Shown here: positions 1-64,000 of the stretch, one piece after another | How positions within the stretch are numbered: the first letter of the stretch is position 1 | How the letters are laid out: the number at the start of each line of letters is the position of its first letter | DNA from: Pseudomonas saliphila | GTDB taxonomy: Bacteria > Pseudomonadota > Gammaproteobacteria > Pseudomonadales > Pseudomonadaceae | DNA: 64,000 bases | Assembly: GCF_008638345.1 (NCBI RefSeq) | Contig: NZ_VTVA01000014.1 | Span: forward strand, 57,632-121,631 | Direction of reading: 5' to 3' | Program-made: the position numbers and the translations under genes | Notes under the pieces: model-generated | Seen by the model: only the letters and a program-made list of their open reading frames with translations | What the model was told of the DNA's origin: nothing | Database searches by the model: none

Positions 1-2
1 AG

Positions 3-197
3 TTAGTGCTAGAAATCAAAGCAGATTCATCGAAATTCAATCAAGGAATATCCGATTGCGAGTTTGCGGTTGGACTACTTCGAGAACGACGCTCCGCCCT
101 GATCTCCGCCGCCGTCACCGGCAAAATCGACGTACGCGACTGGCATCCACCCGCCGGCTCGCAAGCCCCCGTACAAGAATTGGAAGAGGCCGTATAA
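3..197 (+). CDS. hsdS: Type I restriction-modification specificity subunit HsdS, C-terminal end (partial)
   Basis: Only the last 65 or so codons are in the window; the frame is open to the left edge, so the apparent GTG at position 6 is probably an internal valine. The segment [19 protein letters not shown] is the typical closing helix of HsdS proteins, which forms the second conserved coiled coil contacting HsdM. HsdS reads the bipartite DNA target for both methylation and restriction. The stop codon (195-197) is followed directly by the hsdR ATG at 198, so the two genes are in one operon, presumably with hsdM further left. The target specificity cannot be inferred because the recognition domains lie outside the window. 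Confidence 0.85.
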
Positions 198-3100
198 ATG
201 GCGGACAGCAAGGAAGCTCAGTTTCAGCAGGACATCATCACTGCAATGACCGCCCAGGGCTGGCTTACCGGCCCGGCCAACGGCTACGACCGGCGCACGG
301 CACTCTACACCGAGGATCTGCTTGGCTACTTCAAACAAGCCTGGCCGGAGCGTTGGGACAAGTTCCGCAAGTCCAACCCCAAAGACCCAGAGACGGTTCT
401 GATCAAGAAGGTGGTACGCGAGCTGGAGCAAAGCGGCACGCTGGATGTACTGCGCCATGGCTTCAAGGTGCCGGGGGTCAAGATCGACCTGTGCAGTTTC
501 AAGCCGGATCACGGCATGAACCCCGATACCCTCGCCCGCTATCAGGCCAACCGCCTGCGGGTTGTGCCGGAAGTGTCCTACTCGCCCCACGCCAGCGAAA
601 AAGGCTCGGCCACAGGCTACAACCCCAGGCTGGATCTGGTGCTGTTCGTCAACGGCATCCCGGTCGCAACGCTGGAGCTGAAAAGCGAATTCAAGCAATC
701 GGTGGAAAACGCCAAACGCCAGTACCGCTACGATCGCCCACCGATGGACCCGGTAACACGCAAACCTGAGCCGCTGCTGACCTTCAAGCGCGGCGCGCTG
801 GTGCACTTTGCCGTGGGCCAGAGCGAGGTGGCCATGACCACCAGGCTGGTCGGCAAGGACACCTTCTTCCTGCCCTTCAACCAGGGCACCGAGGAAGGCG
901 GCGCCGGCAATCCGATGCCGGTGGACGAGAGCCAGTACGCGACGGGGTATCTGTGGAACAGGCTCTTTCAGCCAGACGCCTGGCTCAAGGTGCTGGGCCG
1001 CTTTCTGCATCTGGAAAAGCAGACCAGCGAGGGCTTCGATGGCAAGCCGGTCACCAAGGAAACGTTGATCTTCCCGCGTTTTCAGCAGTGGGACGTGGTC
1101 AATAAACTGATCGAGACGACCCACATCGAAGGGCCGGGGCAGCGTTACCTGATCCAGCACAGCGCCGGCTCGGGCAAGTCGAATTCCATCGCCTGGACGG
1201 CCCATCAACTGGCCGCCATGTATGATGCGCAGGGCAACAAACTGTTCAATTCGGTCATTGTAATTACCGACCGCACGGTTCTCGATAAGCAGCTGCAGGA
1301 CACTATCTACCAGTTCGAGCATGCCCAGGGCGTGGTGCAGCCAATTACCCGCGATGCGGGCAACAAGAGCAAATCCGAGCAACTGGCCGAGGCACTGCTA
1401 GAGCAAACCCGCATCATCATTGTCACCATCCAAACCTTTCCGGCACTATTCGCTGCGTTGGACAAACACCCCAAGCTCGCCGCCGGGCGTTACGCGGTGA
1501 TCGCCGACGAGGCGCACTCCTCCCAGACCGGTTCCTCCGCCAGCAAGCTCAAGCAGATACTCGGCAGCGATACGCCGGAAACTGACGACGAGGAGGTATC
1601 GCTCAGCGCCGAGGAGCTGCTCGATGCGGCCGTTGCGGCACGCGGCCCGAATGAGCGCATCAGCTACTACGCTTTTACCGCCACGCCCAAGGCCAAGACG
1701 CTGGAGCTGTTCGGCCGGCCACCCGATCCGACATCGCCGCCCAGCGCGGACAACAAGCCAGAACCCTTTCACCTGTACTCCATGCGCCAGGCCATCGAGG
1801 AGAAATTCATTCTCGATGTGCTGCGCAACTACACCACCTACAGCACCGCCTGGAAGATCGCCCACCCCGACGCCGATGACGAAGAGGTCGACAGCAAGAA
1901 GGCCCGCATGAAACTGGCGCGCTGGGTGCGCCTGCATCCTTACAACATCAGCCAGAAGGTCGAGGTCATCGTCGAGCATTTCCGCGCCAACATTGCGCAC
2001 CTGCTTGGCGGTCAGGCGAAGGCCATGGTTGTAACCAGCAGTCGCCAGGAAGCCGTGCGGTATCAAATGGCAATGAAGGCCTACGTCACGCAGCAGGGTT
2101 ATAAGGACGTGCACCCCTTGGTGGCATTCTCCGGCAGCGTGCTCCCCGACGAGGTGATCCCGACGGAAGTGACGGAGAACAGTAGCCTGCTCAACACTGG
2201 TCTGAACAACCGCGACCTGGCTGAAGCCTTCGATACCCAGGACTTCAACGTAATGATCGCCGCCAACAAGTATCAGACCGGCTTTGATCAACCCAAGCTC
2301 TGCGCCATGTACGTGGACAAGAAACTGCAGGGCGTGGATTGCGTGCAGACCCTGTCTCGCCTGAACCGGACCTTCGGCGACAGCAAGCAGACGTTCATCC
2401 TGGACTTCTTCAACGACGCGAAGGACATCCTCGAAGCCTTTCTGCCCTACTACGCCAAGGCCGAACTCAACGACGTGACCGATCCGCAGATTCTCTACGA
2501 TCTGCAGAAAAAACTGGATGACGAGTGCATCTATTACCGCGCCGAGGTCGAAGCCTTCGCGCTGGCCTTCTTCAACCCCAAGGCGGCCGCGTCCAAGTTG
2601 ATTTTTCACTGCTACTTAGCCAAGGACCGCTTCGCCAAGCGCTACAAGTTCAATCAGGAGGCGCGTCAGGACGCGCTGGCGTACAAGCGCAACGCAGAGG
2701 CAAACGGCGACAGTGATGGCCTGAAGAAAGCCGAGCACGACCTGAAGGCAGCGGGTGAACAGCTCGACCAGTTGACGCTGTTTCGCAAGAACCTGCAGAG
2801 CTTCGTGCGGCTGTATGAATTCCTGTCGCAAATCGTCCCCTACGAAGACCGTGATCTGGAAGCGCTATGCGTATTCGCGCGCGGCCTGTATCCGCTGCTG
2901 AGCGTCGATCAGCTTGAGCGTGAAGATGTGGACGTAGGTGAACTCCAGTTAACGCATTACCGCCTGGCAAAGCAGGCAGAGCATCAACTGCGACTGGATG
3001 AAGAACACGGCGAATGGGGCCTGGACCCGGCCACCGCGATAGGCTCGGGCAAGCCACATGACCCGGAGAAAAAGCGCCTGTCAGAAATTATCGATGCCTT

Positions 3101-3401
3101 GAACGACCTGTTCGGCGCCGAAGTCAGCGATGACGATCAGCTGCAGTTCCTCACCGGCATCGCCCAGCGCATAAGTCGGCAGGACGACGTCATGGCTCAG
3201 CTGGACAACCACAGCAATGAGCAAGTCATGCACGGGCTCTTTCCCAAGCGCGTCGTGGACACCGTGCTGGACGCCATGACCGACCATGAAAAGCTGTCAC
3301 TGGACGTGCTGGACAACGAGATCAGCGGCCGCAAGTTTGCGTTGCTGGTGTTGAAGATGCTCAAGACCTTGTCTGCAAGCGCTGGGGGGCAACGGGTGTA
3401 G
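198..3401 (+). CDS. hsdR: Type I restriction endonuclease R subunit HsdR
   Basis: This 1067-aa protein is the DNA-translocating and cleaving subunit of a type I restriction enzyme. The N-terminal nuclease has a PD-(D/E)xK core: Asp146 in the segment NPRLDLVLF and Glu160-x-Lys162 in LELK. The superfamily 2 motor follows with Walker A SAGSGKS (Lys327), the DEAH box at 437-440 and motif III (TATPK near residue 493). The later motifs ANKYQTGFDQP and QTLSRLNR correspond to helicase motifs V and VI. The C-terminal third is helical, as expected for the HsdM-docking region. The frame is intact with all motifs present, so the gene is probably active. It starts immediately after hsdS. Phage defence is the family role; which HsdR subtype it belongs to was not determined. 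Confidence 0.95.
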   Translation: MADSKEAQFQQDIITAMTAQGWLTGPANGYDRRTALYTEDLLGYFKQAWPERWDKFRKSNPKDPETVLIKKVVRELEQSGTLDVLRHGFKVPGVKIDLCSFKPDHGMNPDTLARYQANRLRVVPEVSYSPHASEKGSATGYNPRLDLVLFVNGIPVATLELKSEFKQSVENAKRQYRYDRPPMDPVTRKPEPLLTFKRGALVHFAVGQSEVAMTTRLVGKDTFFLPFNQGTEEGGAGNPMPVDESQYATGYLWNRLFQPDAWLKVLGRFLHLEKQTSEGFDGKPVTKETLIFPRFQQWDVVNKLIETTHIEGPGQRYLIQHSAGSGKSNSIAWTAHQLAAMYDAQGNKLFNSVIVITDRTVLDKQLQDTIYQFEHAQGVVQPITRDAGNKSKSEQLAEALLEQTRIIIVTIQTFPALFAALDKHPKLAAGRYAVIADEAHSSQTGSSASKLKQILGSDTPETDDEEVSLSAEELLDAAVAARGPNERISYYAFTATPKAKTLELFGRPPDPTSPPSADNKPEPFHLYSMRQAIEEKFILDVLRNYTTYSTAWKIAHPDADDEEVDSKKARMKLARWVRLHPYNISQKVEVIVEHFRANIAHLLGGQAKAMVVTSSRQEAVRYQMAMKAYVTQQGYKDVHPLVAFSGSVLPDEVIPTEVTENSSLLNTGLNNRDLAEAFDTQDFNVMIAANKYQTGFDQPKLCAMYVDKKLQGVDCVQTLSRLNRTFGDSKQTFILDFFNDAKDILEAFLPYYAKAELNDVTDPQILYDLQKKLDDECIYYRAEVEAFALAFFNPKAAASKLIFHCYLAKDRFAKRYKFNQEARQDALAYKRNAEANGDSDGLKKAEHDLKAAGEQLDQLTLFRKNLQSFVRLYEFLSQIVPYEDRDLEALCVFARGLYPLLSVDQLEREDVDVGELQLTHYRLAKQAEHQLRLDEEHGEWGLDPATAIGSGKPHDPEKKRLSEIIDALNDLFGAEVSDDDQLQFLTGIAQRISRQDDVMAQLDNHSNEQVMHGLFPKRVVDTVLDAMTDHEKLSLDVLDNEISGRKFALLVLKMLKTLSASAGGQRV

Positions 3402-3644
3402 TGATGACGGGCGTAAGGCTCTGGATCACCGCCTGCCCCGCTTTCCCGGCTAGGGCGCTTCAATGTTAAACTGCGCCGGTTGACCGGTCGCAGGTGACCG
3501 CGCCAACCCATGCTGGGTCGTTCAGTTAGGGGGTTCCAGCCAACTTTAATCGACAGCGCATTATGCGGCGCCGTCCGGGCAATCATTTTTCCTCTGCCCG
3601 GGCTTGTCCGGAACATTGCGTTGCCTTGAGTTTGCGTACATCAA

Positions 3645-6600
3645 ATGCATAGAAAAAACGCGGGTGCGAGTACCAAGGGCACACTTGGCCTCGACCCGAA
3701 AGTTGCTGCCAGTCTGGCGGCCGCCTTTGTATTCTTCGTTTTGAGCACAGCAGTTGCGATCTACACCACGCACCTTCTCGAATCGAGCAACGAGAAGGTG
3801 TTGCAGACACATAAGGTCATTGTCGCCATTGATCGTTTATTGGCGGATGTCCAAGATGCCGAAACGGGCCAGCGGGGATTCCTGCTCACCGGTGATGCGC
3901 GTTACCTCGAGCCCTATAACCGATCCGTTTCTCAGCTAAAAGCCCGGATGCAGGCGGTCGAGGACCTGATCGCGCAGAACGACGCGCAGCGCTGGCGTTT
4001 TGACGAACTGCAGGGGTACATCACCACCCGGTTCCAGGAGCTGGAACTCATATTGGGCATCTATCGGCGCGAAGGCCAGGAGGCAGCGATTGCCGGCGCG
4101 AATCTGGAGCGCGGCAAGGCAGAAATGGAGGCGATCCGCCAGGCAATTTCCGAGCTGGGCGAAGAGGAACGCGCATTGCGAGCACAGCGGGTGGACGCGA
4201 TGAACAAGGCCTATACGGTCACGTTCATTACCAGCGCGCTGTCCGGCTCGCTCGGCATAATCCTGACGCTCGTCCTCGCTGTCCTGATACGCAGAGCCAC
4301 TTTGGCGCGTCGTCGGGAGCAGTGGCTGCAGAACGCCCAGGTGGGTCTTGCGTCGGTGGTGATGGGCGAGCAGTCAACAAAGGAGTTGGGCCAGAACATC
4401 CTTCGTTTTCTTACCAATCATCTCGGTGCCGTGGCGGGTGCCATTTATTCACTGGACAACGGCCGGTACTCGCTGCTGGCCCGTTACGGCGTGCCCGAAA
4501 ACGGCACTCTTCCAGCGCATTTCGAGGGCAATGACAGTCTGTTTGCCCATGTACTGGAAGACCAGCGACCCATTACCGTCGGCGAACTCCCTGAAGGTTA
4601 CATCAGTTTCGGTTCCAGTCTGGGCCAGCAGACCCCGCGCTTCCTCGCGTTGGGTCCCGCGACGGTGGATGGCGAAATCAAAGCGCTGTTCGAGCTCGGG
4701 TTCCTTAATCCGGTAGGCGATAATGTGCTCTCTCTGCTGGAGGAATCATCCGGGACCATCGCCGCGGCGATCAGATCAGCCGAATTCCGCGCCCGACTCC
4801 AGTCACTGCTTGCCGAAACGCAGCGCCAGGCTGAAGAGATGCAGGTTCAAAGCGAAGAACTGCGGGTGTCCAACGAGGAGATGGAAGAGCAAGGCCGGGC
4901 TTTGAAGGAGTCCCAGGCGCGGCTGGAGCAACAGCAGGTCGAGCTGGAACAGACCAACGCGCAGCTGGAAGAACAGACGCAGGAGCTGGAAGGCCAGCGC
5001 GATGAGCTGGAAAAAGCCAACGTGGCGATTCAGCTGAAGGCGCAGGAGGTCGAACAGGCAAGCCGCTACAAGTCCGATTTTCTGGCCAATATGTCCCATG
5101 AACTGCGCACGCCGCTCAACTCTTCGCTGATTCTTGCCAAGTTGCTTGCCGACAATGCAGAAGAAAACCTCACGCCCGATCAGGTGAAATACGCCCAGAC
5201 CATTCAATCCTCGGGCAACGACCTGCTAAACATCATCAACGACATTCTGGATCTGTCGAAAATCGAGGCAGGCCATGTGGATGTTCGGCCCGAGCCGGTA
5301 TCGATCGAGCGCATGCTCAATTCCCTTCACCATCTTTTCGATCCGCTAGCCAACGACAAGGGGCTCGCATTTTCAGTGGAGCTCTCACCCGATGCCCCGC
5401 CCGCCATCGAAACCGACCCGCAGCGACTGGAACAGGTGCTCAAGAATCTGATCGCCAATGCGATCAAGTTCACCAACAAAGGCAGCGTAACCTTGACCCT
5501 GCGCGCGCTGAGCGACGATCAGATCGCCATTTCGGTAACCGACACCGGCATCGGCATTGCACCCGATCAGCAGGCGCGTATCTTCGAGGCCTTTCATCAG
5601 GCTGACAGCACCATCAGTCGCAGGTTTGGTGGCACCGGCCTGGGTCTGTCAATTTCCCGCGAAGTCGTCAGGCTGCTGGGCGGCACCCTTCAACTGAAAA
5701 GTCGCCCAGGATCGGGCAGCACCTTCACCGTGGTCATACCGCAGCGGTACCACGGCGCTGCCGTCAGCATGCGGGCGCCAGAAGCTCAGACCTCGCAGGT
5801 TGAACCCGGCTTTGCGATGCGGCCTGCCACACTGCCGTCGCGGCCGCAGCTGCAGAGCACAGGTGTGGTCGAAGATGATCGCATGAAGGGTGATGAAGCA
5901 GCCCGCAGGCTTTTGATCATCGAGGATGACCGAACCTTCGCACTGATCCTGCGCGACCTGGCGCGCGAGTCGAACTTCCTGGCACTGGTTGCCGAAACGG
6001 CGCACGAAGCGCTGGAGCTTGCGCGCCAGTTTCTGCCAAGCGCTATCGTACTGGACGTGGGATTGCCCGATCAGTCTGGTCTGTCCGTCCTCGATCGGCT
6101 CAAGCGCGACGTACGTACCCGCCACATTCCGGTGCATATCATCTCGGCCGACGACTATTCGGAACGCGCTCTGTCCCTGGGCGCTATCGGCTATGCGCTC
6201 AAGCCGGTACAACGCGAGCAACTGGTTGGAATGCTGCAAGCGCTCGAAGCGAAGATTTCGCAGAACCTGCGGCGCGTGCTGATCGTCGAGGATAATCAGG
6301 TGCAGCGTGAAGCAGTAAGCGAGCTGATCAGCTCGCACGACGTCGAAACGGTCGGCGCTGGCACCGCTGCCGAGTGCCTGGCGCTGCTCAAAGAGCAGAC
6401 GTTCGACTGCATGGTGCTCGACCTGTCGCTACCGGACGCCTCCGGGTTCGACCTGCTGGAGACCATAAGCCAGGACGCCGCACACTCCTTCCCGCCGGTC
6501 ATCGTTTACACCGGGCGCGTACTCACTCGCGAGGAAGAACAGACGCTGCGCAGCTATTCCAAGTCGATCATCATCAAGGGTGCGAAATCGCCAGAGCGGC

Positions 6601-7088
6601 TTTTGGACGAGGTATCGCTATTCCTGCATCAGGTGGTCTCGGAACTGCCGGACGAACAACAGAGAATGATTCGCAAGGCTCGCAACCGTGATGCGCTGCT
6701 GGAAGGCAAGCGCATCCTGATCGTGGAAGACGATGTGCGCAACGTCTACGCGCTGACCAACATCCTCGAACCCCGCGGGGCATTGATCGAGATCGCGCGT
6801 AATGGCGAAGAGGCGCTGCAGAAACTGGATCAGTCACTCAGCCAGCCGGAGCGTCACATCGATCTGGTGCTGATGGACATCATGATGCCAGTCATGGACG
6901 GCCTGACCGCGACTCGCCATATCCGCAAGAATCCGAACTGGAAGAAACTGCCTGTCATCGCGCTGACCGCGAAGGCCATGCCGGACGATCAACAGCGCTG
7001 CATCGAAGCGGGAGCCAACGATTACATGGCCAAACCGCTGGACGTAGAGAAGTTGCTGTCGCTGGTCCGGGTGTGGATGCCGCAATAA
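3645..7088 (+). CDS. CHASE3-GAF hybrid sensor histidine kinase with three C-terminal receiver domains
   Basis: The 1147-aa membrane protein begins with a transmembrane helix (about 22-45). A periplasmic CHASE3 sensor follows (about 46-185, with the [12 protein letters not shown] signature), then a second helix (about 195-217). Next come a GAF domain (about 235-375), a long Glu/Gln-rich coiled coil (about 383-475), a HisKA domain with phospho-acceptor His485 in MSHELRTPLN, and an ATPase domain (N box NLIANAIKFTN, G boxes DTGIGI and GGTGLGLS). Three receiver domains follow with phospho-acceptor Asp804, Asp926 and Asp1078. It is the first gene of a four-gene overlapping operon with cheR, cheB and a second kinase. 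There is no clear ribosome site before the ATG, so the exact start is less certain. The ligand is unknown. Confidence 0.9.
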   Translation: MHRKNAGASTKGTLGLDPKVAASLAAAFVFFVLSTAVAIYTTHLLESSNEKVLQTHKVIVAIDRLLADVQDAETGQRGFLLTGDARYLEPYNRSVSQLKARMQAVEDLIAQNDAQRWRFDELQGYITTRFQELELILGIYRREGQEAAIAGANLERGKAEMEAIRQAISELGEEERALRAQRVDAMNKAYTVTFITSALSGSLGIILTLVLAVLIRRATLARRREQWLQNAQVGLASVVMGEQSTKELGQNILRFLTNHLGAVAGAIYSLDNGRYSLLARYGVPENGTLPAHFEGNDSLFAHVLEDQRPITVGELPEGYISFGSSLGQQTPRFLALGPATVDGEIKALFELGFLNPVGDNVLSLLEESSGTIAAAIRSAEFRARLQSLLAETQRQAEEMQVQSEELRVSNEEMEEQGRALKESQARLEQQQVELEQTNAQLEEQTQELEGQRDELEKANVAIQLKAQEVEQASRYKSDFLANMSHELRTPLNSSLILAKLLADNAEENLTPDQVKYAQTIQSSGNDLLNIINDILDLSKIEAGHVDVRPEPVSIERMLNSLHHLFDPLANDKGLAFSVELSPDAPPAIETDPQRLEQVLKNLIANAIKFTNKGSVTLTLRALSDDQIAISVTDTGIGIAPDQQARIFEAFHQADSTISRRFGGTGLGLSISREVVRLLGGTLQLKSRPGSGSTFTVVIPQRYHGAAVSMRAPEAQTSQVEPGFAMRPATLPSRPQLQSTGVVEDDRMKGDEAARRLLIIEDDRTFALILRDLARESNFLALVAETAHEALELARQFLPSAIVLDVGLPDQSGLSVLDRLKRDVRTRHIPVHIISADDYSERALSLGAIGYALKPVQREQLVGMLQALEAKISQNLRRVLIVEDNQVQREAVSELISSHDVETVGAGTAAECLALLKEQTFDCMVLDLSLPDASGFDLLETISQDAAHSFPPVIVYTGRVLTREEEQTLRSYSKSIIIKGAKSPERLLDEVSLFLHQVVSELPDEQQRMIRKARNRDALLEGKRILIVEDDVRNVYALTNILEPRGALIEIARNGEEALQKLDQSLSQPERHIDLVLMDIMMPVMDGLTATRHIRKNPNWKKLPVIALTAKAMPDDQQRCIEAGANDYMAKPLDVEKLLSLVRVWMPQ

Positions 7089-7918
7089 TGGAAACGTTCG
7101 AAAAGATCGAAGACATCGAGATCCGCCTGCTGCTCGAAGCGCTGTACCACCGGTACCACTACGATTTTCGCCATTACGCGATGGCGTCGATCAGACGACG
7201 CTTACGGCAAGCGAAAGACAATCTGGGTTTTGCCACCATTTCAGCCATGCAGGAGCGGGTGCTGCATGATCCGGACATGTTGCCGCAAATGCTTCGCTAC
7301 CTGACGGTCCAGGTCAGTGAAATGTTCCGGGATCCGAGCTACTTTCAGGCGATTCGGCAGGCGGTGATTCCGCACCTGCGCACCTACCCTTCCCTTAAGG
7401 TCTGGGTTGCAGGCTGCAGTACCGGCGAGGAGCTGTATTCGCTGGTTATCCTCTTCCGCGAAGAAGGTCTCGAAGAGCGTACGCTGTTCTACGCCACTGA
7501 TATCAACCCGGAGGCATTGCATCAGGCCGAAACCGGTATCTACGATGCAGAACGCGTGCGGCAGTTTTCGGAAAACTATCGCCAGGCCGGCGGTAAGACG
7601 TCGCTATCCGATTATTATCACAGCCAATACAACCGCTGCATTCTGGATAAGAGCCTGCGTCGGAACGTGGTTTTTTCCGATCACAGCCTGGTGACCGATC
7701 AGGTCTTCGGTGAGATGCATCTGATATCGTGCCGCAATGTGATGATCTATTTCGACCGCAATCTGCAGGATCGCGCAGTGGGCCTGTTCAAGGAATCGTT
7801 GTCGCGACAGGGGTTTCTCGGCCTCGGTTCCAAGGAAAATCTCAGGTTTTCGACGCACGCCCATGCCTTCCGCGACTTCGTGCGTACCGAGAAAATTTAT
7901 CAGAGGAATGATTCATGA
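7088..7918 (+). CDS. cheR: CheR-type protein-glutamate O-methyltransferase
   Basis: The 276-aa protein has the two CheR modules: a helical N-terminal domain (about 5-75) and a Rossmann methyltransferase (about 80-275). The SAM-binding motif VAGCSTGEE and the late motif ISCRNVMIYFD are both visible. The ATG at 7088 overlaps the preceding TAA (TAATG), which supports this start over an upstream in-frame ATG at 7073. In chemotaxis CheR methylates receptor glutamates using S-adenosylmethionine. There is no receptor or cheA/cheW in this operon, so the substrate here is probably something else, possibly one of the adjacent kinases; this is inference. Similar kinase-CheR-CheB clusters are known in Pseudomonas and other Proteobacteria. 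Confidence 0.9.
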   Translation: METFEKIEDIEIRLLLEALYHRYHYDFRHYAMASIRRRLRQAKDNLGFATISAMQERVLHDPDMLPQMLRYLTVQVSEMFRDPSYFQAIRQAVIPHLRTYPSLKVWVAGCSTGEELYSLVILFREEGLEERTLFYATDINPEALHQAETGIYDAERVRQFSENYRQAGGKTSLSDYYHSQYNRCILDKSLRRNVVFSDHSLVTDQVFGEMHLISCRNVMIYFDRNLQDRAVGLFKESLSRQGFLGLGSKENLRFSTHAHAFRDFVRTEKIYQRNDS

Positions 7919-8487
7919 CCGGAGTGTCGAGGGGAGCGGTAATCATTGGTGCATCAGCAGGCGCACTCGAAGCGCTGTCCGTCCTCCTGCCTCCGCTCCC
8001 TGCCACATTCCCCCTGCCGATCTTTGTGGTCGTGCACGTCCCTTCGGACCAGCCCAGCGTGCTCGCTGATATCTTTGACCCCAAATGCAAGCTGCACGCG
8101 ATCGAGGCGGAAGACAAGGAACCCATCGTTCCTGGCGTCATATACTTCGCCCCGCCGGACTACCACATGCTGCTCGAAGACAAACAGACCATAGCGCTCT
8201 CGAATGAGGAAGCGGTGCTGTTCTCGCGCCCATCAATTGATGTAACGCTGGAAAGCGCGGCCGATGTGTGGGGGGAGCAGTTGATCGGCATCATTCTGAC
8301 AGGCGCCAATCAGGATGGCGCCCGGGGGCTGCAGGCTATTTCCGCAGCGGGCGGCATGGCGATCGTGCAGAGCCCCGTGGGCGCCTATGCCAGCGCCATG
8401 CCCGAAGCTGCCATCGCCGCCTGCCCACAGGCGCAGGTCATGTCGCTCAATGATATTTCCACTTACTTGTCGAGTATCTCCGGATGA
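7915..8487 (+). CDS. cheB: Stand-alone CheB methylesterase domain protein
   Basis: At 190 aa this is only the catalytic domain of CheB; the usual N-terminal receiver domain is absent. The expected catalytic triad can be placed: Ser14 in IGASAG, His41 in VVVHVP and Asp134 in TGANQDGA. CheB removes methyl groups from, or deamidates, receptor glutamate/glutamine residues and opposes CheR. The ATG overlaps the cheR stop (ATGA), and the next gene again overlaps (ATGA), indicating translational coupling. Without its own receiver domain, activity might be controlled by the neighbouring receiver-bearing kinases; that is inference. Confidence 0.9.
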   Translation: MTGVSRGAVIIGASAGALEALSVLLPPLPATFPLPIFVVVHVPSDQPSVLADIFDPKCKLHAIEAEDKEPIVPGVIYFAPPDYHMLLEDKQTIALSNEEAVLFSRPSIDVTLESAADVWGEQLIGIILTGANQDGARGLQAISAAGGMAIVQSPVGAYASAMPEAAIAACPQAQVMSLNDISTYLSSISG

Positions 8488-9656
8488 AGACACCCGTCAA
8501 ATTTCTCCTGGTCGATGATCTGCCAGAGAACCTGCTTTCTCTGGAGGCGCTTCTTCGTCGTGATGGGCTGATGCTGCTCATGGCAACGTCCGGTGACGAG
8601 GCGCTGGAGTTGCTGTTGGACCATGACGTGGCACTGGCACTGATCGATGTGCAAATGCCGGGGCTCAACGGTTTCGAGCTGGCCGAGCTGATGCGTGGCA
8701 ATGAGCGCACACGGCGGATCCCGATCATCTTCGTCACGGCAGGCACGCATAGCGCCGAACGCCGCTTTCAGGGTTACGAAGCCGGCGCAGTCGACTTCAT
8801 TCAGAAACCGATCGAGCCCGACATTCTGCGCAGCAAGACCGATGTCTTTTTCGAGCTGTTCCTCCAGCGGCAGTTGATTGCCGAGCAACGCGATCTGGTG
8901 CAGACACAGGCTGAGGCTCTGCTACGTTCGGACAAACGTAAGGATGAGTTTCTTGCGGTGCTGGCGCACGAACTACGCAATCCTCTGGCTGCACTTAACA
9001 GCGGGCTTGAACTGCTCGTGCGCAAACCGGATGAGCCGCAGGCTGGAAGAGTAAGGGCTCTGATGAAAGCGCAGATGTCGCATCTGGTTCGCCTGGTCGA
9101 CGATCTTCTGGACGCGTCGCGCGTGACGCAGGGCAAAATCGAACTTCGCGCAGCCGTGTGTGACTTGAGAGAGGCCGTGTGGGCGGCCGTCGATATGGCT
9201 AAGCCGGGGATCGAGGCGCAGGACCATACTCTTAGCGTGAATGTGCCCGACCACCCGGTCGAGCTGCTGGCCGATCAGGTTCGCATTACCCAATGCATCG
9301 CCAACCTGCTCAATAATGCGGCGAAATACACTCCCCGGGCCGGACGGATCGACGTCACGCTCGACAGTACGCCGACCACATCTCGCATTACTGTTACTGA
9401 TAATGGATTGGGCCTGACGCTGGATGCGTCAGCGGCGATCTTCCGCATGTTCGAGCAGGTCGAAGACCATCTGCGGCATGCGCATGGCGGACTCGGGATT
9501 GGCCTGGCCCTGGTCAAGCAGCTGGTTGAACTGCACGGCGGGACCATAAGCGTTACGAGTGAAGGACCGAACCAAGGCAGTGCCTTCACGCTTGAACTGC
9601 CCAAGGTCGTCACTCGAAGCGCCGCGCCTATCAAGCCCGGCGCTGTGCATGGTTGA
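8484..9656 (+). CDS. Response regulator-histidine kinase hybrid (REC-HisKA-HATPase)
   Basis: This soluble 390-aa protein has an N-terminal receiver domain (about 5-125, phospho-acceptor Asp55 in LIDVQMPG, conserved Lys in FIQKPIEP). A short coiled coil leads to a HisKA domain with His162 in LAHELRNPLAALN, and a C-terminal ATPase domain carries LLNNAAKYTP, DNGLGL and GGLGIGLALV. It has no membrane helix. The start overlaps the cheB stop by four bases. A receiver at the front suggests that the kinase is itself controlled by phosphotransfer, plausibly from the first gene's kinase. The stop codon lies only 16 bp from the remnant tRNA-Sec sequence, so this gene marks the end of the left block. Confidence 0.9.
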   Translation: MKTPVKFLLVDDLPENLLSLEALLRRDGLMLLMATSGDEALELLLDHDVALALIDVQMPGLNGFELAELMRGNERTRRIPIIFVTAGTHSAERRFQGYEAGAVDFIQKPIEPDILRSKTDVFFELFLQRQLIAEQRDLVQTQAEALLRSDKRKDEFLAVLAHELRNPLAALNSGLELLVRKPDEPQAGRVRALMKAQMSHLVRLVDDLLDASRVTQGKIELRAAVCDLREAVWAAVDMAKPGIEAQDHTLSVNVPDHPVELLADQVRITQCIANLLNNAAKYTPRAGRIDVTLDSTPTTSRITVTDNGLGLTLDASAAIFRMFEQVEDHLRHAHGGLGIGLALVKQLVELHGGTISVTSEGPNQGSAFTLELPKVVTRSAAPIKPGAVHG

Positions 9657-9672
9657 GACGTTGCGCATGTTC

Positions 9673-9718
9673 ACCGGAGTTGAAGTCCGGACGCCCCACC
9701 CGGGGCCGATGTTCTTCC
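9673..9718 (-). pseudogene. selC: 5' half of a selenocysteine tRNA gene (selC remnant)
   Basis: Read on the minus strand, this 46-nt stretch starts with the 8-nt acceptor strand GGAAGAAC. A D-arm hairpin follows (GCCCC-GGGU-GGGGC, 4-nt loop), then an anticodon arm CCGGA-CUUCAAC-UCCGG whose anticodon is UCA (9681-9683). Order, spacing and arm sizes follow Escherichia coli tRNA-Sec closely. It sits 18 bp after selB on the same strand, where selC could be expected. Beyond 9673 there is no recognisable long variable arm, no T-arm (TTCGA) and no GUUCUUCC to close the acceptor stem; the kinase gene begins there instead. It therefore appears truncated. Coincidence is unlikely given three matching arms, but no alignment could be run. 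Confidence 0.7.
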
Positions 9719-9735
9719 CTAACGGGTTGTTGCTT

Positions 9736-11637
9736 TCAGGCGCTGGTCTTCGGTGCTTCCTCTGCGTGCTGACGTTGCCAGGCCGATTGCAGGTAGCGTC
9801 GTTGCCGGCGATACCAGGTGACGCCGGCACGGTCGAGGTACTCCAGTACCTGTATGGTCAGGTTGCGGCCGATGCCTGACCTGTTGCGGTACTCGGCCGC
9901 AATAAAGCCGCCATCCTCGGATTCGCTACAGAGTGCAACGGCCACAGCGGCCAGCTGATCCAGTTGCTGTGGCAGATAAAAGCGGTTGGGCGCCACGCCC
10001 AGCAGATATCCCCAGGCTTGCATGCGGCGCATGAACATGAGCATGTCGTCGCGGCTGGTACCGAGCCGCTCTGCCAATTCACCAACGATAGGTGGCCGTA
10101 AATCTGCCTGGCTCAGTACAGCGGCGACCTGTTCCCAGAGAGCCACATCGGCGTCGGCAAGCTGCGGCTGGTGATCCGGCAAGGCGAAGATGCCGCCGTC
10201 CTGGCGCAACTGCTGTGTATCCACCAGACGCTTGAGTAGCAAGCCGCTAGTGGGTGGCGACAGCCCCAGTGCAGCGCGATTCAGGAGTACTTGCTGCGTC
10301 AGCCCGCGTTGCTCCGGCTGTTCGGCATGGCATTGCTGCAACGCAGTGACTATCGCCCGTTCGGCCTGCGCAACCCGCTGCGGATGCAGTGCCTGATCCC
10401 CGAGACGCACCACCGGAGAAGGGTTCAGGACGGTCGCCAGCGCTGTGTCGGTCAATTGCCAGCGCAGAGCAAAGGCGGATATCGCCACTTCGCTCTGATG
10501 TTCAAGTTCTATTGCCAGCGCCTCTATCGGCGACGTGACACCATGCAGGGCGGCTAAGCGGGCAAGATTGTCCGGCTTACTGCGCCCGCGTTGGCGGCCC
10601 AGCGGGTCAATCACTATGCCGCCGCCGAGCGTCTGGTTCGCAGCCGGCTCGCGTACGATCACACAATCTCCCACCACGACATGTACGGGTTGGTCGAGCA
10701 ATACCTGGGCGAGCTCTGCCGTTTCATCCAGCCAGACCACGCGCCCGCTGGTGGCCGTGGCGCCGGTCAGAATCTGCAAGGTGCCGCGGTGCAGGCGCAT
10801 ACCGCCTAAAAGGCCTAGGGAGATATCCAGTCGATCGGTCAGTTGGTGCATGGCGGGATCGAGTAGCCAGTCACCGCGCTGGGGGTGCTCGGCGTCCAGC
10901 TCACCCGCAAGGTTCAGTGCGGCTCTTTGACCTGCCTGCAGGCGGTTTACTGGCTGGCCAGCCTGCTGCATGCCGCGAATCCGCACCTTGCGCGCGTCCG
11001 GCGTCAGACACAGCTGATCTCCCGTACGCATCCCGCCCTTAAGCAAGGTCCCGGTGACCACGCAGCCACTGCCAGTAACGCTGAAACGGCGGTCGACCAG
11101 AAAGCGCGGTGGCCCTGAAGCATCGTTTGGATCAGCGTTATGTGCGAATTGCTGAATGGCCTGACGGAGGGCGTCCATGCCCTCTCCGGTCAGAGTGGAA
11201 ACCTCTAGCGTCGGGTGCCCGGCGAATGCAGTGCCCTGAACCAGTTCGGCGACGGCCTGCCGCGTGGCTTCCAGCTGGTCAGTACTGGCGCGGTCGATTT
11301 TGCTTATCACCACTCGCCCATGGGCAATGCCCAGCAGGTTCAGCAGTGCCAGATGTTCACGGGTTTGCGGCATCGGCCCATCGTCAGCCGCCACCACCAG
11401 CAGGGCCGCGTCAGCCCCGGCCAAGCCAGCCAGCATGGTGCGAATAAAGCGTGCATGCCCGGGCACATCGACAAAGGCAAGCGGCCCCAGTTGCGGGTCA
11501 TCCAGCCAGGCAAAGCCGAGATCGATGGTCAGGCCACGGCGCTGCTCATCGGGCAGCTGGTCGGTGTCCTTGCCGGTCAGTGCCTTGATCAAGGCGGTCT
11601 TGCCGTGGTCCACGTGCCCGGCTGTGGCAATAATCAC
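9736..11637 (-). CDS. selB: Selenocysteine-specific translation elongation factor SelB
   Basis: SelB is the dedicated GTPase that carries selenocysteyl-tRNA to the ribosome at UGA codons preceding a SECIS hairpin. The 633-aa protein starts at a GTG and has G1 GHVDHGKT (7-14), G3 DVPGH (57-61) and SKID (112-115, the G4 variant). Beta-barrel domains follow, and the C-terminal half is built of winged helices that bind SECIS RNA in known SelB proteins. It lies directly downstream of the UGA-containing gene on the same strand, 69 bp after that gene's stop, suggesting co-transcription. selA is not in the window. The protein is intact and of normal length, although the adjacent selC copy looks broken. 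Confidence 0.95.
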   Translation of the reverse strand: MIIATAGHVDHGKTALIKALTGKDTDQLPDEQRRGLTIDLGFAWLDDPQLGPLAFVDVPGHARFIRTMLAGLAGADAALLVVAADDGPMPQTREHLALLNLLGIAHGRVVISKIDRASTDQLEATRQAVAELVQGTAFAGHPTLEVSTLTGEGMDALRQAIQQFAHNADPNDASGPPRFLVDRRFSVTGSGCVVTGTLLKGGMRTGDQLCLTPDARKVRIRGMQQAGQPVNRLQAGQRAALNLAGELDAEHPQRGDWLLDPAMHQLTDRLDISLGLLGGMRLHRGTLQILTGATATSGRVVWLDETAELAQVLLDQPVHVVVGDCVIVREPAANQTLGGGIVIDPLGRQRGRSKPDNLARLAALHGVTSPIEALAIELEHQSEVAISAFALRWQLTDTALATVLNPSPVVRLGDQALHPQRVAQAERAIVTALQQCHAEQPEQRGLTQQVLLNRAALGLSPPTSGLLLKRLVDTQQLRQDGGIFALPDHQPQLADADVALWEQVAAVLSQADLRPPIVGELAERLGTSRDDMLMFMRRMQAWGYLLGVAPNRFYLPQQLDQLAAVAVALCSESEDGGFIAAEYRNRSGIGRNLTIQVLEYLDRAGVTWYRRQRRYLQSAWQRQHAEEAPKTSA

Positions 11638-11706
11638 TGGCGCGCCTGCCGCTGGGCCGGGAAGGAACCGTTCAGTGCTCCAATCAGTACATAGCGCGCT
11701 GAACCT

Positions 11707-12246
11707 TCAAGGTTCGCCAGCCGCTCCTTCGGCACGCAATAGCCGCAGGATGTCGCCCAACGCGTCATCGGCCAATGTGCGCATTTCGGCGTCGGTGCGG
11801 TCCTGAATCGGATGCGGCACAAAGACCATGGCCGGATCGAACCCCAGCGCTCTGGACTGCATTGCCGCTGCTTCAACAAATTCACTGGAGGCGACCCCTA
11901 CTCCTGGGATCTGACGTGACTCCAGATCGGCGATGTCATGCATACAGCACGACGTGCACGATCCTCAGTCGGCCAGACCTTCCACCAGCAGATCCACTTC
12001 AGCGGCAATCTGTTGTTTGAGTTCGGTCGGCGCAACACGGGTAAAGGTCGGCTTGGCGTAACGCTTGACCTCGATGCCCATTCCACTCAGTTGCTCCTCA
12101 ATCCGATCGAGGAACACGTTGCCACGCGGCTTGGAGATATCCAGCAGGCCAACGACCTTGCCGTTCAGGCTGTCTGGCCGCGCCAGACGCGCTCGCTCGG
12201 CTGGCGCGCGCTCGGCCGTGGGGTCGAGCAATATGCTTTCGTTCAT
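11707..12246 (-). CDS. UGSC-family selenoprotein with in-frame UGA (Sec94)
   Basis: One continuous frame of 179 residues is interrupted only by a TGA at 11965-11967, residue 94. Reading through gives LVEGLAD-U-GSCTSCC, the D-U-G-S-C signature for which the UGSC (seleno)protein family is named. The sequence after the UGA is clearly coding (MHDIADLESRQIPGVGVAS). The N-terminal half holds a Rossmann-like beta strand, GKVVGLLDISKPRGN. The start ATG overlaps the TGA of the upstream thioredoxin-like gene by four bases. UGSC proteins are predicted redox proteins without an established reaction. Read as an ordinary stop, the UGA would leave a 93-aa fragment lacking the active-site motif. Nearby selB supports recoding, while the truncated tRNA-Sec beside it raises doubt about whether Sec is still inserted. 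Confidence 0.88.
11936..11961 (-). promoter_or_regulatory. Candidate bacterial SECIS hairpin after the UGA
   Basis: Starting 4 nt after the UGA, UCGUGCA can pair with UGCAUGA (7 bp including one G-U), enclosing a 12-nt loop that contains GU. A small alternative inside it, GCAC-GUC-GUGC, recalls the apical GCA-GGUC-UGC of E. coli fdhF. The loop is nearer to the UGA than in E. coli. A second perfect 6-bp hairpin (GAUCUG/CAGAUC, 11908-11928) lies further away. Which of these SelB would bind cannot be decided by eye. Confidence 0.4.
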
Positions 12247-13679
12247 GATGTCACCTCGCAGGTTACCGGTGATGAGCCCACCGGGCCGGATGCGGCCCAG
12301 CCGGCGATAATGGCAGAAAACAGGCCGGCGGTGCCGCCAACCCGCACAATCAACAGGCCGCCAGGGCGGAACTTGGGTACCTGTTTATCTTTAAAACGAT
12401 CTGGAATGCCTTCGGCAATCCCGCCGGCGCCGGCCACCAGATCGGCGCCCGGCGCCAGCAGCAGTTGTTCCAGTTCTTCACGCAGACGCTGCTTGGACCA
12501 GCCAGCCTCGATGAACACGCGCGCATGCTCGGGTGATACCGCCAGCACCGCATCGCCGGCCATGGCCAACTTGGCGTGATCGACCGTGCGCAGCGACAGC
12601 GCGAAAGAGCGCGCCAGCGATTCGGGATCGCGGGACTTCTGATCGACAATGCCCTGCACGCCCTCCCCTGGAAACAGCGTGACAGCAGAGCGGCCAGCCG
12701 GAACGCCGCGCTCCTGTGCCAGAGACAACCAGTCGCTGTCTTCGGCTTCGGCAAAACAGAAGCTGTATTTGCCAGGATTGCCCATGGTCGAGCGATCAAT
12801 CTCACCCGGCCGGCCGCCACCCACATTGCGCACGATCAATTGCAGCGCGCGGCCAATGGTGGCATTGGCGCGGTTGCCCTGCCCTAACGCATTGACGCCG
12901 GAGTTCATGCCGATAGCCTTGGCAATGGGGCCGTTGACCACAATCATCGGGCTGCCAAACATGGTGGTACAGGTCAGCCCGTGCAAACCGAACTCATCGG
13001 TCAAGGCTGCCTCGACGGCGGCGAGAAGCACCGGCATATATTCCGGCTTGCAGCCCGCCATCACGGCATTGATCGCTACTTTTTCCACGGTGCAGGGCAC
13101 CAGATCAGGCGGCATCAAGCCCAGCACTTCATCCCCGGCGCGCTCGGTGCCCTTGAGCATGCGCAGCACGCGCACCGGGGTTGGCGGTACGACCGGCAGA
13201 CCATCACTCCAGCCACGCTCATAGCAGGCCTCGATGGCATCATCCGCACTGCTTATATCAATTTCCCGCGACTGCAGCTGCACATTACCAAAGGCCAGTT
13301 CCAGCTCCTCGGCAATGCCCGGATCCAGGGTTTTGGAACCGCAACCGGGTCGCATGACGGGTAAGTCTTCGCCCAGAGCGCCAAGGCCGGACAGCGCGCG
13401 CCAATCCTCTTTATGCCAGCCGTAGGTACGCTCGACCTCCACGCCCCGCTCCACCCGAATCAGCGTCGGCACAAACTCGATGCCCAACCGAAAGGATTGC
13501 TCCAGCGTCCGGTCATACCGGGTGCCAGGCAAGGCAGCGGCGTAGTCTTCGGAATCCTGCACCAGCACCGTCAGCGGCCCGGCCTGGTCCAGCTCTGCCA
13601 GCAAAGGCTCAATCAGGCGGCAGGTCGGGCAATCGGCTTTGGCAACTACGATCAGCCCATCGGGTAGAGATAAAGTCAT
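12243..13679 (-). CDS. Thioredoxin-like protein paired with the UGSC selenoprotein
   Basis: The 478-aa protein has an N-terminal thioredoxin-like domain (about 8-95). It shows a CPTC active-site motif at residues 17-20 and the VPT cis-proline segment followed by a Gly-rich turn. The longer C-terminal region begins with ERGWSDGLPVVPPT (about 170) and continues through cysteine-containing stretches (TCTTMFGSPM, PGKYSFCF) to a Gly-rich end. This region is the kind found next to, or fused with, UGSC-type proteins; no enzyme activity is established that I can name. Its TGA overlaps the selenoprotein ATG (ATGA), so the two are translationally coupled and probably work together, perhaps with the CPTC domain reducing the Sec centre. 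That role is inference. Confidence 0.7.
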   Translation of the reverse strand: MTLSLPDGLIVVAKADCPTCRLIEPLLAELDQAGPLTVLVQDSEDYAAALPGTRYDRTLEQSFRLGIEFVPTLIRVERGVEVERTYGWHKEDWRALSGLGALGEDLPVMRPGCGSKTLDPGIAEELELAFGNVQLQSREIDISSADDAIEACYERGWSDGLPVVPPTPVRVLRMLKGTERAGDEVLGLMPPDLVPCTVEKVAINAVMAGCKPEYMPVLLAAVEAALTDEFGLHGLTCTTMFGSPMIVVNGPIAKAIGMNSGVNALGQGNRANATIGRALQLIVRNVGGGRPGEIDRSTMGNPGKYSFCFAEAEDSDWLSLAQERGVPAGRSAVTLFPGEGVQGIVDQKSRDPESLARSFALSLRTVDHAKLAMAGDAVLAVSPEHARVFIEAGWSKQRLREELEQLLLAPGADLVAGAGGIAEGIPDRFKDKQVPKFRPGGLLIVRVGGTAGLFSAIIAGWAASGPVGSSPVTCEVTS

Positions 13680-13861
13680 GTCAGGCCTATTGGCTGCTCG
13701 TACGTGTCTCGGTAGAAAGACAGCATAGGCAGCCAGGCATGTGCTGCCAAGCGAGCGAGCGTGATCATGCGTTGGGTGATTGGGCAGGTATCAGTGCTGC
13801 AAGGGTGGGCCCGGTTTTGCTCACACGCTAGGCGACAGCCTGATCGTTGTTGCCCTGTGGA

Positions 13862-14461
13862 TCAGCAGGTTGGGGGAACGCCAGTCTCCCACTTGAGCTC
13901 GCCCCGGGTGATCGACAAGAGCTGCTCCCGCAGCGCCCCGGCTGCGGTGGTGGGCAGGCGCACTTGCAACCGCACTGCTTGTCCATGGCTGACTGCAAGC
14001 AGCTCGCCGCCGAGCTCCGTAATGAGGTTGCGCGCCATTCCTTCGTGGGCATAGGCCAGCTCGCAGTACAGCGTCTGGCTGGGGATGTGCTCGACTTTTT
14101 CAGCCTGCAACAGCGCTTGGGCGACGGCATCGGTGTAGGCACGCACCAGTCCTCCGGCGCCCAGCTTGATCCCACCGAAATAGCGCACCACTGCGGCCAG
14201 CACGCCGTCTAGCTCCTGGTGACGCAATACTTCGAGCATCGGGCGGCCCGCTGTCCCCGAGGGCTCACCATCGTCCACTGCCGCGCTATGCCCGCCAGCC
14301 AACAGTGCCCAGCACACATGAGCGCAGCCGGGATGCAGCATGCGCAGCTCGTTCACCCGAGCCTGCGCCGCGGCGCGATCGGCGACGGGTTCGACGAAGG
14401 CGAGAAAGCGACTTTTCCGGATTTCCAGAATACTGGTAACGGGGTAAGCAAGACTGTACAT
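13862..14461 (-). CDS. yigZ: YigZ/IMPACT family protein
   Basis: This 199-aa protein carries the IMPACT (UPF0029) N-terminal fold, with the family motifs KSRFLAFVEPV, DDGEPSGTAGRPML and YFGGIKLGAGGLVRAY. A short C-terminal ferredoxin-like domain follows (about 135-199). The family is related to eukaryotic IMPACT, a regulator of translation stress kinases; the bacterial role is unresolved, with nucleic acid or ribosome binding proposed. The start is placed at 14461 because MYSLAYPV matches the usual family N terminus; a longer frame extends upstream without family similarity. It stands alone upstream of the selenium operon on the same strand, separated by 182 bp. Confidence 0.9.
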   Translation of the reverse strand: MYSLAYPVTSILEIRKSRFLAFVEPVADRAAAQARVNELRMLHPGCAHVCWALLAGGHSAAVDDGEPSGTAGRPMLEVLRHQELDGVLAAVVRYFGGIKLGAGGLVRAYTDAVAQALLQAEKVEHIPSQTLYCELAYAHEGMARNLITELGGELLAVSHGQAVRLQVRLPTTAAGALREQLLSITRGELKWETGVPPTC

Positions 14462-14609
14462 GGCGCCAGCATAACCCGGCGTCAGCTGTGCATACAGTAT
14501 GTGGCGCGAAGCTCTCACAGAGCCCACAGCTTGCATACGGAACCATGCCACCGATTACAAACCGGTGCGCAGGAAAAAACGGTCAGGCTTATTTTCCGGA
14601 TCGAACGAC

Positions 14610-14660
14610 CGCTTCGGCCGATAGTAGACGCAGACGTAAGTCCGCGTTCGGCCAGAAGCG
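14610..14660. repeat. Imperfect palindromic intergenic element
   Basis: CGCTTCGGCCGA (14610-14621) is inverted at TCGGCCAGAAGCG (14648-14660) with one bulged base, giving a 12-bp stem around a 26-nt spacer. A diverged relative appears to lie near 19700-19756, upstream of the GST gene, sharing GACCGATAG at one end and CCAGAAGCGGACATTC at the other. This looks like an interspersed element rather than a gene part. Confidence 0.45.
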
Positions 14661-14763
14661 CACAGTCGCTACGAGATAAATAAATCTGTTCCCTTTTGTC
14701 CTGAGAACAGAACCGAGCGGAAAATCTGATTTCATTTTCTCGACACCCAGCGTTTTTAGGGTT

Positions 14764-14791
14764 GCGCGGCGGCCCGTCAGGACCGCCGCGC
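14764..14791 (-). terminator. Hairpin after katG
   Basis: GCGCGGCGG (14764-14772) pairs perfectly with CCGCCGCGC (14783-14791) over a 10-nt loop, 8 bp past the katG stop. The following U tract on the minus strand is poor, so this could be an RNA-stabilising hairpin or a weak terminator. Confidence 0.5.
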
Positions 14792-14799
14792 TCCTTACA

Positions 14800-17420
<2,621 letters not shown>

Positions 17421-19466
17421 TTACAACCTGAACTGTGAAACTTCGTCATTGAGCCTGACGGCTAGCTCGGAAAGCTCTTCTGTCGCTTGAGCAATCTGTT
17501 TTGCCGCCATACCAGTCTGCTCGGATTGATTCCGAATTTCGTTGGCTCTTTCGCTGACCTCCGTGGACGTGGCACTTTGTTGCTCGGCTGCGCTAGCAAT
17601 CTGGGTGGTCATGTCCGTGATGTTCTGGACTGCGGTCTGAACATCAATTAACGCCTGTGCAACTTCCTTTGTCTGTTCAGCAACTTTTTCTGACTGCTTT
17701 TGACCCGAAGCCATGCTCTGTACGGATGCTCTAGCCTTTTCCTGTACTGTCACGATCATGTCGGCTATATCGGAGGTCGAACTCTGGGTATTTTGTGCAA
17801 GAGAACGTACCTCATCTGCAACCACAGCGAAGCCCCTACCGTGTTCTCCAGCGCGAGCGGCCTCAATCGCTGCGTTCAGAGCAAGCAGATTTGTCTGGTC
17901 AGCGATGCCTTTTATAACGTCCAGGATCTGAGAAATGCTGTCTGCACTTGATGCGAGCCCCTGAATTTCCGTGGAGGTTTCGTCCAAGGTCCTCGCCAGG
18001 ATTTGCATCTCTGTGGCCACGAACTGTGTTCGTTTATTGGCAGACTCCACAATTGAACTAGCTAGCGTCGCAGATTCTGCGGCACCCACAGTATTCTGGG
18101 CCACTTCGGCGGCGGTTGCCTGCATCTCATCGATCGCAACGGCGACCTGATCAGTGGATTGCTGCTGCTCGTGCACGCTCTGACTTGTCTGTTCAGCAAT
18201 GGCTGCCAATTCTGCTGCAGCTGCAGACTGAGACTTGGCCGAGTCACCAATTTTCATCAGCATCGCCTTTAAACGTTCCGACATGTCTCGCATGGCGGCG
18301 TAGATGCCGGTTTCACTGCCTGTGTCAGCGAGTTCCACCGTCAAGTCGCCATCGGCAATCTGCCGAGATATCCGCTCAAGATCTGAGGGTTCCCCGCCCA
18401 CCTGACGACGGATGTTCCGGGTAATGAGAAAGCCGATTATTGCCACAATAAGGGCAGCGATAACCGTACCGCCGATGGAGATCGTTATGGTTCGTGATGC
18501 AATGTCTGACGCTTCTTTCTGGCGAGCATCAATCAGTCTGGCTTCTTCGTCGATGAACTCATCGACTGCCGCGCGAATGGCATCCATGTGGCGTTTGCCC
18601 GTGCCCTTTTCAATCAATGCCGTGACATCGTCCATGGTAGCGGTGGCCTGATTCATCTCACGGCGAGCTTCGATCTCTGGAATAGCGGCTTCGGACGCCC
18701 AGCCTCTCGCTTTGTTCACGGCACCTGTGAGTGCTTCGGTGATTGATGAGGTGCTGTACGGCGCTCGATCCAAATGAGCGCGAAGCCCTTCCACTTCGCG
18801 TTCAAGCGCTTCCGCACCCAGCTTGAAAGGCTGCAGAGATGCCTCTTGCCCTGAGAGGAGAAAGCCTCTTTGGCCCGTCTCCTGATTAACCATGGCCAAA
18901 AGTATATTCTGAACAATCGTAAGGGCAGCCTGGTCATTTACCGCGTTCAGCCTGGCTTTGACCTCTGAGAGGTCTGCACGAAAGCCATCAAACATCTCCT
19001 TGCCAACCGTTCGGGATGAAAGCTCCCTGAACCTTTTAGTAGCTGCTTCATTTTTTGCGACTTCCCTGCGCATATCAATTTGCGGTTTTGCCTCTTCAAC
19101 TTGCCAGGTTTTCTGCAGCAGATCGATATCCTCAAGTCGTTTGACTTGTATGGGGTTATCGCTAACGGTTTGCTTCAGACCATTGATCGTCTTCTCGTAT
19201 GTAGTCTGCCCCTGGATGTAGGGCTCCAGAAAACCATCGTCTCCGGCGATGAGGAAGCCCCGCATACCGGTTTCCATGTCGACCATGCTGCTGAGTATGG
19301 ACTTGCCTTCCGCAATGACCTTATGGGTGTGGTCAACCCAACGGTTGGCTTCCAACAGCGAGACCATGCTGGTGAATATGGTTACCGCAATGAAAACCAT
19401 AGCCACGACCGGGATCGCAAACCCAAGCGCCAATTTGGTGCTCAGTTTGATTTGATTCAATTTCAT
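17421..19466 (-). CDS. Methyl-accepting chemotaxis protein with CHASE3-type sensor
   Basis: The 681-aa receptor has an N-terminal membrane helix (about 12-35) and a long periplasmic helical sensor that seems to contain two CHASE3-like modules. Each carries a version of the signature: [14 protein letters not shown] near residue 78 and [14 protein letters not shown] near 198. A second membrane helix (about 337-360) leads to a HAMP domain and a cytoplasmic signalling hairpin with the conserved tip ([20 protein letters not shown]). There is no C-terminal CheR/CheB-docking pentapeptide; the protein ends VSQFRL. The start at 19466 is preferred because [12 protein letters not shown] has receptor character and is preceded by AGGTA; the frame also extends upstream. 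The ligand is unknown. Confidence 0.92.
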
Positions 19467-19855
19467 GCTTAGGTACCTGAAACAGGATTGCACACAAATC
19501 CGGACATCTGCCGGGGAATTACGCTCACGAATCTGCGGCTTAGATCTCTGGTACGGCAGCACGCGGCACTAGGAGGATTTATCGGCGACGGGGGAGCCGA
19601 CTTTAATCGAAATGCTCGATACTCCAAGCTCGATCCTCCCAGTAGCACCGGCGCCTTGATGTTTGAGGACTGATCGGAGTTGGCCGTGAACTGAACTCAA
19701 GCGACCGATAGCTGCCTGCCGCTGCTGGCGACTTTCGCCCCAGAAGCGGACATTCCATGGTGCCTGCGAAACCAGCAGCGATCCACAATTAATCGCCTGT
19801 TAGGCAATCGGGCGCTAGTATGCCCGGTGGCGATCTACTCAGTCAGGAAGCAAAT
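19467..19855. other. Intergenic region between the chemoreceptor and GST genes
   Basis: About 390 bp without a believable gene. The segment around 19700-19756 looks like a diverged copy of the palindromic element at 14610-14660. It should also hold the divergent promoters of the chemoreceptor and GST genes, which I could not place. Confidence 0.4.
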
Positions 19856-20512
19856 ATGTCCGGTTCACTACCCCGTTTGTACTCCTTCCGCCGTTGTCCT
19901 TACGCGATGCGCGCTCGATTAGGCCTGTTGTTTGCAGAGCTGCAGGTGGAGCTGCGGGAGATCGTGCTGAAAAACAAGCCAGCGCAGATGTTGGCTATCA
20001 GTCCCAAAGGCACGGTTCCTGTCCTGGAACTGGCTGAGGACGACAGCGCTGAGCGACGCATAATCGAGGAAAGCAGGGAAATACTGGAATGGGCGCTGCG
20101 ACAGAATGATCCGCAAGGTCTGTTGAACGTCGACTTAGTAAGCGCTAATAGCCTGATCGACCAGAACGATAACGAATTCAAACATTGGCTGGATCGCTAC
20201 AAATACGCCGATCGCCATCCGGAGTTGACCCAGTCAGAGTATCGGCAAAAGGGAGAAGTATTTTTGCAGGCGTTGGAGCAGTTACTCGCAAAGAACAGGT
20301 ATCTGCTGGGAAGTAATATCAGCATCGCGGATATCGGTATCATGCCGTTTGTTCGCCAGTTCGCCCATGTCGATCAGGAGGTGTTTTACAACCTGCCCTA
20401 TCCACATCTACAGCAATGGCTGAGGGATTGGCTGGCGAACCCGGTTTTTCAGCAAGTGATGATCAAGTTCCAGCCCTGGCAGGAAGGCGATGAAATGGTG
20501 GTGTTTCCGTAG
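19856..20512 (+). CDS. Glutathione S-transferase family protein
   Basis: The 218-aa protein has a thioredoxin-fold N-terminal domain (about 6-85) with RRCPYAMRAR, where Cys14 sits at the glutaredoxin-like active-site position. The glutathione-binding segment KGTVPVLEL follows, then an all-helical C-terminal domain (about 95-215). A CPY motif is more typical of Grx2-like, omega-class or dehydroascorbate-reductase-type GSTs than of Ser/Tyr enzymes, so a thiol transferase role is plausible. The start at 19856 follows CAGGAAG at good spacing; an upstream in-frame ATG adds 12 unlike residues. A strong terminator follows. The substrate is unknown. Confidence 0.88.
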   Translation: MSGSLPRLYSFRRCPYAMRARLGLLFAELQVELREIVLKNKPAQMLAISPKGTVPVLELAEDDSAERRIIEESREILEWALRQNDPQGLLNVDLVSANSLIDQNDNEFKHWLDRYKYADRHPELTQSEYRQKGEVFLQALEQLLAKNRYLLGSNISIADIGIMPFVRQFAHVDQEVFYNLPYPHLQQWLRDWLANPVFQQVMIKFQPWQEGDEMVVFP

Positions 20513-20563
20513 GGCGGCACGTGAGGGCGAGTTTGAGCGTCTGGGCATTACACCCCGCTCACA

Positions 20564-20609
20564 AAAATGCCCCGAATCAACCCTTCTCAGGTTGCGGGGC
20601 ATTTTGTTG
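20564..20609. terminator. Strong bidirectional terminator between GST and tRNA-Ser
   Basis: AAAATGCCCCG (20564-20574) pairs with CGGGGCATTTT (20595-20605), and CAACC pairs with GGTTG inside the loop. A and T runs flank the stem on both strands, so it can end the GST transcript on the plus strand and the tRNA-Ser transcript on the minus strand. Confidence 0.85.
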
Positions 20610-20656
20610 ACTCTAAACCGAATAGCGCTATAAGCTATTGATTTACAAGGAAATAG

Positions 20657-20747
20657 TGGCGGAGGGACAGGGATTCGAACCCTGGGTAGGCTATTAACCT
20701 ACGCCGGTTTTCAAGACCGGTGCATTCAACCGCTCTGCCATCCCTCC
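20657..20747 (-). tRNA. tRNA-Ser(UGA)
   Basis: On the minus strand a 91-nt cloverleaf begins GGAGGGA and closes with TCCCTCC plus discriminator G and encoded CCA. The anticodon arm is CGGTC-TTGAAAA-CCG in context, giving anticodon TGA. The long variable arm (GTAGGTTAATAGCCTAC) is typical of serine tRNA, and the T-arm carries GGGTTCGAATCCC. The location next to the YccA-like gene matches the Pseudomonas arrangement. Confidence 0.97.
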
Positions 20748-20979
20748 ACGGCCGGCAATACTACCGGAAACTTCATTTCAGTCAATGGTCTAAGCGCTGG
20801 TTATGGCAAATTCCTCGCAAACTGTTGTCACAGCTCTGTGCAGTCGCCTTGTCGCACTCTGTGACAAAAGCGAGGCGTGCAATATGCCAGCAAGGGGCGG
20901 GAATTCTTGATTTGAGGTCACTAACCGGTATGATCGAACCGATTAAAGGACCTCTTGTTTGCAACCTTGGAGCTTGAAC

Positions 20980-21654
20980 ATGAACACCCAGCAACGAACT
21001 AGTACTCTGCAGCATTCGGGAGTGAACGAGGCGGAAGTCAGCAAGCTGTTCCGTAACACCTACAGTCTGCTGGCCATGACACTGACATTCAGTGCCCTGG
21101 TTGCCTTTGGCTCGATGACTTTCAACCTGCCGCACCCTGGCATCATCATCATGCTGGTCGGCTTCTACGGCTTGTTGTTCCTGACCACCAAGTTGCGCAA
21201 TTCGCCCTGGGGTCTGGTCAGCACCTTCGCTTTCACCGGCTTTCTGGGTTATACGCTTGGCCCGATCCTGAACATGTACCTGTCGCTGCCTAACGGTGGC
21301 TCGCTGGTGACCATGGCGCTGGGCATGACGGCGCTGGTGTTCTTCAGTCTGTCAGCCTACGCGATTCTGACCCGCAAGGATTTCAGCTTCCTGTCCGGCT
21401 TCATCATGGCTGGCTTTGTGGTGCTGCTGTGTGCGGTCGTGGCGAGCTTCTTCATCGAGATCAGCGGTCTGCAGATGGCCATTTCGGCCGGCTTCGTGCT
21501 GTTCTCCTCTGCCGTGATCCTGTATCAGACCAGCTCGATCATCCATGGTGGTGAGGACAACTACATCATGGCTACGATCACGCTGTTCGTATCCATCTAC
21601 AACCTGTTCCTGAGCCTGCTGCACCTGCTCGGTATCTTTGGTGGCGACGACTGA
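20980..21654 (+). CDS. Bax inhibitor-1/YccA family membrane protein
   Basis: This 224-aa protein has seven predicted membrane helices after a short cytoplasmic N terminus (helices at about 30-50, 55-73, 82-102, 110-135, 140-162, 165-187 and 198-220). It has the Bax inhibitor-1 family look, including the C-terminal helix region [15 protein letters not shown]. In E. coli YccA modulates the FtsH protease, and related proteins can pass calcium. The start at 20980 is preferred because it follows GGAG at proper spacing. It precedes the tusDCBE genes, as in Pseudomonas aeruginosa. Confidence 0.92.
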
Positions 21655-21725
21655 TCTGATCGTTGCAGGTATACTACCGGGGCCCGCTTAATGCGGGCCT
21701 TCTTGTATTCACCGGTTGAGAGTCC

Positions 21726-22115
21726 ATGAAATTCGCTATTGCTCTGCTCGCCGGCCCGCAGGATCCGGCCGCCCGAAGCGCATTGTGCTTCGCACAGGCT
21801 GTCATTGCCGAGGGTCATCAGATCAGCCGCCTGTTCCTCTATCGGGACGCGGTGCATCTTGCTTCCACACTGGGCGTTCAGCCGCAGGACGAATCCGACA
21901 TAGCCGCGGAATGGCGCCAGTTCATAGAAAAGCATGAGCTCGATGGGGTGGTATGCATTGCCGCCGCCCTGCGCCGCGGTGTGCTTGATGAAGACGAGGC
22001 CAAGCGCTGGGATCGCCCCACCGCCAATACCGGCGCTCCCTGGGAGCTGTCGGGGCTCGGGCAATGGGTCGATGCCTTGCAATCCGCCGATCGCGCCGTC
22101 ACCTTCGGTACATGA
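21726..22115 (+). CDS. tusD: Sulfurtransferase complex subunit TusD
   Basis: This 129-aa DsrE-fold protein is part of the TusBCD hexamer that passes persulfide sulfur from TusA to TusE for 2-thiouridine synthesis in tRNA wobble positions. The active cysteine is Cys77 in the segment VVCIAAALRRG, corresponding to Cys78 of E. coli TusD. It is the first gene of a tight four-gene operon, each overlapping the next by one to four bases, which matches the E. coli order tusDCB with tusE attached at the end. Confidence 0.93.
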   Translation: MKFAIALLAGPQDPAARSALCFAQAVIAEGHQISRLFLYRDAVHLASTLGVQPQDESDIAAEWRQFIEKHELDGVVCIAAALRRGVLDEDEAKRWDRPTANTGAPWELSGLGQWVDALQSADRAVTFGT

Positions 22116-22471
22116 CTATGAAGAGCCTGTTGATTATCAGCCGTCACCCGCCTGCCCGCCAGGCTGCCCGTGAGGCGCTCGATCTGGCGCTGGCTGCGGC
22201 GGCCTTCGGTGTCCCTACCGGGCTGTTGTTCATGGATGACGGCGTGCTCCAGTTATTGAAGGGCCAGGACGCCGCGCAGATCGGCCGCAAATCGCTTGCC
22301 GCTAATCTGCAGGCCTTACCCATGTTCGGCGTGGAGGACATCATGGTGTGCCAGCATTCCATGAGTGAGCGCGGCCTCGGCGCAGCCCAATGTCTGCTCG
22401 ACGCCCGCCCGGTTCAAAGCGCCGAGATCGCTGCCCTCCTCGACCATTACGATCAGGTGGTTACGCTCTGA
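22112..22471 (+). CDS. tusC: Sulfurtransferase complex subunit TusC
   Basis: This roughly 119-aa DsrF-like protein is the TusC subunit of the TusBCD relay. The start shown overlaps the tusD stop (ATGA); an ATG two codons later (22118) is an equally possible start. The motif LGVPTGLLFMDDGV-like segment (FGVPTGLLFMDDGVLQLLKG) is typical of the family. TusC carries no essential cysteine in E. coli and has a structural role in the hexamer. Confidence 0.92.
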   Translation: MTMKSLLIISRHPPARQAAREALDLALAAAAFGVPTGLLFMDDGVLQLLKGQDAAQIGRKSLAANLQALPMFGVEDIMVCQHSMSERGLGAAQCLLDARPVQSAEIAALLDHYDQVVTL

Positions 22472-22770
22472 TGCTGCATATCCTTCGTCACTCGCCCGGA
22501 AGTGAAACCCGCTTCGCCAGTTGTCTGCGCGCACTTGGCGCCCAGCAGAGCCTGCTGCTGCTGGAAGATGCGGTGTACGCTTTGTTACCGCACTCCAGAA
22601 CCCTGGCCTCACTGCAGATATTGCCCGGCAGCGTGCGCTTGTATGCAATAGAGGCCGATGTGCTCGCACGCGGCCTGGCATTGGACGACCTACCGGAGCG
22701 GGTAAAGATCATCGACTATTCGGCCATGGTGCGGCTCAGCCTCGAGCATAAAAAAGTGGTGAGCTGGTGA
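22471..22770 (+). CDS. tusB: Sulfurtransferase complex subunit TusB
   Basis: This small 99-aa DsrH-like subunit begins MLHILRHSP, a typical TusB start. Its ATG overlaps the tusC TGA by one base (TGATG). It completes the TusBCD complex and is followed with a four-base overlap by tusE. The segment LLLLEDAVYAL, near residue 32, is typical of the family. Confidence 0.92.
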   Translation: MLHILRHSPGSETRFASCLRALGAQQSLLLLEDAVYALLPHSRTLASLQILPGSVRLYAIEADVLARGLALDDLPERVKIIDYSAMVRLSLEHKKVVSW

Positions 22771-23102
22771 CAGCCATAGCGGTGGACGGGCGTGCCATTG
22801 AACTCGACAAGGAAGGCTTTCTGGTCAATCTCGATGATTGGTCAGAGCCCGTCGCGTTCGAGTTGGCGCAGGCCGAAGGCATTGCGCTGAGCGCAGAGCA
22901 TCTTGATGTAATCCACGCGTTGCGCCGCTTCTATGCGCAATATCAGCTCTCGCCGGCCATGCGCCCGCTGGTCAAATACATCGGTCAGCAACTTGGCCCG
23001 GACAAAGGCAGCAGCCTGTATTTGCTGAAGCTGTTCCCGGGCAGCCCGGCGAAGATCGCCAGCAAGATTGCCGGTTTGCCCAAACCGGATAATTGCCTCT
23101 GA
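22767..23102 (+). CDS. tusE: Sulfur carrier TusE (DsrC family)
   Basis: This 111-aa protein starts at a GTG that overlaps the tusB stop (GTGA). It has the DsrC-family body, including DKEGFLVNLDDW and the Gly-rich C-terminal arm, and ends with the conserved penultimate cysteine Cys110 (NCL). Only this one C-terminal cysteine is present, as in TusE proteins that serve tRNA thiolation rather than dissimilatory sulfite reduction. TusE hands sulfur to MnmA. Confidence 0.93.
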   Translation: MTAIAVDGRAIELDKEGFLVNLDDWSEPVAFELAQAEGIALSAEHLDVIHALRRFYAQYQLSPAMRPLVKYIGQQLGPDKGSSLYLLKLFPGSPAKIASKIAGLPKPDNCL

Positions 23103-23117
23103 TGCGGAGCCGCCTGA

Positions 23118-24557
23118 ATGGATAATCTTCAGACCGTGCTCGGCATCGCGATGGCCGTCCTGTATTGGCTGGTAATCGCACTGGTGACCGCACGCGTCAT
23201 TGCCTTGCGCAAGCCCGTCAGCGTTACCCTCGCCTGGCTGCTGGTTATATTCATCCTCCCGATTCTGGGCGCAGTCCTCTATCTGCTGGTGGGTGACCTG
23301 AACCTTGGCCGCAAGCGCGCCGGCCGGGCCGAAGCCATGGTTGAGCCGTATCTTCGCAGCCTGCATACGTCTTTCCCTGTCGATGTATCGCTGCCCGGCG
23401 GGCAACTGAGCCTCGCAATCGACCAGCTCCTGTCCACTCAGGTTCATATCAGCGCGCAGAGCTACCAGTCCCTTGAAGTGCTGGACTCGCCCGAGGACAT
23501 CTTTGACCGGCTATGTGCCGACGTGCGCCGCGCCCGCCACTGCATTCGCATTGAGACCTATATCTGGTTTGCCGGCGGACGGGTCGATGAGTTTGCCCAG
23601 GCGCTGATCGAAGCGGCTGGCCGCGGCGTCGAAGTTTACTTGCTGATCGACCATGCCGGCAGCCGCCCTTTCTTCCGTTCGCGCTGGCACAAGCAGATGA
23701 AGGCAGCCGGCATTGAAGTCGTCGCCGCATTGCCGGTGCGGCTGCTGCGGGCGCTGGTGCACCGGATTGACCTGCGCATGCACCGCAAGCTGATCGTCAT
23801 CGACGATGCGATTGCCTATACCGGCTCGATGAATATTGCCGACCCGGCGTACTTCAAGCGCCACGCCAAGGTGGGGCCATGGATCGATATCATGCTGCGC
23901 ATCGACGGTCAGGCGGCTGCGGGCCTGGCCAAGGTGTTCGCCTGGGACTGGGAGGTCGAGACCGGTCAGCGGCGCCTGCCAGAAATGGGCGCCATTGCGG
24001 ATAACCCCAGTCAGTGGCTGATGGTGTTACCGTCCGGCCCGGGCGTCGGCGAAGATCTGATCGGGCATGCGACGCTGACCAGTATCTACCGCGCCAACCA
24101 CAGCATCGTCATCAGCACGCCGTATTTCGTGCCCTCCGAAGCGATTCTTGAAGCCTTGTGCCAAGCAGCCCATCGCGGCGTTAAAGTGCAACTATTGCTG
24201 CCGCGGCAGAACGACTCGCTGATGGTGGGTTGGGCCAGCCGCTCCTACTTCGAGATTCTGCTGCAGGCCGGCGTGGAGATATTCCTGTTTGATGGCGGGT
24301 TGCTGCATACCAAGGCGATGCTGATGGATGAGCAACTCGCCCTGGTAGGGAGCGTTAACCTGGACATCCGCAGTCTTCAATTGAATTTCGAGCTGACCGT
24401 CGCCCTGACCACCCCCGATAGCTGCGCGCGTATCCGGGCTGTGCTCGACTCCTACCAGGCGCAAAGCGAGCAACTGCTGCTTAGCCGTTGGCAGCAGCGC
24501 AGCAGGCCAGCCCGCGGGCTGGAGCGGTTGATGTATTTCATGAGCCCCTTGTTGTAA
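23118..24557 (+). CDS. cls: Cardiolipin synthase, ClsA type
   Basis: The 479-aa enzyme condenses phosphatidylglycerol into cardiolipin at the inner membrane. Two N-terminal membrane helices (about 7-27 and 37-57) precede two phospholipase D domains. The HKD motifs are HRKLIVIDD (with TGSMN following, near residue 222) and HTKAMLMDEQ (with GSVNLDIRS, near 397). It begins 15 bp after tusE and probably shares its transcript. A second PLD-type synthase is convergent just 9 bp away, so the two genes end tail to tail. Confidence 0.93.
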   Translation: MDNLQTVLGIAMAVLYWLVIALVTARVIALRKPVSVTLAWLLVIFILPILGAVLYLLVGDLNLGRKRAGRAEAMVEPYLRSLHTSFPVDVSLPGGQLSLAIDQLLSTQVHISAQSYQSLEVLDSPEDIFDRLCADVRRARHCIRIETYIWFAGGRVDEFAQALIEAAGRGVEVYLLIDHAGSRPFFRSRWHKQMKAAGIEVVAALPVRLLRALVHRIDLRMHRKLIVIDDAIAYTGSMNIADPAYFKRHAKVGPWIDIMLRIDGQAAAGLAKVFAWDWEVETGQRRLPEMGAIADNPSQWLMVLPSGPGVGEDLIGHATLTSIYRANHSIVISTPYFVPSEAILEALCQAAHRGVKVQLLLPRQNDSLMVGWASRSYFEILLQAGVEIFLFDGGLLHTKAMLMDEQLALVGSVNLDIRSLQLNFELTVALTTPDSCARIRAVLDSYQAQSEQLLLSRWQQRSRPARGLERLMYFMSPLL

Positions 24558-24566
24558 GCCCAGGCG

Positions 24567-26099
24567 TCAGAGCTGACTCTCGATTGGCAACCAGCCCAAC
24601 AACCAGGCGCTGACGCGTCTTAGCGCCGAGGCCCCCGGCTCGCGGGTCCAGACACGCCCCTCCGCATGCCAGTTGAGAGCGCCGGCCTCATTCAACTGCA
24701 AACGAAAGGCGTAGCTTTCCGAGGTCCAGCGTTCGAAGAGTGCGGCGGCTTGCGCTGCGAGTTCGGGCTGCTCGACGAACACACCCGACTCGGTGTTCAG
24801 CCAGATCGAACGGGGATCCAGGTTGATCGAACCGACGAACAATTCATTGCGATCAAAGACGAATGTCTTGGCATGCAAACTGGCCAGCGATTCACTCAGA
24901 AACGGACTGGCGCGGCCCTGTTGCCCGGCAATGGGCCGCAGCTCCCAGAGCTCCGCTCCAGCTTCGAGCAACGGCTTTCGATACGGCGCGTAGTTGGCAT
25001 GCACAGCCAGGAGGTCAGTGCTTGAGAGCGAGTTGGTCAGAATCTTCAGCTCTGTACCGGGCAATACCCTTTCCACCAGAAAATCCTGACCCTGCGCACC
25101 GGGGATCAGGTAGGCCGTCATCAATAGCAGCTCATCCTCGGCCTGCTCGGAGCGCTTTGCCAGTTCGTAGGCCACATGCGAAACATCCTTGCGCGGCTCC
25201 GTCGGATCGGCCTTTTCCGGTGGATCGTATACCCACTCGGCTACGCCCCAATACCACGTCAGTTGGTCATTCTTGAGAACCTGGCGATAGGGGGATTCGT
25301 TCACACCGGCCAAGTAGCGCTGGCTGGCCTTCAGGCTGGTTACCGAGCGGATGCTTTTGCGTAGCTGCACCAGCGAGCTGTTGAAGGACTTGCCGGCTAC
25401 TACTTTCATTGGAATGGCGCTGCGGCTGTTCCAGAACTCATCAAAGCTACGCTCGACGGCGTGAGTGATGGGGCCTATGCCCAGTATGTCCACATCATGA
25501 AAGTCAAACTCACTCAGAGAGTAGTACTCATCCCCAATGTTGCGGCCACCGGTAACGAATACGCTGCCATCTACCACCATCAGCTTGTTGTGCATGCGGT
25601 AATTGATACGCGCAAACTCGGCGACTTTACTCAGGTTCCGGAGCCATTTGTGCCGAAAGGTCAGCGGGTTAAACAGCCGGATCTGAATATTGGGGTGATG
25701 GTCGAGCGCGGAGACGCTGAAATCGGCCAGGCCGTTGCCGATGTCATCCAGCAGAATGCGTACCCGGACGCCGCGATCCGCCGCAGCGAGCAGTCGATCC
25801 GCCAGCAAGGCACCGGTAAGATCTGAGCTGTAAATGTAGTACTGCAGATCAATGCTGTGCTCGGCCATGTCTATCATCTGCAGTCGGCTGGCCAGCGCGT
25901 CGGAGCCGCTCGCCAGTAACCGGAACCCGGATAACTGGGCGTCATCCGGTTGCCGGTCTCGCACATAGCGGCTTACCTGCGAATCCACGTCGACCGGTAG
26001 CACGTAGCTCGGCGGCGATTCGTGTTGGGGCAAAGTCGTGGCGCACCCGGTCAGGGCTGCCGTACAGAACATGAGAACTGCAGCTACCAGTCTATTCAC
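24567..26099 (-). CDS. Phospholipase D family lipoprotein, ClsC-like
   Basis: The 510-aa protein has a lipoprotein signal (lipobox LTGC at residues 16-19) and two PLD domains with HKD motifs HNKLMVVDG (followed by GGRNIGDEY) and HAKTFVFDR (followed by GSINLDPRS). The overall form is that of E. coli YmdC/ClsC, which uses phosphatidylethanolamine together with a partner. A lipid anchor places it in the envelope, unlike the two-helix ClsA-type neighbour. It is convergent with cls and seems monocistronic. Its upstream neighbour on the same strand ends 205 bp away. Confidence 0.88.
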   Translation of the reverse strand: MNRLVAAVLMFCTAALTGCATTLPQHESPPSYVLPVDVDSQVSRYVRDRQPDDAQLSGFRLLASGSDALASRLQMIDMAEHSIDLQYYIYSSDLTGALLADRLLAAADRGVRVRILLDDIGNGLADFSVSALDHHPNIQIRLFNPLTFRHKWLRNLSKVAEFARINYRMHNKLMVVDGSVFVTGGRNIGDEYYSLSEFDFHDVDILGIGPITHAVERSFDEFWNSRSAIPMKVVAGKSFNSSLVQLRKSIRSVTSLKASQRYLAGVNESPYRQVLKNDQLTWYWGVAEWVYDPPEKADPTEPRKDVSHVAYELAKRSEQAEDELLLMTAYLIPGAQGQDFLVERVLPGTELKILTNSLSSTDLLAVHANYAPYRKPLLEAGAELWELRPIAGQQGRASPFLSESLASLHAKTFVFDRNELFVGSINLDPRSIWLNTESGVFVEQPELAAQAAALFERWTSESYAFRLQLNEAGALNWHAEGRVWTREPGASALRRVSAWLLGWLPIESQL

Positions 26100-26304
26100 A
26101 TGGTCTCGCTTAGGATCCGTAAGGTTTCAGGGCGCGCCGCAAAGCGGCGACAATGCCTTTCATCGATGAGGATACGAAGCATGCAAGGAAGTGGCCGGCG
26201 CTGCAAGTTTTGCGACACCCGGAGCGCGAACCACACGCGCTCACGCGCTTTGGGCGGGACAACGTCCGCGATGCGGCCAAGGCAAAGCGGACGTGAAATA
26301 GCGA

Positions 26305-28920
26305 TCAGTTGTGCGTGTTGTCGACCACGCCCAGCTGGTATTCCGTGCTGCGCACACCCCGTGTATGGATCAGCATGTAGCCTTCCATGGTGGGCGTCAG
26401 CTCGTTGCGTTCTGCGGCGGAAAACAGTGCACGCCATAGCGCGCTGGAGTCGGCGTCCGGATCGTGCGCGATAATACGTAGCGCCTTGCTCGGCGCCTTT
26501 TGCTCGACCTGATAGCGCCACACCGCCGTGGTGCCCGCCGAGACCGGAAAGGCCACGCCCGCTTTCAGCTTCTCGCCGTTGCTTTCGCGCAGATCATTGA
26601 ACACCAGTGTCAGCGGGCCTTTGATTTCGCCCTTGCCGCGTCGCACTGCAGCGGTGCCGATCGCCCGGGCCATTTTTCCAAGGTCAGTGCGCAGGCGCTG
26701 CGGGTGCATCTCCACCGCCTGGCCAAACAGTGTCATGGCGGGGCGCTCCACCAGTCTCACCTGGTAATCCTGACCGGCTTCGCTGATGCTAATCTCCTCG
26801 CCCCGGCGCAATTCTGCTCGTGCCTGCAGGGTGGCCGGCGCAGGGGCATAGTCCGCCATACACAGCGGGCCGCGCATACGGGTGCGCTGCGTATCATCCA
26901 GCTGGCGGTTCTGCTCAAGCAGGCCACATACCTGATCCTTGTAGCCAACCCACTCCATGCGGGTCGCGCCCGCGGCGACCAGTCGTTCGATGATACGTGC
27001 ATCCGCGCTTTGCGCCGCCAAGGTCAGCGCGGTCTGCTGGCCGCTCGCCGCTTCCGCTCGATCCGGCCCACCAGCGCCGGCTTGCGGTTGCGCATGCGTT
27101 TGCCGGTGCACGTTCGCGCCATGCTCAAGCAACAGTTGTACGCTTGCAGGCTGATTCAGCTGCACGGCCGTCATCAGCGCCGTCTTGCCCCAGTCGTTGG
27201 CCTGGTTCGGATCGAAGCCCTGATCTAACAACAGCCGCAGCCCCTCGGGATTGGCCACCGCTGCCATAGTTGCGGAATCACCGTCTGGCCCCCTGCCCCG
27301 CTGCATACCGAGCTCGGCGGTTTCATAATCGATAAAATCGCTGATTACCCGCAACGGCGCGTTGTTCAGCAGCACGCTGTGCAAGGTGGCGAAATTGCGG
27401 CCCTTTTCCAGCTCACCGGGCTGTGGTGCGATGGCGTAACGTGCCTGATAACTGGCGAACGCGGCCAGCGGCATATCAGGGACCGCTTGCGGCGCAGCAA
27501 GGTTATCCATGCTGCGCGCAACACTGGCATGGAAGAGTAGATCAGCAGCAGCCGTGGCCTGCGCGTTTTCCAGGCCCTGGTCGCGGAACATTTTCTGCAG
27601 TTCCTGATACGCCGGCTGCATCATCGGCAACACGCGGCGATAAACCTGTTTGTTACGCAGATTGCGTTCCGACCAGTCGAAAAAAGCATTCATAAGCTGG
27701 TCGTTCCGCTGCTGCAGCGCCGCACTGCGGCCATAGCGCGACAGCGCATCTGCGCCAATCAGCGGCAAATTGATCAAGGTCCACTGTTGCTCCTTCCATG
27801 TCTGGAAGTTGTCCCGGCGCTCATGTTGCGCATATTCGGCCAGCGGCTCGCCAGCCAGTATATCCAGCTCGGTTTGCAGGGCTTGATAGGCGGGCAATCC
27901 GGCCAAGGTATTGGTACGCGGCGGGGTCAGATACGTCTGGTATAGACACAAGGGCTCGAGCTGCTGACCCTGGAGCCGGTACAACCCGGCGTAGGCGGAC
28001 TCGCCCCGCGCGGCGGGCGAATAGAAGCCCCAGGTCTCGTTGACCAGCACCAGGCTTTCGCCGTTGCGCTCGAGCACATCGATGGAAGCGTAGTCGCCCG
28101 TTTGCGACGATGACGCGTGCGCGCGACCGCCGTAATTGGGCTGTTCGGCAACCCAGCGCGGCAATGTACGATCATCCAGAATCGGTACACCGTCGACGCT
28201 GACGCCACGGGCTCTGCGCTCATAACCGGCATAGAGCCCGGCGTCATACAGGTCGACCGCGATAGTGGCTGCACCGATGGTCGTGCGAGCGCTATCTGCA
28301 TGGCTGCCTGCGAGTACCTTAACGTCCGGCAAAGCACCCGGATGAGGCACTCCGTCTTGCTTCAGCTCGAGGTTCAAGGCTGCGCCGGCCGCTTCACACA
28401 CGCCCTGCCCGCGATTATCCACCAGCCGATACTCGGCATAGGACGACCAGGCATGCGCGTCCTTTTGCGCCTGAGGCTCCGGCACGCTCCAACTGGCCAG
28501 TTGCTGAGCACGCTTGCGATACATGGATTCCAGGCAGGCGATGGCCTGCGGATCTGCCGCGCCAGTGCCTGCCCTATCAACCAGGCCGCAGTGCCCGGCC
28601 CGGGACAGCATCCAGCGACGCTGATTGGCTTCCAGCAGCACCCCGCCGGGCACATCCAGTTTGCGCAGCTTTTGTCGAAAGTGATCGACGACCTGCCGAT
28701 CCAGCCGTGACAGCGATTCACTGGCGCAGACCTGCTGATGCACCGCCGGCAATGCACCGCTGCAGGCAAAGCTCGCCAGCGTTTGCGGTTTATCGGCGTA
28801 GCTGCGCGGCGTGGTGTCATGAAACGGGACCGGACCAGACACCGGCTCGGTCACGCAGCCGCTCAGCAATGCGAGCGCCCCGGCCAACACAGTGCTCCTG
28901 GAAACAATCAGTACAGCCAT
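26305..28920 (-). CDS. Large LprI-domain and ankyrin-repeat lipoprotein
   Basis: The 871-aa protein has a lipobox (LLSGC, Cys22) and an LprI-like domain (about 50-150) with the spaced cysteines FACSG, QQVCAS, GHCGL and AIACLES. A long central region shows no family I can name. At about 575-670 there are ankyrin-type repeats (GKTALMTAVQLNQPASVQLLLEHGANV and a second copy ending IIERLVAAGA). The tail is of unknown type. The start at 28920 follows AGGAG; the frame extends 50 residues upstream without merit. It is the last gene after exbB, exbD and a TonB-like gene, 10 bp away. LprI domains in other proteins inhibit lysozyme; whether this one does is unknown. Confidence 0.75.
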   Translation of the reverse strand: MAVLIVSRSTVLAGALALLSGCVTEPVSGPVPFHDTTPRSYADKPQTLASFACSGALPAVHQQVCASESLSRLDRQVVDHFRQKLRKLDVPGGVLLEANQRRWMLSRAGHCGLVDRAGTGAADPQAIACLESMYRKRAQQLASWSVPEPQAQKDAHAWSSYAEYRLVDNRGQGVCEAAGAALNLELKQDGVPHPGALPDVKVLAGSHADSARTTIGAATIAVDLYDAGLYAGYERRARGVSVDGVPILDDRTLPRWVAEQPNYGGRAHASSSQTGDYASIDVLERNGESLVLVNETWGFYSPAARGESAYAGLYRLQGQQLEPLCLYQTYLTPPRTNTLAGLPAYQALQTELDILAGEPLAEYAQHERRDNFQTWKEQQWTLINLPLIGADALSRYGRSAALQQRNDQLMNAFFDWSERNLRNKQVYRRVLPMMQPAYQELQKMFRDQGLENAQATAAADLLFHASVARSMDNLAAPQAVPDMPLAAFASYQARYAIAPQPGELEKGRNFATLHSVLLNNAPLRVISDFIDYETAELGMQRGRGPDGDSATMAAVANPEGLRLLLDQGFDPNQANDWGKTALMTAVQLNQPASVQLLLEHGANVHRQTHAQPQAGAGGPDRAEAASGQQTALTLAAQSADARIIERLVAAGATRMEWVGYKDQVCGLLEQNRQLDDTQRTRMRGPLCMADYAPAPATLQARAELRRGEEISISEAGQDYQVRLVERPAMTLFGQAVEMHPQRLRTDLGKMARAIGTAAVRRGKGEIKGPLTLVFNDLRESNGEKLKAGVAFPVSAGTTAVWRYQVEQKAPSKALRIIAHDPDADSSALWRALFSAAERNELTPTMEGYMLIHTRGVRSTEYQLGVVDNTHN

Positions 28921-28930
28921 GGTGAAACTC

Positions 28931-29650
28931 CTAATCAATAAAGATAGCTGTGCCGTAAATCGTGTAGCGCGAAGCGCCCTGATTCGGCGGTGGCGGAAAG
29001 GGGCCAGCCAGACGTATGGCGCGCTCGGCAGCGTCGTCCAATACCGAGTCGCCGCAGCGGTCAATTTCAAAGGAGATCATCTTGCCCTGCGCATCCACCA
29101 GGATTTCATAGGGGATATAACAACGGCGTTTGAAGTCCTCTGGATCACCCTTGTAACCCGGCGGCGGTTTGTACGAGGAGCCAGCCGGCCGCTTGAGGTT
29201 GGCTATCACCTTGTTCTTCACTGTGTCCGCATAACCTGACGGCACTGCTCTGCCGCGTCCTGGCGAGGCACTTGGCGCGGGAGCTGGGGGCGCAGCCCAT
29301 TCATCATTGGCGCCGAAGGCATGCACCGGCGGGCCCTTTGGTTTCGGCGCTGCAGCAGCCTGCTGGCGCGGCGGAGGCGGTGTCGGCTTGACTGGTTCCG
29401 GCTCTGGCTCTAGCTCTGGTTCTGGTTCGGGCTCGGGCTCGGGCTCTGGTTCCGGTTCTGGTTCTGGTTCTGGTTCGGGTTCTTTGGGCAGCTCAACCAA
29501 CTCCACAGCCACCACATTCGGTTCCGGAGCGGCCTTGTGGGTGAAGCGACCGCTGCTGAGCCATGCGATCAAGGCCGCGTGCAATATCACCGAGACCACT
29601 ATCACCCCTACGCGAACCAACCAGCCGGCATGTGCGCTGGTCATGTTCAT
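28931..29650 (-). CDS. TonB/TolA-like energy-transducing protein with Glu-Pro repeat
   Basis: The 239-aa protein has one N-terminal membrane helix (about 10-32) and a linker dominated by about 15 Glu-Pro dipeptides (about 55-88) followed by a Pro-rich segment. A C-terminal TonB-like domain (about 150-239) contains YIPYEILVDAQGK and a conserved Cys pair. The Glu-Pro linker would span the periplasm. Its start overlaps the exbD stop by one base. No TonB-dependent receptor is in the neighbourhood; the lipoprotein behind it may be the partner, which is inference. Confidence 0.8.
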   Translation of the reverse strand: MNMTSAHAGWLVRVGVIVVSVILHAALIAWLSSGRFTHKAAPEPNVVAVELVELPKEPEPEPEPEPEPEPEPEPEPEPELEPEPEPVKPTPPPPRQQAAAAPKPKGPPVHAFGANDEWAAPPAPAPSASPGRGRAVPSGYADTVKNKVIANLKRPAGSSYKPPPGYKGDPEDFKRRCYIPYEILVDAQGKMISFEIDRCGDSVLDDAAERAIRLAGPFPPPPNQGASRYTIYGTAIFID

Positions 29651-30084
29651 CAGGGCTCCAGCTCTTCGGTCGCGACCAGGCTGATGCGGGTATAACCGCC
29701 CTTTTGCAGAGTATTCATCACGCGCATCAGGGTGCCGTAATCAACGGCCTGATCGCCCCGCAGAAACATGCGGGTGTCGGTCTGGCCACCCGTCAGCGTG
29801 CCTATCAGCGCGGTCAGATCAGCCAGCCTGACCGCCTCCTCCTGGACAAACAGATTGCCGCCGGGCTGCACACTGACATATACCGGATCGGCCGGGGCCG
29901 GGTTGGCAGTTGACGCGTTGCTCGGCAAGTCCACCGGGATGTCCACGGTGGCGAGTGGTGCAGCCACCATGAAGATGATCAGCAATACCAGCATCACATC
30001 GACAAAGGGGGTGATGTTCATTTCGGCGTTCTGCTGATAGTTGTGCCGCTTGACCATCGGGCCAGAGTTGAATTGGATACTCAT
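29650..30084 (-). CDS. exbD: ExbD/TolR family biopolymer transport protein
   Basis: This 144-aa protein has one membrane helix (about 20-42, with the essential Asp in INITPFVDVMLVLLIIF-type sequence) and a periplasmic domain. It pairs with the ExbB/TolQ homologue encoded just upstream to convert proton motive force into movement of the TonB-like protein. The gene begins 1 bp after the exbB stop and overlaps the next gene by one base, so the three are coupled. Confidence 0.9.
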   Translation of the reverse strand: MSIQFNSGPMVKRHNYQQNAEMNITPFVDVMLVLLIIFMVAAPLATVDIPVDLPSNASTANPAPADPVYVSVQPGGNLFVQEEAVRLADLTALIGTLTGGQTDTRMFLRGDQAVDYGTLMRVMNTLQKGGYTRISLVATEELEP

Positions 30085-30085
30085 C

Positions 30086-30955
30086 TCAACGCTCCTCGTC
30101 CATCTGCCTCGACACGGAGGCGATCATTTCGGCCGAGAAGTTATCCAGCGATCCGACGAAGCCATTAATGTCCCGGGCAAACTTGTTGAAGATCATCACT
30201 GCCGGGATGGCGGCGAACAGGCCCAGAGCAGTAGCCAACAGTGCTTCGGCGATCCCTGGAGCCACCACCGCCAGACTGGCAGTCTTCATCGTGGCGATAT
30301 TGGCGAAACTGTTGAGGATGCCCCACACGGTGCCGAACAGACCGATAAAGGGCGCGGTTGCGCCGATGGTAGCCAGCACACCCATCATGGTGCCGAGCCG
30401 CGCGAGATCACGCTCCTGCACAATGCTGGACGTTAGCGACATGCGCTGCAGCAAGCGATTGATCTGATCGGCATTGGCATCGCCTGCGCGGTGCCGGCCG
30501 AAGTGTTTCAACTCGGCCTGGGCAACCTGCCACATCCGCCCCATGGGGCTTTTGTCGGCCTGCTCTGCCAGCGCAGCGGTCTCACCCTGGCGAAACGCCG
30601 CGAGAAACTGCTGATTGCTACGGCGCGTGCGGCTGAACACAATCAACTTTTCCATCAACACCGCCCAGGTCAGTAGCGAGCAGCACACCAGCAGTATCAT
30701 TACTGCCTTGACCACCATATCCGCCTGCAGAAACATTTCCCGTGCGCCGAATCGCTCGGTTGGCGCGACTCGCCCCGCCTCACTCGCCACCGGACTGCTT
30801 TCCACGGACTGAACTTGAGCGGGCGGCGTATCGAGTTGCTGCGCCAGCACCAGGCTGCCGGTCATTCCGCTGAGGACGATGAGTACCGATAACGCCGCCA
30901 ACCGCATACGCGCCTGCCAACGAGCCGCACGGGTAAGAAGGGTGCTGGTTTGCAT
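30086..30955 (-). CDS. exbB: MotA/TolQ/ExbB family proton channel protein
   Basis: This 289-aa protein has an N-terminal signal-like hydrophobic segment (about 20-38), an extra periplasmic stretch, and three further membrane helices at about 82-105, 190-212 and 230-252. The family core TVWGILNSFANIATMKTASLAVVAPGIAEALLATALGLFAAIPA is split between positions 198 and 242. It forms the proton channel with ExbD. Longer than TolQ, it matches the ExbB class with an N-terminal extension. Confidence 0.9.
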   Translation of the reverse strand: MQTSTLLTRAARWQARMRLAALSVLIVLSGMTGSLVLAQQLDTPPAQVQSVESSPVASEAGRVAPTERFGAREMFLQADMVVKAVMILLVCCSLLTWAVLMEKLIVFSRTRRSNQQFLAAFRQGETAALAEQADKSPMGRMWQVAQAELKHFGRHRAGDANADQINRLLQRMSLTSSIVQERDLARLGTMMGVLATIGATAPFIGLFGTVWGILNSFANIATMKTASLAVVAPGIAEALLATALGLFAAIPAVMIFNKFARDINGFVGSLDNFSAEMIASVSRQMDEER

Positions 30956-31008
30956 AAAGAACCTCTTGTTATCAATTGTTGTTAGGCATGCTGCTGATAG
31001 AGCTGAAA

Positions 31009-31299
31009 CTAAAGATTGAGTAAGACGTGCAAGTCGGCGACATAGCGGGCGAAGGCCTGGCGTCCGAAGGGGCTGAGGCGCACCCGCGTGCGTGGCTTCT
31101 TGCCGGCGAAATCCTTGGTGATCTGTACGTACTCTGCGTTTTCCAGGGTGCCAAGGTGTGCGCCCAGATTGCCGTCAGTTGCCTTGACGATGGATTTGAG
31201 CGCCACGAACTCCAGCCACTGACTGGCTTCGAGCGTGTTCAGCGCAGCCATGATCTTCAGGCGAACCGGCTGATGGATGATTTCGTCCGGACTGTGCAT
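31009..31299 (-). CDS. Winged-helix transcriptional regulator (HTH_34-like)
   Basis: The 96-aa protein is a single winged helix: IIHQPVRLKIMAALN opens the domain and VKATDGNLGAHLGTLENAEYV is the recognition region, followed by a wing with KPRTRVRLSPFGRQAF. It belongs to a small class often encoded next to a short membrane protein, as here (31301-31849, 1 bp upstream). The start at 31299 fits the domain; the frame extends upstream into the membrane protein gene. It probably regulates its own operon and possibly exbB downstream. Confidence 0.8.
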   Translation of the reverse strand: MHSPDEIIHQPVRLKIMAALNTLEASQWLEFVALKSIVKATDGNLGAHLGTLENAEYVQITKDFAGKKPRTRVRLSPFGRQAFARYVADLHVLLNL

Positions 31300-31300
31300 G

Positions 31301-31849
31301 TCAGAAATTCCGTAGCCAGACGCCAGAGATAGCCAGCGTGCCGCCGAAGGCGAACGCCATCCACCACCAGAACCAGACGTCCAGCCCCACAAACCCAGCC
31401 ATGCTCAGCACCGCCAGTACTATGCCGATGGCCAGATAACGCGGCCTGAGCTGCACCCCACGCAGGATGTACAACGTGGCTACGAACAGGGGTGCGAGCA
31501 TGGAGCCCTGCTTGGGCGTCAGCGGCCACATGACGATGTTGATCAGCACGCAGAGCAGCAGAATGCTGCCGATCAGCGCGAGATAGCGCCAGGCGATACC
31601 GGGGATGTCGGGATTGGTGCGACGGGCAAGGGAACTGCCGATTATCAGCGTGACTACGACCACCAGCGTCCAGATGAGCAGGATGTAATCAAGGAACAGC
31701 CCGGTCAGCGCGAAACCGATGAGGTACGCAATGCCCCATAAAACCATTTGACCTGATTCGGCCTGATAGTCCTGAAACCCGGCGGCACGGGCATTGATTT
31801 CGGCAATGTCCCGCAGGGCGCGGGCGGCTTCTTCGGCAGATGACGCCAT
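31301..31849 (-). CDS. Multi-spanning membrane protein paired with the winged-helix regulator
   Basis: The 182-aa protein has an amphipathic N terminus (about 1-25) and five to six membrane helices (about 35-55, 56-75, 87-107, 115-130, 137-155, 157-178). I recognise no enzyme or transporter motif. It is translated just ahead of the small winged-helix regulator, which suggests that the membrane protein controls or is controlled by it. Function unknown. Confidence 0.65.
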   Translation of the reverse strand: MASSAEEAARALRDIAEINARAAGFQDYQAESGQMVLWGIAYLIGFALTGLFLDYILLIWTLVVVVTLIIGSSLARRTNPDIPGIAWRYLALIGSILLLCVLINIVMWPLTPKQGSMLAPLFVATLYILRGVQLRPRYLAIGIVLAVLSMAGFVGLDVWFWWWMAFAFGGTLAISGVWLRNF

Positions 31850-31861
31850 AAGCTAAAAACT

Positions 31862-31883
31862 CTTTGTTATTCGTTATGCAAAG
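31862..31883 (-). promoter_or_regulatory. Candidate operator: CTTTG inverted repeat
   Basis: CTTTG (31862-31866) and CAAAG (31879-31883) are inverted around 12 bp, 13-34 bp before the start codon of the membrane protein. The position fits autoregulation by the winged-helix protein. No other support is available. Confidence 0.3.
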
Positions 31884-32069
31884 TACTCTAGGTAATAGAG
31901 CGAACGAAAACAAGTATCGTCTCAGATTTTTAATTTAAGGTTTTGTGATCCAGTAGCGAGACATGAAATCAATACTAGGTCACCCCAAGATAAACAAGTG
32001 AGTGCGGGAGGCGATCGCAGCGCGCTTTGGGGTTTTCTGCAAGATCGGCTAAAACCAGTGAGTATAGAG

Positions 32070-32573
32070 TCAGCGCTGGGCATTCCACCAATCAACCGCT
32101 CGGCGACTGATCTCCGCTACTGGCAGGGTCGCATCCACGGTCAATACGCGTGGTTCGTCAACGGGTCTCTGCAAGGTGGCGAACTGGCTGCTGATCAGCT
32201 TCAGGGACATGAAATGCCCCTTGCGCAAAGCAGAACGCCGTTGTACTTCTGCCTGATCAAGATCCAGAAATACGAATCCCAGTTCTGGAATGGCCCGCCG
32301 CAGCTGCTCCCGATAGCGACGGCTCAACGCCGAGCAACTCAACACGGGCTTCTGCCCCGCCGCTACCGCGCTGACCAGCAACTCACCGAGTTGACGGAGC
32401 CACTCCACACGATCCTCATCATCCAGTGCGATACCACTGCGCATCTTCTCGATGCTGGCTGCGCTGTGGAACTGGTCACCTTCAATGTGTACACCACCTG
32501 CGCGCTCGGCGATGGCCTCGGCGATAGTGCTTTTGCCACAGGCTGTCACTCCCATGACCACCAATGCATTCAT
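32070..32573 (-). CDS. gntK: Gluconokinase
   Basis: This 167-aa P-loop kinase phosphorylates gluconate with ATP, feeding 6-phosphogluconate into the Entner-Doudoroff or pentose phosphate routes. The P-loop is GVTACGKST (residues 8-16). The substrate region HIEGDQFHS and the segment RVEWLRQLG are characteristic of GntK. The start at 32573 follows AAGG; a longer frame upstream has no family similarity. It is not linked here to a gluconate transporter. Confidence 0.92.
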   Translation of the reverse strand: MNALVVMGVTACGKSTIAEAIAERAGGVHIEGDQFHSAASIEKMRSGIALDDEDRVEWLRQLGELLVSAVAAGQKPVLSCSALSRRYREQLRRAIPELGFVFLDLDQAEVQRRSALRKGHFMSLKLISSQFATLQRPVDEPRVLTVDATLPVAEISRRAVDWWNAQR

Positions 32574-32713
32574 ACCTTGCTGAATATATTCCCCCTCGGC
32601 ACCTACCTCCAGTCTAGCCGGGCTACTGGCAAGTCGTCTGGGCTGACACCGCAGCCTGATCACAACCTATCTGATCAAATGCCTGGATTCACCCCGCCGC
32701 TATTCGCCAGCGG

Positions 32714-33331
32714 CTATCCTGGCAACTCGGTGTTTTCCTTTCTGGCCTTCCACAGATAATCGATCAACAGCTCTCTGGCCCAGGATTCAAGCGGCTGGTA
32801 CGCCTGTAGGTGGCCTTCGCTCAATCTTGCGATGCGAATGAACGGTTGCTCGAGACTGCTGTTGTCGATCACATGTACTTCATTGGCGAGCGCCAGCGCC
32901 CGGCGGACATTGTCGAGGGTGCGGGGGATACGGGATTCAATTTTGATTTCAGGCACGGCATGACCACCCTCACCCACCCTCTGCGCGACCCGCGCCTTGT
33001 TCAGATCCGAGCAGTCGAGATGAATGAGCACCAGAATCACCTGATAGCCAAGCGCTCTGGCGTCGGCGATGAAATCGATTTTGGAGGGATGCGAGAAGAC
33101 GGTCTCGTAGCAGAAGGTGGCGCCCTCCTGCAGCAGCTCATAACGGATGATCTCCGCTAACCGCGCGGCGCGGTAGCTGCTCTCTTCCGGGCTGTCAGGG
33201 GATAGATCCCGGGCGATATTATCGGCATTGATGAAGACCATGCCCCGTGGCTCAAGGAACAGCCGGTAGAAGGTGCTCTTGCCCGCGCCATTGCCGCCGG
33301 TAAGGATCCAGAGTTGTTTCTCCGGTGGCAT
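32714..33331 (-). CDS. Zeta-toxin-like P-loop kinase
   Basis: The 205-aa protein has a Walker A motif GGNGAGKST (residues 12-20), then FINADNIARDLSP and the segment ATFCYETVFSHPSK, which fit the zeta toxin / AAA_33 kinase group. Zeta toxins phosphorylate UDP-N-acetylglucosamine and block wall synthesis. The preceding gene on the strand encodes a ParD-like protein, 11 bp away. The pair may be a toxin-antitoxin module, although this zeta-like subgroup also includes proteins with no proven toxicity. Confidence 0.75.
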   Translation of the reverse strand: MPPEKQLWILTGGNGAGKSTFYRLFLEPRGMVFINADNIARDLSPDSPEESSYRAARLAEIIRYELLQEGATFCYETVFSHPSKIDFIADARALGYQVILVLIHLDCSDLNKARVAQRVGEGGHAVPEIKIESRIPRTLDNVRRALALANEVHVIDNSSLEQPFIRIARLSEGHLQAYQPLESWARELLIDYLWKARKENTELPG

Positions 33332-33342
33332 GGGTCAGTTGA

Positions 33343-33747
33343 TCATCCCTGCAGGGGCACAAACTGGCCATCGCGGAAACGCCCGGTCTCGATGCGCCCG
33401 TCCGGGTGGTGCTCTTCCAGCAGGCCCGGCATCGAGCGGCTGGCCTGATAACGGATCGTCGAGGCGCTGACCCGGTCACTCAGGGTGCCGGCGGCCCGGG
33501 CCAGGTCGATATCGGCGAATACATCATCGGAGGCGACCGGCTCGACGCGCACCGGCTCAATGCAGATCCGTGCCAGCCCTTCCCTGACCGCGAGCAATGC
33601 GCGGGCATCCAGATCGCGTTCCACGGCGCGGCCGATTTCGGCCCAGTACTCAATCTGGCGCGGCGTGGTGCGCTTTTCCAGGCTGCCCTGGGTTGCCGCG
33701 GCCACTACCAGTTTTTCATCAAGTCGAAGCGGTGAAGACGTAGCCAT
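33343..33747 (-). CDS. ParD-like family protein, likely antitoxin partner
   Basis: The 134-aa protein has a short N-terminal segment and a region RTTPRQIEYWAEIGRAVERDLD typical of ParD-like proteins (ribbon-helix-helix relatives). It ends in DGRIETGRFRDGQFVPL, the kind of tail seen when the domain is joined to a kinase-binding segment. The start at 33747 has AGGAG 7 bp upstream. It precedes the zeta-like gene by 11 bp, the usual antitoxin-toxin order. Confidence 0.7.
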   Translation of the reverse strand: MATSSPLRLDEKLVVAAATQGSLEKRTTPRQIEYWAEIGRAVERDLDARALLAVREGLARICIEPVRVEPVASDDVFADIDLARAAGTLSDRVSASTIRYQASRSMPGLLEEHHPDGRIETGRFRDGQFVPLQG

Positions 33748-33836
33748 AACCATTCTCCTGATCACTGATTACTGTCGGTCACCATAGCAATTTTAGCGTC
33801 GCGCTACAAGCGTGCCTGTGTATCAGAGCGTGCTGA

Positions 33837-34844
33837 TCAGAAGCCTTCGCCAGCCAGCCGATCGGCCAGGTCCTCGAGGATATCGAGGCCTTGCACGTCC
33901 GTATCCAGCCAAGGCAAACGCGGGCGCGGCAGACTGGCGAATTCCTCGTCTATGCGCTGCAGATAGGTCGCCTCCTGCTGGCGCCGGCGATTAAGAAACT
34001 CACCGTCCGCTTCGGCGGGAATGACTCGATTCACCAAAGCGGCCACCACAGGAATACCTGCCTCCTGCAGCGTGTTCACTGCCCTGGCGGTTTCCAGGAT
34101 GGGCAAGCGTTCGGGTGTCAGAACGAACAGAAAACCACTCAGCGTTGCGTCCTCCAGCCGCCGACGCGCCTGGTGAAACAGCCGGCGCCGGTTGAGCAGC
34201 GTTTCGGCTATGTCCCGGGTGCGCTGGTCCAGGGCACTTAATGCGTCCTCCTTCGGATCATCGAAGGGGGTATTCAGGTCGCGGCCGCTCTTGGGTGTCA
34301 GATGCTTGAGTACCTTGCCCAGCTGTTCGGACTTGCGATTATGCGTGAGCAGACCATCCGTCCAGGCGGCCATGGCCTCAGGCAGGGTCAGTAACCGCAG
34401 GGTATGACCCGTCGGCGCTGTATCGAAGATGATCAGATCGTAGGGCAGTTCAGGATCGGTGATCAGCCGGGCAATGCGCTCAAGCAGAGCCGCTTCCTGC
34501 GCGCCTGGCGATTGCCGGGTCAGTTGCATCTGACGCTTGAGCTCCTCCATCATTTCGGGGGCAGCAAAGCCGCGCATTTGCGCGGTGACGCGCGCCAGGT
34601 GTGCCTCCACCTCGATATCCGGATCGATCTCCATGGCATCCAGATTGGGCAGCAGGCGACGCGGCGTATCATCCAGCTGTTTGGCGAATACGTCACCTAG
34701 ACTGTGTGCCGGGTCAGTAGACACCACCAGACAGCGCTTGCCCCTGCGCGCTGCCAGTACTGCCAGCGCAGCTGAGACAGTGGTTTTGCCCACGCCGCCC
34801 TTGCCGCCCACCCAGACCAGGCGACGACTCAACAAATCAAACAT
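33837..34844 (-). CDS. ArsA/Get3-family ATPase lacking metal-binding cysteines
   Basis: The 335-aa ATPase has the deviant Walker A GKGGVGKT (14-21), the switch segment STDPAHS (42-48), and the later DTAPTGHTLRLL, all of ArsA/Get3 type. The only cysteine is Cys38, so neither the arsenite site of ArsA nor the CxxC zinc site of Get3 is present. It follows a 93-aa CC-ending protein and cstA on the same strand. That context points to a partner role for these proteins rather than arsenite export. The ATG at 34844 has AAGGA at good spacing. Confidence 0.8.
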   Translation of the reverse strand: MFDLLSRRLVWVGGKGGVGKTTVSAALAVLAARRGKRCLVVSTDPAHSLGDVFAKQLDDTPRRLLPNLDAMEIDPDIEVEAHLARVTAQMRGFAAPEMMEELKRQMQLTRQSPGAQEAALLERIARLITDPELPYDLIIFDTAPTGHTLRLLTLPEAMAAWTDGLLTHNRKSEQLGKVLKHLTPKSGRDLNTPFDDPKEDALSALDQRTRDIAETLLNRRRLFHQARRRLEDATLSGFLFVLTPERLPILETARAVNTLQEAGIPVVAALVNRVIPAEADGEFLNRRRQQEATYLQRIDEEFASLPRPRLPWLDTDVQGLDILEDLADRLAGEGF

Positions 34845-34872
34845 ATGCATTCCTTGTGGCAACAGACTGTGA

Positions 34873-35154
34873 TCAGCAACAGCGGAAATGATCCAGCGGG
34901 GAATGCTCCATACCCTGGCGCTTGTGCCAGTCATGGAAACGCTCGAGCAACAGCGGTTGCAATTCGAGGGTGTAATACGCCGCAGGGTTAGGCACGCCCA
35001 TCATCTCGGCGAACACCAGAAGCATGAACAGATCATCTTCGTCCCGCCGGGCGCGGGCAATCGCGCCGCGATAACGGGTGCTGTAGACCTCTTCCAGAAA
35101 GAAGCGCGCCTGGCCTAACCAGGCGCGCCACTCGGACGGTGTCTTTCTGGCCAT
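34873..35154 (-). CDS. Small protein ending in Cys-Cys, cory-CC-star type
   Basis: The 93-aa protein ends HFRCC-stop, with two terminal cysteines, and carries the segment YSTRYRGAIARARRDEDDLF and the helix DLFMLLVFAEMMGVPNP. This matches what I remember of the cory-CC-star family, which sits beside ArsA-type ATPases. The ATG overlaps the cstA stop (ATGA), in the place where E. coli and many bacteria have the small YbdD/YjiX protein. The two cysteines could bind a metal or accept a lipid; both are inference. Confidence 0.7.
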   Translation of the reverse strand: MARKTPSEWRAWLGQARFFLEEVYSTRYRGAIARARRDEDDLFMLLVFAEMMGVPNPAAYYTLELQPLLLERFHDWHKRQGMEHSPLDHFRCC

Positions 35155-36827
35155 CAGCTTTCCGAGGCGACCAGCGCGCGGTGACGTTTCAGCGCGGCGG
35201 CGCATTCCAGCGCGACCAGCACGGCTGCGACCAGCACCACGATATCCAACCCGAGCAGGAACCAGTTGCCCGCTTCGTAGAAGGTGCGCAGCTGGAACAG
35301 CAGCGCGACCACGGTCATCACCAGCAGGAAGCACAGCGGTGCGAGCGTGAACCACATAGGCCGACGCAGATGCACCAGCATGACGGTGATCACCAGCAGG
35401 GTCAGACCGGCCAGCAACTGGTTGGTGGTGCCAAACAGCGGCCAGATGATCATGCCGCCGGAGCCATCCGCGCCACCAGCGCCGAATGCCAGAAGCAGGC
35501 AGCTGCCTACGGCCAGCAGCGTAGCGGGCAGCGGTTGGGTCATCCACTTCTGTTGATAGATCTCGCCCCACTCCTGGAAGATATAGCGCTGCAGACGCAA
35601 GCCGGTGTCCATGGTGGTGCCGGCGAACAGTGCTGCCATCACCGTGAGCAACGTAGCGGCGGTGACTTCTGGTACACCCAGACCGTTATGGATGATGAAC
35701 GCGCCACCTTCGACGAAGGCCTTGACGCCGCCCTGACCAAAGGCGCTGTACATGGCCTGCCAGTCAGCAAAGCTGGCAAAACCGGCTGAAGCCACAAGGA
35801 TCGCGGCCAATGCCAGTCCACCTTCACCGATGGCGCCGAAATAACCAACAAAGCGCGCGTCAGTTTCACGGTTCAGCTGCTTGGAGGTAGTACCCGAAGA
35901 CACCAGACCATGGAAGCCTGAGATCGCGCCACAGGCGATGGTGACAAACAACAGCGGCACCATGGACGGCGTACCAACCGGCACGTCAATGTTCAGCATT
36001 GGAGCAATCATGGTGGGATTGAGCAGCACGATCGCGCCATACAGAACGATCAGGCCAACGAACAGCTGCAGGCCGTTGATGTAGTCCCGCGGCTGCAGCA
36101 GCACCCAGACCGGTAGTACCGAGGCAATGGCGGCATACGCGAACAGCAGCAGGATCCACATGGCATTGCCCGAGATCCCTGCGACTTCAGCAGGCATCTG
36201 CAACGGCACCGACGGCCCAATCCAGATCATCGCGTAGAGCGCCACAACCCCGAGCACAGAGACGACGGCCAGCGAGAGGACACGACGGTAGATCAGCTGC
36301 CCGATAATCAGCGCCACGATGATTGCACCCCAGACAGGCACCACCGCCGTCGGGAAACTCATCATCAGATTGGCAATTACCACCGCGAACACCGCATTCA
36401 CCATAAGCAGCACAAGGAAGATAACGATCATGAAAATGCTGCGTGCGCGCTTGCCGACCACATCACCGGTCAGCGAGCCGACTGAACGAGCCCGGTTGCG
36501 TACACTGGCCCAGATGGCGCCGGTATCATGCACCCCGGCGAAAAAGATAGTGCCGAACACCACCCAGAGAAACGCCGGCGCCCAACCCCAGATCACCGCA
36601 ATCGCCGGCCCGACAATTGGCGCGGCGCCCGCCACTGAGGTGAAGTGGTGGCCCCACAGGACGAATTTATTGGTTGGAACAAAATCGATACCGTCTTCGA
36701 ACTCATGGGCTGGGGTTCGGTAATCCGGATCCAGACGGTAGATTTTTTCAGCGATGAACTTGGAGTAAATAAAATACCCCAGGGCCATAAGAACCAGGCC
36801 GATTACCAACAGAATCGCGGCACTCAT
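35154..36827 (-). CDS. cstA: Carbon starvation protein CstA family transporter
   Basis: The 557-aa protein has about 14 to 16 membrane helices and the family hallmarks YRTPAHEFEDGIDFVPTNK (residues 36-54) and the GHHFTSVAGAAPIVGP segment directly after it. CstA proteins import peptides, and in E. coli also pyruvate, during carbon starvation. This one is shorter than E. coli CstA (about 700 aa) and resembles the shorter Gram-positive type in length. It heads an operon with a CC-ending small protein and an ArsA-like ATPase. Confidence 0.93.
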   Translation of the reverse strand: MSAAILLVIGLVLMALGYFIYSKFIAEKIYRLDPDYRTPAHEFEDGIDFVPTNKFVLWGHHFTSVAGAAPIVGPAIAVIWGWAPAFLWVVFGTIFFAGVHDTGAIWASVRNRARSVGSLTGDVVGKRARSIFMIVIFLVLLMVNAVFAVVIANLMMSFPTAVVPVWGAIIVALIIGQLIYRRVLSLAVVSVLGVVALYAMIWIGPSVPLQMPAEVAGISGNAMWILLLFAYAAIASVLPVWVLLQPRDYINGLQLFVGLIVLYGAIVLLNPTMIAPMLNIDVPVGTPSMVPLLFVTIACGAISGFHGLVSSGTTSKQLNRETDARFVGYFGAIGEGGLALAAILVASAGFASFADWQAMYSAFGQGGVKAFVEGGAFIIHNGLGVPEVTAATLLTVMAALFAGTTMDTGLRLQRYIFQEWGEIYQQKWMTQPLPATLLAVGSCLLLAFGAGGADGSGGMIIWPLFGTTNQLLAGLTLLVITVMLVHLRRPMWFTLAPLCFLLVMTVVALLFQLRTFYEAGNWFLLGLDIVVLVAAVLVALECAAALKRHRALVASES

Positions 36828-36927
36828 GTAGTGCTCCTTGGTTATTGTTAGAGGACCTCTGAAAACGCTCCTACCGACCTGCGAGGGTCTGGCATGGCAT
36901 TTTCAGGCGCTTCCTTAGCATCAAACA

Positions 36928-36949
36928 GGTTCCGGCATTGTCCGGAACC
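36928..36949. terminator. 8-bp hairpin between lipocalin and cstA genes
   Basis: GGTTCCGG (36928-36935) and CCGGAACC (36942-36949) form a perfect inverted repeat with 6-nt loop, about 63 bp beyond the lipocalin stop. The following U tract is short, so it may be a weak terminator or an operator for cstA. Confidence 0.4.
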
Positions 36950-37012
36950 CCCTTAATATAGTCATTATTCAGCAATCAGCCCAGCGCGCGAACGTCTCAC
37001 CAGCCGGACAGG

Positions 37013-37534
37013 CTAGTCATGCTCGACATAAATCAGCTCATCGGTCGCGAAGCCGAGCTCTTCAGCCCGGGTTTCGAACGCTTCGATCAGCTCATCACTG
37101 ACTTCAGGCTCACGCGCCAACAACCAGAGATAGTTGGTGTTGTTGCCGGCCACCCAGGCGTATTGATAGTCCTCCTTGTCGAGGCCGAAGATGGCGTAGG
37201 AGCCATAGAATGGGCCGAAGAATGAGACCTTCAGGTGACCGATGTCTTCCGAATAAACGAAGTAGCCCTTGCCTTCTGCCTCGCTCCACTCGCCTTTCTC
37301 TTTGGAGTAACCGCGATTGAGCACCCGGATGCCGCCGTCTTCTCTCAGGCTGTATTCGGCCGAGACGTTGCTCAGTCCCCGCTCGAATGAATGGTCCAGT
37401 CGAGCGATTTCGTACCAGGTACCGAGGTAGCGGTCTTTGTCGAAGTTATCCACCGGCACGACCTTGTCCGGCAGACTGACGCAGCCAACCAGCAAAGCAA
37501 CACCCAGTGCGACCAATGCGTTACGACACATCAT
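37013..37534 (-). CDS. blc: Outer-membrane lipocalin Blc
   Basis: The 173-aa lipoprotein has a lipobox ending LVGC and the lipocalin motif YLGTWYEIARLDHSFERG with the conserved GxW. The closing strand segment YLWLLAREPEVSD is typical of bacterial Blc. Blc binds lysophospholipids at the outer membrane. The start at 37534 has AGGAG at 7 bp; an upstream ATG at 37540 is also possible. It overlaps the end of the glutamine amidotransferase gene by 14 bp and is presumably co-transcribed. Confidence 0.93.
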   Translation of the reverse strand: MMCRNALVALGVALLVGCVSLPDKVVPVDNFDKDRYLGTWYEIARLDHSFERGLSNVSAEYSLREDGGIRVLNRGYSKEKGEWSEAEGKGYFVYSEDIGHLKVSFFGPFYGSYAIFGLDKEDYQYAWVAGNNTNYLWLLAREPEVSDELIEAFETRAEELGFATDELIYVEHD

Positions 37535-38234
37535 TGTCATGCTCCTTTCTATGCAGGAAATCCAGTATGCAAGTCATCACTGACTGCGTCGCTTGCAGTT
37601 GTTCGGGTGTTACCGCACATATGTCTGCTGCGGTTTGTACGTAGGTGCCGCCCTGCTCCAGCGTCGCCGTATCTGCCTGGACAAAGGCGTCGACCAGCGC
37701 AGCAGTGGCTTCAAGGTGAAATTGGAGGCCTATCACCCGATCACCGAGCTGAAAGGCCTGATTCTCAAAGACTGCGTTACTTGCCAGGCGTGTTGCACCG
37801 GCCGGCAGATCGAAGGTTTCACCGTGCCAGTGCAGGACATTGAGCTCATCAGGCAACTGAAAGCATTCAGGCTTGCCATGTTGCAGCCCTTGTACCGGAT
37901 ACCAGCCAATCTCGCGCTCGGCACCCGGGAATACTCGTGCGCCCATGACGTCGGCAATCAATTGCGCGCCCAGGCAGACACCCAATACCGGGATGCCCGC
38001 AGCAATAGCGTCACGAATGAACTGCTTTTCAGTAATCAGCCAGGGATAAGCTGCTTCGTCATGCACACTCATGGGGCCACCCATGATGATCAGCAGATCC
38101 AGCTCACCGAGTTTGGGCAACAGGTCCCGGGAGTACAGATGGGTCGAGGTAATGCCATAGCCCATACGCTGGAGCCAGGTCTCGATGGAACCTGGCCCCT
38201 CGAAGTCAGCGTGTTGCAGATAATGTGCGCGCAT
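37521..38234 (-). CDS. Class I glutamine amidotransferase domain protein
   Basis: The 237-aa protein is a stand-alone class I amidotransferase of the GMP-synthase-like type. The nucleophile region is PVLGVCLGAQLIADVMG (Cys near residue 87) and the His-Glu pair is in GLQFHLEATAAL. The GGPMSVHDE segment forms the oxyanion region. Such proteins hydrolyse glutamine or glutamine-like amides; no substrate can be named here. The start at 38234 follows GGGGAG. It lies just upstream of the lipocalin gene. Confidence 0.85.
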   Translation of the reverse strand: MRAHYLQHADFEGPGSIETWLQRMGYGITSTHLYSRDLLPKLGELDLLIIMGGPMSVHDEAAYPWLITEKQFIRDAIAAGIPVLGVCLGAQLIADVMGARVFPGAEREIGWYPVQGLQHGKPECFQLPDELNVLHWHGETFDLPAGATRLASNAVFENQAFQLGDRVIGLQFHLEATAALVDAFVQADTATLEQGGTYVQTAADICAVTPEQLQATQSVMTCILDFLHRKEHDNDVS

Positions 38235-38306
38235 ATGCACTCCCCGAAGCACCGCCCCCGTGACGCTTGATCCAGCATAGTTGCTTAAGCCGGATCGCGA
38301 GGGATT

Positions 38307-39371
38307 TTAGAGCCAATGCCGCTTTCGAAAGAAAATCACCAGTGTGATGACCATGACCAGCATCAGCCCCAGCACTGCTGGGTACCCGTAGGCCCATTCG
38401 AGCTCGGGCATAACCTTGAAATTCATCCCATAGACGCCGGCAATGAAGGTCAACGGCATGAACAGCGTGGCAAAGATGGTCAATACCTTCATCACTTCGT
38501 TCATGCGGTTGCTGACGCTGGATAGATACAGGTCGAGCATGCCGATCAGCAACTCGCGAAGGGTATCGACCGTATCGATGACGTGTACTGCGTGGTCGTA
38601 TACGTCGCGCAGGAACAGTCTGGTTTCGGCGCCAATCAGTGGATTTTCATCCCGCGACAGGCGCGCGAGCAGCTCGCGCAGTGGCCAGATGGATTTGCGT
38701 AACAGCAACATCTCACGTTTGAAATGGTGAATCTTGCTGAGGGTCGCTGGCGTCGAGTTCTCTATCAGCTCGTCTTCCAGCGCCTCGATCTGGTCACCAA
38801 GATGCTCCAGCAGCACGAAATAGTGGTCCACCACGGCATCGAGCAGCGCATAGGCGAGATAATCAGAACGCATGAAGCGGATGCGCCGGCCCGTGCGGAG
38901 CCGCTCGCGTACCGAATCGAACACATCGCCCGGACGTTCCTGCAGCGAAATCACGTAGCCATCGCCAAGCACCAGGCTGAGCTGCTCAGAGTGAATCTGT
39001 TGACGCTCGGCATCGAACCGCAGCATGCGCAGCACGATATAGAGATACCCGTCGTAATCCTCGACCTTGGGCCGCTGGTCGGTGTTGAGCACATCTTCGA
39101 GCACCAGAGGATGCAACTCGAAGGCTTGGCCGATGGCATTGATCAGCTCTGGCTGATTCACTCCGTCGATGTTCAGCCAGGACACGCGGTCGCCATCGCG
39201 GTATTGGCCCAGTTCGTCCAGGTTGGTGATGGCGTTGTCGGTCAGGTGATCCTGATCATAGTCAATCACCTGAATCGGCGTCGCACCGTCGTAGGCCTTG
39301 CCAATGTGCACCAGGGTGCCGGGCGGCGCGCCTACCTTGCGACCGCGCTTGACGACTATCTTCCGAGCCAT
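38307..39371 (-). CDS. corA: Magnesium/cobalt transporter CorA
   Basis: The 354-aa protein has a long cytoplasmic alpha-beta N-terminal domain and two C-terminal membrane helices. The selectivity motif YGMNF sits at 314-318 (GMN 315-317), and it ends with the basic tail KRHWL. CorA forms a pentameric channel for Mg2+ and can pass Co2+ or Ni2+. No Mg-responsive leader is evident upstream. It follows cysG on the same strand by 36 bp. Confidence 0.95.
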   Translation of the reverse strand: MARKIVVKRGRKVGAPPGTLVHIGKAYDGATPIQVIDYDQDHLTDNAITNLDELGQYRDGDRVSWLNIDGVNQPELINAIGQAFELHPLVLEDVLNTDQRPKVEDYDGYLYIVLRMLRFDAERQQIHSEQLSLVLGDGYVISLQERPGDVFDSVRERLRTGRRIRFMRSDYLAYALLDAVVDHYFVLLEHLGDQIEALEDELIENSTPATLSKIHHFKREMLLLRKSIWPLRELLARLSRDENPLIGAETRLFLRDVYDHAVHVIDTVDTLRELLIGMLDLYLSSVSNRMNEVMKVLTIFATLFMPLTFIAGVYGMNFKVMPELEWAYGYPAVLGLMLVMVITLVIFFRKRHWL

Positions 39372-39407
39372 GTCCTCTCCTTTGGAATTCGCAACCGCAT
39401 CAGGCTC

Positions 39408-40820
39408 TTAAAGCACGCCCTGGGGATTTTCCTGGGCACCCGGCTCGAACCATTTGAGCTGTTCATGCAGGCTGACCACTTCGCCGACAATCAGCAGCGT
39501 GGGTGGACGAATTTCGGTATTTCGTACTATTTCCGGCATGCTCGCCAGTGTCCCGATCAGTACCTTCTGGTTGACCGTGGTGCCCTGCTGAATCAACGCG
39601 ATGGGCGTATCCGCACCACGCCCGTGCTCGATCAGGCGCGCGCAGATTTCCGGCAGGCCGACCAGGCCCATATAGAAAACCAGCGTCTGACCCGGTGCCA
39701 CCAGATCGGCCCACGGCAGATTGGTCGACCCATCCTTGAGGTGTCCGGTAATGAAGCGTACCGACTGCGCAAAATCGCGATGTGTCAGAGGTATGCCGGC
39801 GTAGGTCGAGCAGCCGCTGGCTGCGGTAATACCGGGCACGACCTGAAAAGGAACACCGTTGGCCGTCAATTCCTGAATTTCCTCGCCGCCGCGCCCGAAG
39901 ATGAAGGGATCGCCACCCTTGAGGCGCAGGACGCGTTTGCCCTCCTTCGCCAGGCGTACCAGCATCTGGTTGATCTGTTCCTGCGGCACCGCATGATTGG
40001 CGCGGGTCTTGCCCACATAGATGCGATCCGCATCGCGGCGACACAGATCGATAATCGCGTCCGGCACCAGACGATCATGCAGCACCACATCAGCCTGCTG
40101 CATCAGCCGCAGCGCCCGAAACGTCAGCAGGTCCGGATCACCCGGACCGGCCCCCACCAGATACACCTCACCGGTGTAGCTTTTGCCGGCCTGAGCACCA
40201 AGCTGGCGTTCAAGCAGCGCTTCGGCGGCTTGCTCCTGACCGGCGAATACCCGCTCGGCGATATCGCCCTGAAAGACATTTTCCCAGAACGCCCGCCGTT
40301 GATTGATTTGCGGAAAGGCCGCCTTCACCCGTCCACGGAAACGTTTGGCCAATTGCGCCAGCTTTCCGTAGCTATGGGGAAACAGGGTTTCGATACGCGC
40401 CCGGGTAAGCCGCGCCAGTACCGGCGCATGGCTGCCGCTGGAAATAGCAATGATCAGCGGCGAACGGTCGACAATGGCGGGAAAGATGACCGAACAAAGC
40501 TCCGGTGCATCCACTACATTCACCGGCAGATTGAGTGCCTGCGCCTCGGCTGATACCTGGGCGTTAAGCGGCGCATCATCGGTCGCGGCGATAACCAGCT
40601 GCGCAGCGTCGAGGTCGGTTTGCTGATAGAAGCGCTCATGGCATTCACCGCCACCCTGCTCGACCAGCTCGCGGAGCTGGGGCTCGATATGTGCAGCCAC
40701 CACGCGCAATACCGCACCGGCCTCGGACAGCAATCGCGACTTGCGCAGCGCGATCTCGCCGCCGCCAACCACAAGCACCAACCGACCATGCAGGTTATGA
40801 AACAGGGGAAGATAATCCAT
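39408..40820 (-). CDS. cysG: Siroheme synthase CysG
   Basis: The 470-aa trifunctional enzyme turns uroporphyrinogen III into siroheme, the cofactor of sulfite and nitrite reductases. The N-terminal dehydrogenase/ferrochelatase part opens with GGGEIALRK (about 19-27) and contains [13 protein letters not shown] near the active region. The C-terminal SAM-dependent methyltransferase has [17 protein letters not shown] and [16 protein letters not shown]. It lies 101 bp downstream of serS, in the same order as in Pseudomonas aeruginosa. Confidence 0.97.
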
Positions 40821-40881
40821 GGCTACCTCAGGGTTAAGTAGGACGACACTTGGGTTCGCTGGCGTCGCATAGGCGCGCCAG

Positions 40882-40908
40882 CCTCGCAGCGGGAACAGGG
40901 CTGCGAGG
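40882..40908. other. 9-bp hairpin between serS and cysG
   Basis: CCTCGCAGC (40882-40890) and GCTGCGAGG (40900-40908) pair perfectly with a 9-nt loop, 12 bp after the serS stop. There is no T run on the minus strand, so it may only moderate transcription into cysG or stabilise the RNA end. Confidence 0.4.
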
Positions 40909-40920
40909 GTCCATCTCCGG

Positions 40921-42207
<1,287 letters not shown>

Positions 42208-42243
42208 TCATCACTTATGGTTTATTGGTGGCAGCCTGACGAC

Positions 42244-42615
42244 TCAACGGGTCAGCGACAGGCCGGCCCAGGTGGCAATCAGACAGATGCACACACTGAG
42301 CAGGATATATCCAAGAGCCATCAGGCTCTCGCCGTTCTCGAGCAACCGCAGGGTATCCAGCGAGAACGTGGAAAAGGTGGTGAAGGCTCCCAGGAAGCCA
42401 ATGAACACGCCCTGGCGTAACAAGGGCGAGAGCTCCGGCCGATGCAACCACAGGCCATAGAGTATACCGATGAGCAGGCAGCCAATCAGATTGACCGCAA
42501 AGGTCGCCAGGGGAAAGGATTTCGGCCAGTGTGCAGTGATCCACTGTGCCAGACCGAACCGCGCGAGGGCTCCAAGGGATCCACCCAGGGCGATTACTGC
42601 GATAGTCCTTATCAC
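42244..42615 (-). CDS. crcB: Fluoride channel CrcB/Fluc
   Basis: The 123-aa protein has four membrane helices and the family features [12 protein letters not shown] at the front and [21 protein letters not shown] in the third helix, with its Phe box. Fluc dimers export fluoride. The GTG start overlaps the rarA stop (GTGA), so it is translated with rarA and there is no room for a fluoride riboswitch. Confidence 0.95.
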
Positions 42616-43958
42616 CGATCAGTTCTCCTTTTGACCGTGCTCTGCTCATCCAGCTGACGCAGGTGTTCCAGCTTCTGGGATATCTTGGATTCGAGTCCGC
42701 GATTGACCGGGTGGTAATACTGGCGCGGCTCCAACTCTTCCGGGAAGTAATCCTCGCCGGCGGCGTAGGCGCCCGGTTCGTCATGGGCGTAGCGATAGCC
42801 CTGACTGTAACCCAGCTCCTTCATCATCTTGGTCGGCGCATTGCGCAGATGCAATGGCGGTTCGAGTGACCCCTGGCTGGCGACATCCTTCATCGCCGCG
42901 TTGTAGGCCTTGTACACCGCATTGCTCTTGGGCGCACAGGCGAGATAGACAATCGCCTGTGCCACCGCCAGCTCGCCCTCCGGACTACCCAGGCGTTCCT
43001 GCACGTTCCAGGCATTCAGACACAGCTCCAGAGCACGCGGGTCGGCATTGCCGACCTCTTCGCTGGCCATACGGACCACGCGCCGGGCAACATACAGTGG
43101 ATCGCAGCCGCCATCGATCATTCGCGCAAACCAGTACAGTGAGGCGTCCGGATTGGAGCCGCGCACCGACTTGTGCAGCGCCGAGATCTGGTCATAGAAG
43201 GCTTCGCCACCCTTGTCGAATCGACGCCGGGTGTCATTCAGCAAATCACTGACCAGGCTGGCTGCGATGGTGCCGTTATCCGGGACCAGATCAGCCGCAA
43301 TTTCCAGCAGATTCAACACCCGGCGGGCGTCACCGTCGGCGGCGCTGAGCAATATGCTGCGCGCTTCGTCGTCGATCGACAGCTTGTGCTCGCCGAGCCC
43401 GCGCGCATCATTCAGTGCGCGGTCCAGCAGATCATTCAGCGCTTCGTCATCCAGCGACTTGAGTACATAGACCCTGGCGCGCGAGAGCAAGGCATTGTTC
43501 AGCTCGAAGGACGGATTTTCCGTGGTCGCGCCAATAAACAGCAAGGTGCCGTCTTCCACATAGGGCAGAAAGGCGTCCTGCTGTGACTTGTTGAAACGGT
43601 GCACTTCGTCAACAAATAGGATAGTCCGCCGGCCGTTCTGCGCGGCCTGCTGCCTGGCGGTCTCGACCGCCTGACGGATATCCTTTACCCCGGCGAGTAC
43701 CGCCGAAATCGTCACGAAATGGGCATCGGTCAGGGTGGCCAGCAGTTTGGCCAGGGTGGTCTTGCCCACCCCCGGCGGGCCCCAGAAGATCATCGAGTGC
43801 AGCGCGCCCTGCTCCAGCGCGACCCGCAGCGGGCGCCCCGGCCCAAGCAGATGGGACTGACCGGCGTACTCATCCAGGCTGGCCGGGCGCATGCGCGCAG
43901 CCAGTGGCTGGTGAGGTGCCCGGTCGTCAAACAGCCCCGTGCTATTCACTGATGACAT
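42612..43958 (-). CDS. rarA: Replication-associated recombination protein RarA (MgsA)
   Basis: The 448-aa AAA+ ATPase acts at stalled replication forks. Walker A is in [15 protein letters not shown], Walker B in [16 protein letters not shown], and the DNA-facing [13 protein letters not shown] segment follows. The C-terminal domain carries the tetramerisation region. Its ATG overlaps the end of lolA by 17 bp and its stop overlaps crcB, indicating tight coupling. Order lolA-rarA matches E. coli and Pseudomonas. Confidence 0.96.
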
Positions 43959-44580
43959 CGACTCCCTGAGGAATCTCGAAGGTGAACCGGCTGTCGGGAA
44001 GCTGAGGGTTCATTTCCACGTTCTGGAACAGGATGTTGGTGCGCTGACCAATAGGGTCACTCATCTGCATATCGTTGAGCACGCCATCGCGGAAGGACAG
44101 CCGCAGATTGTCGAACATTGACTCGTTGTCCTTGGGTTCAAGCACGAAGTCTTCGACAGTGCCGCCCTGGTTCCAGCTGATGGTGAAGCTTTCTTCTATG
44201 GTGCTGACATCGCCGGACAGCAATAACGCCGGCGTATGTGACATGCGCTGATCCAGGCTCTGGATGGTGACCTGCTCAAGATCCGGATCATACAACCAGA
44301 TCTTCTGCCCGTCAGACACCAGCTCCTGCTCCAGCGGTGGGTCGGTATGCCAGCGGAACATGCCGGGGCGCTTGACCTCCAGCGTGCCCTCGGTTTCCTG
44401 CATGCTGGCGCCATTGGAGCTGAGCGTCATCTGCGAGAAGTCGGCCGTGATGGTCCTGGCCGACGACAGCAGTTCATTCAGGCGTTCGGCCGCCTCGCCC
44501 TGCCCCTGGGCCATGGCCGTGAACGGCAGGCTGACGAGGCAAAGCGCAGACAGTGTCGAGCGCAACAGGGTTTTCATCAT
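43942..44580 (-). CDS. lolA: Outer-membrane lipoprotein carrier protein LolA
   Basis: The 212-aa periplasmic chaperone carries lipoproteins from LolCDE to LolB. A signal peptide ([20 protein letters not shown]...AMA) is cut before QGQGE. The mature region contains ADFSQMT and the [12 protein letters not shown] segment typical of LolA. It lies between ftsK and rarA, as in E. coli. Confidence 0.96.
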
Positions 44581-44598
44581 GATAAGGGGTATCTCCGC

Positions 44599-47025
44599 TT
44601 AATCGCGCACGGGCGGCGGCGCGATCACTTCGCGCGAGCCGTTGGTATTCATGGGTGTTACTACGCCGGCCATTTCCATGGTTTCAATCATTCTTGCAGC
44701 GCGGTTATAGCCTATCTTGAGTTTGCGTTGTACTGCTGAAATCGAGGCGCGACGGCTTTCGGTGACAAAGCGCAGCGCTTCGTCATACAGCGCATCTGAT
44801 TCGCTGTCGTCGCCACTGCCGCCCCCGGCACTGTCGAAGGCGCCAGCACCGCCGTCGTCAACACCATCCAGGATGTCCTGTATGTAGTTCGGCTCGCCGC
44901 GCAGCTTCCACTCATCGACCAGCCGGTGGACTTCCTCGTCGGATACGAAGGCGCCATGCACCCGCACCGGCAGGCTGGTACCTGGCGGCATGTACAGCAT
45001 GTCACCGTGACCGAGCAGCTGCTCCGCGCCGCCCTGATCAAGAATGGTGCGCGAGTCGATCTTGCTGGAGACCTGGAACGCCATACGGGTGGGGATGTTA
45101 GCCTTGATCAGACCGGTTATCACATCCACCGAGGGCCGCTGGGTAGCGAGAATCAGGTGGATACCCGCCGCACGCGCTTTCTGGGCGATCCGCGCTATCA
45201 GCTCTTCCACCTTCTTGCCAACAATCATCATCATGTCGGCGAATTCGTCGATCACCACGACGATGGTCGGCAGTGACTCAAGCTCCGGCGCCTCATCATC
45301 CATGGATTCACGGCGATATAGCGGATCGGTCAACGGCGTGCCGGCCTTCTCCGCGTCCTTGACCTTGCGGTTGAAGCCGGCCAGGTTACGCACACCCATC
45401 GCCGCCATCAGCTTGTAACGCCGCTCCATTTCCGCCACGCACCAGCGCAGCGCATTGGCCGCTTCCTTCATGTCGGTCACTACAGGGGCCAACAGATGAG
45501 GGATGCCTTCATAAATGGACAGCTCGAGCATTTTCGGGTCGATCATGATCAGCCTCACCTCTTCCGGGTGAGATTTGAACAGGATGCTCAGCAACATGGC
45601 GTTCACGCCGACAGACTTACCCGAGCCGGTGGTACCGGCCACCAGCAAGTGCGGCATCTTCGCCAGATCGGCCATCACCGGGTTGCCGCCGATGTCATGC
45701 CCCAGCGCCAGGGTCACCGGCGAATGTGCTTCATCGAATTCCCGCGTTTGCAGCACTTCGGACAGGCGCACGATTTCCCGGTCTTCGTTGGGTATCTCGA
45801 TGCCGACAGTCGTCTTGCCGGGGATCACTTCCACCACCCGCACACTGATAACTGCCAGCGAACGCGCCAGATCCTTGGCCAGGTTGGATATCTTGCTGAC
45901 CTTGACCCCGGCAGCAGGCTGAATTTCAAAGCGGGTAATAACCGGACCCGGCTGGACCTTCTCGACTTCGGCATCGACGCCAAAATCCTTGAGTTTCAAC
46001 TCGAGGAGGCGCGACATACCCTCAAGTGATTCAGCTGAGAACCCTTTGGTTTTCTTGCTGGGCGCATCGAGCAGCGATATCGGTGGCAGCGAACCCGGCT
46101 CAACGCTGTCGAAGGTGAGCCTTGACTGTTTTTCTTTCTGCAGGCGGCTGCTCGGCTCGATCGGCTTCTTCTCGGGGGGCACGATTTCCGGCGGCTGACG
46201 GGTCTGCTGGGATGCAACATGCCGCTCGAGCGACTGCTGACGCTGGGCGCGCAGATCGTCGGCACGCTGCCGATCCTCGCTGGAAATAGACGGTTCTTTG
46301 CGCGGTGCCGGGCTGCGTGATGGACGCACGGTCTCCTCGCGTTCCGATCGATCGGCGGCCCGACGCGAAGTCCAGCCGCTCCATGCCCGCTTGAGCAGAT
46401 CCAGCAGATCCAGGGTGATACGTCCGGTTAGGTCCATGACCTTGAACCAGGACAGATTGGTGAATACGGTGATACCGAACAGGAACAGCGTCAGAAACGC
46501 CAGCGTGCTGCCATGTAGGTTCAGGGCCGGATAGGCCAGATTGCGCAGGAGCTGACCCAGTATCCCGCCGGCACCCGCACCATCTGGAAAGCTTTCCGGG
46601 GCCGTGCCATGCAAGGCTGCCAGTGCGGTGCCGGCAAACAAGGTCAGGAAGAAACCGATCAGACGCCAGGAAAATAACCAGCCGTTCCAGATGAATGGCT
46701 GATGCCGGCGGCGAAACATCTGCCAGACTTTCACTGCGACGATCACCGGGAACAGAAACGCCAGATAACCTAGCGCCAGCAGCAATACATCGGCGATCCA
46801 GGCGCCCATCTGTCCCCCAGCGTTCTGCACTTGCGATACGCTACCGCTGCGCGTCCAGCCTGGATCGCTGAGATCGTAGGTGAATAGAGCCATGCACAGG
46901 TACAGGCACAAGGCGATCATCGCCAGCAATGCGCCTTCGCGCAGTCGCAGACTCAGCTGTTCGCGCACCGCTAGATGGGCTGCTTTCTGGGATCGGGTAT
47001 CCTTCAACGTTCTGGCTTCCGTCAT
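44599..47025 (-). CDS. ftsK: DNA translocase FtsK
   Basis: The 808-aa protein has an N-terminal membrane domain of four to five helices (about 30-200) and a short basic/Gln-rich linker (about 220-310). The motor domain has Walker [17 protein letters not shown] (near 470) and Walker B in [14 protein letters not shown]-terminal gamma winged helix (about 740-808, ending [16 protein letters not shown]...) recognises KOPS sites. FtsK pumps DNA at the septum and activates XerCD at dif. The linker is much shorter than in E. coli, as in Pseudomonas. Confidence 0.97.
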
Positions 47026-47233
47026 TGTTCAGGGCGCTATTGTACGGCCTACCGCGGCTGATTTCACAACCGCCGGTGGTCGGAGGCAGACTTGCCTGGG
47101 TTTCGCGTATTCGAGCAGACCTCGTTTACGCATTTGCGTTCAGTACCAAGTAAGCACTATCTTTAATCGAGACAATAACTTATATCATCTTGCTGATGAA
47201 AGGTCTTATGTATAAACGACTCGGTGAGACGCC

Positions 47234-47926
47234 ATGAGCCAAATAAGCTGGCTAAGCCCGCACAACCTGGATTTTCCTGCAGCGGAACACGCACTGGCAG
47301 ATCCCAATGGCCTACTGGCTGTAGGAGGTGACCTCTCCCCTGCCCGCCTGGAACGCGCCTACCGGCTCGGAATTTTTCCATGGTATCAACAGGGTCAACC
47401 ACTGTTGTGGTGGAGCCCCGATCCCAGAACCATACTGCGCCCGGAGAAGCTGCATATCTCACGCAGCATGCGCAAGTTTCTCCGTCAGACGCATTTCACT
47501 AGCACTATGGATCAGGACTTCGCGGGCGTCATGGCCGCCTGCTCGGAGCCAAGGGATTACACCGACTCCACATGGATTACGCCGGAGATGCAAGCAGCGT
47601 ATTGTGAACTGCATGCGCGCGGCATCGCCCATTCCGTGGAAGTATGGGATGGTAATCAGCTGATTGGTGGGCTCTATGGCGTCGCATTAGGCAAGGTGTT
47701 CTTCGGCGAGTCCATGTTCAGCCGGCAAACCAACGCCTCCAAGACTGGGTTCATCCGCTTGGTGGAGCAGCTTGGCGAATGGGGCTTTGAGCTGATTGAT
47801 TGTCAGATGCCAACCGAGCACCTGTTCAGCCTGGGCGCCGAGAGCATTCCGCGGCGTGAGTTCAGATTACTCCTTGCGCGCCTGTGCACCGAGGGAACGC
47901 CTGACTGCTGGCCACGAGCCGATTGA
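47234..47926 (+). CDS. aat: Leucyl/phenylalanyl-tRNA-protein transferase
   Basis: The 230-aa enzyme adds Leu or Phe to proteins with N-terminal Lys or Arg, marking them for ClpAP by the N-degron pathway. Family motifs include [25 protein letters not shown] (about 28-52), WWSPDPR, and [27 protein letters not shown] sequence. It is divergent from ftsK, and no trxB lies between the two. bpt follows 79 bp later on the same strand. Confidence 0.96.
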
Positions 47927-48005
47927 CTCCTGGCTGGCGCGGTTTCTTTGATGCGCCTGGTGGCGCGGCCTATACTCCTTGGAAAAGCGTATTGAAGCTA
48001 CGACC

Positions 48006-48713
48006 ATGACCGATCTGTCACATCTGAAATTCTACGCAACACAGCCCCATGCCTGCAGCTACCTGCCGGATGAGCAGGCTACGACCTTGTTTCTGGATCC
48101 CCAGAAGCCAATCGATACGGTGACCTACAGCCGCTTGTCCGAGCTGGGATTCAGACGCAGCGGAGACCATCTGTATCGCCCTCATTGCCGCACCTGCACG
48201 GCCTGCATCGCGGCGCGTCTGCCGGTCGACAGTTTTCTTCCGAGTTCGGCGCAAAAGCGCATCCTCAAGCGCAACCGCGATCTGGTGGTGGCAGGGACCA
48301 TTCCCGAGACCACTGAAGAAATTTATTCGCTGTATGCGCGTTATATTGAGGCTCGCCACGCCGACGGCGACATGTACCCGCCGAGCCGGGAGCAATTCAC
48401 TTCGTTTCTGGTGCGCAAGTGGCCGTTCAGCATCTTCTATGAGTTCCGTCTGGACGGAAAACTGCTGGCCGTCGCCGTTACCGATCAGATGATCAATGGC
48501 CTGTCTGCTGTATACACCTTCTATGACCCGGACGAGCAGCGCCGCAGCCTTGGCCGCTACGCAATCCTCTGGCAGATCGAGGAAGCACGCCGGTGCAATC
48601 TGCAGGCTGTATATCTGGGCTACTGGATCAAGAACTGCAAGAAAATGAACTACAAGACCGAATACCGTCCCATCGAAATGCTGGTCAATCAGCGCTGGAT
48701 TGTCGTCAACTGA
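48006..48713 (+). CDS. bpt: Aspartate/glutamate leucyltransferase (bacterial protein transferase Bpt)
   Basis: The 235-aa enzyme transfers leucine to proteins with N-terminal Asp or Glu. It is related to the eukaryotic arginyltransferase ATE1, hence the common but inaccurate annotation as an arginyltransferase. Motifs include [13 protein letters not shown] (about 17-30), the Cys cluster [12 protein letters not shown], and [13 protein letters not shown] (about 205). The start at 48006 ([13 protein letters not shown]) matches the family. The partner adaptor clpS and clpA are not in the window; in P. aeruginosa they follow infA. Confidence 0.93.
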
Positions 48714-48931
48714 CGCCCACCTGACACCTGCAACATCGCTCTGACAGAAGCCTTCGAACACGCATTCAGGTATTTTCCCGGGCACTGGCGAACCGACGCT
48801 GCGAGTCTTCGTCATATAATTGGGTGCCGACCTTGGCTGCCCGGCCGTTTTAGGGCACAATTGCTCACCTTTTTTGCGGGCATCATTTTAATAGCCTGCT
48901 TAATGAACCGAAATTGAGAGGCCTTTGCTTA

Positions 48932-49150
48932 ATGGCGAAAGAAGACAGTATTGAAATGGAAGGCACCATCATCGACACCCTGCCTAACACCATGTTCCGC
49001 GTAGAACTGGAAAACGGCCATGTCGTGACTGCCCACATTTCAGGCAAGATGCGCAAAAATTACATCCGCATCCTGACCGGCGACAAGGTCCGTGTCGAAT
49101 TGACTCCGTACGACCTGACCAAGGGCCGCATCACCTACCGCGCTCGTTAA
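48932..49150 (+). CDS. infA: Translation initiation factor IF-1
   Basis: The 72-aa S1-fold protein begins [13 protein letters not shown] and runs to a typical end [10 protein letters not shown]-1 binds the A site of the 30S subunit and helps IF-2 and IF-3. The ATG at 48932 is the family start; an in-frame upstream ATG at 48914 adds six residues. The 218 bp before it hold its own promoter region. Confidence 0.98.
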
Positions 49151-49231
49151 TACCGAGCCGACCCGCTAGCACCTACACGACAACGCCAGCTCCTTCGATC
49201 GCTCCATCCGGTGGTACTTCGGATGGCGTTG

Positions 49232-49267
49232 TTGCGTGGCTGAACCATGTTGCGTGGCTGAACGATG
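49232..49267. repeat. Tandem 18-bp duplication
   Basis: The 18-bp unit TTGCGTGGCTGAAC(C/G)ATG occurs twice in direct succession (49232-49249 and 49250-49267) with one base difference. It lies in the space between infA and the permease gene. It looks like a slippage duplication. Confidence 0.8.
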
Positions 49268-49403
49268 CTCCTTGCACACAGTCCTAACTGCTGATTATCG
49301 CAAGCTTTACGATGAGCGGAATCAAATCCGCTCACCAATCACTTCGCGGCAGTTATCACGTGAAAATGCGCGCCTTTGTAGGCCGCCAGCATGGAGTTTC
49401 TCA

Positions 49404-50465
49404 ATGACAGACCAAGGTGATCCCTACTCCCCCCGCGCCGTCGGGACTAGAACCCTGGTGCAGGCCAGCGTTCTGGCGCTAGTAGTGCTGTTCTGCATCA
49501 TTTCATGGCTCGCCTTCGAGTTCCTGCTGCTTATCTTTGCGGCGATTCTGTTCGGCGTGCTGTTCAATGGCATAGCCCAATGGATGGCCGACAAGACTCA
49601 CATGCCTTACGGCGTCTCGTTGTTGCTTTTCTTCGTCCTCCTCATCATCGCGCTGGGCGCAGCCGGGTTTCTCCTTGCGCCAAGCATCAGCGCACAGTTC
49701 GAATCCCTGGCGGATAACCTTCCCCGCGCACTCGAACAGTGGCGCGCACGCGCTGAAGACTCGACCTGGATGAGTTTCGTTCTGGAGCAGCGAGACCGTC
49801 TGGAGCAGGCGGTAGAGCAAAGCACCGGCGTATTCAGCGTTGTGACGGGCGTACTGTCCTCCATCACTGGCGCGTTCAGCAGTTTCGCGATCGCTTTTGT
49901 GCTGGGGATCTGCCTGAGCATTGGGCCCAAGACATACGTCGGCGGCTTTCTGAAGTTGATCCCGCTGGGCTACCGTCCTCGGGCCAAACAGGTGTTGCAC
50001 GAAACAGGTTCGACATTACAATCCTGGCTGATCGCCAAGCTACTGGAAATGCTGCTGATCGGCGTGCTCACCACCGTCGGCCTGTGGTTCATCGGTATCG
50101 AGTTGGCGCTGGTCCTTGGCGTGATCGCAGGCCTGCTCTCGTTCATCCCCAACATCGGCCCGATCCTGGCAATCATTCCGGCGATTCTACTGGCCTCCCT
50201 CGAGGGCACTGACACCGTCCTCTGGGTGGTTGCGCTGTATATGGGCGTACAGGCCATTGAAAGCTGGGGACTCACGCCCTGGTTACAACACCGCATCGTG
50301 GAAATGCCGCCAGCGCTGACCATCAGTATCCAGATACTGTTCGGATTGCTTGCTGGAACGCTCGGTCTGATTCTGGCCACGCCGCTCGCTGCTGCAGGCA
50401 TGGTTTTAGTCAACATGTTGTATGTGCAGGATATTCTGGGTGACCGCGCCGAGGACGAGGGCTAG
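49404..50465 (+). CDS. AI-2E family permease (PerM/TqsA type)
   Basis: The 353-aa membrane protein has about eight helices in the AI-2E transporter arrangement. Two hairpin pairs lie at the N terminus (about 22-60, 65-90). After a soluble helical stretch (about 95-150), the conserved core reads ALVLGVIAGLLSFIPNIGP with its PNIGP signature near 248-252. Members export autoinducer-2 or act as Na+/H+ antiporters; a substrate cannot be inferred. The start at 49404 is chosen from GGAG at good spacing; the frame also extends further upstream. Confidence 0.88.
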   Translation: MTDQGDPYSPRAVGTRTLVQASVLALVVLFCIISWLAFEFLLLIFAAILFGVLFNGIAQWMADKTHMPYGVSLLLFFVLLIIALGAAGFLLAPSISAQFESLADNLPRALEQWRARAEDSTWMSFVLEQRDRLEQAVEQSTGVFSVVTGVLSSITGAFSSFAIAFVLGICLSIGPKTYVGGFLKLIPLGYRPRAKQVLHETGSTLQSWLIAKLLEMLLIGVLTTVGLWFIGIELALVLGVIAGLLSFIPNIGPILAIIPAILLASLEGTDTVLWVVALYMGVQAIESWGLTPWLQHRIVEMPPALTISIQILFGLLAGTLGLILATPLAAAGMVLVNMLYVQDILGDRAEDEG

Positions 50466-50497
50466 GCAACGGATTGAGATTGATCCGTCCAGAACGA

Positions 50498-50529
50498 AGC
50501 AGCCCGCGAAATCCGCGGGCTGCTCTTTT
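50498..50529. terminator. Terminator between permease and acyl-CoA dehydrogenase
   Basis: AGCAGCCCGCG (50498-50508) pairs with CGCGGGCTGCT (50514-50524) and is followed by CTTTT. It ends the permease transcript and, as the genes are convergent, may also serve the dehydrogenase. Confidence 0.8.
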
Positions 50530-50543
50530 ACTGCAAGTCAGGC

Positions 50544-51752
50544 TTACCGCGCCATGTACTTACCCAGCTCAATCTTGCCAATGGAGGCCCGGTGCACTTC
50601 GTCCGGGCCATCAGCCAGACGCAATGTCCGCTGCATGGCGTACATATGCGCCAGCGGCGTATCTTCGGACACGCCCGCGCCACCATGCATCTGAATCGCG
50701 CGATCAATCACCTTCAGCGCCACGTTCGGCGCGACGACCTTGATCTGAGCGATTTCGCTCTTGGCTACCTTGTTACCCACGGTGTCCATCATGTACGCCG
50801 CATTCAGCGTAAGCAGCCGCGCCTGATTGATTTCGATGCGTGATTCGGCGATCAGATCGATGTTGCCGCCCAGTTGCGCCAGACGCTTGCCAAAAGCTTC
50901 GCGCTCGACGGAGCGGCGACACATGAGTTCCAGCGCACGTTCAGCCGCACCAATGGAGCGCATGCAGTGGTGAATACGTCCAGGCCCAAGCCGACCCTGA
51001 GCGATCTCAAAGCCCCGACCTTCACCCAACAGCACGTTGGTATAGGGAACGCGCACGTTCTCCAAAATGACTTCCGCATGGCCGTGTGGCGCATCGTCAT
51101 AGCCGAACACTGGCAACGGACGAATCACTTTCAAGCCGGGCGCATCCATCGGCACCAGGATCATCGAATGCTGCTGGTGGCGCGGCGCCTCGGGATTGGT
51201 CAGCCCCATGAAGATCATGATCTTGCAACGCGGATCGCACGCGCCCGACGTCCACCACTTGCGGCCGTTGATCACCCACTCATCGCCTTCGCGGCGCGCA
51301 TTGGCTTGCATATTGGTTGCATCGGATGACGCTACGCCTGGCTCCGTCATACCGAAGCAGGAGCGGATCTCGCCTGCGAGCAACGGCTTGAGCCACTGTT
51401 CCTTGTGCTCATCATTGCCATAACGGACGATGGTTTCCATGTTACCGGTGTCCGGTGCGCTGCAGTTGAACGCCTCGGAAGCCAGCCCTGAACGGCCCAT
51501 CAGCTCAGCCAGCGGAGCGTATTCGAGATTGGTCAGACCGGCACCCAGCTCCGACTCAGGCAGAAACAGGTTCCATAACCCTTCTGCGCGCGCTTTCTGC
51601 TTGAGCTCTTCGACAATAGCAGTTGGCTGCCAGCGATCGCCTTCATTGACCTGCTGGTGAAAAATCGACTCGGCCGGAAAAACAAATTCCTGCATAAAGG
51701 TGTCTACGCGTTCACGCAGTTCCTTGACCTTGGGAGAATATCCGAAATCCAT
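50544..51752 (-). CDS. Acyl-CoA dehydrogenase
   Basis: The 402-aa FAD enzyme has the ACAD fold: an N-terminal helical domain, the beta domain with [18 protein letters not shown] (around residue 130) and [13 protein letters not shown], and a C-terminal helical domain with [19 protein letters not shown]. The large group to which it belongs (ACAD10/11-like) has loose substrate range. A LysR-type regulator is transcribed divergently from a 172-bp gap and is a likely controller. The substrate is unknown. Confidence 0.92.
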
Positions 51753-51924
51753 AGCTGTGCGCCTGTGTGTTGTTCATGACAAGCCCGATGCTAGATGAGA
51801 AAGCGGAATATATCGAAGGCATTTCCGGCGTGTATTAACATTCATACAATCAATATATACTCTCGCCAAGAACTTAAGCATACCTGTCTCGATTTGAGGC
51901 ATAACGACGGAAGGATTTTTTGCG

Positions 51925-52866
51925 ATGAACCTCGGTAAAGTCGACCTGAATCTGTTCATTGTATTTGACGCCATCTACACTGAAGCCAACCTGACCCGCG
52001 CCGGCCAGATCGTCGGTATCACCCAGCCTGCTGTGAGCAACGCGCTGGCCAGACTGCGTGAAACCTTCAACGACCCGCTGTTCGTGCGGACCGCCCAGGG
52101 CATGGTGCCCACCCCAATGGCGCAGAACATCATCACACCGGTCCGCCACGCTCTGCAGCTATTGCGGGTGTCGGTGCAAGAGAGCCGGAGTTTCAATCCC
52201 GACCAGGCCACCAAGACGTTCCGCATCAGCATGACCGACCTGTCAGAGGCGGTTATCCTGCCGCACCTTGCTGCACGTATCTGCCGGCTTGCGCCTAACG
52301 TGAATATCGACAGCTTTCTGACCAAGCGTCGTGAAACCACCAAGGAACTGGCTGCCGGGCGACTGGACTTCGCCATTGATGCGCCGTTGAATACCGATAC
52401 TCAGGTACGCCACGTCAAGCTGTTTGAAGACCGCTATGTGTGCGTCATGCGCAAAGGCCATGCGCTGGCCAGCAAGGCGAAGATAACCCTCGATGATTAC
52501 CTGGCCCAGTCGCACATCCACATCTCAAGCCGTCGCAATGGCCTGGGTCATGTTGATCTTGCGCTGGGAAAAGTGGGGCTGCAACGGCGCGTGGTCATGC
52601 GCTCGCAGCACTATCAGATGGCGCCCCTGGTATTGGAATCCACCGACTTGGTGATGACGGTGTCCGAGCGCTTCGCACGCCGCCATAACCTGCACTGGAC
52701 GGCCCTGCCGATCAACGATGTGCCAGCCATCGAGAGTCACCTGTTCTGGCACGAAAGCACCGACCAGGACCCGGCCAACCGCTGGATGCGCGAGCAAATA
52801 ATTGAATTAAGTCAACAGCTTGAGCGCAGGGACTCGAAAGAACGCGAAGAACTGGCGACCTCCTGA
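51925..52866 (+). CDS. LysR-family transcriptional regulator
   Basis: The 313-aa protein has the winged helix-turn-helix domain (residues 5-65, LNLFIVFDAIYTEANLTRAG... and the recognition helix ITQPAVSNALARLRE). A periplasmic-binding-protein-like effector domain follows (about 90-290). It is divergent to the acyl-CoA dehydrogenase gene. In such pairs the LysR protein usually regulates the neighbour, but the effector is not known. The ATG at 51925 is preceded by GGAAGGA. Confidence 0.92.
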   Translation: MNLGKVDLNLFIVFDAIYTEANLTRAGQIVGITQPAVSNALARLRETFNDPLFVRTAQGMVPTPMAQNIITPVRHALQLLRVSVQESRSFNPDQATKTFRISMTDLSEAVILPHLAARICRLAPNVNIDSFLTKRRETTKELAAGRLDFAIDAPLNTDTQVRHVKLFEDRYVCVMRKGHALASKAKITLDDYLAQSHIHISSRRNGLGHVDLALGKVGLQRRVVMRSQHYQMAPLVLESTDLVMTVSERFARRHNLHWTALPINDVPAIESHLFWHESTDQDPANRWMREQIIELSQQLERRDSKEREELATS

Positions 52867-52888
52867 ATCCAGCTGCATCAGCCCGCAA

Positions 52889-52925
52889 AACCGGGGAACG
52901 CGCTTGTCCAGGCGCCTTCCCGGTT
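52889..52925. terminator. Hairpin between convergent lysR and solute-binding protein genes
   Basis: AACCGG (52889-52894) pairs with CCGGTT (52920-52925), with extra pairing GAA/TTC beside it. The genes on either side converge here. No strong U tract follows on either strand. Confidence 0.4.
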
Positions 52926-52932
52926 GCGCCCT

Positions 52933-53766
52933 TTACTCACTGACCTCAGGCGCGCCCTTTCTCGCTTCAGGCATGAACTGACTCGCCCACTGCTCCCGAT
53001 ACTTCTCCAATAGACGCCGCGGCTCACCCTGACTGACTACTTTGTGCATTCCCAGCGCCAGCGCCGAGCGAAGCGCCGGGGAGTTGCAGGCCGAATTGTG
53101 CGAGACGGTGTAGTACAGATCTTCATTGATCAACGACCCCTCCAGCACATCCAGCTCATCGGTGATACCCAGCCCCTCCGCGATCGCCAGACCCTGGTAG
53201 CGCTCGTAAACAACATAGTCGACACGATCACTCAGCAGCAGCCGAAAGGACTGCTCGACCGAGGGAACCTGTTCGATATCCAGGTGATCCTTGGCATAGG
53301 TGTCGAAAGCCGAACCGAAACTGTTGTTCACCAGCGTACTGCCACGCTTGCTCTGCAGATCATCCCAGCCACCATAGGGAAATGCCTGCCCCTTACGGAC
53401 GAACAGCACGCTCGGGATTTCGACGTAAGACGGGTGAATGTAGTCCATGTAGGTCAAACGCTCCGGGGTGAGAAACGCCCCGGCCAGCATATCCGCCCGA
53501 CCACTGCGAACTTCTTCCTGCGCCCGTGACCAGGGCCCGGTATTCATCACCTCAACTGTTATTCCCGTCCCTTCCAGCGCCAGTTCCAGAAGCTCGACGC
53601 CTGCGCCAATCAGCTTGTCTTCATTCTCCGGATCGACCCACAGCACAGGAGGATATTGCGGATTACCCGTCACCACGATGCGCTCACAGGCACCCTCTGC
53701 GGCATGCGCCTGCGCCGTACCAAGCAGCACCAGCGCCGCCAGGGAAGATCTCGCCAATCGCTTCAT
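52933..53766 (-). CDS. Transporter substrate-binding protein (family 3, amino-acid type)
   Basis: The 277-aa protein has a signal peptide (MKRLARSSLAALVLLGTAQA, cleavage about AHA-AEG) and a family 3 solute-binding fold. Features include PPVLWVDPENEDKLIGAGVELLE, the segment RADMLAGAFLTPERL, and the Tyr/Asp-rich strand RVDYVVYERYQGLAIAEGL. No ABC permease or ATPase lies beside it, so it may act alone as a sensor or serve a distant transporter. The ligand is unknown. Confidence 0.85.
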   Translation of the reverse strand: MKRLARSSLAALVLLGTAQAHAAEGACERIVVTGNPQYPPVLWVDPENEDKLIGAGVELLELALEGTGITVEVMNTGPWSRAQEEVRSGRADMLAGAFLTPERLTYMDYIHPSYVEIPSVLFVRKGQAFPYGGWDDLQSKRGSTLVNNSFGSAFDTYAKDHLDIEQVPSVEQSFRLLLSDRVDYVVYERYQGLAIAEGLGITDELDVLEGSLINEDLYYTVSHNSACNSPALRSALALGMHKVVSQGEPRRLLEKYREQWASQFMPEARKGAPEVSE

Positions 53767-53796
53767 ATTGTCTCCTGTGAATCCTGTGGTTGCTTC

Positions 53797-54396
53797 CTAG
53801 ACCGCTCCGCTATGAAAACGAAATTCGGTGTCGGGTTGCGCTATCGCCTCGGCTTCGATCCCGGCGAAGAACGCAATACGTTCATCAATAGGACCATCCG
53901 CGTACTGGCGTGCCAGGTTCAGATAGTCCTGATAATGCCGCGCTTCGGATTTCAGCAGCGACCGGTAGAAATAAGCCAGTTCACTATCCAGATAAGGCGC
54001 AAGACAGGCAAAGCGCTCGCAGGAGCGTGCCTCTATAAAAGCACCGATGATCAGGGTATCGATAAGCCGACCCGGCTCGGTCGTGCGCACATGTCCGCGC
54101 AAGCGCTGGGCATACTGGCTGGCTGACAGGCCGCGGTAGGTGATACCGCGCTTGGTCATCAATGCCGTCACCTGTTCGAAATGCTTCAACTCTTCGCGTG
54201 CCAGGCGCGACATCTTCTGCAACAGCTCCGGTTTGTCGATATAGCGGAACATCAGATTCAATGCAGTGGACGCAGCTTTTTTTTCGCAGTTGGCGTGATC
54301 AATCAATAGCTCGTCTGGATGCTCCAGCGCCTGACTGATCCATGCAGTGGGTGTAGCACATGGCAGGAACGCCACTAATTCTTCCGGAAGGGTCAT
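53797..54396 (-). CDS. miaE: tRNA-(ms2io6A) hydroxylase MiaE
   Basis: The 199-aa ferritin-like di-iron enzyme hydroxylates the isopentenyl group of ms2i6A at position 37 of certain tRNAs, using oxygen. The di-iron ligands lie in EKKAASTALNL, REELKHFEQV, IEARSCERFA and SEARHYQDYLNLA. It is characteristic of Pseudomonas and Salmonella and absent from E. coli K-12. It is monocistronic, divergent to the usp gene. Confidence 0.95.
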   Translation of the reverse strand: MTLPEELVAFLPCATPTAWISQALEHPDELLIDHANCEKKAASTALNLMFRYIDKPELLQKMSRLAREELKHFEQVTALMTKRGITYRGLSASQYAQRLRGHVRTTEPGRLIDTLIIGAFIEARSCERFACLAPYLDSELAYFYRSLLKSEARHYQDYLNLARQYADGPIDERIAFFAGIEAEAIAQPDTEFRFHSGAV

Positions 54397-54723
54397 GAAA
54401 GCTCTTGTATGTGATCAGATACTGATTTGACGAATTATACGGGCAGCCTCGCCAGCGGCACCAACTACGTTGATGCAAATCAACGGCATATAGTTTAAAA
54501 CAGGCTACATTGGAATGAGTAGGAACGAGTAAACACAGGGAACCGCTGACAAACGTAGCATGCCCAGGTCTGACAGACGAAGTGGAACAGAAAATCGGTT
54601 CGGGTTCACGCCCGCATCGGATGCTCTAAACAGGCATTCTTAGCGAGACTTCGACCCTGAAAGGCTGAGCACTACCGTGTTCGGCATGTTTCTGATTAGC
54701 GATAGCTTGAAAAAGGGAGCGCC
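54397..54723. other. Divergent regulatory region miaE - usp
   Basis: This 327-bp gap contains no gene. It holds the Anr/Fnr box at 54470-54483 and the predicted usp promoter, leaving a leader of about 205 nt before the usp ATG. Confidence 0.6.
54470..54483 (+). promoter_or_regulatory. Anr/Fnr box upstream of usp
   Basis: TTGAT-GCAA-ATCAA is a perfect match to the Fnr/Anr consensus (TTGAT-N4-ATCAA). A -10-like TACATT lies at 54506-54511, which would put the transcript start near 54518. The box is then centred at about -41.5, the class II activator position. Low-oxygen induction of the UspA-type gene is expected. Confidence 0.8.
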
Positions 54724-55584
54724 ATGCAAGCCATTAAACGTATTCTGGTCGTCATTGATCCTAGCCAGACAGAACATCTCGCACTGACCCGCGGCAAGTT
54801 GATTGCCGGCGTCATAGAAGCCGAGCTGCATTTGCTGGTATGCGAAAACCGGCAGGACTATACACCTCTGTTGGAGGAGCTCAGCACCGGACTTCGCAGT
54901 GAGGGCTTGACGGTCTCCCATGCACAGGCCTGGCACAACAGCATGACCGACACTGTCGTTCAGGAGCTGCGCCGGGAGGGTTGTGGCCTGCTGATCAAGC
55001 AGCATCTGCCAGATAGCGCATTTAAAAAAGCGCTACTAACGCCTGATGACTGGAAACTCCTGCGCTACTGTCCGGCTCCAGTACTGATGGTCAAGAGCGG
55101 AGACTCCTGGATGGGCGGCAAGGTGCTTGCTGCGGTTGATCTGGGTAATCATGATGATCAGCACCACGTGCTGCATGACACCATCGTCAGCCACGCTGCT
55201 GATATCGCCGAAATGATTAATGGCGAGATTCATCTGGCCAGTGCGCACCCGGCTCCCATGCTGTCCGCCGCCAATCCGGTGTACCAGCTGCGCGAAAACA
55301 TCGCCCGGCAGTACACCGAGGAAGCCTCCAAATATATTAACCAGTACGGCCTTTCGCCGACCCAGCTACACGTCGAAGAAGGGCCGGCCGACACCTTGAT
55401 TCCGAAAATGGCCAAACAGCTCGGCGCCAGCGTGACCGTCATTGGCACCGTCGCCCGCACAGGCATCTCCGGAGCACTTATCGGTAACACGGCCGAAGTC
55501 GTGCTTGATCAACTGCACAGCGACGTCTTGGTCCTCAAGCCTGAAGACATGCTCGCCCATCTCGAGAATCTGCTGGAAAAGTGA
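54724..55584 (+). CDS. Tandem universal stress protein (UspE-like)
   Basis: The 286-aa protein consists of two Usp domains (about 3-145 and 150-285). The second contains the ATP-binding-like VTVIGTVARTGISGALIGNTAE (split at about 238-259); the first lacks a clear copy. The domain boundary and length match UspE. Proteins of this type in Pseudomonas help survival without oxygen, which agrees with the perfect Anr box upstream. The start ATG follows AGCGCC and a weak ribosome site, GGGAG. Confidence 0.9.
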   Translation: MQAIKRILVVIDPSQTEHLALTRGKLIAGVIEAELHLLVCENRQDYTPLLEELSTGLRSEGLTVSHAQAWHNSMTDTVVQELRREGCGLLIKQHLPDSAFKKALLTPDDWKLLRYCPAPVLMVKSGDSWMGGKVLAAVDLGNHDDQHHVLHDTIVSHAADIAEMINGEIHLASAHPAPMLSAANPVYQLRENIARQYTEEASKYINQYGLSPTQLHVEEGPADTLIPKMAKQLGASVTVIGTVARTGISGALIGNTAEVVLDQLHSDVLVLKPEDMLAHLENLLEK

Positions 55585-55917
55585 GCTCATCGGCAGGGTC
55601 GACAGACCCTGCCACGCTTCCCCACCTCTGCCTTCCCCAGACCAAGAATTGCGGTAACGCGCCAGAACCCCGCCCGTTGAGCCACGCATTTCTCATCCCA
55701 AGGTCTACCCGCACCGCAGCTTAACTTTAGACGAGGCTTACTGTAGAATCGGCGCGCCGTTAGGGAGTGTGACAGGCGTTCGCCCGCGACCATATTGTAG
55801 CTGCCAACCCAGTTACCCAGGTTGCCCCCACCAGATCGGGCCTGCGCTTGCACCCAACCTCAGATCCGGCGTCATGGTCCGTGAGGATGACCGTTCCGTT
55901 ACAAACGGAACAGACTG
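55585..55917. other. Intergenic region usp - acnB
   Basis: This 333-bp gap carries no convincing gene. A sigma-70-like promoter is visible at 55721-55749, leaving a leader of about 160 nt before acnB that could fold into further hairpins. Confidence 0.5.
55721..55749 (+). promoter_or_regulatory. Possible sigma-70 promoter of acnB
   Basis: TTAACT (55721-55726) and TAGAAT (55744-55749) are separated by 17 bp and lie about 170 bp before the acnB start. The match to TTGACA/TATAAT is fair; no experimental evidence is implied. Confidence 0.4.
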
Positions 55918-58527
55918 ATGAGGGTAATAATTGTGCTTGAAGCCTATCGCAAACATGTTGAAGAGCGCGCCGCCCAGGGCATCGTGCCTCAGCCGCTAAA
56001 CGCCGAACAAACCGCTGGCCTGATTGAACTGCTGCGCAACCCACCCGCCGGCGAAGAAGAATTTCTGCTCGACCTGCTGACCAACCGCGTACCTCCAGGG
56101 GTCGACGAAGCTGCCTACGTCAAGGCTGGCTTCCTGTCCGCCGTAGCCAAGGGCGAAGCGACCTCCCCCCTGCTGACCAAGCTTCGCGCCGTTGAATTGC
56201 TTGGTACCATGCAGGGCGGTTACAACATCGCGACGCTGGTTGAACTGCTCGATAACCCAGAGCTGGCAGCCGCTGCTGCGAAGGAACTCAAGCACACCCT
56301 GCTGATGTTCGACGCCTTCCACGATGTTGCCGACCGCGCCAAACAGGGCAATGAACACGCCAAGGCCGTACTGCAATCCTGGGCCGATGCCGAGTGGTTC
56401 ACTAACCGTCCTGCAGTGGCCGACAAGGTCAGCCTGAGCGTCTTCAAGGTGCCTGGCGAAACCAACACTGATGACCTGTCACCTGCACCTGATGCCTGGT
56501 CACGCCCAGATATCCCGCTGCACGCGCTGGCCATGCTGAAAATGGCACGCGACGGTATCGTGCCAGACGAGCAAGGCGTCACTGGTCCGCTGAAAATGAT
56601 CGAAGAGGTGAAGTCCAAGGGCTTCCCCGTCGCCTATGTCGGTGATGTCGTCGGTACTGGTTCATCGCGCAAATCTGCCACCAACTCGGTACTGTGGTTC
56701 TTCGGTGATGACGTACCTTACGTCCCCAACAAGCGTGCCGGCGGTTTCTGCTTCGGTACCAAGATCGCTCCTATCTTCTATAACACCATGGAAGATGCAG
56801 GCGCCCTGCCTATCGAGTTCGATGTCAACGACATCAACACCGGCGACGTGATTGACGTCTACGTCTACGAAGGCAAGGTCTGCAAGCACGGTACTGACGA
56901 AGTCATCACCACCTTCGAACTGAAGACTCAGGTGCTGCTCGATGAAGTCCGCGCCGGTGGCCGTATCCCGCTGATCATTGGCCGTGGCCTGACCGACAAG
57001 GCGCGTACCGAGCTGGGCCTGCCGGGCACAGAACTGTTCCGCAAGCCTGATGTTCCGGCTTCCAGCACCAAGGGCTTCACCCTGGCGCAGAAGATGGTCG
57101 GTAAAGCCTGTGGTGTTGAAGGCGTTCGCCCGGGCACGTACTGCGAACCGAAAATGACTACCGTTGGCTCCCAGGACACCACTGGCCCGATGACCCGTGA
57201 CGAACTGAAAGACCTGGCATGCCTGGGCTTCTCTGCTGACCTGGTCATGCAGTCGTTCTGTCACACCGCGGCCTATCCAAAGCCGATCGACGTCACGACT
57301 CACCACACACTGCCTGACTTCATCCACAACCGTGGTGGTGTTGCACTGCGTCCCGGTGACGGCATCATCCACAGCTGGCTGAACCGCATGCTGCTGCCTG
57401 ACACTGTCGGCACCGGTGGCGACTCGCACACCCGCTTCCCGATGGGCATTTCGTTCCCGGCCGGATCTGGCCTGGTTGCCTTCGCCGCGGCCACCGGCGT
57501 CATGCCGCTGGACATGCCTGAATCCGTACTGGTCCGTTTCAAGGGCGAAATGCAGCCCGGCATCACCCTGCGTGATCTGGTGCATGCGATCCCTTACTTC
57601 GCGATTCAGGAAGGTCACCTGACCGTTGAGAAGAAAGGCAAGAAGAACGTCTTCTCTGGCCGCATTCTGGAAATCGAAGGCCTGAACAACCTGACCACCG
57701 AGCAGGCGTTCGAGCTGTCTGATGCATCGGCCGAGCGTTCCGCTGCGGGCTGTACCATCAAGCTGAGCGAAGAGTCGATTGCCGAGTATCTGAAGTCCAA
57801 CATCGTGCTGCTGCGCTGGATGATTGCAGAGGGCTACGAAGATGCCCGCACACTGGAACGTCGTGCTCAGGCCATGGAAGCATGGCTGGCTGATCCGCAG
57901 CTGATGCAGGCTGACGCCGACGCCGAATACGCCGCCGTGATCGAAATCGATCTCGCCGATGTAAAAGAGCCAGTGCTGTGTGCGCCTAACGATCCGGATG
58001 ATGCCCGTCTGCTGTCTGAAGTGGCCGGTCAGAAGATCGATGAAGTCTTCATCGGTTCTTGCATGACTAACATCGGACACTTCCGCGCCGCTGGTAAGCT
58101 ACTGGAGAAAAACAAGGGCGTCCTGCCGACCCGTCTGTGGCTGGCTCCGCCAACCAAGATGGACCAGTTCCAGTTGACCGAAGAAGGCTATTACGGCATC
58201 TACGGCAAGGCTGGCGCGCGCATGGAAATGCCTGGTTGTTCGCTGTGCATGGGTAACCAGGCACGCATCGCGGCCAAGTCTACTGCGGTCTCCACTTCCA
58301 CACGGAACTTCCCGAACCGTCTGGGTGATGGCGCTGACGTCTACCTGGCCTCTGCCGAGCTGGCTTCGGTCGCAGCCATCCTGGGCCGTCTACCGAGCGT
58401 TGAGGAATACATGGGTTATGCTGCTGAAATCAACAGCATGGCCAGCGATATCTATCGCTACATGAACTTCAACGAAATCGCCTCGTACCAGAAGGCTGCA
58501 GCGTCCATTCCGGTCGCTCAGCTCTAA
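55918..58527 (+). CDS. acnB: Aconitate hydratase B
   Basis: The 869-aa enzyme interconverts citrate and isocitrate through cis-aconitate in the tricarboxylic acid cycle, using a 4Fe-4S cluster. An N-terminal HEAT-like domain (about 1-160) is followed by the swivel domain (about 165-380) and the catalytic region. Cluster cysteines are in [17 protein letters not shown] (about 720) and [11 protein letters not shown] (about 775-778). The frame starts with ATGAGGGTAATAATTGTGCTTG; a GTG/TTG codon a few residues later ([11 protein letters not shown]) fits the usual AcnB N terminus as well. It ends at a strong terminator. Confidence 0.96.
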
Positions 58528-58541
58528 GCACCAGGCACGAC

Positions 58542-58569
58542 AAAAACCTCGCTTCGGCGAGGTTTTTTT
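58542..58569 (+). terminator. Rho-independent terminator of acnB
   Basis: AAAAACCTCGC (58542-58552) pairs with GCGAGGTTTTT (58557-58567) over a stable TTCG tetraloop, then a T run, 15 bp after the acnB stop. Confidence 0.92.
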
Positions 58570-58701
58570 ATACCTGATGTGCGCTCAAGGGCACTGATTG
58601 ATAACCATGTCAGGTTGCCGCCAGCCGCTGAGTGCCAGACGGAACATTGCAAACACCCATGAGTCTGATGTGTGCAAACCGTTCAACACTAGGAGATACA
58701 T

Positions 58702-58920
58702 ATGAAAAAGGGGATTGTCGCTATCCTTTTCACGCTGGGCTTTCTGACTTTGGCCGGCTGTGCCAACGAATACATCATCAGCACCCATGACGGGCGGCTG
58801 ATCGAGGCCGACAACAAGCCAGAGATCGATGAGGATACCGGGCTCATCGAGTATCAGGACAGGGACGGACGCTATAACCAGATCCCCCAGTCTGAAGTGA
58901 GCGAAATCAAGGAACGCTGA
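58702..58920 (+). CDS. YgdI/YgdR family small lipoprotein
   Basis: The 72-aa lipoprotein has a short signal and lipobox LAGC, then YIISTHDGRLIEADNKPEID...GLIEYQDRDG, the SH3-like YgdI/YgdR fold. Function is unknown; relatives are common in the envelope of gammaproteobacteria. AGGAG precedes the ATG at good spacing. It has its own terminator. Confidence 0.93.
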   Translation: MKKGIVAILFTLGFLTLAGCANEYIISTHDGRLIEADNKPEIDEDTGLIEYQDRDGRYNQIPQSEVSEIKER

Positions 58921-58926
58921 AACGCC

Positions 58927-58950
58927 AGCCGGGCCATGCGCCCGGCTTTT
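58927..58950 (+). terminator. Terminator of the small lipoprotein gene
   Basis: AGCCGGGC (58927-58934) pairs with GCCCGGCT (58940-58947) across a 5-nt loop and is followed by TTTT. Confidence 0.85.
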
Positions 58951-59181
58951 CCTTTGACCCTCCGTCCCCGCAACACCCCCTCCCTGACTATCCTGTTTTG
59001 CTCCATATCCGCCAGTACTGAGTCCACGGAACTCCGCCACAAAATGAGACATGCCGGATTCAGTTTCGCCAACGAGGCTGGCACTATGTCCGGGCTCAGC
59101 CCACACATCCGATCTGACCGCTGACGAAACTGCATCGACAGGGAATGCATCAACGCCCATGGCGCATAAACGGACTTATCC

Positions 59182-59505
59182 ATGAACATTAAACATCTCG
59201 CACTTTTCTCACTGCTCAGTCCACTCCTCCTGGCTACCGGCAACGCGCAGGCCCAGTCGTTCAGATGCGACAAGGGAATTGCCAGCACTCAGGATTCCAG
59301 AGCAGCAATACTGCACAAATGCGGCGAGCCGGCGATGCGCGATTCCTATTGTCGCGAGCCCGTCATCCTCAAACGAAAGAAGCAGGCTTGCGTCACTGTG
59401 GAGGAGTGGACTTACAATCCAGGCCCCGGCAGGTTCATGATTCGCATGCAATTCGAGCAGGGTGAAGTAGTGAGCATTGAACGCGGCGAACGCATAGGCG
59501 GATGA
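59182..59505 (+). CDS. DUF2845-type secreted protein
   Basis: The 107-aa protein has a signal peptide (cut near NAQA-QS) and a compact domain: FRCDKGIASTQDSRA, ILHKCGEPAMRD, CREPVI, EEWTYNPGPGRFMIRMQFEQGEVV. This pattern of a Cys-containing SmpA-like domain is that of DUF2845. Function unknown. Confidence 0.85.
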   Translation: MNIKHLALFSLLSPLLLATGNAQAQSFRCDKGIASTQDSRAAILHKCGEPAMRDSYCREPVILKRKKQACVTVEEWTYNPGPGRFMIRMQFEQGEVVSIERGERIGG

Positions 59506-59569
59506 GCCAGAGCATTCCTCCGGACACCGCACGCATCCTCACCAATCCAGATGACAGGGAGGTAACCCC

Positions 59570-59872
59570 ATGCAAATTGAAGTGAACATTTTTCGCGACA
59601 GGATGGAACTGGCTGCCGATGGGCAGCAGATGACAGTTCGCCCCGCCGCGCCCTATTCAACCAAGCGGTTACTGGTCGGCACCTTCAAGCCAGCCGAAGA
59701 CTGCCTGAAGGATGGTTTGCACAAGATCGGCGCTTTTGGCTTTCTCAAGCGTAAACCGATGCTGATCCTGATTCCCCGCGAACTCAACGATGGTGGCATG
59801 TCTGAAGTAGAGCAACGCTGCCTCACCGAGCTTGGCATGGGCGCCGGCGCGATCAAGGTCGAAGTACTTTAG
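59570..59872 (+). CDS. Conserved hypothetical protein, 100 aa
   Basis: The 100-aa protein has no signal peptide or membrane segment. A recognisable stretch is STKRLLVGTFKPAEDCLKDGL, then PMLILIPRELNDGGMSEVEQRCL and GMGAGAIKVEVL. The phrase ILI-P-(E/L)-GG-(S/T)E-E and GAGA tail resemble a family of small conserved Proteobacterial proteins, but I cannot name it. A ribosome site GGGAGG is present. Function unknown. Confidence 0.6.
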   Translation: MQIEVNIFRDRMELAADGQQMTVRPAAPYSTKRLLVGTFKPAEDCLKDGLHKIGAFGFLKRKPMLILIPRELNDGGMSEVEQRCLTELGMGAGAIKVEVL

Positions 59873-60080
59873 GTTTGTCTGATACGACCCCGACGTTCTC
59901 ATCAGGCCGGTGCGCTCGCACCGGCTGAAACCTCCGCGTAGTTTGATGTTGCCCGTGAAAGGCCCGATACAGAGGCTTCTCATCACAAGCTCTGATAAGA
60001 TCCGCGCAGGAAAAATACCCGGAACCGGACTCCGCACTTCATCCCATACGTCGTATTCATGCTTGCCAATGGAGTTTCGA

Positions 60081-60566
60081 ATGAAGCCAGCCCTGATGTC
60101 CGCCGTAGCTCTTGCCTTCCTCGCCGGTTGCGCAAGCCAGGACATGCCTCGGTCTTCCAGCCCTGTCTCGAAAGAACATACTGAAACCTGCAAAGCCACC
60201 ACCAAGGCCGAAATCGCAGCGCTGTTCCAGGATTGGAATAACGCCCTGCAGAGCGGCGATCCGCAACAGGTCGTCAACCTGTATGCCGATGGTTCGATTC
60301 TGTTGCCGACGGTTTCCAACCAGCCACGCCTCTCAGCGGTGGAAAAGGCGGACTACTTCGAACATTTCATGCAGAACGGGCCAAGCGGATCAATCGATTT
60401 GAGCAGCATCGAACTCGGCTGCAACATGGCAGTGGACGCTGGCCTGTATAGCTTTGCCTTCGCCAGGACGGATGCAGTGGTGAGGGGCCGGTACAGTTTC
60501 AGTTACCGCTGGGACGGAACGAAATGGCAGATTACCAGCCACCACTCTTCCAGAATGCCGGAGTGA
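60081..60566 (+). CDS. NTF2-like (SnoaL/DUF4440-type) lipoprotein
   Basis: The 161-aa protein has a lipobox (FLAGC near residue 14) and an NTF2-like domain with ALFQDWNNALQSGDPQQVV and LYADGSILLPTVS, ending RYSFSYRWDGTKWQITSHHSS. The family (SgcJ/EcaC/CaMKII-association-like) covers steroid isomerase-like enzymes and binding proteins. The start at 60081 follows GGAG; the frame extends 57 codons upstream without family similarity. Function unknown. Confidence 0.75.
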   Translation: MKPALMSAVALAFLAGCASQDMPRSSSPVSKEHTETCKATTKAEIAALFQDWNNALQSGDPQQVVNLYADGSILLPTVSNQPRLSAVEKADYFEHFMQNGPSGSIDLSSIELGCNMAVDAGLYSFAFARTDAVVRGRYSFSYRWDGTKWQITSHHSSRMPE

Positions 60567-60623
60567 CGCCAAGGCGAGGCGATGCGTGATTGCACGCTTC
60601 GCCTCGCTAACTGTTTCCAAAAA

Positions 60624-61790
60624 TCAGAACCGATAAATCGCGGCTGCACCGCTGCTGCCAGGCATACGCTCGGCCGGAACCATATGCACCTCCCCTCCAC
60701 GCTCGAGCACCAGCAGGATAAGCTCATCCAGCACGTCGGCTGCGGTCTGATCCCCTGTCTCATCGAGCAATACTGCCCCTGTATCCCTATCGACCTGCCC
60801 CGGCACTTCCCGGTCGGCCTGTACCAGCAGCGTGCCCACCTTGCCCTGCGCAGCAGCGCTGCCGATTTCGCGGAGATCGTCCCCTGCCTGCTTCTGCGGT
60901 TTCGCGGTGGCGTACTGATCAAGAAGCCCCTCCACGCGTTCGCTGCTGCGACGCTCCATCAATTCGCTGCTGCGCTGTTGCAGAGCCTGAACGTCCAACG
61001 AGCCCTGTCCGAGCTGGATGCCCTCCTTGAGCAACTGCGGATTGTGGCTTTGAGCGCGGAAAAAGGACTGATTTTCCGCTAGACCCGCCAGAATCAGCGG
61101 TAATCCGGAGGGCCGTGAATAGTGCTCAAGAATGGCACGGTCAACCACCCGGAAGAACCGGTCGCGATCGAGGTCTATTTCGGCTTGTTTGCCCGGGCCG
61201 CCGGCCTCATGCGTTTGTGCATCCCCTCGTTCGCTCGCTGCGCTATAGCCGCCGGGATGACCGGACTGGCCTTTCTCGGTCAGTTCAGTACCCAGCGCCT
61301 GATTCTGATTTCGAGGCACCTCGGGCACCAGCTCGACCTCATCAAGAACGTCACTGTTGCCTTCAAACAGGCGTACCTTGTCCCGCGCCAGGCACAGCAC
61401 CTGATAACGATCGGTGGACTGTACGATCCGCAGCAAAGGTTTTAGATAGGGGTGGCAATTGACGATGACATATTCAGGGACGGCGTGTTGTAGCGAGTAC
61501 ACCTTGAAGAAATGTTCACCCCCCAGCACGGCAATACCGTCACGCTGGTGGATCCAGAAATCATGATCGTCGAGCAGGGCATCGAATGGACGCATCAATC
61601 CTGCCGCATCAACGTCTGGCAGCTGCGCCTGCAACCGCTCTCGCAGCCCTCTCAGCATGTTCTTGTAGCGTATGGGATTCTGCTCACGCTCCGGAAAGCT
61701 GCGATGGCTGGGCATATAGAGGGAAAGGCATGTCTGCTTCTCCATCTTTATCAGCTCATTCAGTGTATTGCGGGAGATTCGTTCAGACAT
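60624..61790 (-). CDS. Bacterial archaeo-eukaryotic release factor-like protein (baeRF)
   Basis: The 388-aa protein has three parts resembling aeRF1: an N-terminal domain with CLSLYMPSHRSFPEREQNPIRY, a middle region with a DRFFRVVDRAILEHYS helix, and a C-terminal domain with GLPLILAGLAENQ. No GGQ tripeptide is visible, so peptide release activity is not implied. It resembles baeRF families proposed to bind the ribosome or tRNA-like structures, sometimes in stress. The start at 61790 (MSERISRNTLNELIKM) follows AGGAA; the frame extends 34 codons upstream. Confidence 0.75.
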   Translation of the reverse strand: MSERISRNTLNELIKMEKQTCLSLYMPSHRSFPEREQNPIRYKNMLRGLRERLQAQLPDVDAAGLMRPFDALLDDHDFWIHQRDGIAVLGGEHFFKVYSLQHAVPEYVIVNCHPYLKPLLRIVQSTDRYQVLCLARDKVRLFEGNSDVLDEVELVPEVPRNQNQALGTELTEKGQSGHPGGYSAASERGDAQTHEAGGPGKQAEIDLDRDRFFRVVDRAILEHYSRPSGLPLILAGLAENQSFFRAQSHNPQLLKEGIQLGQGSLDVQALQQRSSELMERRSSERVEGLLDQYATAKPQKQAGDDLREIGSAAAQGKVGTLLVQADREVPGQVDRDTGAVLLDETGDQTAADVLDELILLVLERGGEVHMVPAERMPGSSGAAAIYRF

Positions 61791-62032
61791 GGCTGATTCC
61801 TCGATGGGTCGGGTGGAATACAGGACGACGTCCTGCCGAAGCCCGCCGAACCTGGCCTGACGACCAACGAGCGGGTTTCCGTTGTTGTTCATAAACTTAT
61901 GACGAGGGCCTTCACCATGAGTTCAAGCGGGGGGACTCAGCGGATCTTTTCCGTGCAGCGCAGTGGTATCGCTGAGCGGAACAGGCTATAAGCTAGGTCA
62001 TCCAATGACGGATCTTTGGTTGAGAGTAGAAA

Positions 62033-62239
62033 ATGGCGGCGCAAAAAATAATAGGTATGGTTCTGTTGGTTCTGGGTTTGGTCCTGCTGTATTTCGGTTG
62101 GCAGTCAACCCAGTCTCTGGGTGAGCAGGTGGTTGAATCCGTTACCGGGCGTTTCACCGAAGGAACCATGTGGTATCTGATTGCTGGCAGTGCGGCCCTC
62201 ATTGCCGGTGTCGTCCTGACGCTCCTGCGCAGAAATTAA
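62033..62239 (+). CDS. DUF3185 two-helix membrane protein
   Basis: The 68-aa protein has two membrane helices (about 5-24 and 47-63). The body MVLLVLGLVLLYFGWQSTQS and SVTGRFTEGTMWYLIAG matches small DUF3185 proteins of unknown function, common in Pseudomonas. It starts ATGGCGGC at good spacing from a GAG-rich site. Confidence 0.85.
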   Translation: MAAQKIIGMVLLVLGLVLLYFGWQSTQSLGEQVVESVTGRFTEGTMWYLIAGSAALIAGVVLTLLRRN

Positions 62240-62315
62240 AGGACTCATTCTCCGCCAAAGCGGGCCGCAAGGCGGCGCGGGCGGCAAACACCGACCACCC
62301 ACTTTATTACCGGTA

Positions 62316-62711
62316 TTGCTGATGAAGAGCACCATCGCCTGGCTTTCCATGCCTGTCGCCATCCTGTTGGCGGGCTGCAGCACATCCTATCCAACCTTTC
62401 CTGACGCTCCCGCAAAGCAACCTCCCATACCCCAGACTGTTCAGGTGTATAAATCCGTCGGATCGGTCCAGTGCGGCGACCCTGGCAGCCCCGCTCCGGA
62501 ACTGGCCTTGCAGTTGGTGGAATCAGGCGTCAGCGTATCCGATGCATTCTGTGGCCATGACGGCATGATGCGCATAGCCCAGTGCGGCGCGCCGGACGGT
62601 GCCATTGCCGTATTTTCCATCGCCCAACGAGACCTTGCCGAGGCGCAACGGATTGGATTCAGTCCACTCAGTGAGCTGGCATCGGCGCAGTTAGAGCCGT
62701 GTAATGGGTAG
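62316..62711 (+). CDS. Small lipoprotein of unknown function
   Basis: The 131-aa protein has a lipobox (LLAGC near residue 21) and a domain with VQCGDPGSPAPELALQLVESGV, two further cysteines and a long helix AQRDLAEAQRIGFSPLSEL. No family was recognised. It lies before the extensin-like gene, 23 bp away, so the two may be expressed together. Confidence 0.55.
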   Translation: MLMKSTIAWLSMPVAILLAGCSTSYPTFPDAPAKQPPIPQTVQVYKSVGSVQCGDPGSPAPELALQLVESGVSVSDAFCGHDGMMRIAQCGAPDGAIAVFSIAQRDLAEAQRIGFSPLSELASAQLEPCNG

Positions 62712-62734
62712 CGGGTAACCAGAGCGGAGGACGA

Positions 62735-63454
62735 TTGAAGCCAGTCGCTACGCGCATGATCAAATGGGCGATAGTGCTCGCCATCCTGGCCGGGGTGCTG
62801 GCCAGCAAACCCTGGCAGCACCTGCCGCCAGAGTGGAATCCATGGCAACCGCTGGATATCAGCCATCCTATGACGCCGGTCGGCAAATGGAAGCTGTCGC
62901 AAATCAAGGATGATGCGGAGCTCTGCCAAGCCGTATTGGAAACCGCGCCTGAAGGGTCTCTGGACTATCTGCCTCTGGAAGATTACACCCCCGTAGAAGG
63001 TTGCCCGCTGACCAACGTGGTACGCATCACCCGCTCTCAAAGCACCTACAACTCACCCTTTACTGTCACCTGTCCGCTTGCCGTGGCCTGGGTAATGTTC
63101 GAGCGTCATCAACTCCAGCCGCTGGCGCAGGAGCACATGGGCAGCTCCATTTCGCGCATAGATCATTTCGGCAGCTTCGCCTGCCGCAACATCTATAATC
63201 GGGACAGCGGACGGCGGAGCCAACATGCCACCGCCAATGCACTGGATATCGCCACCTTCCGACTGGAAAACGGCGAACAGATTTCGGTGCTTCGGGATTG
63301 GGACAGCAGTGCCGCCCCGAACAAGGCTGACTTTCTGCGGGCAGTGCACGATGCCGCCTGTGGCTACTTCGGAACGGTCCTGGGCCCGGATTACAACCAA
63401 CCCCACGAAAACCACTTCCACCTCGACGGCAGCGGGTTTGGGTATTGCCGCTAG
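62735..63454 (+). CDS. Extensin-like C-terminal domain protein
   Basis: The 239-aa protein has an N-terminal membrane anchor (about 10-25) and an extensin-like domain with CNRDS-type segment RNIYNRDSGRRSQHATANALDIATFRL, ending HENHFHLDGSGFGYCR. The conserved His residues resemble a metal site of murein-active enzymes (D-Ala-D-Ala peptidase fold). A TTG start at 62735 is supported by GGAGG; an ATG at 62756 has no such site. Confidence 0.85.
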   Translation: MKPVATRMIKWAIVLAILAGVLASKPWQHLPPEWNPWQPLDISHPMTPVGKWKLSQIKDDAELCQAVLETAPEGSLDYLPLEDYTPVEGCPLTNVVRITRSQSTYNSPFTVTCPLAVAWVMFERHQLQPLAQEHMGSSISRIDHFGSFACRNIYNRDSGRRSQHATANALDIATFRLENGEQISVLRDWDSSAAPNKADFLRAVHDAACGYFGTVLGPDYNQPHENHFHLDGSGFGYCR

Positions 63455-63571
63455 GCCTGCAATGTCGCACTGGCACTGTGTCGCATGGACAGCTTCGGGT
63501 ACGGCTGGCATCATCTGCCCCCTGATTCTCGCTTCAGGCGAGGCTGGTTCATCTACGACAAGGTTCTGGTC

Positions 63572-63913
63572 ATGAGTACATTCCCACCCTGCCCCTCCTG
63601 CGGCTCCGAATACACCTACGAAGACGGCGCCATGTACCTGTGCCCGGAATGCGCACACGAGTGGGCCAAGGACGCCGGGAGCGACGCCGACACCGACGCA
63701 CGCGTCATCAAGGATGCCAATGGCAACCTGCTGCAGGATGGCGACAGTGTGACGGTAATCAAGGACCTGAAGGTCAAGGGATCGTCTTCAGTGGTGAAGG
63801 TCGGTACCAAGGTGAAGAACATTCGCCTGGTAGATGGCGATCACGACATCGATTGCAAGATCGACGGTATCGGCGCCATGAAGCTGAAGTCGGAATTCGT
63901 CAAGAAGAGCTAA
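63572..63913 (+). CDS. yjdM: PhnA/YjdM-family zinc-ribbon protein
   Basis: The 113-aa protein begins with a zinc ribbon: CPSC and CPECAHEW (residues 7-10 and 26-29). A PhnA-type domain follows, with [43 protein letters not shown]. Despite the old name, it is not the phosphonoacetate hydrolase; its role is unknown. The start at 63572 is preferred; the frame extends 29 codons upstream. Confidence 0.92.
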
Positions 63914-63992
63914 AAAGCACGGCACCCACCGGCATCACCAATGTGAGCCTTGCCGGGAGAGTCACGACCTGCACAAACCCGTGGGAGATTCT

Positions 63993-64000
63993 ATGGTTCA
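63993..64000 (+). CDS. Possible start of the next gene
   Basis: An ATG at 63993 follows GGGAG at 7 bp and runs off the window after two codons. Nothing more can be said. Confidence 0.3.

What the first reader, a model, noticed from the sequence alone, without database searches (positions are those of the whole stretch)
11707..12246. UGSC-family selenoprotein with in-frame UGA, invisible to ordinary gene calling
On the minus strand a single frame of 179 residues is broken only by TGA at 11965-11967. Read as selenocysteine it gives LVEGLAD-U-GSCTSCC, the D-U-G-S-C motif naming the UGSC family. Sequence on both sides is coding in character, the start overlaps the upstream gene, and selB follows. 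Standard pipelines would report two small hypothetical proteins or a 93-aa truncation.
Basis: partly seen in the sequence, partly recalled or inferred. Interest (0 to 1): 0.9.

Follow-up and report, generated by a model that had tools for sequence, protein, structure and literature searches.

The report
UGSC selenoprotein with its own SelB
A gene interrupted by an in-frame UGA encodes a member of the known UGSC selenoprotein family, is predicted to be read through as selenocysteine, and lies next to one of this genome's two divergent selenocysteine elongation factor genes, which likely serves it.

Summary
On the minus strand, 11707-12246 is one 179-codon frame broken only by TGA at 11965-11967. 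Read through, it passes the Pfam and NCBIfam UGSC cut-offs. The codon is TGA in 93 of 93 loci read (own included); 17 of 20 database homologues that run through it have Cys. A conserved hairpin follows, with compensatory changes, and the genome has selA, selB, selD and tRNA-Sec. It is almost certainly a selenoprotein, of a family known at least since 2008 but without a known function.

Beyond the finding: (1) a partner protein (thioredoxin-like domain plus an unclassified domain) adjoins UGSC in 90 of 93 loci, and a distant genome has 16 UGSC copies, 14 read as in-frame fusions to that domain, each with U-x-x-C; the two likely form one redox enzyme. (2) The predicted UGSC fold is flavodoxin/CheY-like. 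(3) This genome has two SelBs (39% identical), one beside UGSC, one beside tRNA-Sec and a Sec formate dehydrogenase; 29 other SelB genomes examined have one each. Two separate recoding channels in one cell is testable but unproven, with some evidence against.

The parts
11707..12246 (-). UGSC family selenoprotein gene, 179 residues with Sec predicted at residue 94
   Evidence: PF24696 139.7 bits (cut-off 25), NF041046 147 bits (cut-off 125); single in-frame TGA
11965..11967 (-). in-frame UGA, predicted selenocysteine codon (residue 94)
   Evidence: TGA in 93 of 93 loci at this codon, own included
11956..11958 (-). codon of Cys97, second half of the U-x-x-C motif
   Evidence: invariant column in the 50-sequence alignment A2; Cys at +3 in 14 of 14 fused paralogues of G449 read
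11935..11953 (-). SECIS-like hairpin: 7-bp stem, 5-nt loop UGUAU, starting 14 nt after the U of UGA
   Evidence: RNAalifold and compensatory pairs, pair counts, covariance model trained without the genus hits 11967-11923 at 67 bits
12243..13679 (-). partner protein, 478 residues: N-terminal thioredoxin-like domain plus a ~340-residue domain without a Pfam model (called UAD here)
   Evidence: upstream of UGSC on the same strand in 90 of 93 loci; Trx fold of residues 1-99
13383..13679 (-). thioredoxin-like domain of the partner (residues 1-99) with the C-P-T-C motif
12249..13265 (-). UAD, the UGSC-associated domain of the partner (about residues 139-477)
   Evidence: found fused to UGSC in one frame in G449; no Pfam family
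12243..12246 (-). ATGA stop/start overlap of partner and UGSC
   Evidence: 4-nt overlap in 60 of the 90 loci with a partner
9736..11637 (-). selB-2, selenocysteine-specific elongation factor next to UGSC
   Evidence: TIGR00475 406 bits; tree placement; a second selB lies at G000:C34:19866-21743

Best explanation
The frame at 11707-12246 encodes a UGSC-family protein whose in-frame UGA is predicted to be decoded as selenocysteine through the conserved hairpin just downstream, likely by the neighbouring SelB. The protein is likely the Sec (catalytic or redox) subunit of a two-module enzyme: UGSC carries a U-x-x-C pair (Sec94, Cys97), and the upstream partner brings the UAD domain plus, in this lineage, a thioredoxin-like C-x-x-C domain that would reduce the Sec-Cys pair. 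Shown by sequence: family membership, TGA conservation, the hairpin with compensatory changes, the conserved gene pair, the fused forms elsewhere, and the Sec machinery with two SelBs. Inferred: actual Sec insertion, electron flow from the partner's thioredoxin domain to UGSC, and which SelB serves which mRNA. The substrate is unknown; my guess is that each UGSC/UAD enzyme reduces a particular small molecule, because a distant genome carries 16 diversified copies.
For: UGSC models above cut-off. TGA at the same codon in 93 of 93 loci, own included. Cys in 17 of the 20 listed homologues that run through the site. dN 0.062-0.129 before the TGA and 0.045-0.059 after it, against dS 0.55-1.79, in six comparisons. 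Hairpin: 97.1% of cells paired, 8 cells changed on both sides (shuffled mean 2.3, 0 of 500 as high); more stable than synonymous-codon randomisations, mean z -2.4, z below -1.5 in 65 of 82; a model trained without the genus hits the UGA at 67 bits, E 2.6e-15, next best in the window 13.7 bits, though that model also learns the coding sequence. Machinery: one tRNA-Sec, one selA, one selD and two selB above cut-off. Partner adjacent in 90 of 93 loci. In-frame UGSC-UAD fusions in G449, U-x-x-C in 14 of 14 read. Partner N-terminus of Trx fold.
Against: No experiment shows Sec insertion. Two alphaproteobacterial loci (L076, L089) have UGSC without a recognisable partner in the DNA held. The outermost stem pair fails in 11 of 82 distinct sequences; the number of pairs with double changes is only weakly above shuffles (39 of 500 as high) and the number of pair types not at all (475 of 500). 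The hairpin model recognises few of the hairpins of the distant G449 copies. The G449 fusions, G209 and one of the two G431 copies have UAD matches that start after the Trx domain, so the Trx domain is not always part of the unit. Three of the 20 run-through homologues have Trp or Arg, not Cys, at the Sec position.
Confidence: 0.82

Rival explanations
1. The TGA is an ordinary stop: the 93-residue protein is the real product and the downstream half is a relic or a separate small protein.
For: 96 of 120 listed database homologues end exactly at ...LAD, and a separate ATG opens the second half at 11943.
Against: The downstream half is under purifying selection, matches the second half of the family model, carries residues invariant across Sec and Cys homologues, and 20 of the 120 listed homologues run straight through with Cys (17), Trp (2) or Arg (1).
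Confidence: 0.03
2. UGSC is a thioredoxin-fold antioxidant protein, as suggested in the 2008 marine metagenome paper, with no dedicated partner.
For: U-x-x-C motif; [quoted passage not shown]
Against: The AF2 model (mean pLDDT 91) alternates five strands with helices and its best structural matches are flavodoxin-, CheY- and PurE-like alpha/beta proteins (Foldseek TM-scores only about 0.4); the partner is adjacent in 90 of 93 loci.
Confidence: 0.1
3. UGSC works like the selenoprotein subunit of glycine/proline reductase (GrdB/PrdB): Sec attacks the substrate and a second subunit completes a reductive cleavage.
For: Recalled, not tested: GrdB/PrdB also act with a second subunit. PMC2398784 lists PrdB with UxxC (passage).
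Against: No match to PF07355 (GRDB) among the 11 Pfam families hit by the 50 members of A2 at E up to 10. A direct profile comparison could not be made.
Confidence: 0.2
4. The second SelB is redundant: either SelB can serve both mRNAs and the extra copy came along with the formate dehydrogenase cluster.
For: One tRNA-Sec, one SelA and one SelD serve both. SelB-1 pairs with the SelB of a genome of another genus that has two Sec formate dehydrogenases, so it may have been acquired with fdh. Both loops hold a GU, and UGSC hairpins of some other lineages (e.g. L080) have AGUCU, as in formate dehydrogenase hairpins. Of the 10 SelB positions that separate the two sets, only 2 lie in residues 560-633.
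Against: Both SelB frames are intact though only 39% identical; the own hairpins differ (UGUAU against GGUCU); the UGSC hairpin model matches no formate dehydrogenase UGA site at E up to 10.
Confidence: 0.45

Closest known systems
UGSC family (seleno)protein, Pfam PF24696 / NCBIfam NF041046
   Same: Sequence match over the whole length, Sec at the D-U-G-S-C motif, conserved codon TGA, Cys homologues
   Different: Nothing basic; this member sits in a genome with a second SelB
Sec formate dehydrogenase FdnG/FdhA with its SECIS and SelB
   Same: Hairpin immediately after an in-frame UGA; one copy in the same genome
   Different: Unrelated protein; own loop GGUCU against UGUAU, although UGSC hairpins elsewhere can have AGUCU; the adjacent SelB is of another clade
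Glycine/proline reductase selenoproteins GrdB/PrdB
   Same: U-x-x-C (PrdB, passage); works with a second subunit (recalled)
   Different: No Pfam PF07355 match; partner has a Trx domain and an unclassified domain
UGSC/Unknown_1 fusion of PMC2398784
   Same: UGSC fused to an uncharacterised domain, reported in 2008 (passages seen)
   Different: Whether Unknown_1 is the UAD domain seen here could not be checked (supplement not available)

Membership tests
UGSC family | score above curated cut-offs of PF24696 and NF041046 | tested here: met
   139.7 bits against 25 and 147 bits against 125
UGSC family | Sec or Cys at the U/C-G-S-C motif | tested here: met
   TGA in 93 of 93 loci; Cys in 17 of 20 listed run-through homologues, Trp in 2, Arg in 1
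bacterial selenoprotein | hairpin (SECIS) shortly after the UGA | tested here: met
   SelB binding itself not tested
bacterial selenoprotein | selA, selB, selD and tRNA-Sec in the same genome | tested here: met
bacterial selenoprotein | selenium present in the product | not testable with these tools
   needs 75Se labelling or mass spectrometry
thioredoxin fold (proposed for UGSC in 2008) | Trx-fold topology | tested here: inconclusive
   AF2 model has five strand-helix units and matches flavodoxin/CheY/PurE-like chains best; absence of Trx rows does not exclude it
glycine/proline reductase GrdB/PrdB | PF07355 match | tested here: not met
   not among the 11 families matched by the 50 members of A2 at E up to 10
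SelB | TIGR00475 above cut-off, GTPase and C-terminal winged-helix domains | tested here: met
   406 bits against 242; PF00009, PF09106 and PF09107 matched
clade of SelBs next to UGSC | groups with SelBs downstream of UGSC on the same strand, apart from SelBs of formate-dehydrogenase genomes | tested here: met
   27 such rows on one side of a branch, support 99/98. But SelBs of other UGSC genomes lie outside it: L073, L155 and L161 just outside (80/90) and L163 of G449 on a long branch

The most novel reading that the evidence does not exclude
This bacterium runs two parallel selenocysteine-insertion channels that share one SelA, one SelD and one tRNA-Sec: SelB-1 reads the GGUCU hairpin of formate dehydrogenase mRNA and SelB-2 reads the UGUAU hairpin of UGSC mRNA, so that the two selenoproteins can be rationed separately when selenium is short. 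It would be a natural pair of orthogonal SelB/SECIS systems.
Probability: 0.3. Interest if true: 0.8.

Novelty: new member of a known kind. Interest (0 to 1): 0.5.

Why it matters
UGSC proteins are among the most abundant selenoprotein families of the 2008 ocean survey (PMC2398784, passages), and a 2026 review still counts them among families whose functions are largely uncharacterised (PMC13188914, passages). The conserved partner and the in-frame UGSC-UAD fusions turn this into a concrete question: purify the pair and look for a thioredoxin-driven reductase. The two-SelB genome offers a natural test of whether SelB/SECIS pairs can be orthogonal in one cell, which bears on the rationing of selenium and on engineered Sec insertion. 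Because most of the listed predicted proteins stop at the UGA (96 of 120), the family is also widely mis-annotated.

Tried and rejected
Ordinary stop codon: rejected. GrdB/PrdB homology: no PF07355 match; a genome search for PF07355 did not complete, the cap being used for other searches. Relatives of the UAD domain: no Pfam family; Foldseek gave weak class I fumarase matches (probability 0.60-0.80, TM-score about 0.2) that I do not trust; the tool says its VIA rows span residues 1-99, so the UAD part is barely tested. The UGSC profile matches no PDB chain by sequence better than E 0.43. Rfam listed no SECIS-type family in 5000-20800 at E up to 1. Contamination as the source of the second SelB: pieces of contig C34 match the window's tetranucleotide make-up (0.968 and 0.970; another piece of the window 0.976; two unrelated genomes 0.81) and C34 also carries fabA-fabB, so I think it unlikely; a congener also scores 0.941, so a close relative as the source is not excluded. 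Conserved neighbours in the 80 genome-contig loci plus the window: apart from partner (67 loci), selB (20), selA (19) and an ORF antisense to UGSC (30), no cluster occurs in more than 15 loci (ORFs under 100 residues not looked at, many loci cut by contig ends). Neighbours of the G449 fusions (10 proteins tried: PQQ dehydrogenase, FAD oxidoreductases, aldo/keto reductase and others, 3 without a family) gave no single substrate.

Full report
Observation. The minus-strand frame 11707-12246 is open for 179 codons except for one TGA at 11965-11967. It starts within the stop of the upstream ORF (ATGA, 12243-12246) and is followed after 69 nt by selB. Both halves match the UGSC models on their own, and the read-through protein passes both curated cut-offs.

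Is the TGA a Sec codon? A scan of genome contigs gave 563 relatives, of which the best 80 were kept, so near relatives are favoured; the same-family search gave 13 loci, own included, all in one genus (13 of 119 genomes). In all 93 the codon at this place is TGA. Of 190 database homologues 120 were listed: 20 run through the site, with Cys in 17, Trp in 2 and Arg in 1; of the other 100, 96 end exactly at ...LAD before the UGA. Both sides of the TGA evolve under purifying selection (dN 0.062-0.129 before, 0.045-0.059 after, dS 0.55-1.79, six comparisons). The nearest named relatives are Halopseudomonas, so the genome is probably of that genus (inferred).

Hairpin. Starting 14 nt after the U of UGA there is a 7-bp stem with a 5-nt loop (UGUAU in the window). 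Over 82 distinct sequences (of 93) the six inner pairs hold in 80 to 82 and the outer pair in 71; changes on both sides occur at the outer pair (G-C to A-U, 11 sequences) and at the closing pair (C-G to U-A, 3 sequences). On 45 distinct sequences from L043-L105 the counts exceed shuffles for cells paired, cells with double changes and covariation score (0 of 500 each), but hardly for the number of pairs with double changes (39 of 500) and not for pair types (475 of 500). The region folds better than synonymous-codon randomisations (mean z -2.4; 65 of 82 below -1.5); the window's 59-nt stretch has z -2.5. A covariance model trained without the genus finds it at 67 bits, E 2.6e-15, the next hit in the window being 13.7 bits, and finds the hairpin in 12 of 12 congeneric loci. 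That model also learns the coding sequence, so it is not independent of protein conservation. In 31 further loci it recognises the two G431 copies (62.6 and 40.1 bits) but only three G449 sites at E below 0.05, and no formate dehydrogenase UGA site at E up to 10.

Machinery. The genome has one tRNA-Sec, one selA, one selD and two selB above cut-off. selB-1 (C34:19866-21743) lies beside tRNA-Sec and a formate dehydrogenase with one in-frame TGA, followed by its beta and gamma subunits and fdhE. selB-2 is the one in the window. The other 12 genomes of the genus each have one selB and one selA at E 1e-60, and none has this formate dehydrogenase at E 1e-100. In 11 of the 12 the coordinates place selA and selB directly after UGSC; in G066 they are on another contig and UGSC lies at a contig end, so its order cannot be read. 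In the 80 genome-contig loci, selB follows on the same strand in 22 (many contigs end before). In a class-wide sample 18 of 369 genomes, own included, have a SelB at E 1e-60, and only the own genome has two. Of the 30 SelB genomes examined, only the own one has both UGSC and this formate dehydrogenase.

Two SelBs. In a tree of 45 SelBs, the 27 that I labelled as downstream of UGSC on the same strand fall on one side of a branch (99/98), while SelB-1 pairs with that of a genome of another genus in the same family (67% identity). (The label includes the SelB of G066, whose adjacency cannot be read.) Against a simple picture: L073 (SelB beside UGSC on the other strand), L155 and L161 (UGSC genomes) lie just outside that clade (80/90), L163 of the UGSC-rich G449 is on a long branch elsewhere, and SelB-2 itself groups with Pseudohongiella-type SelBs rather than with its congeners, so transfer has occurred. 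The two SelBs are 48% identical over residues 1-260 but 26% over the winged-helix part. I compared the 27 with 9 of the 10 SelBs from formate dehydrogenase genomes (the long-branched L148 was left out): 10 positions separate them, 4 in residues 1-260, 2 in 261-370, 2 in 371-559 and 2 in 560-633; one is the GRK motif of the last winged helix, K in 9 of 9 and N in 24 of 27. So the differences are not concentrated in the RNA-binding end. Formate dehydrogenase hairpins were read in 8 of 12 loci (L174 gave a chance match, three gave none): the apex is AGGUCU or AAGUCU, against UGUAU in the window; but UGSC hairpins of other lineages such as L080 have AGUCU. The two-channel reading therefore rests on one genome, on adjacency and on the own loops; after this check I lowered its probability from 0.35 to 0.3 and raised the redundancy rival from 0.4 to 0.45.

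Partner. The 478-residue upstream protein is on the same strand before UGSC in 90 of 93 loci (L038 begins inside UGSC; L076 and L089 lack it in the DNA held), with a 4-nt overlap in 60 of 90. Residues 1-99 have a thioredoxin-like fold with a C-P-T-C motif whose two cysteines are invariant in 35 sequences. The rest has no Pfam family. In one distant genome, G449, 16 UGSC matches occur, each with one TGA; 14 scored above my 15-bit threshold and were read in one frame with a following UAD domain, each with one TGA and a Cys three residues after it, the motif otherwise varying (UGSC, USTC, USSC, USLC, UNGC, UDGC). The other two have both matches in the same frame by coordinates. Several of these start like secreted proteins (by eye). 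Fusion and conserved pairing argue that UGSC and UAD act together; variable x residues with fixed U and C argue for a U-x-x-C redox pair.

What is known. UGSC-containing proteins: 255 selenoproteins and 21 Cys homologues in the 2008 ocean survey (PMC2398784, passages); among the families of unclear function in a 2026 review (PMC13188914, passages); in Geodermatophilaceae, whose tRNA-Sec has anticodon CUA, UGSC selenoproteins occur (PMC5330540, one passage); also named in PMC9312934 and PMC7539508 (passages). Searches for reports of two SelBs in one genome found none (empty; the 7 papers matched on other terms; listing only) in the held open-access library; absence there is weak evidence.

Verdict. 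The finding is correct, and the gene is a new member of a known family. The added value lies in the two-module architecture, the fold, and the second SelB.

Noticed in passing
G000:C34:19866-21743 and window 9736-11637: Two divergent selB genes in one genome, each beside a different selenoprotein gene; 12 of 12 congeners have one.
   Followed up: yes
L195-L209 (genome G449): Sixteen UGSC copies in one gammaproteobacterial genome, 14 of them read as in-frame UGSC-UAD fusions with a TGA each; several with signal-peptide-like starts (by eye), some near PQQ or FAD oxidoreductases.
   Followed up: partly
window 11638-11706: selA is missing between UGSC and selB here, whereas 11 of 12 congeners have selA there; the only selA of this genome is on contig C34, beside fabB.
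   Followed up: partly
P0002, P0003, P0005: Database homologues with Trp (2) or Arg (1) at the Sec position, on contigs of about 1 kb; sequencing errors or real losses of Sec.
   Followed up: no
P0040: A 202-residue ORF on a 268-kb contig in which the C-terminus of the partner runs in frame into the start of UGSC (by eye): a possible fusion in the opposite order to that of G449.
   Followed up: no
window 14800-17034: A long minus-strand ORF that looks like a catalase-peroxidase (KatG), by eye only, near the UGSC locus.
   Followed up: no
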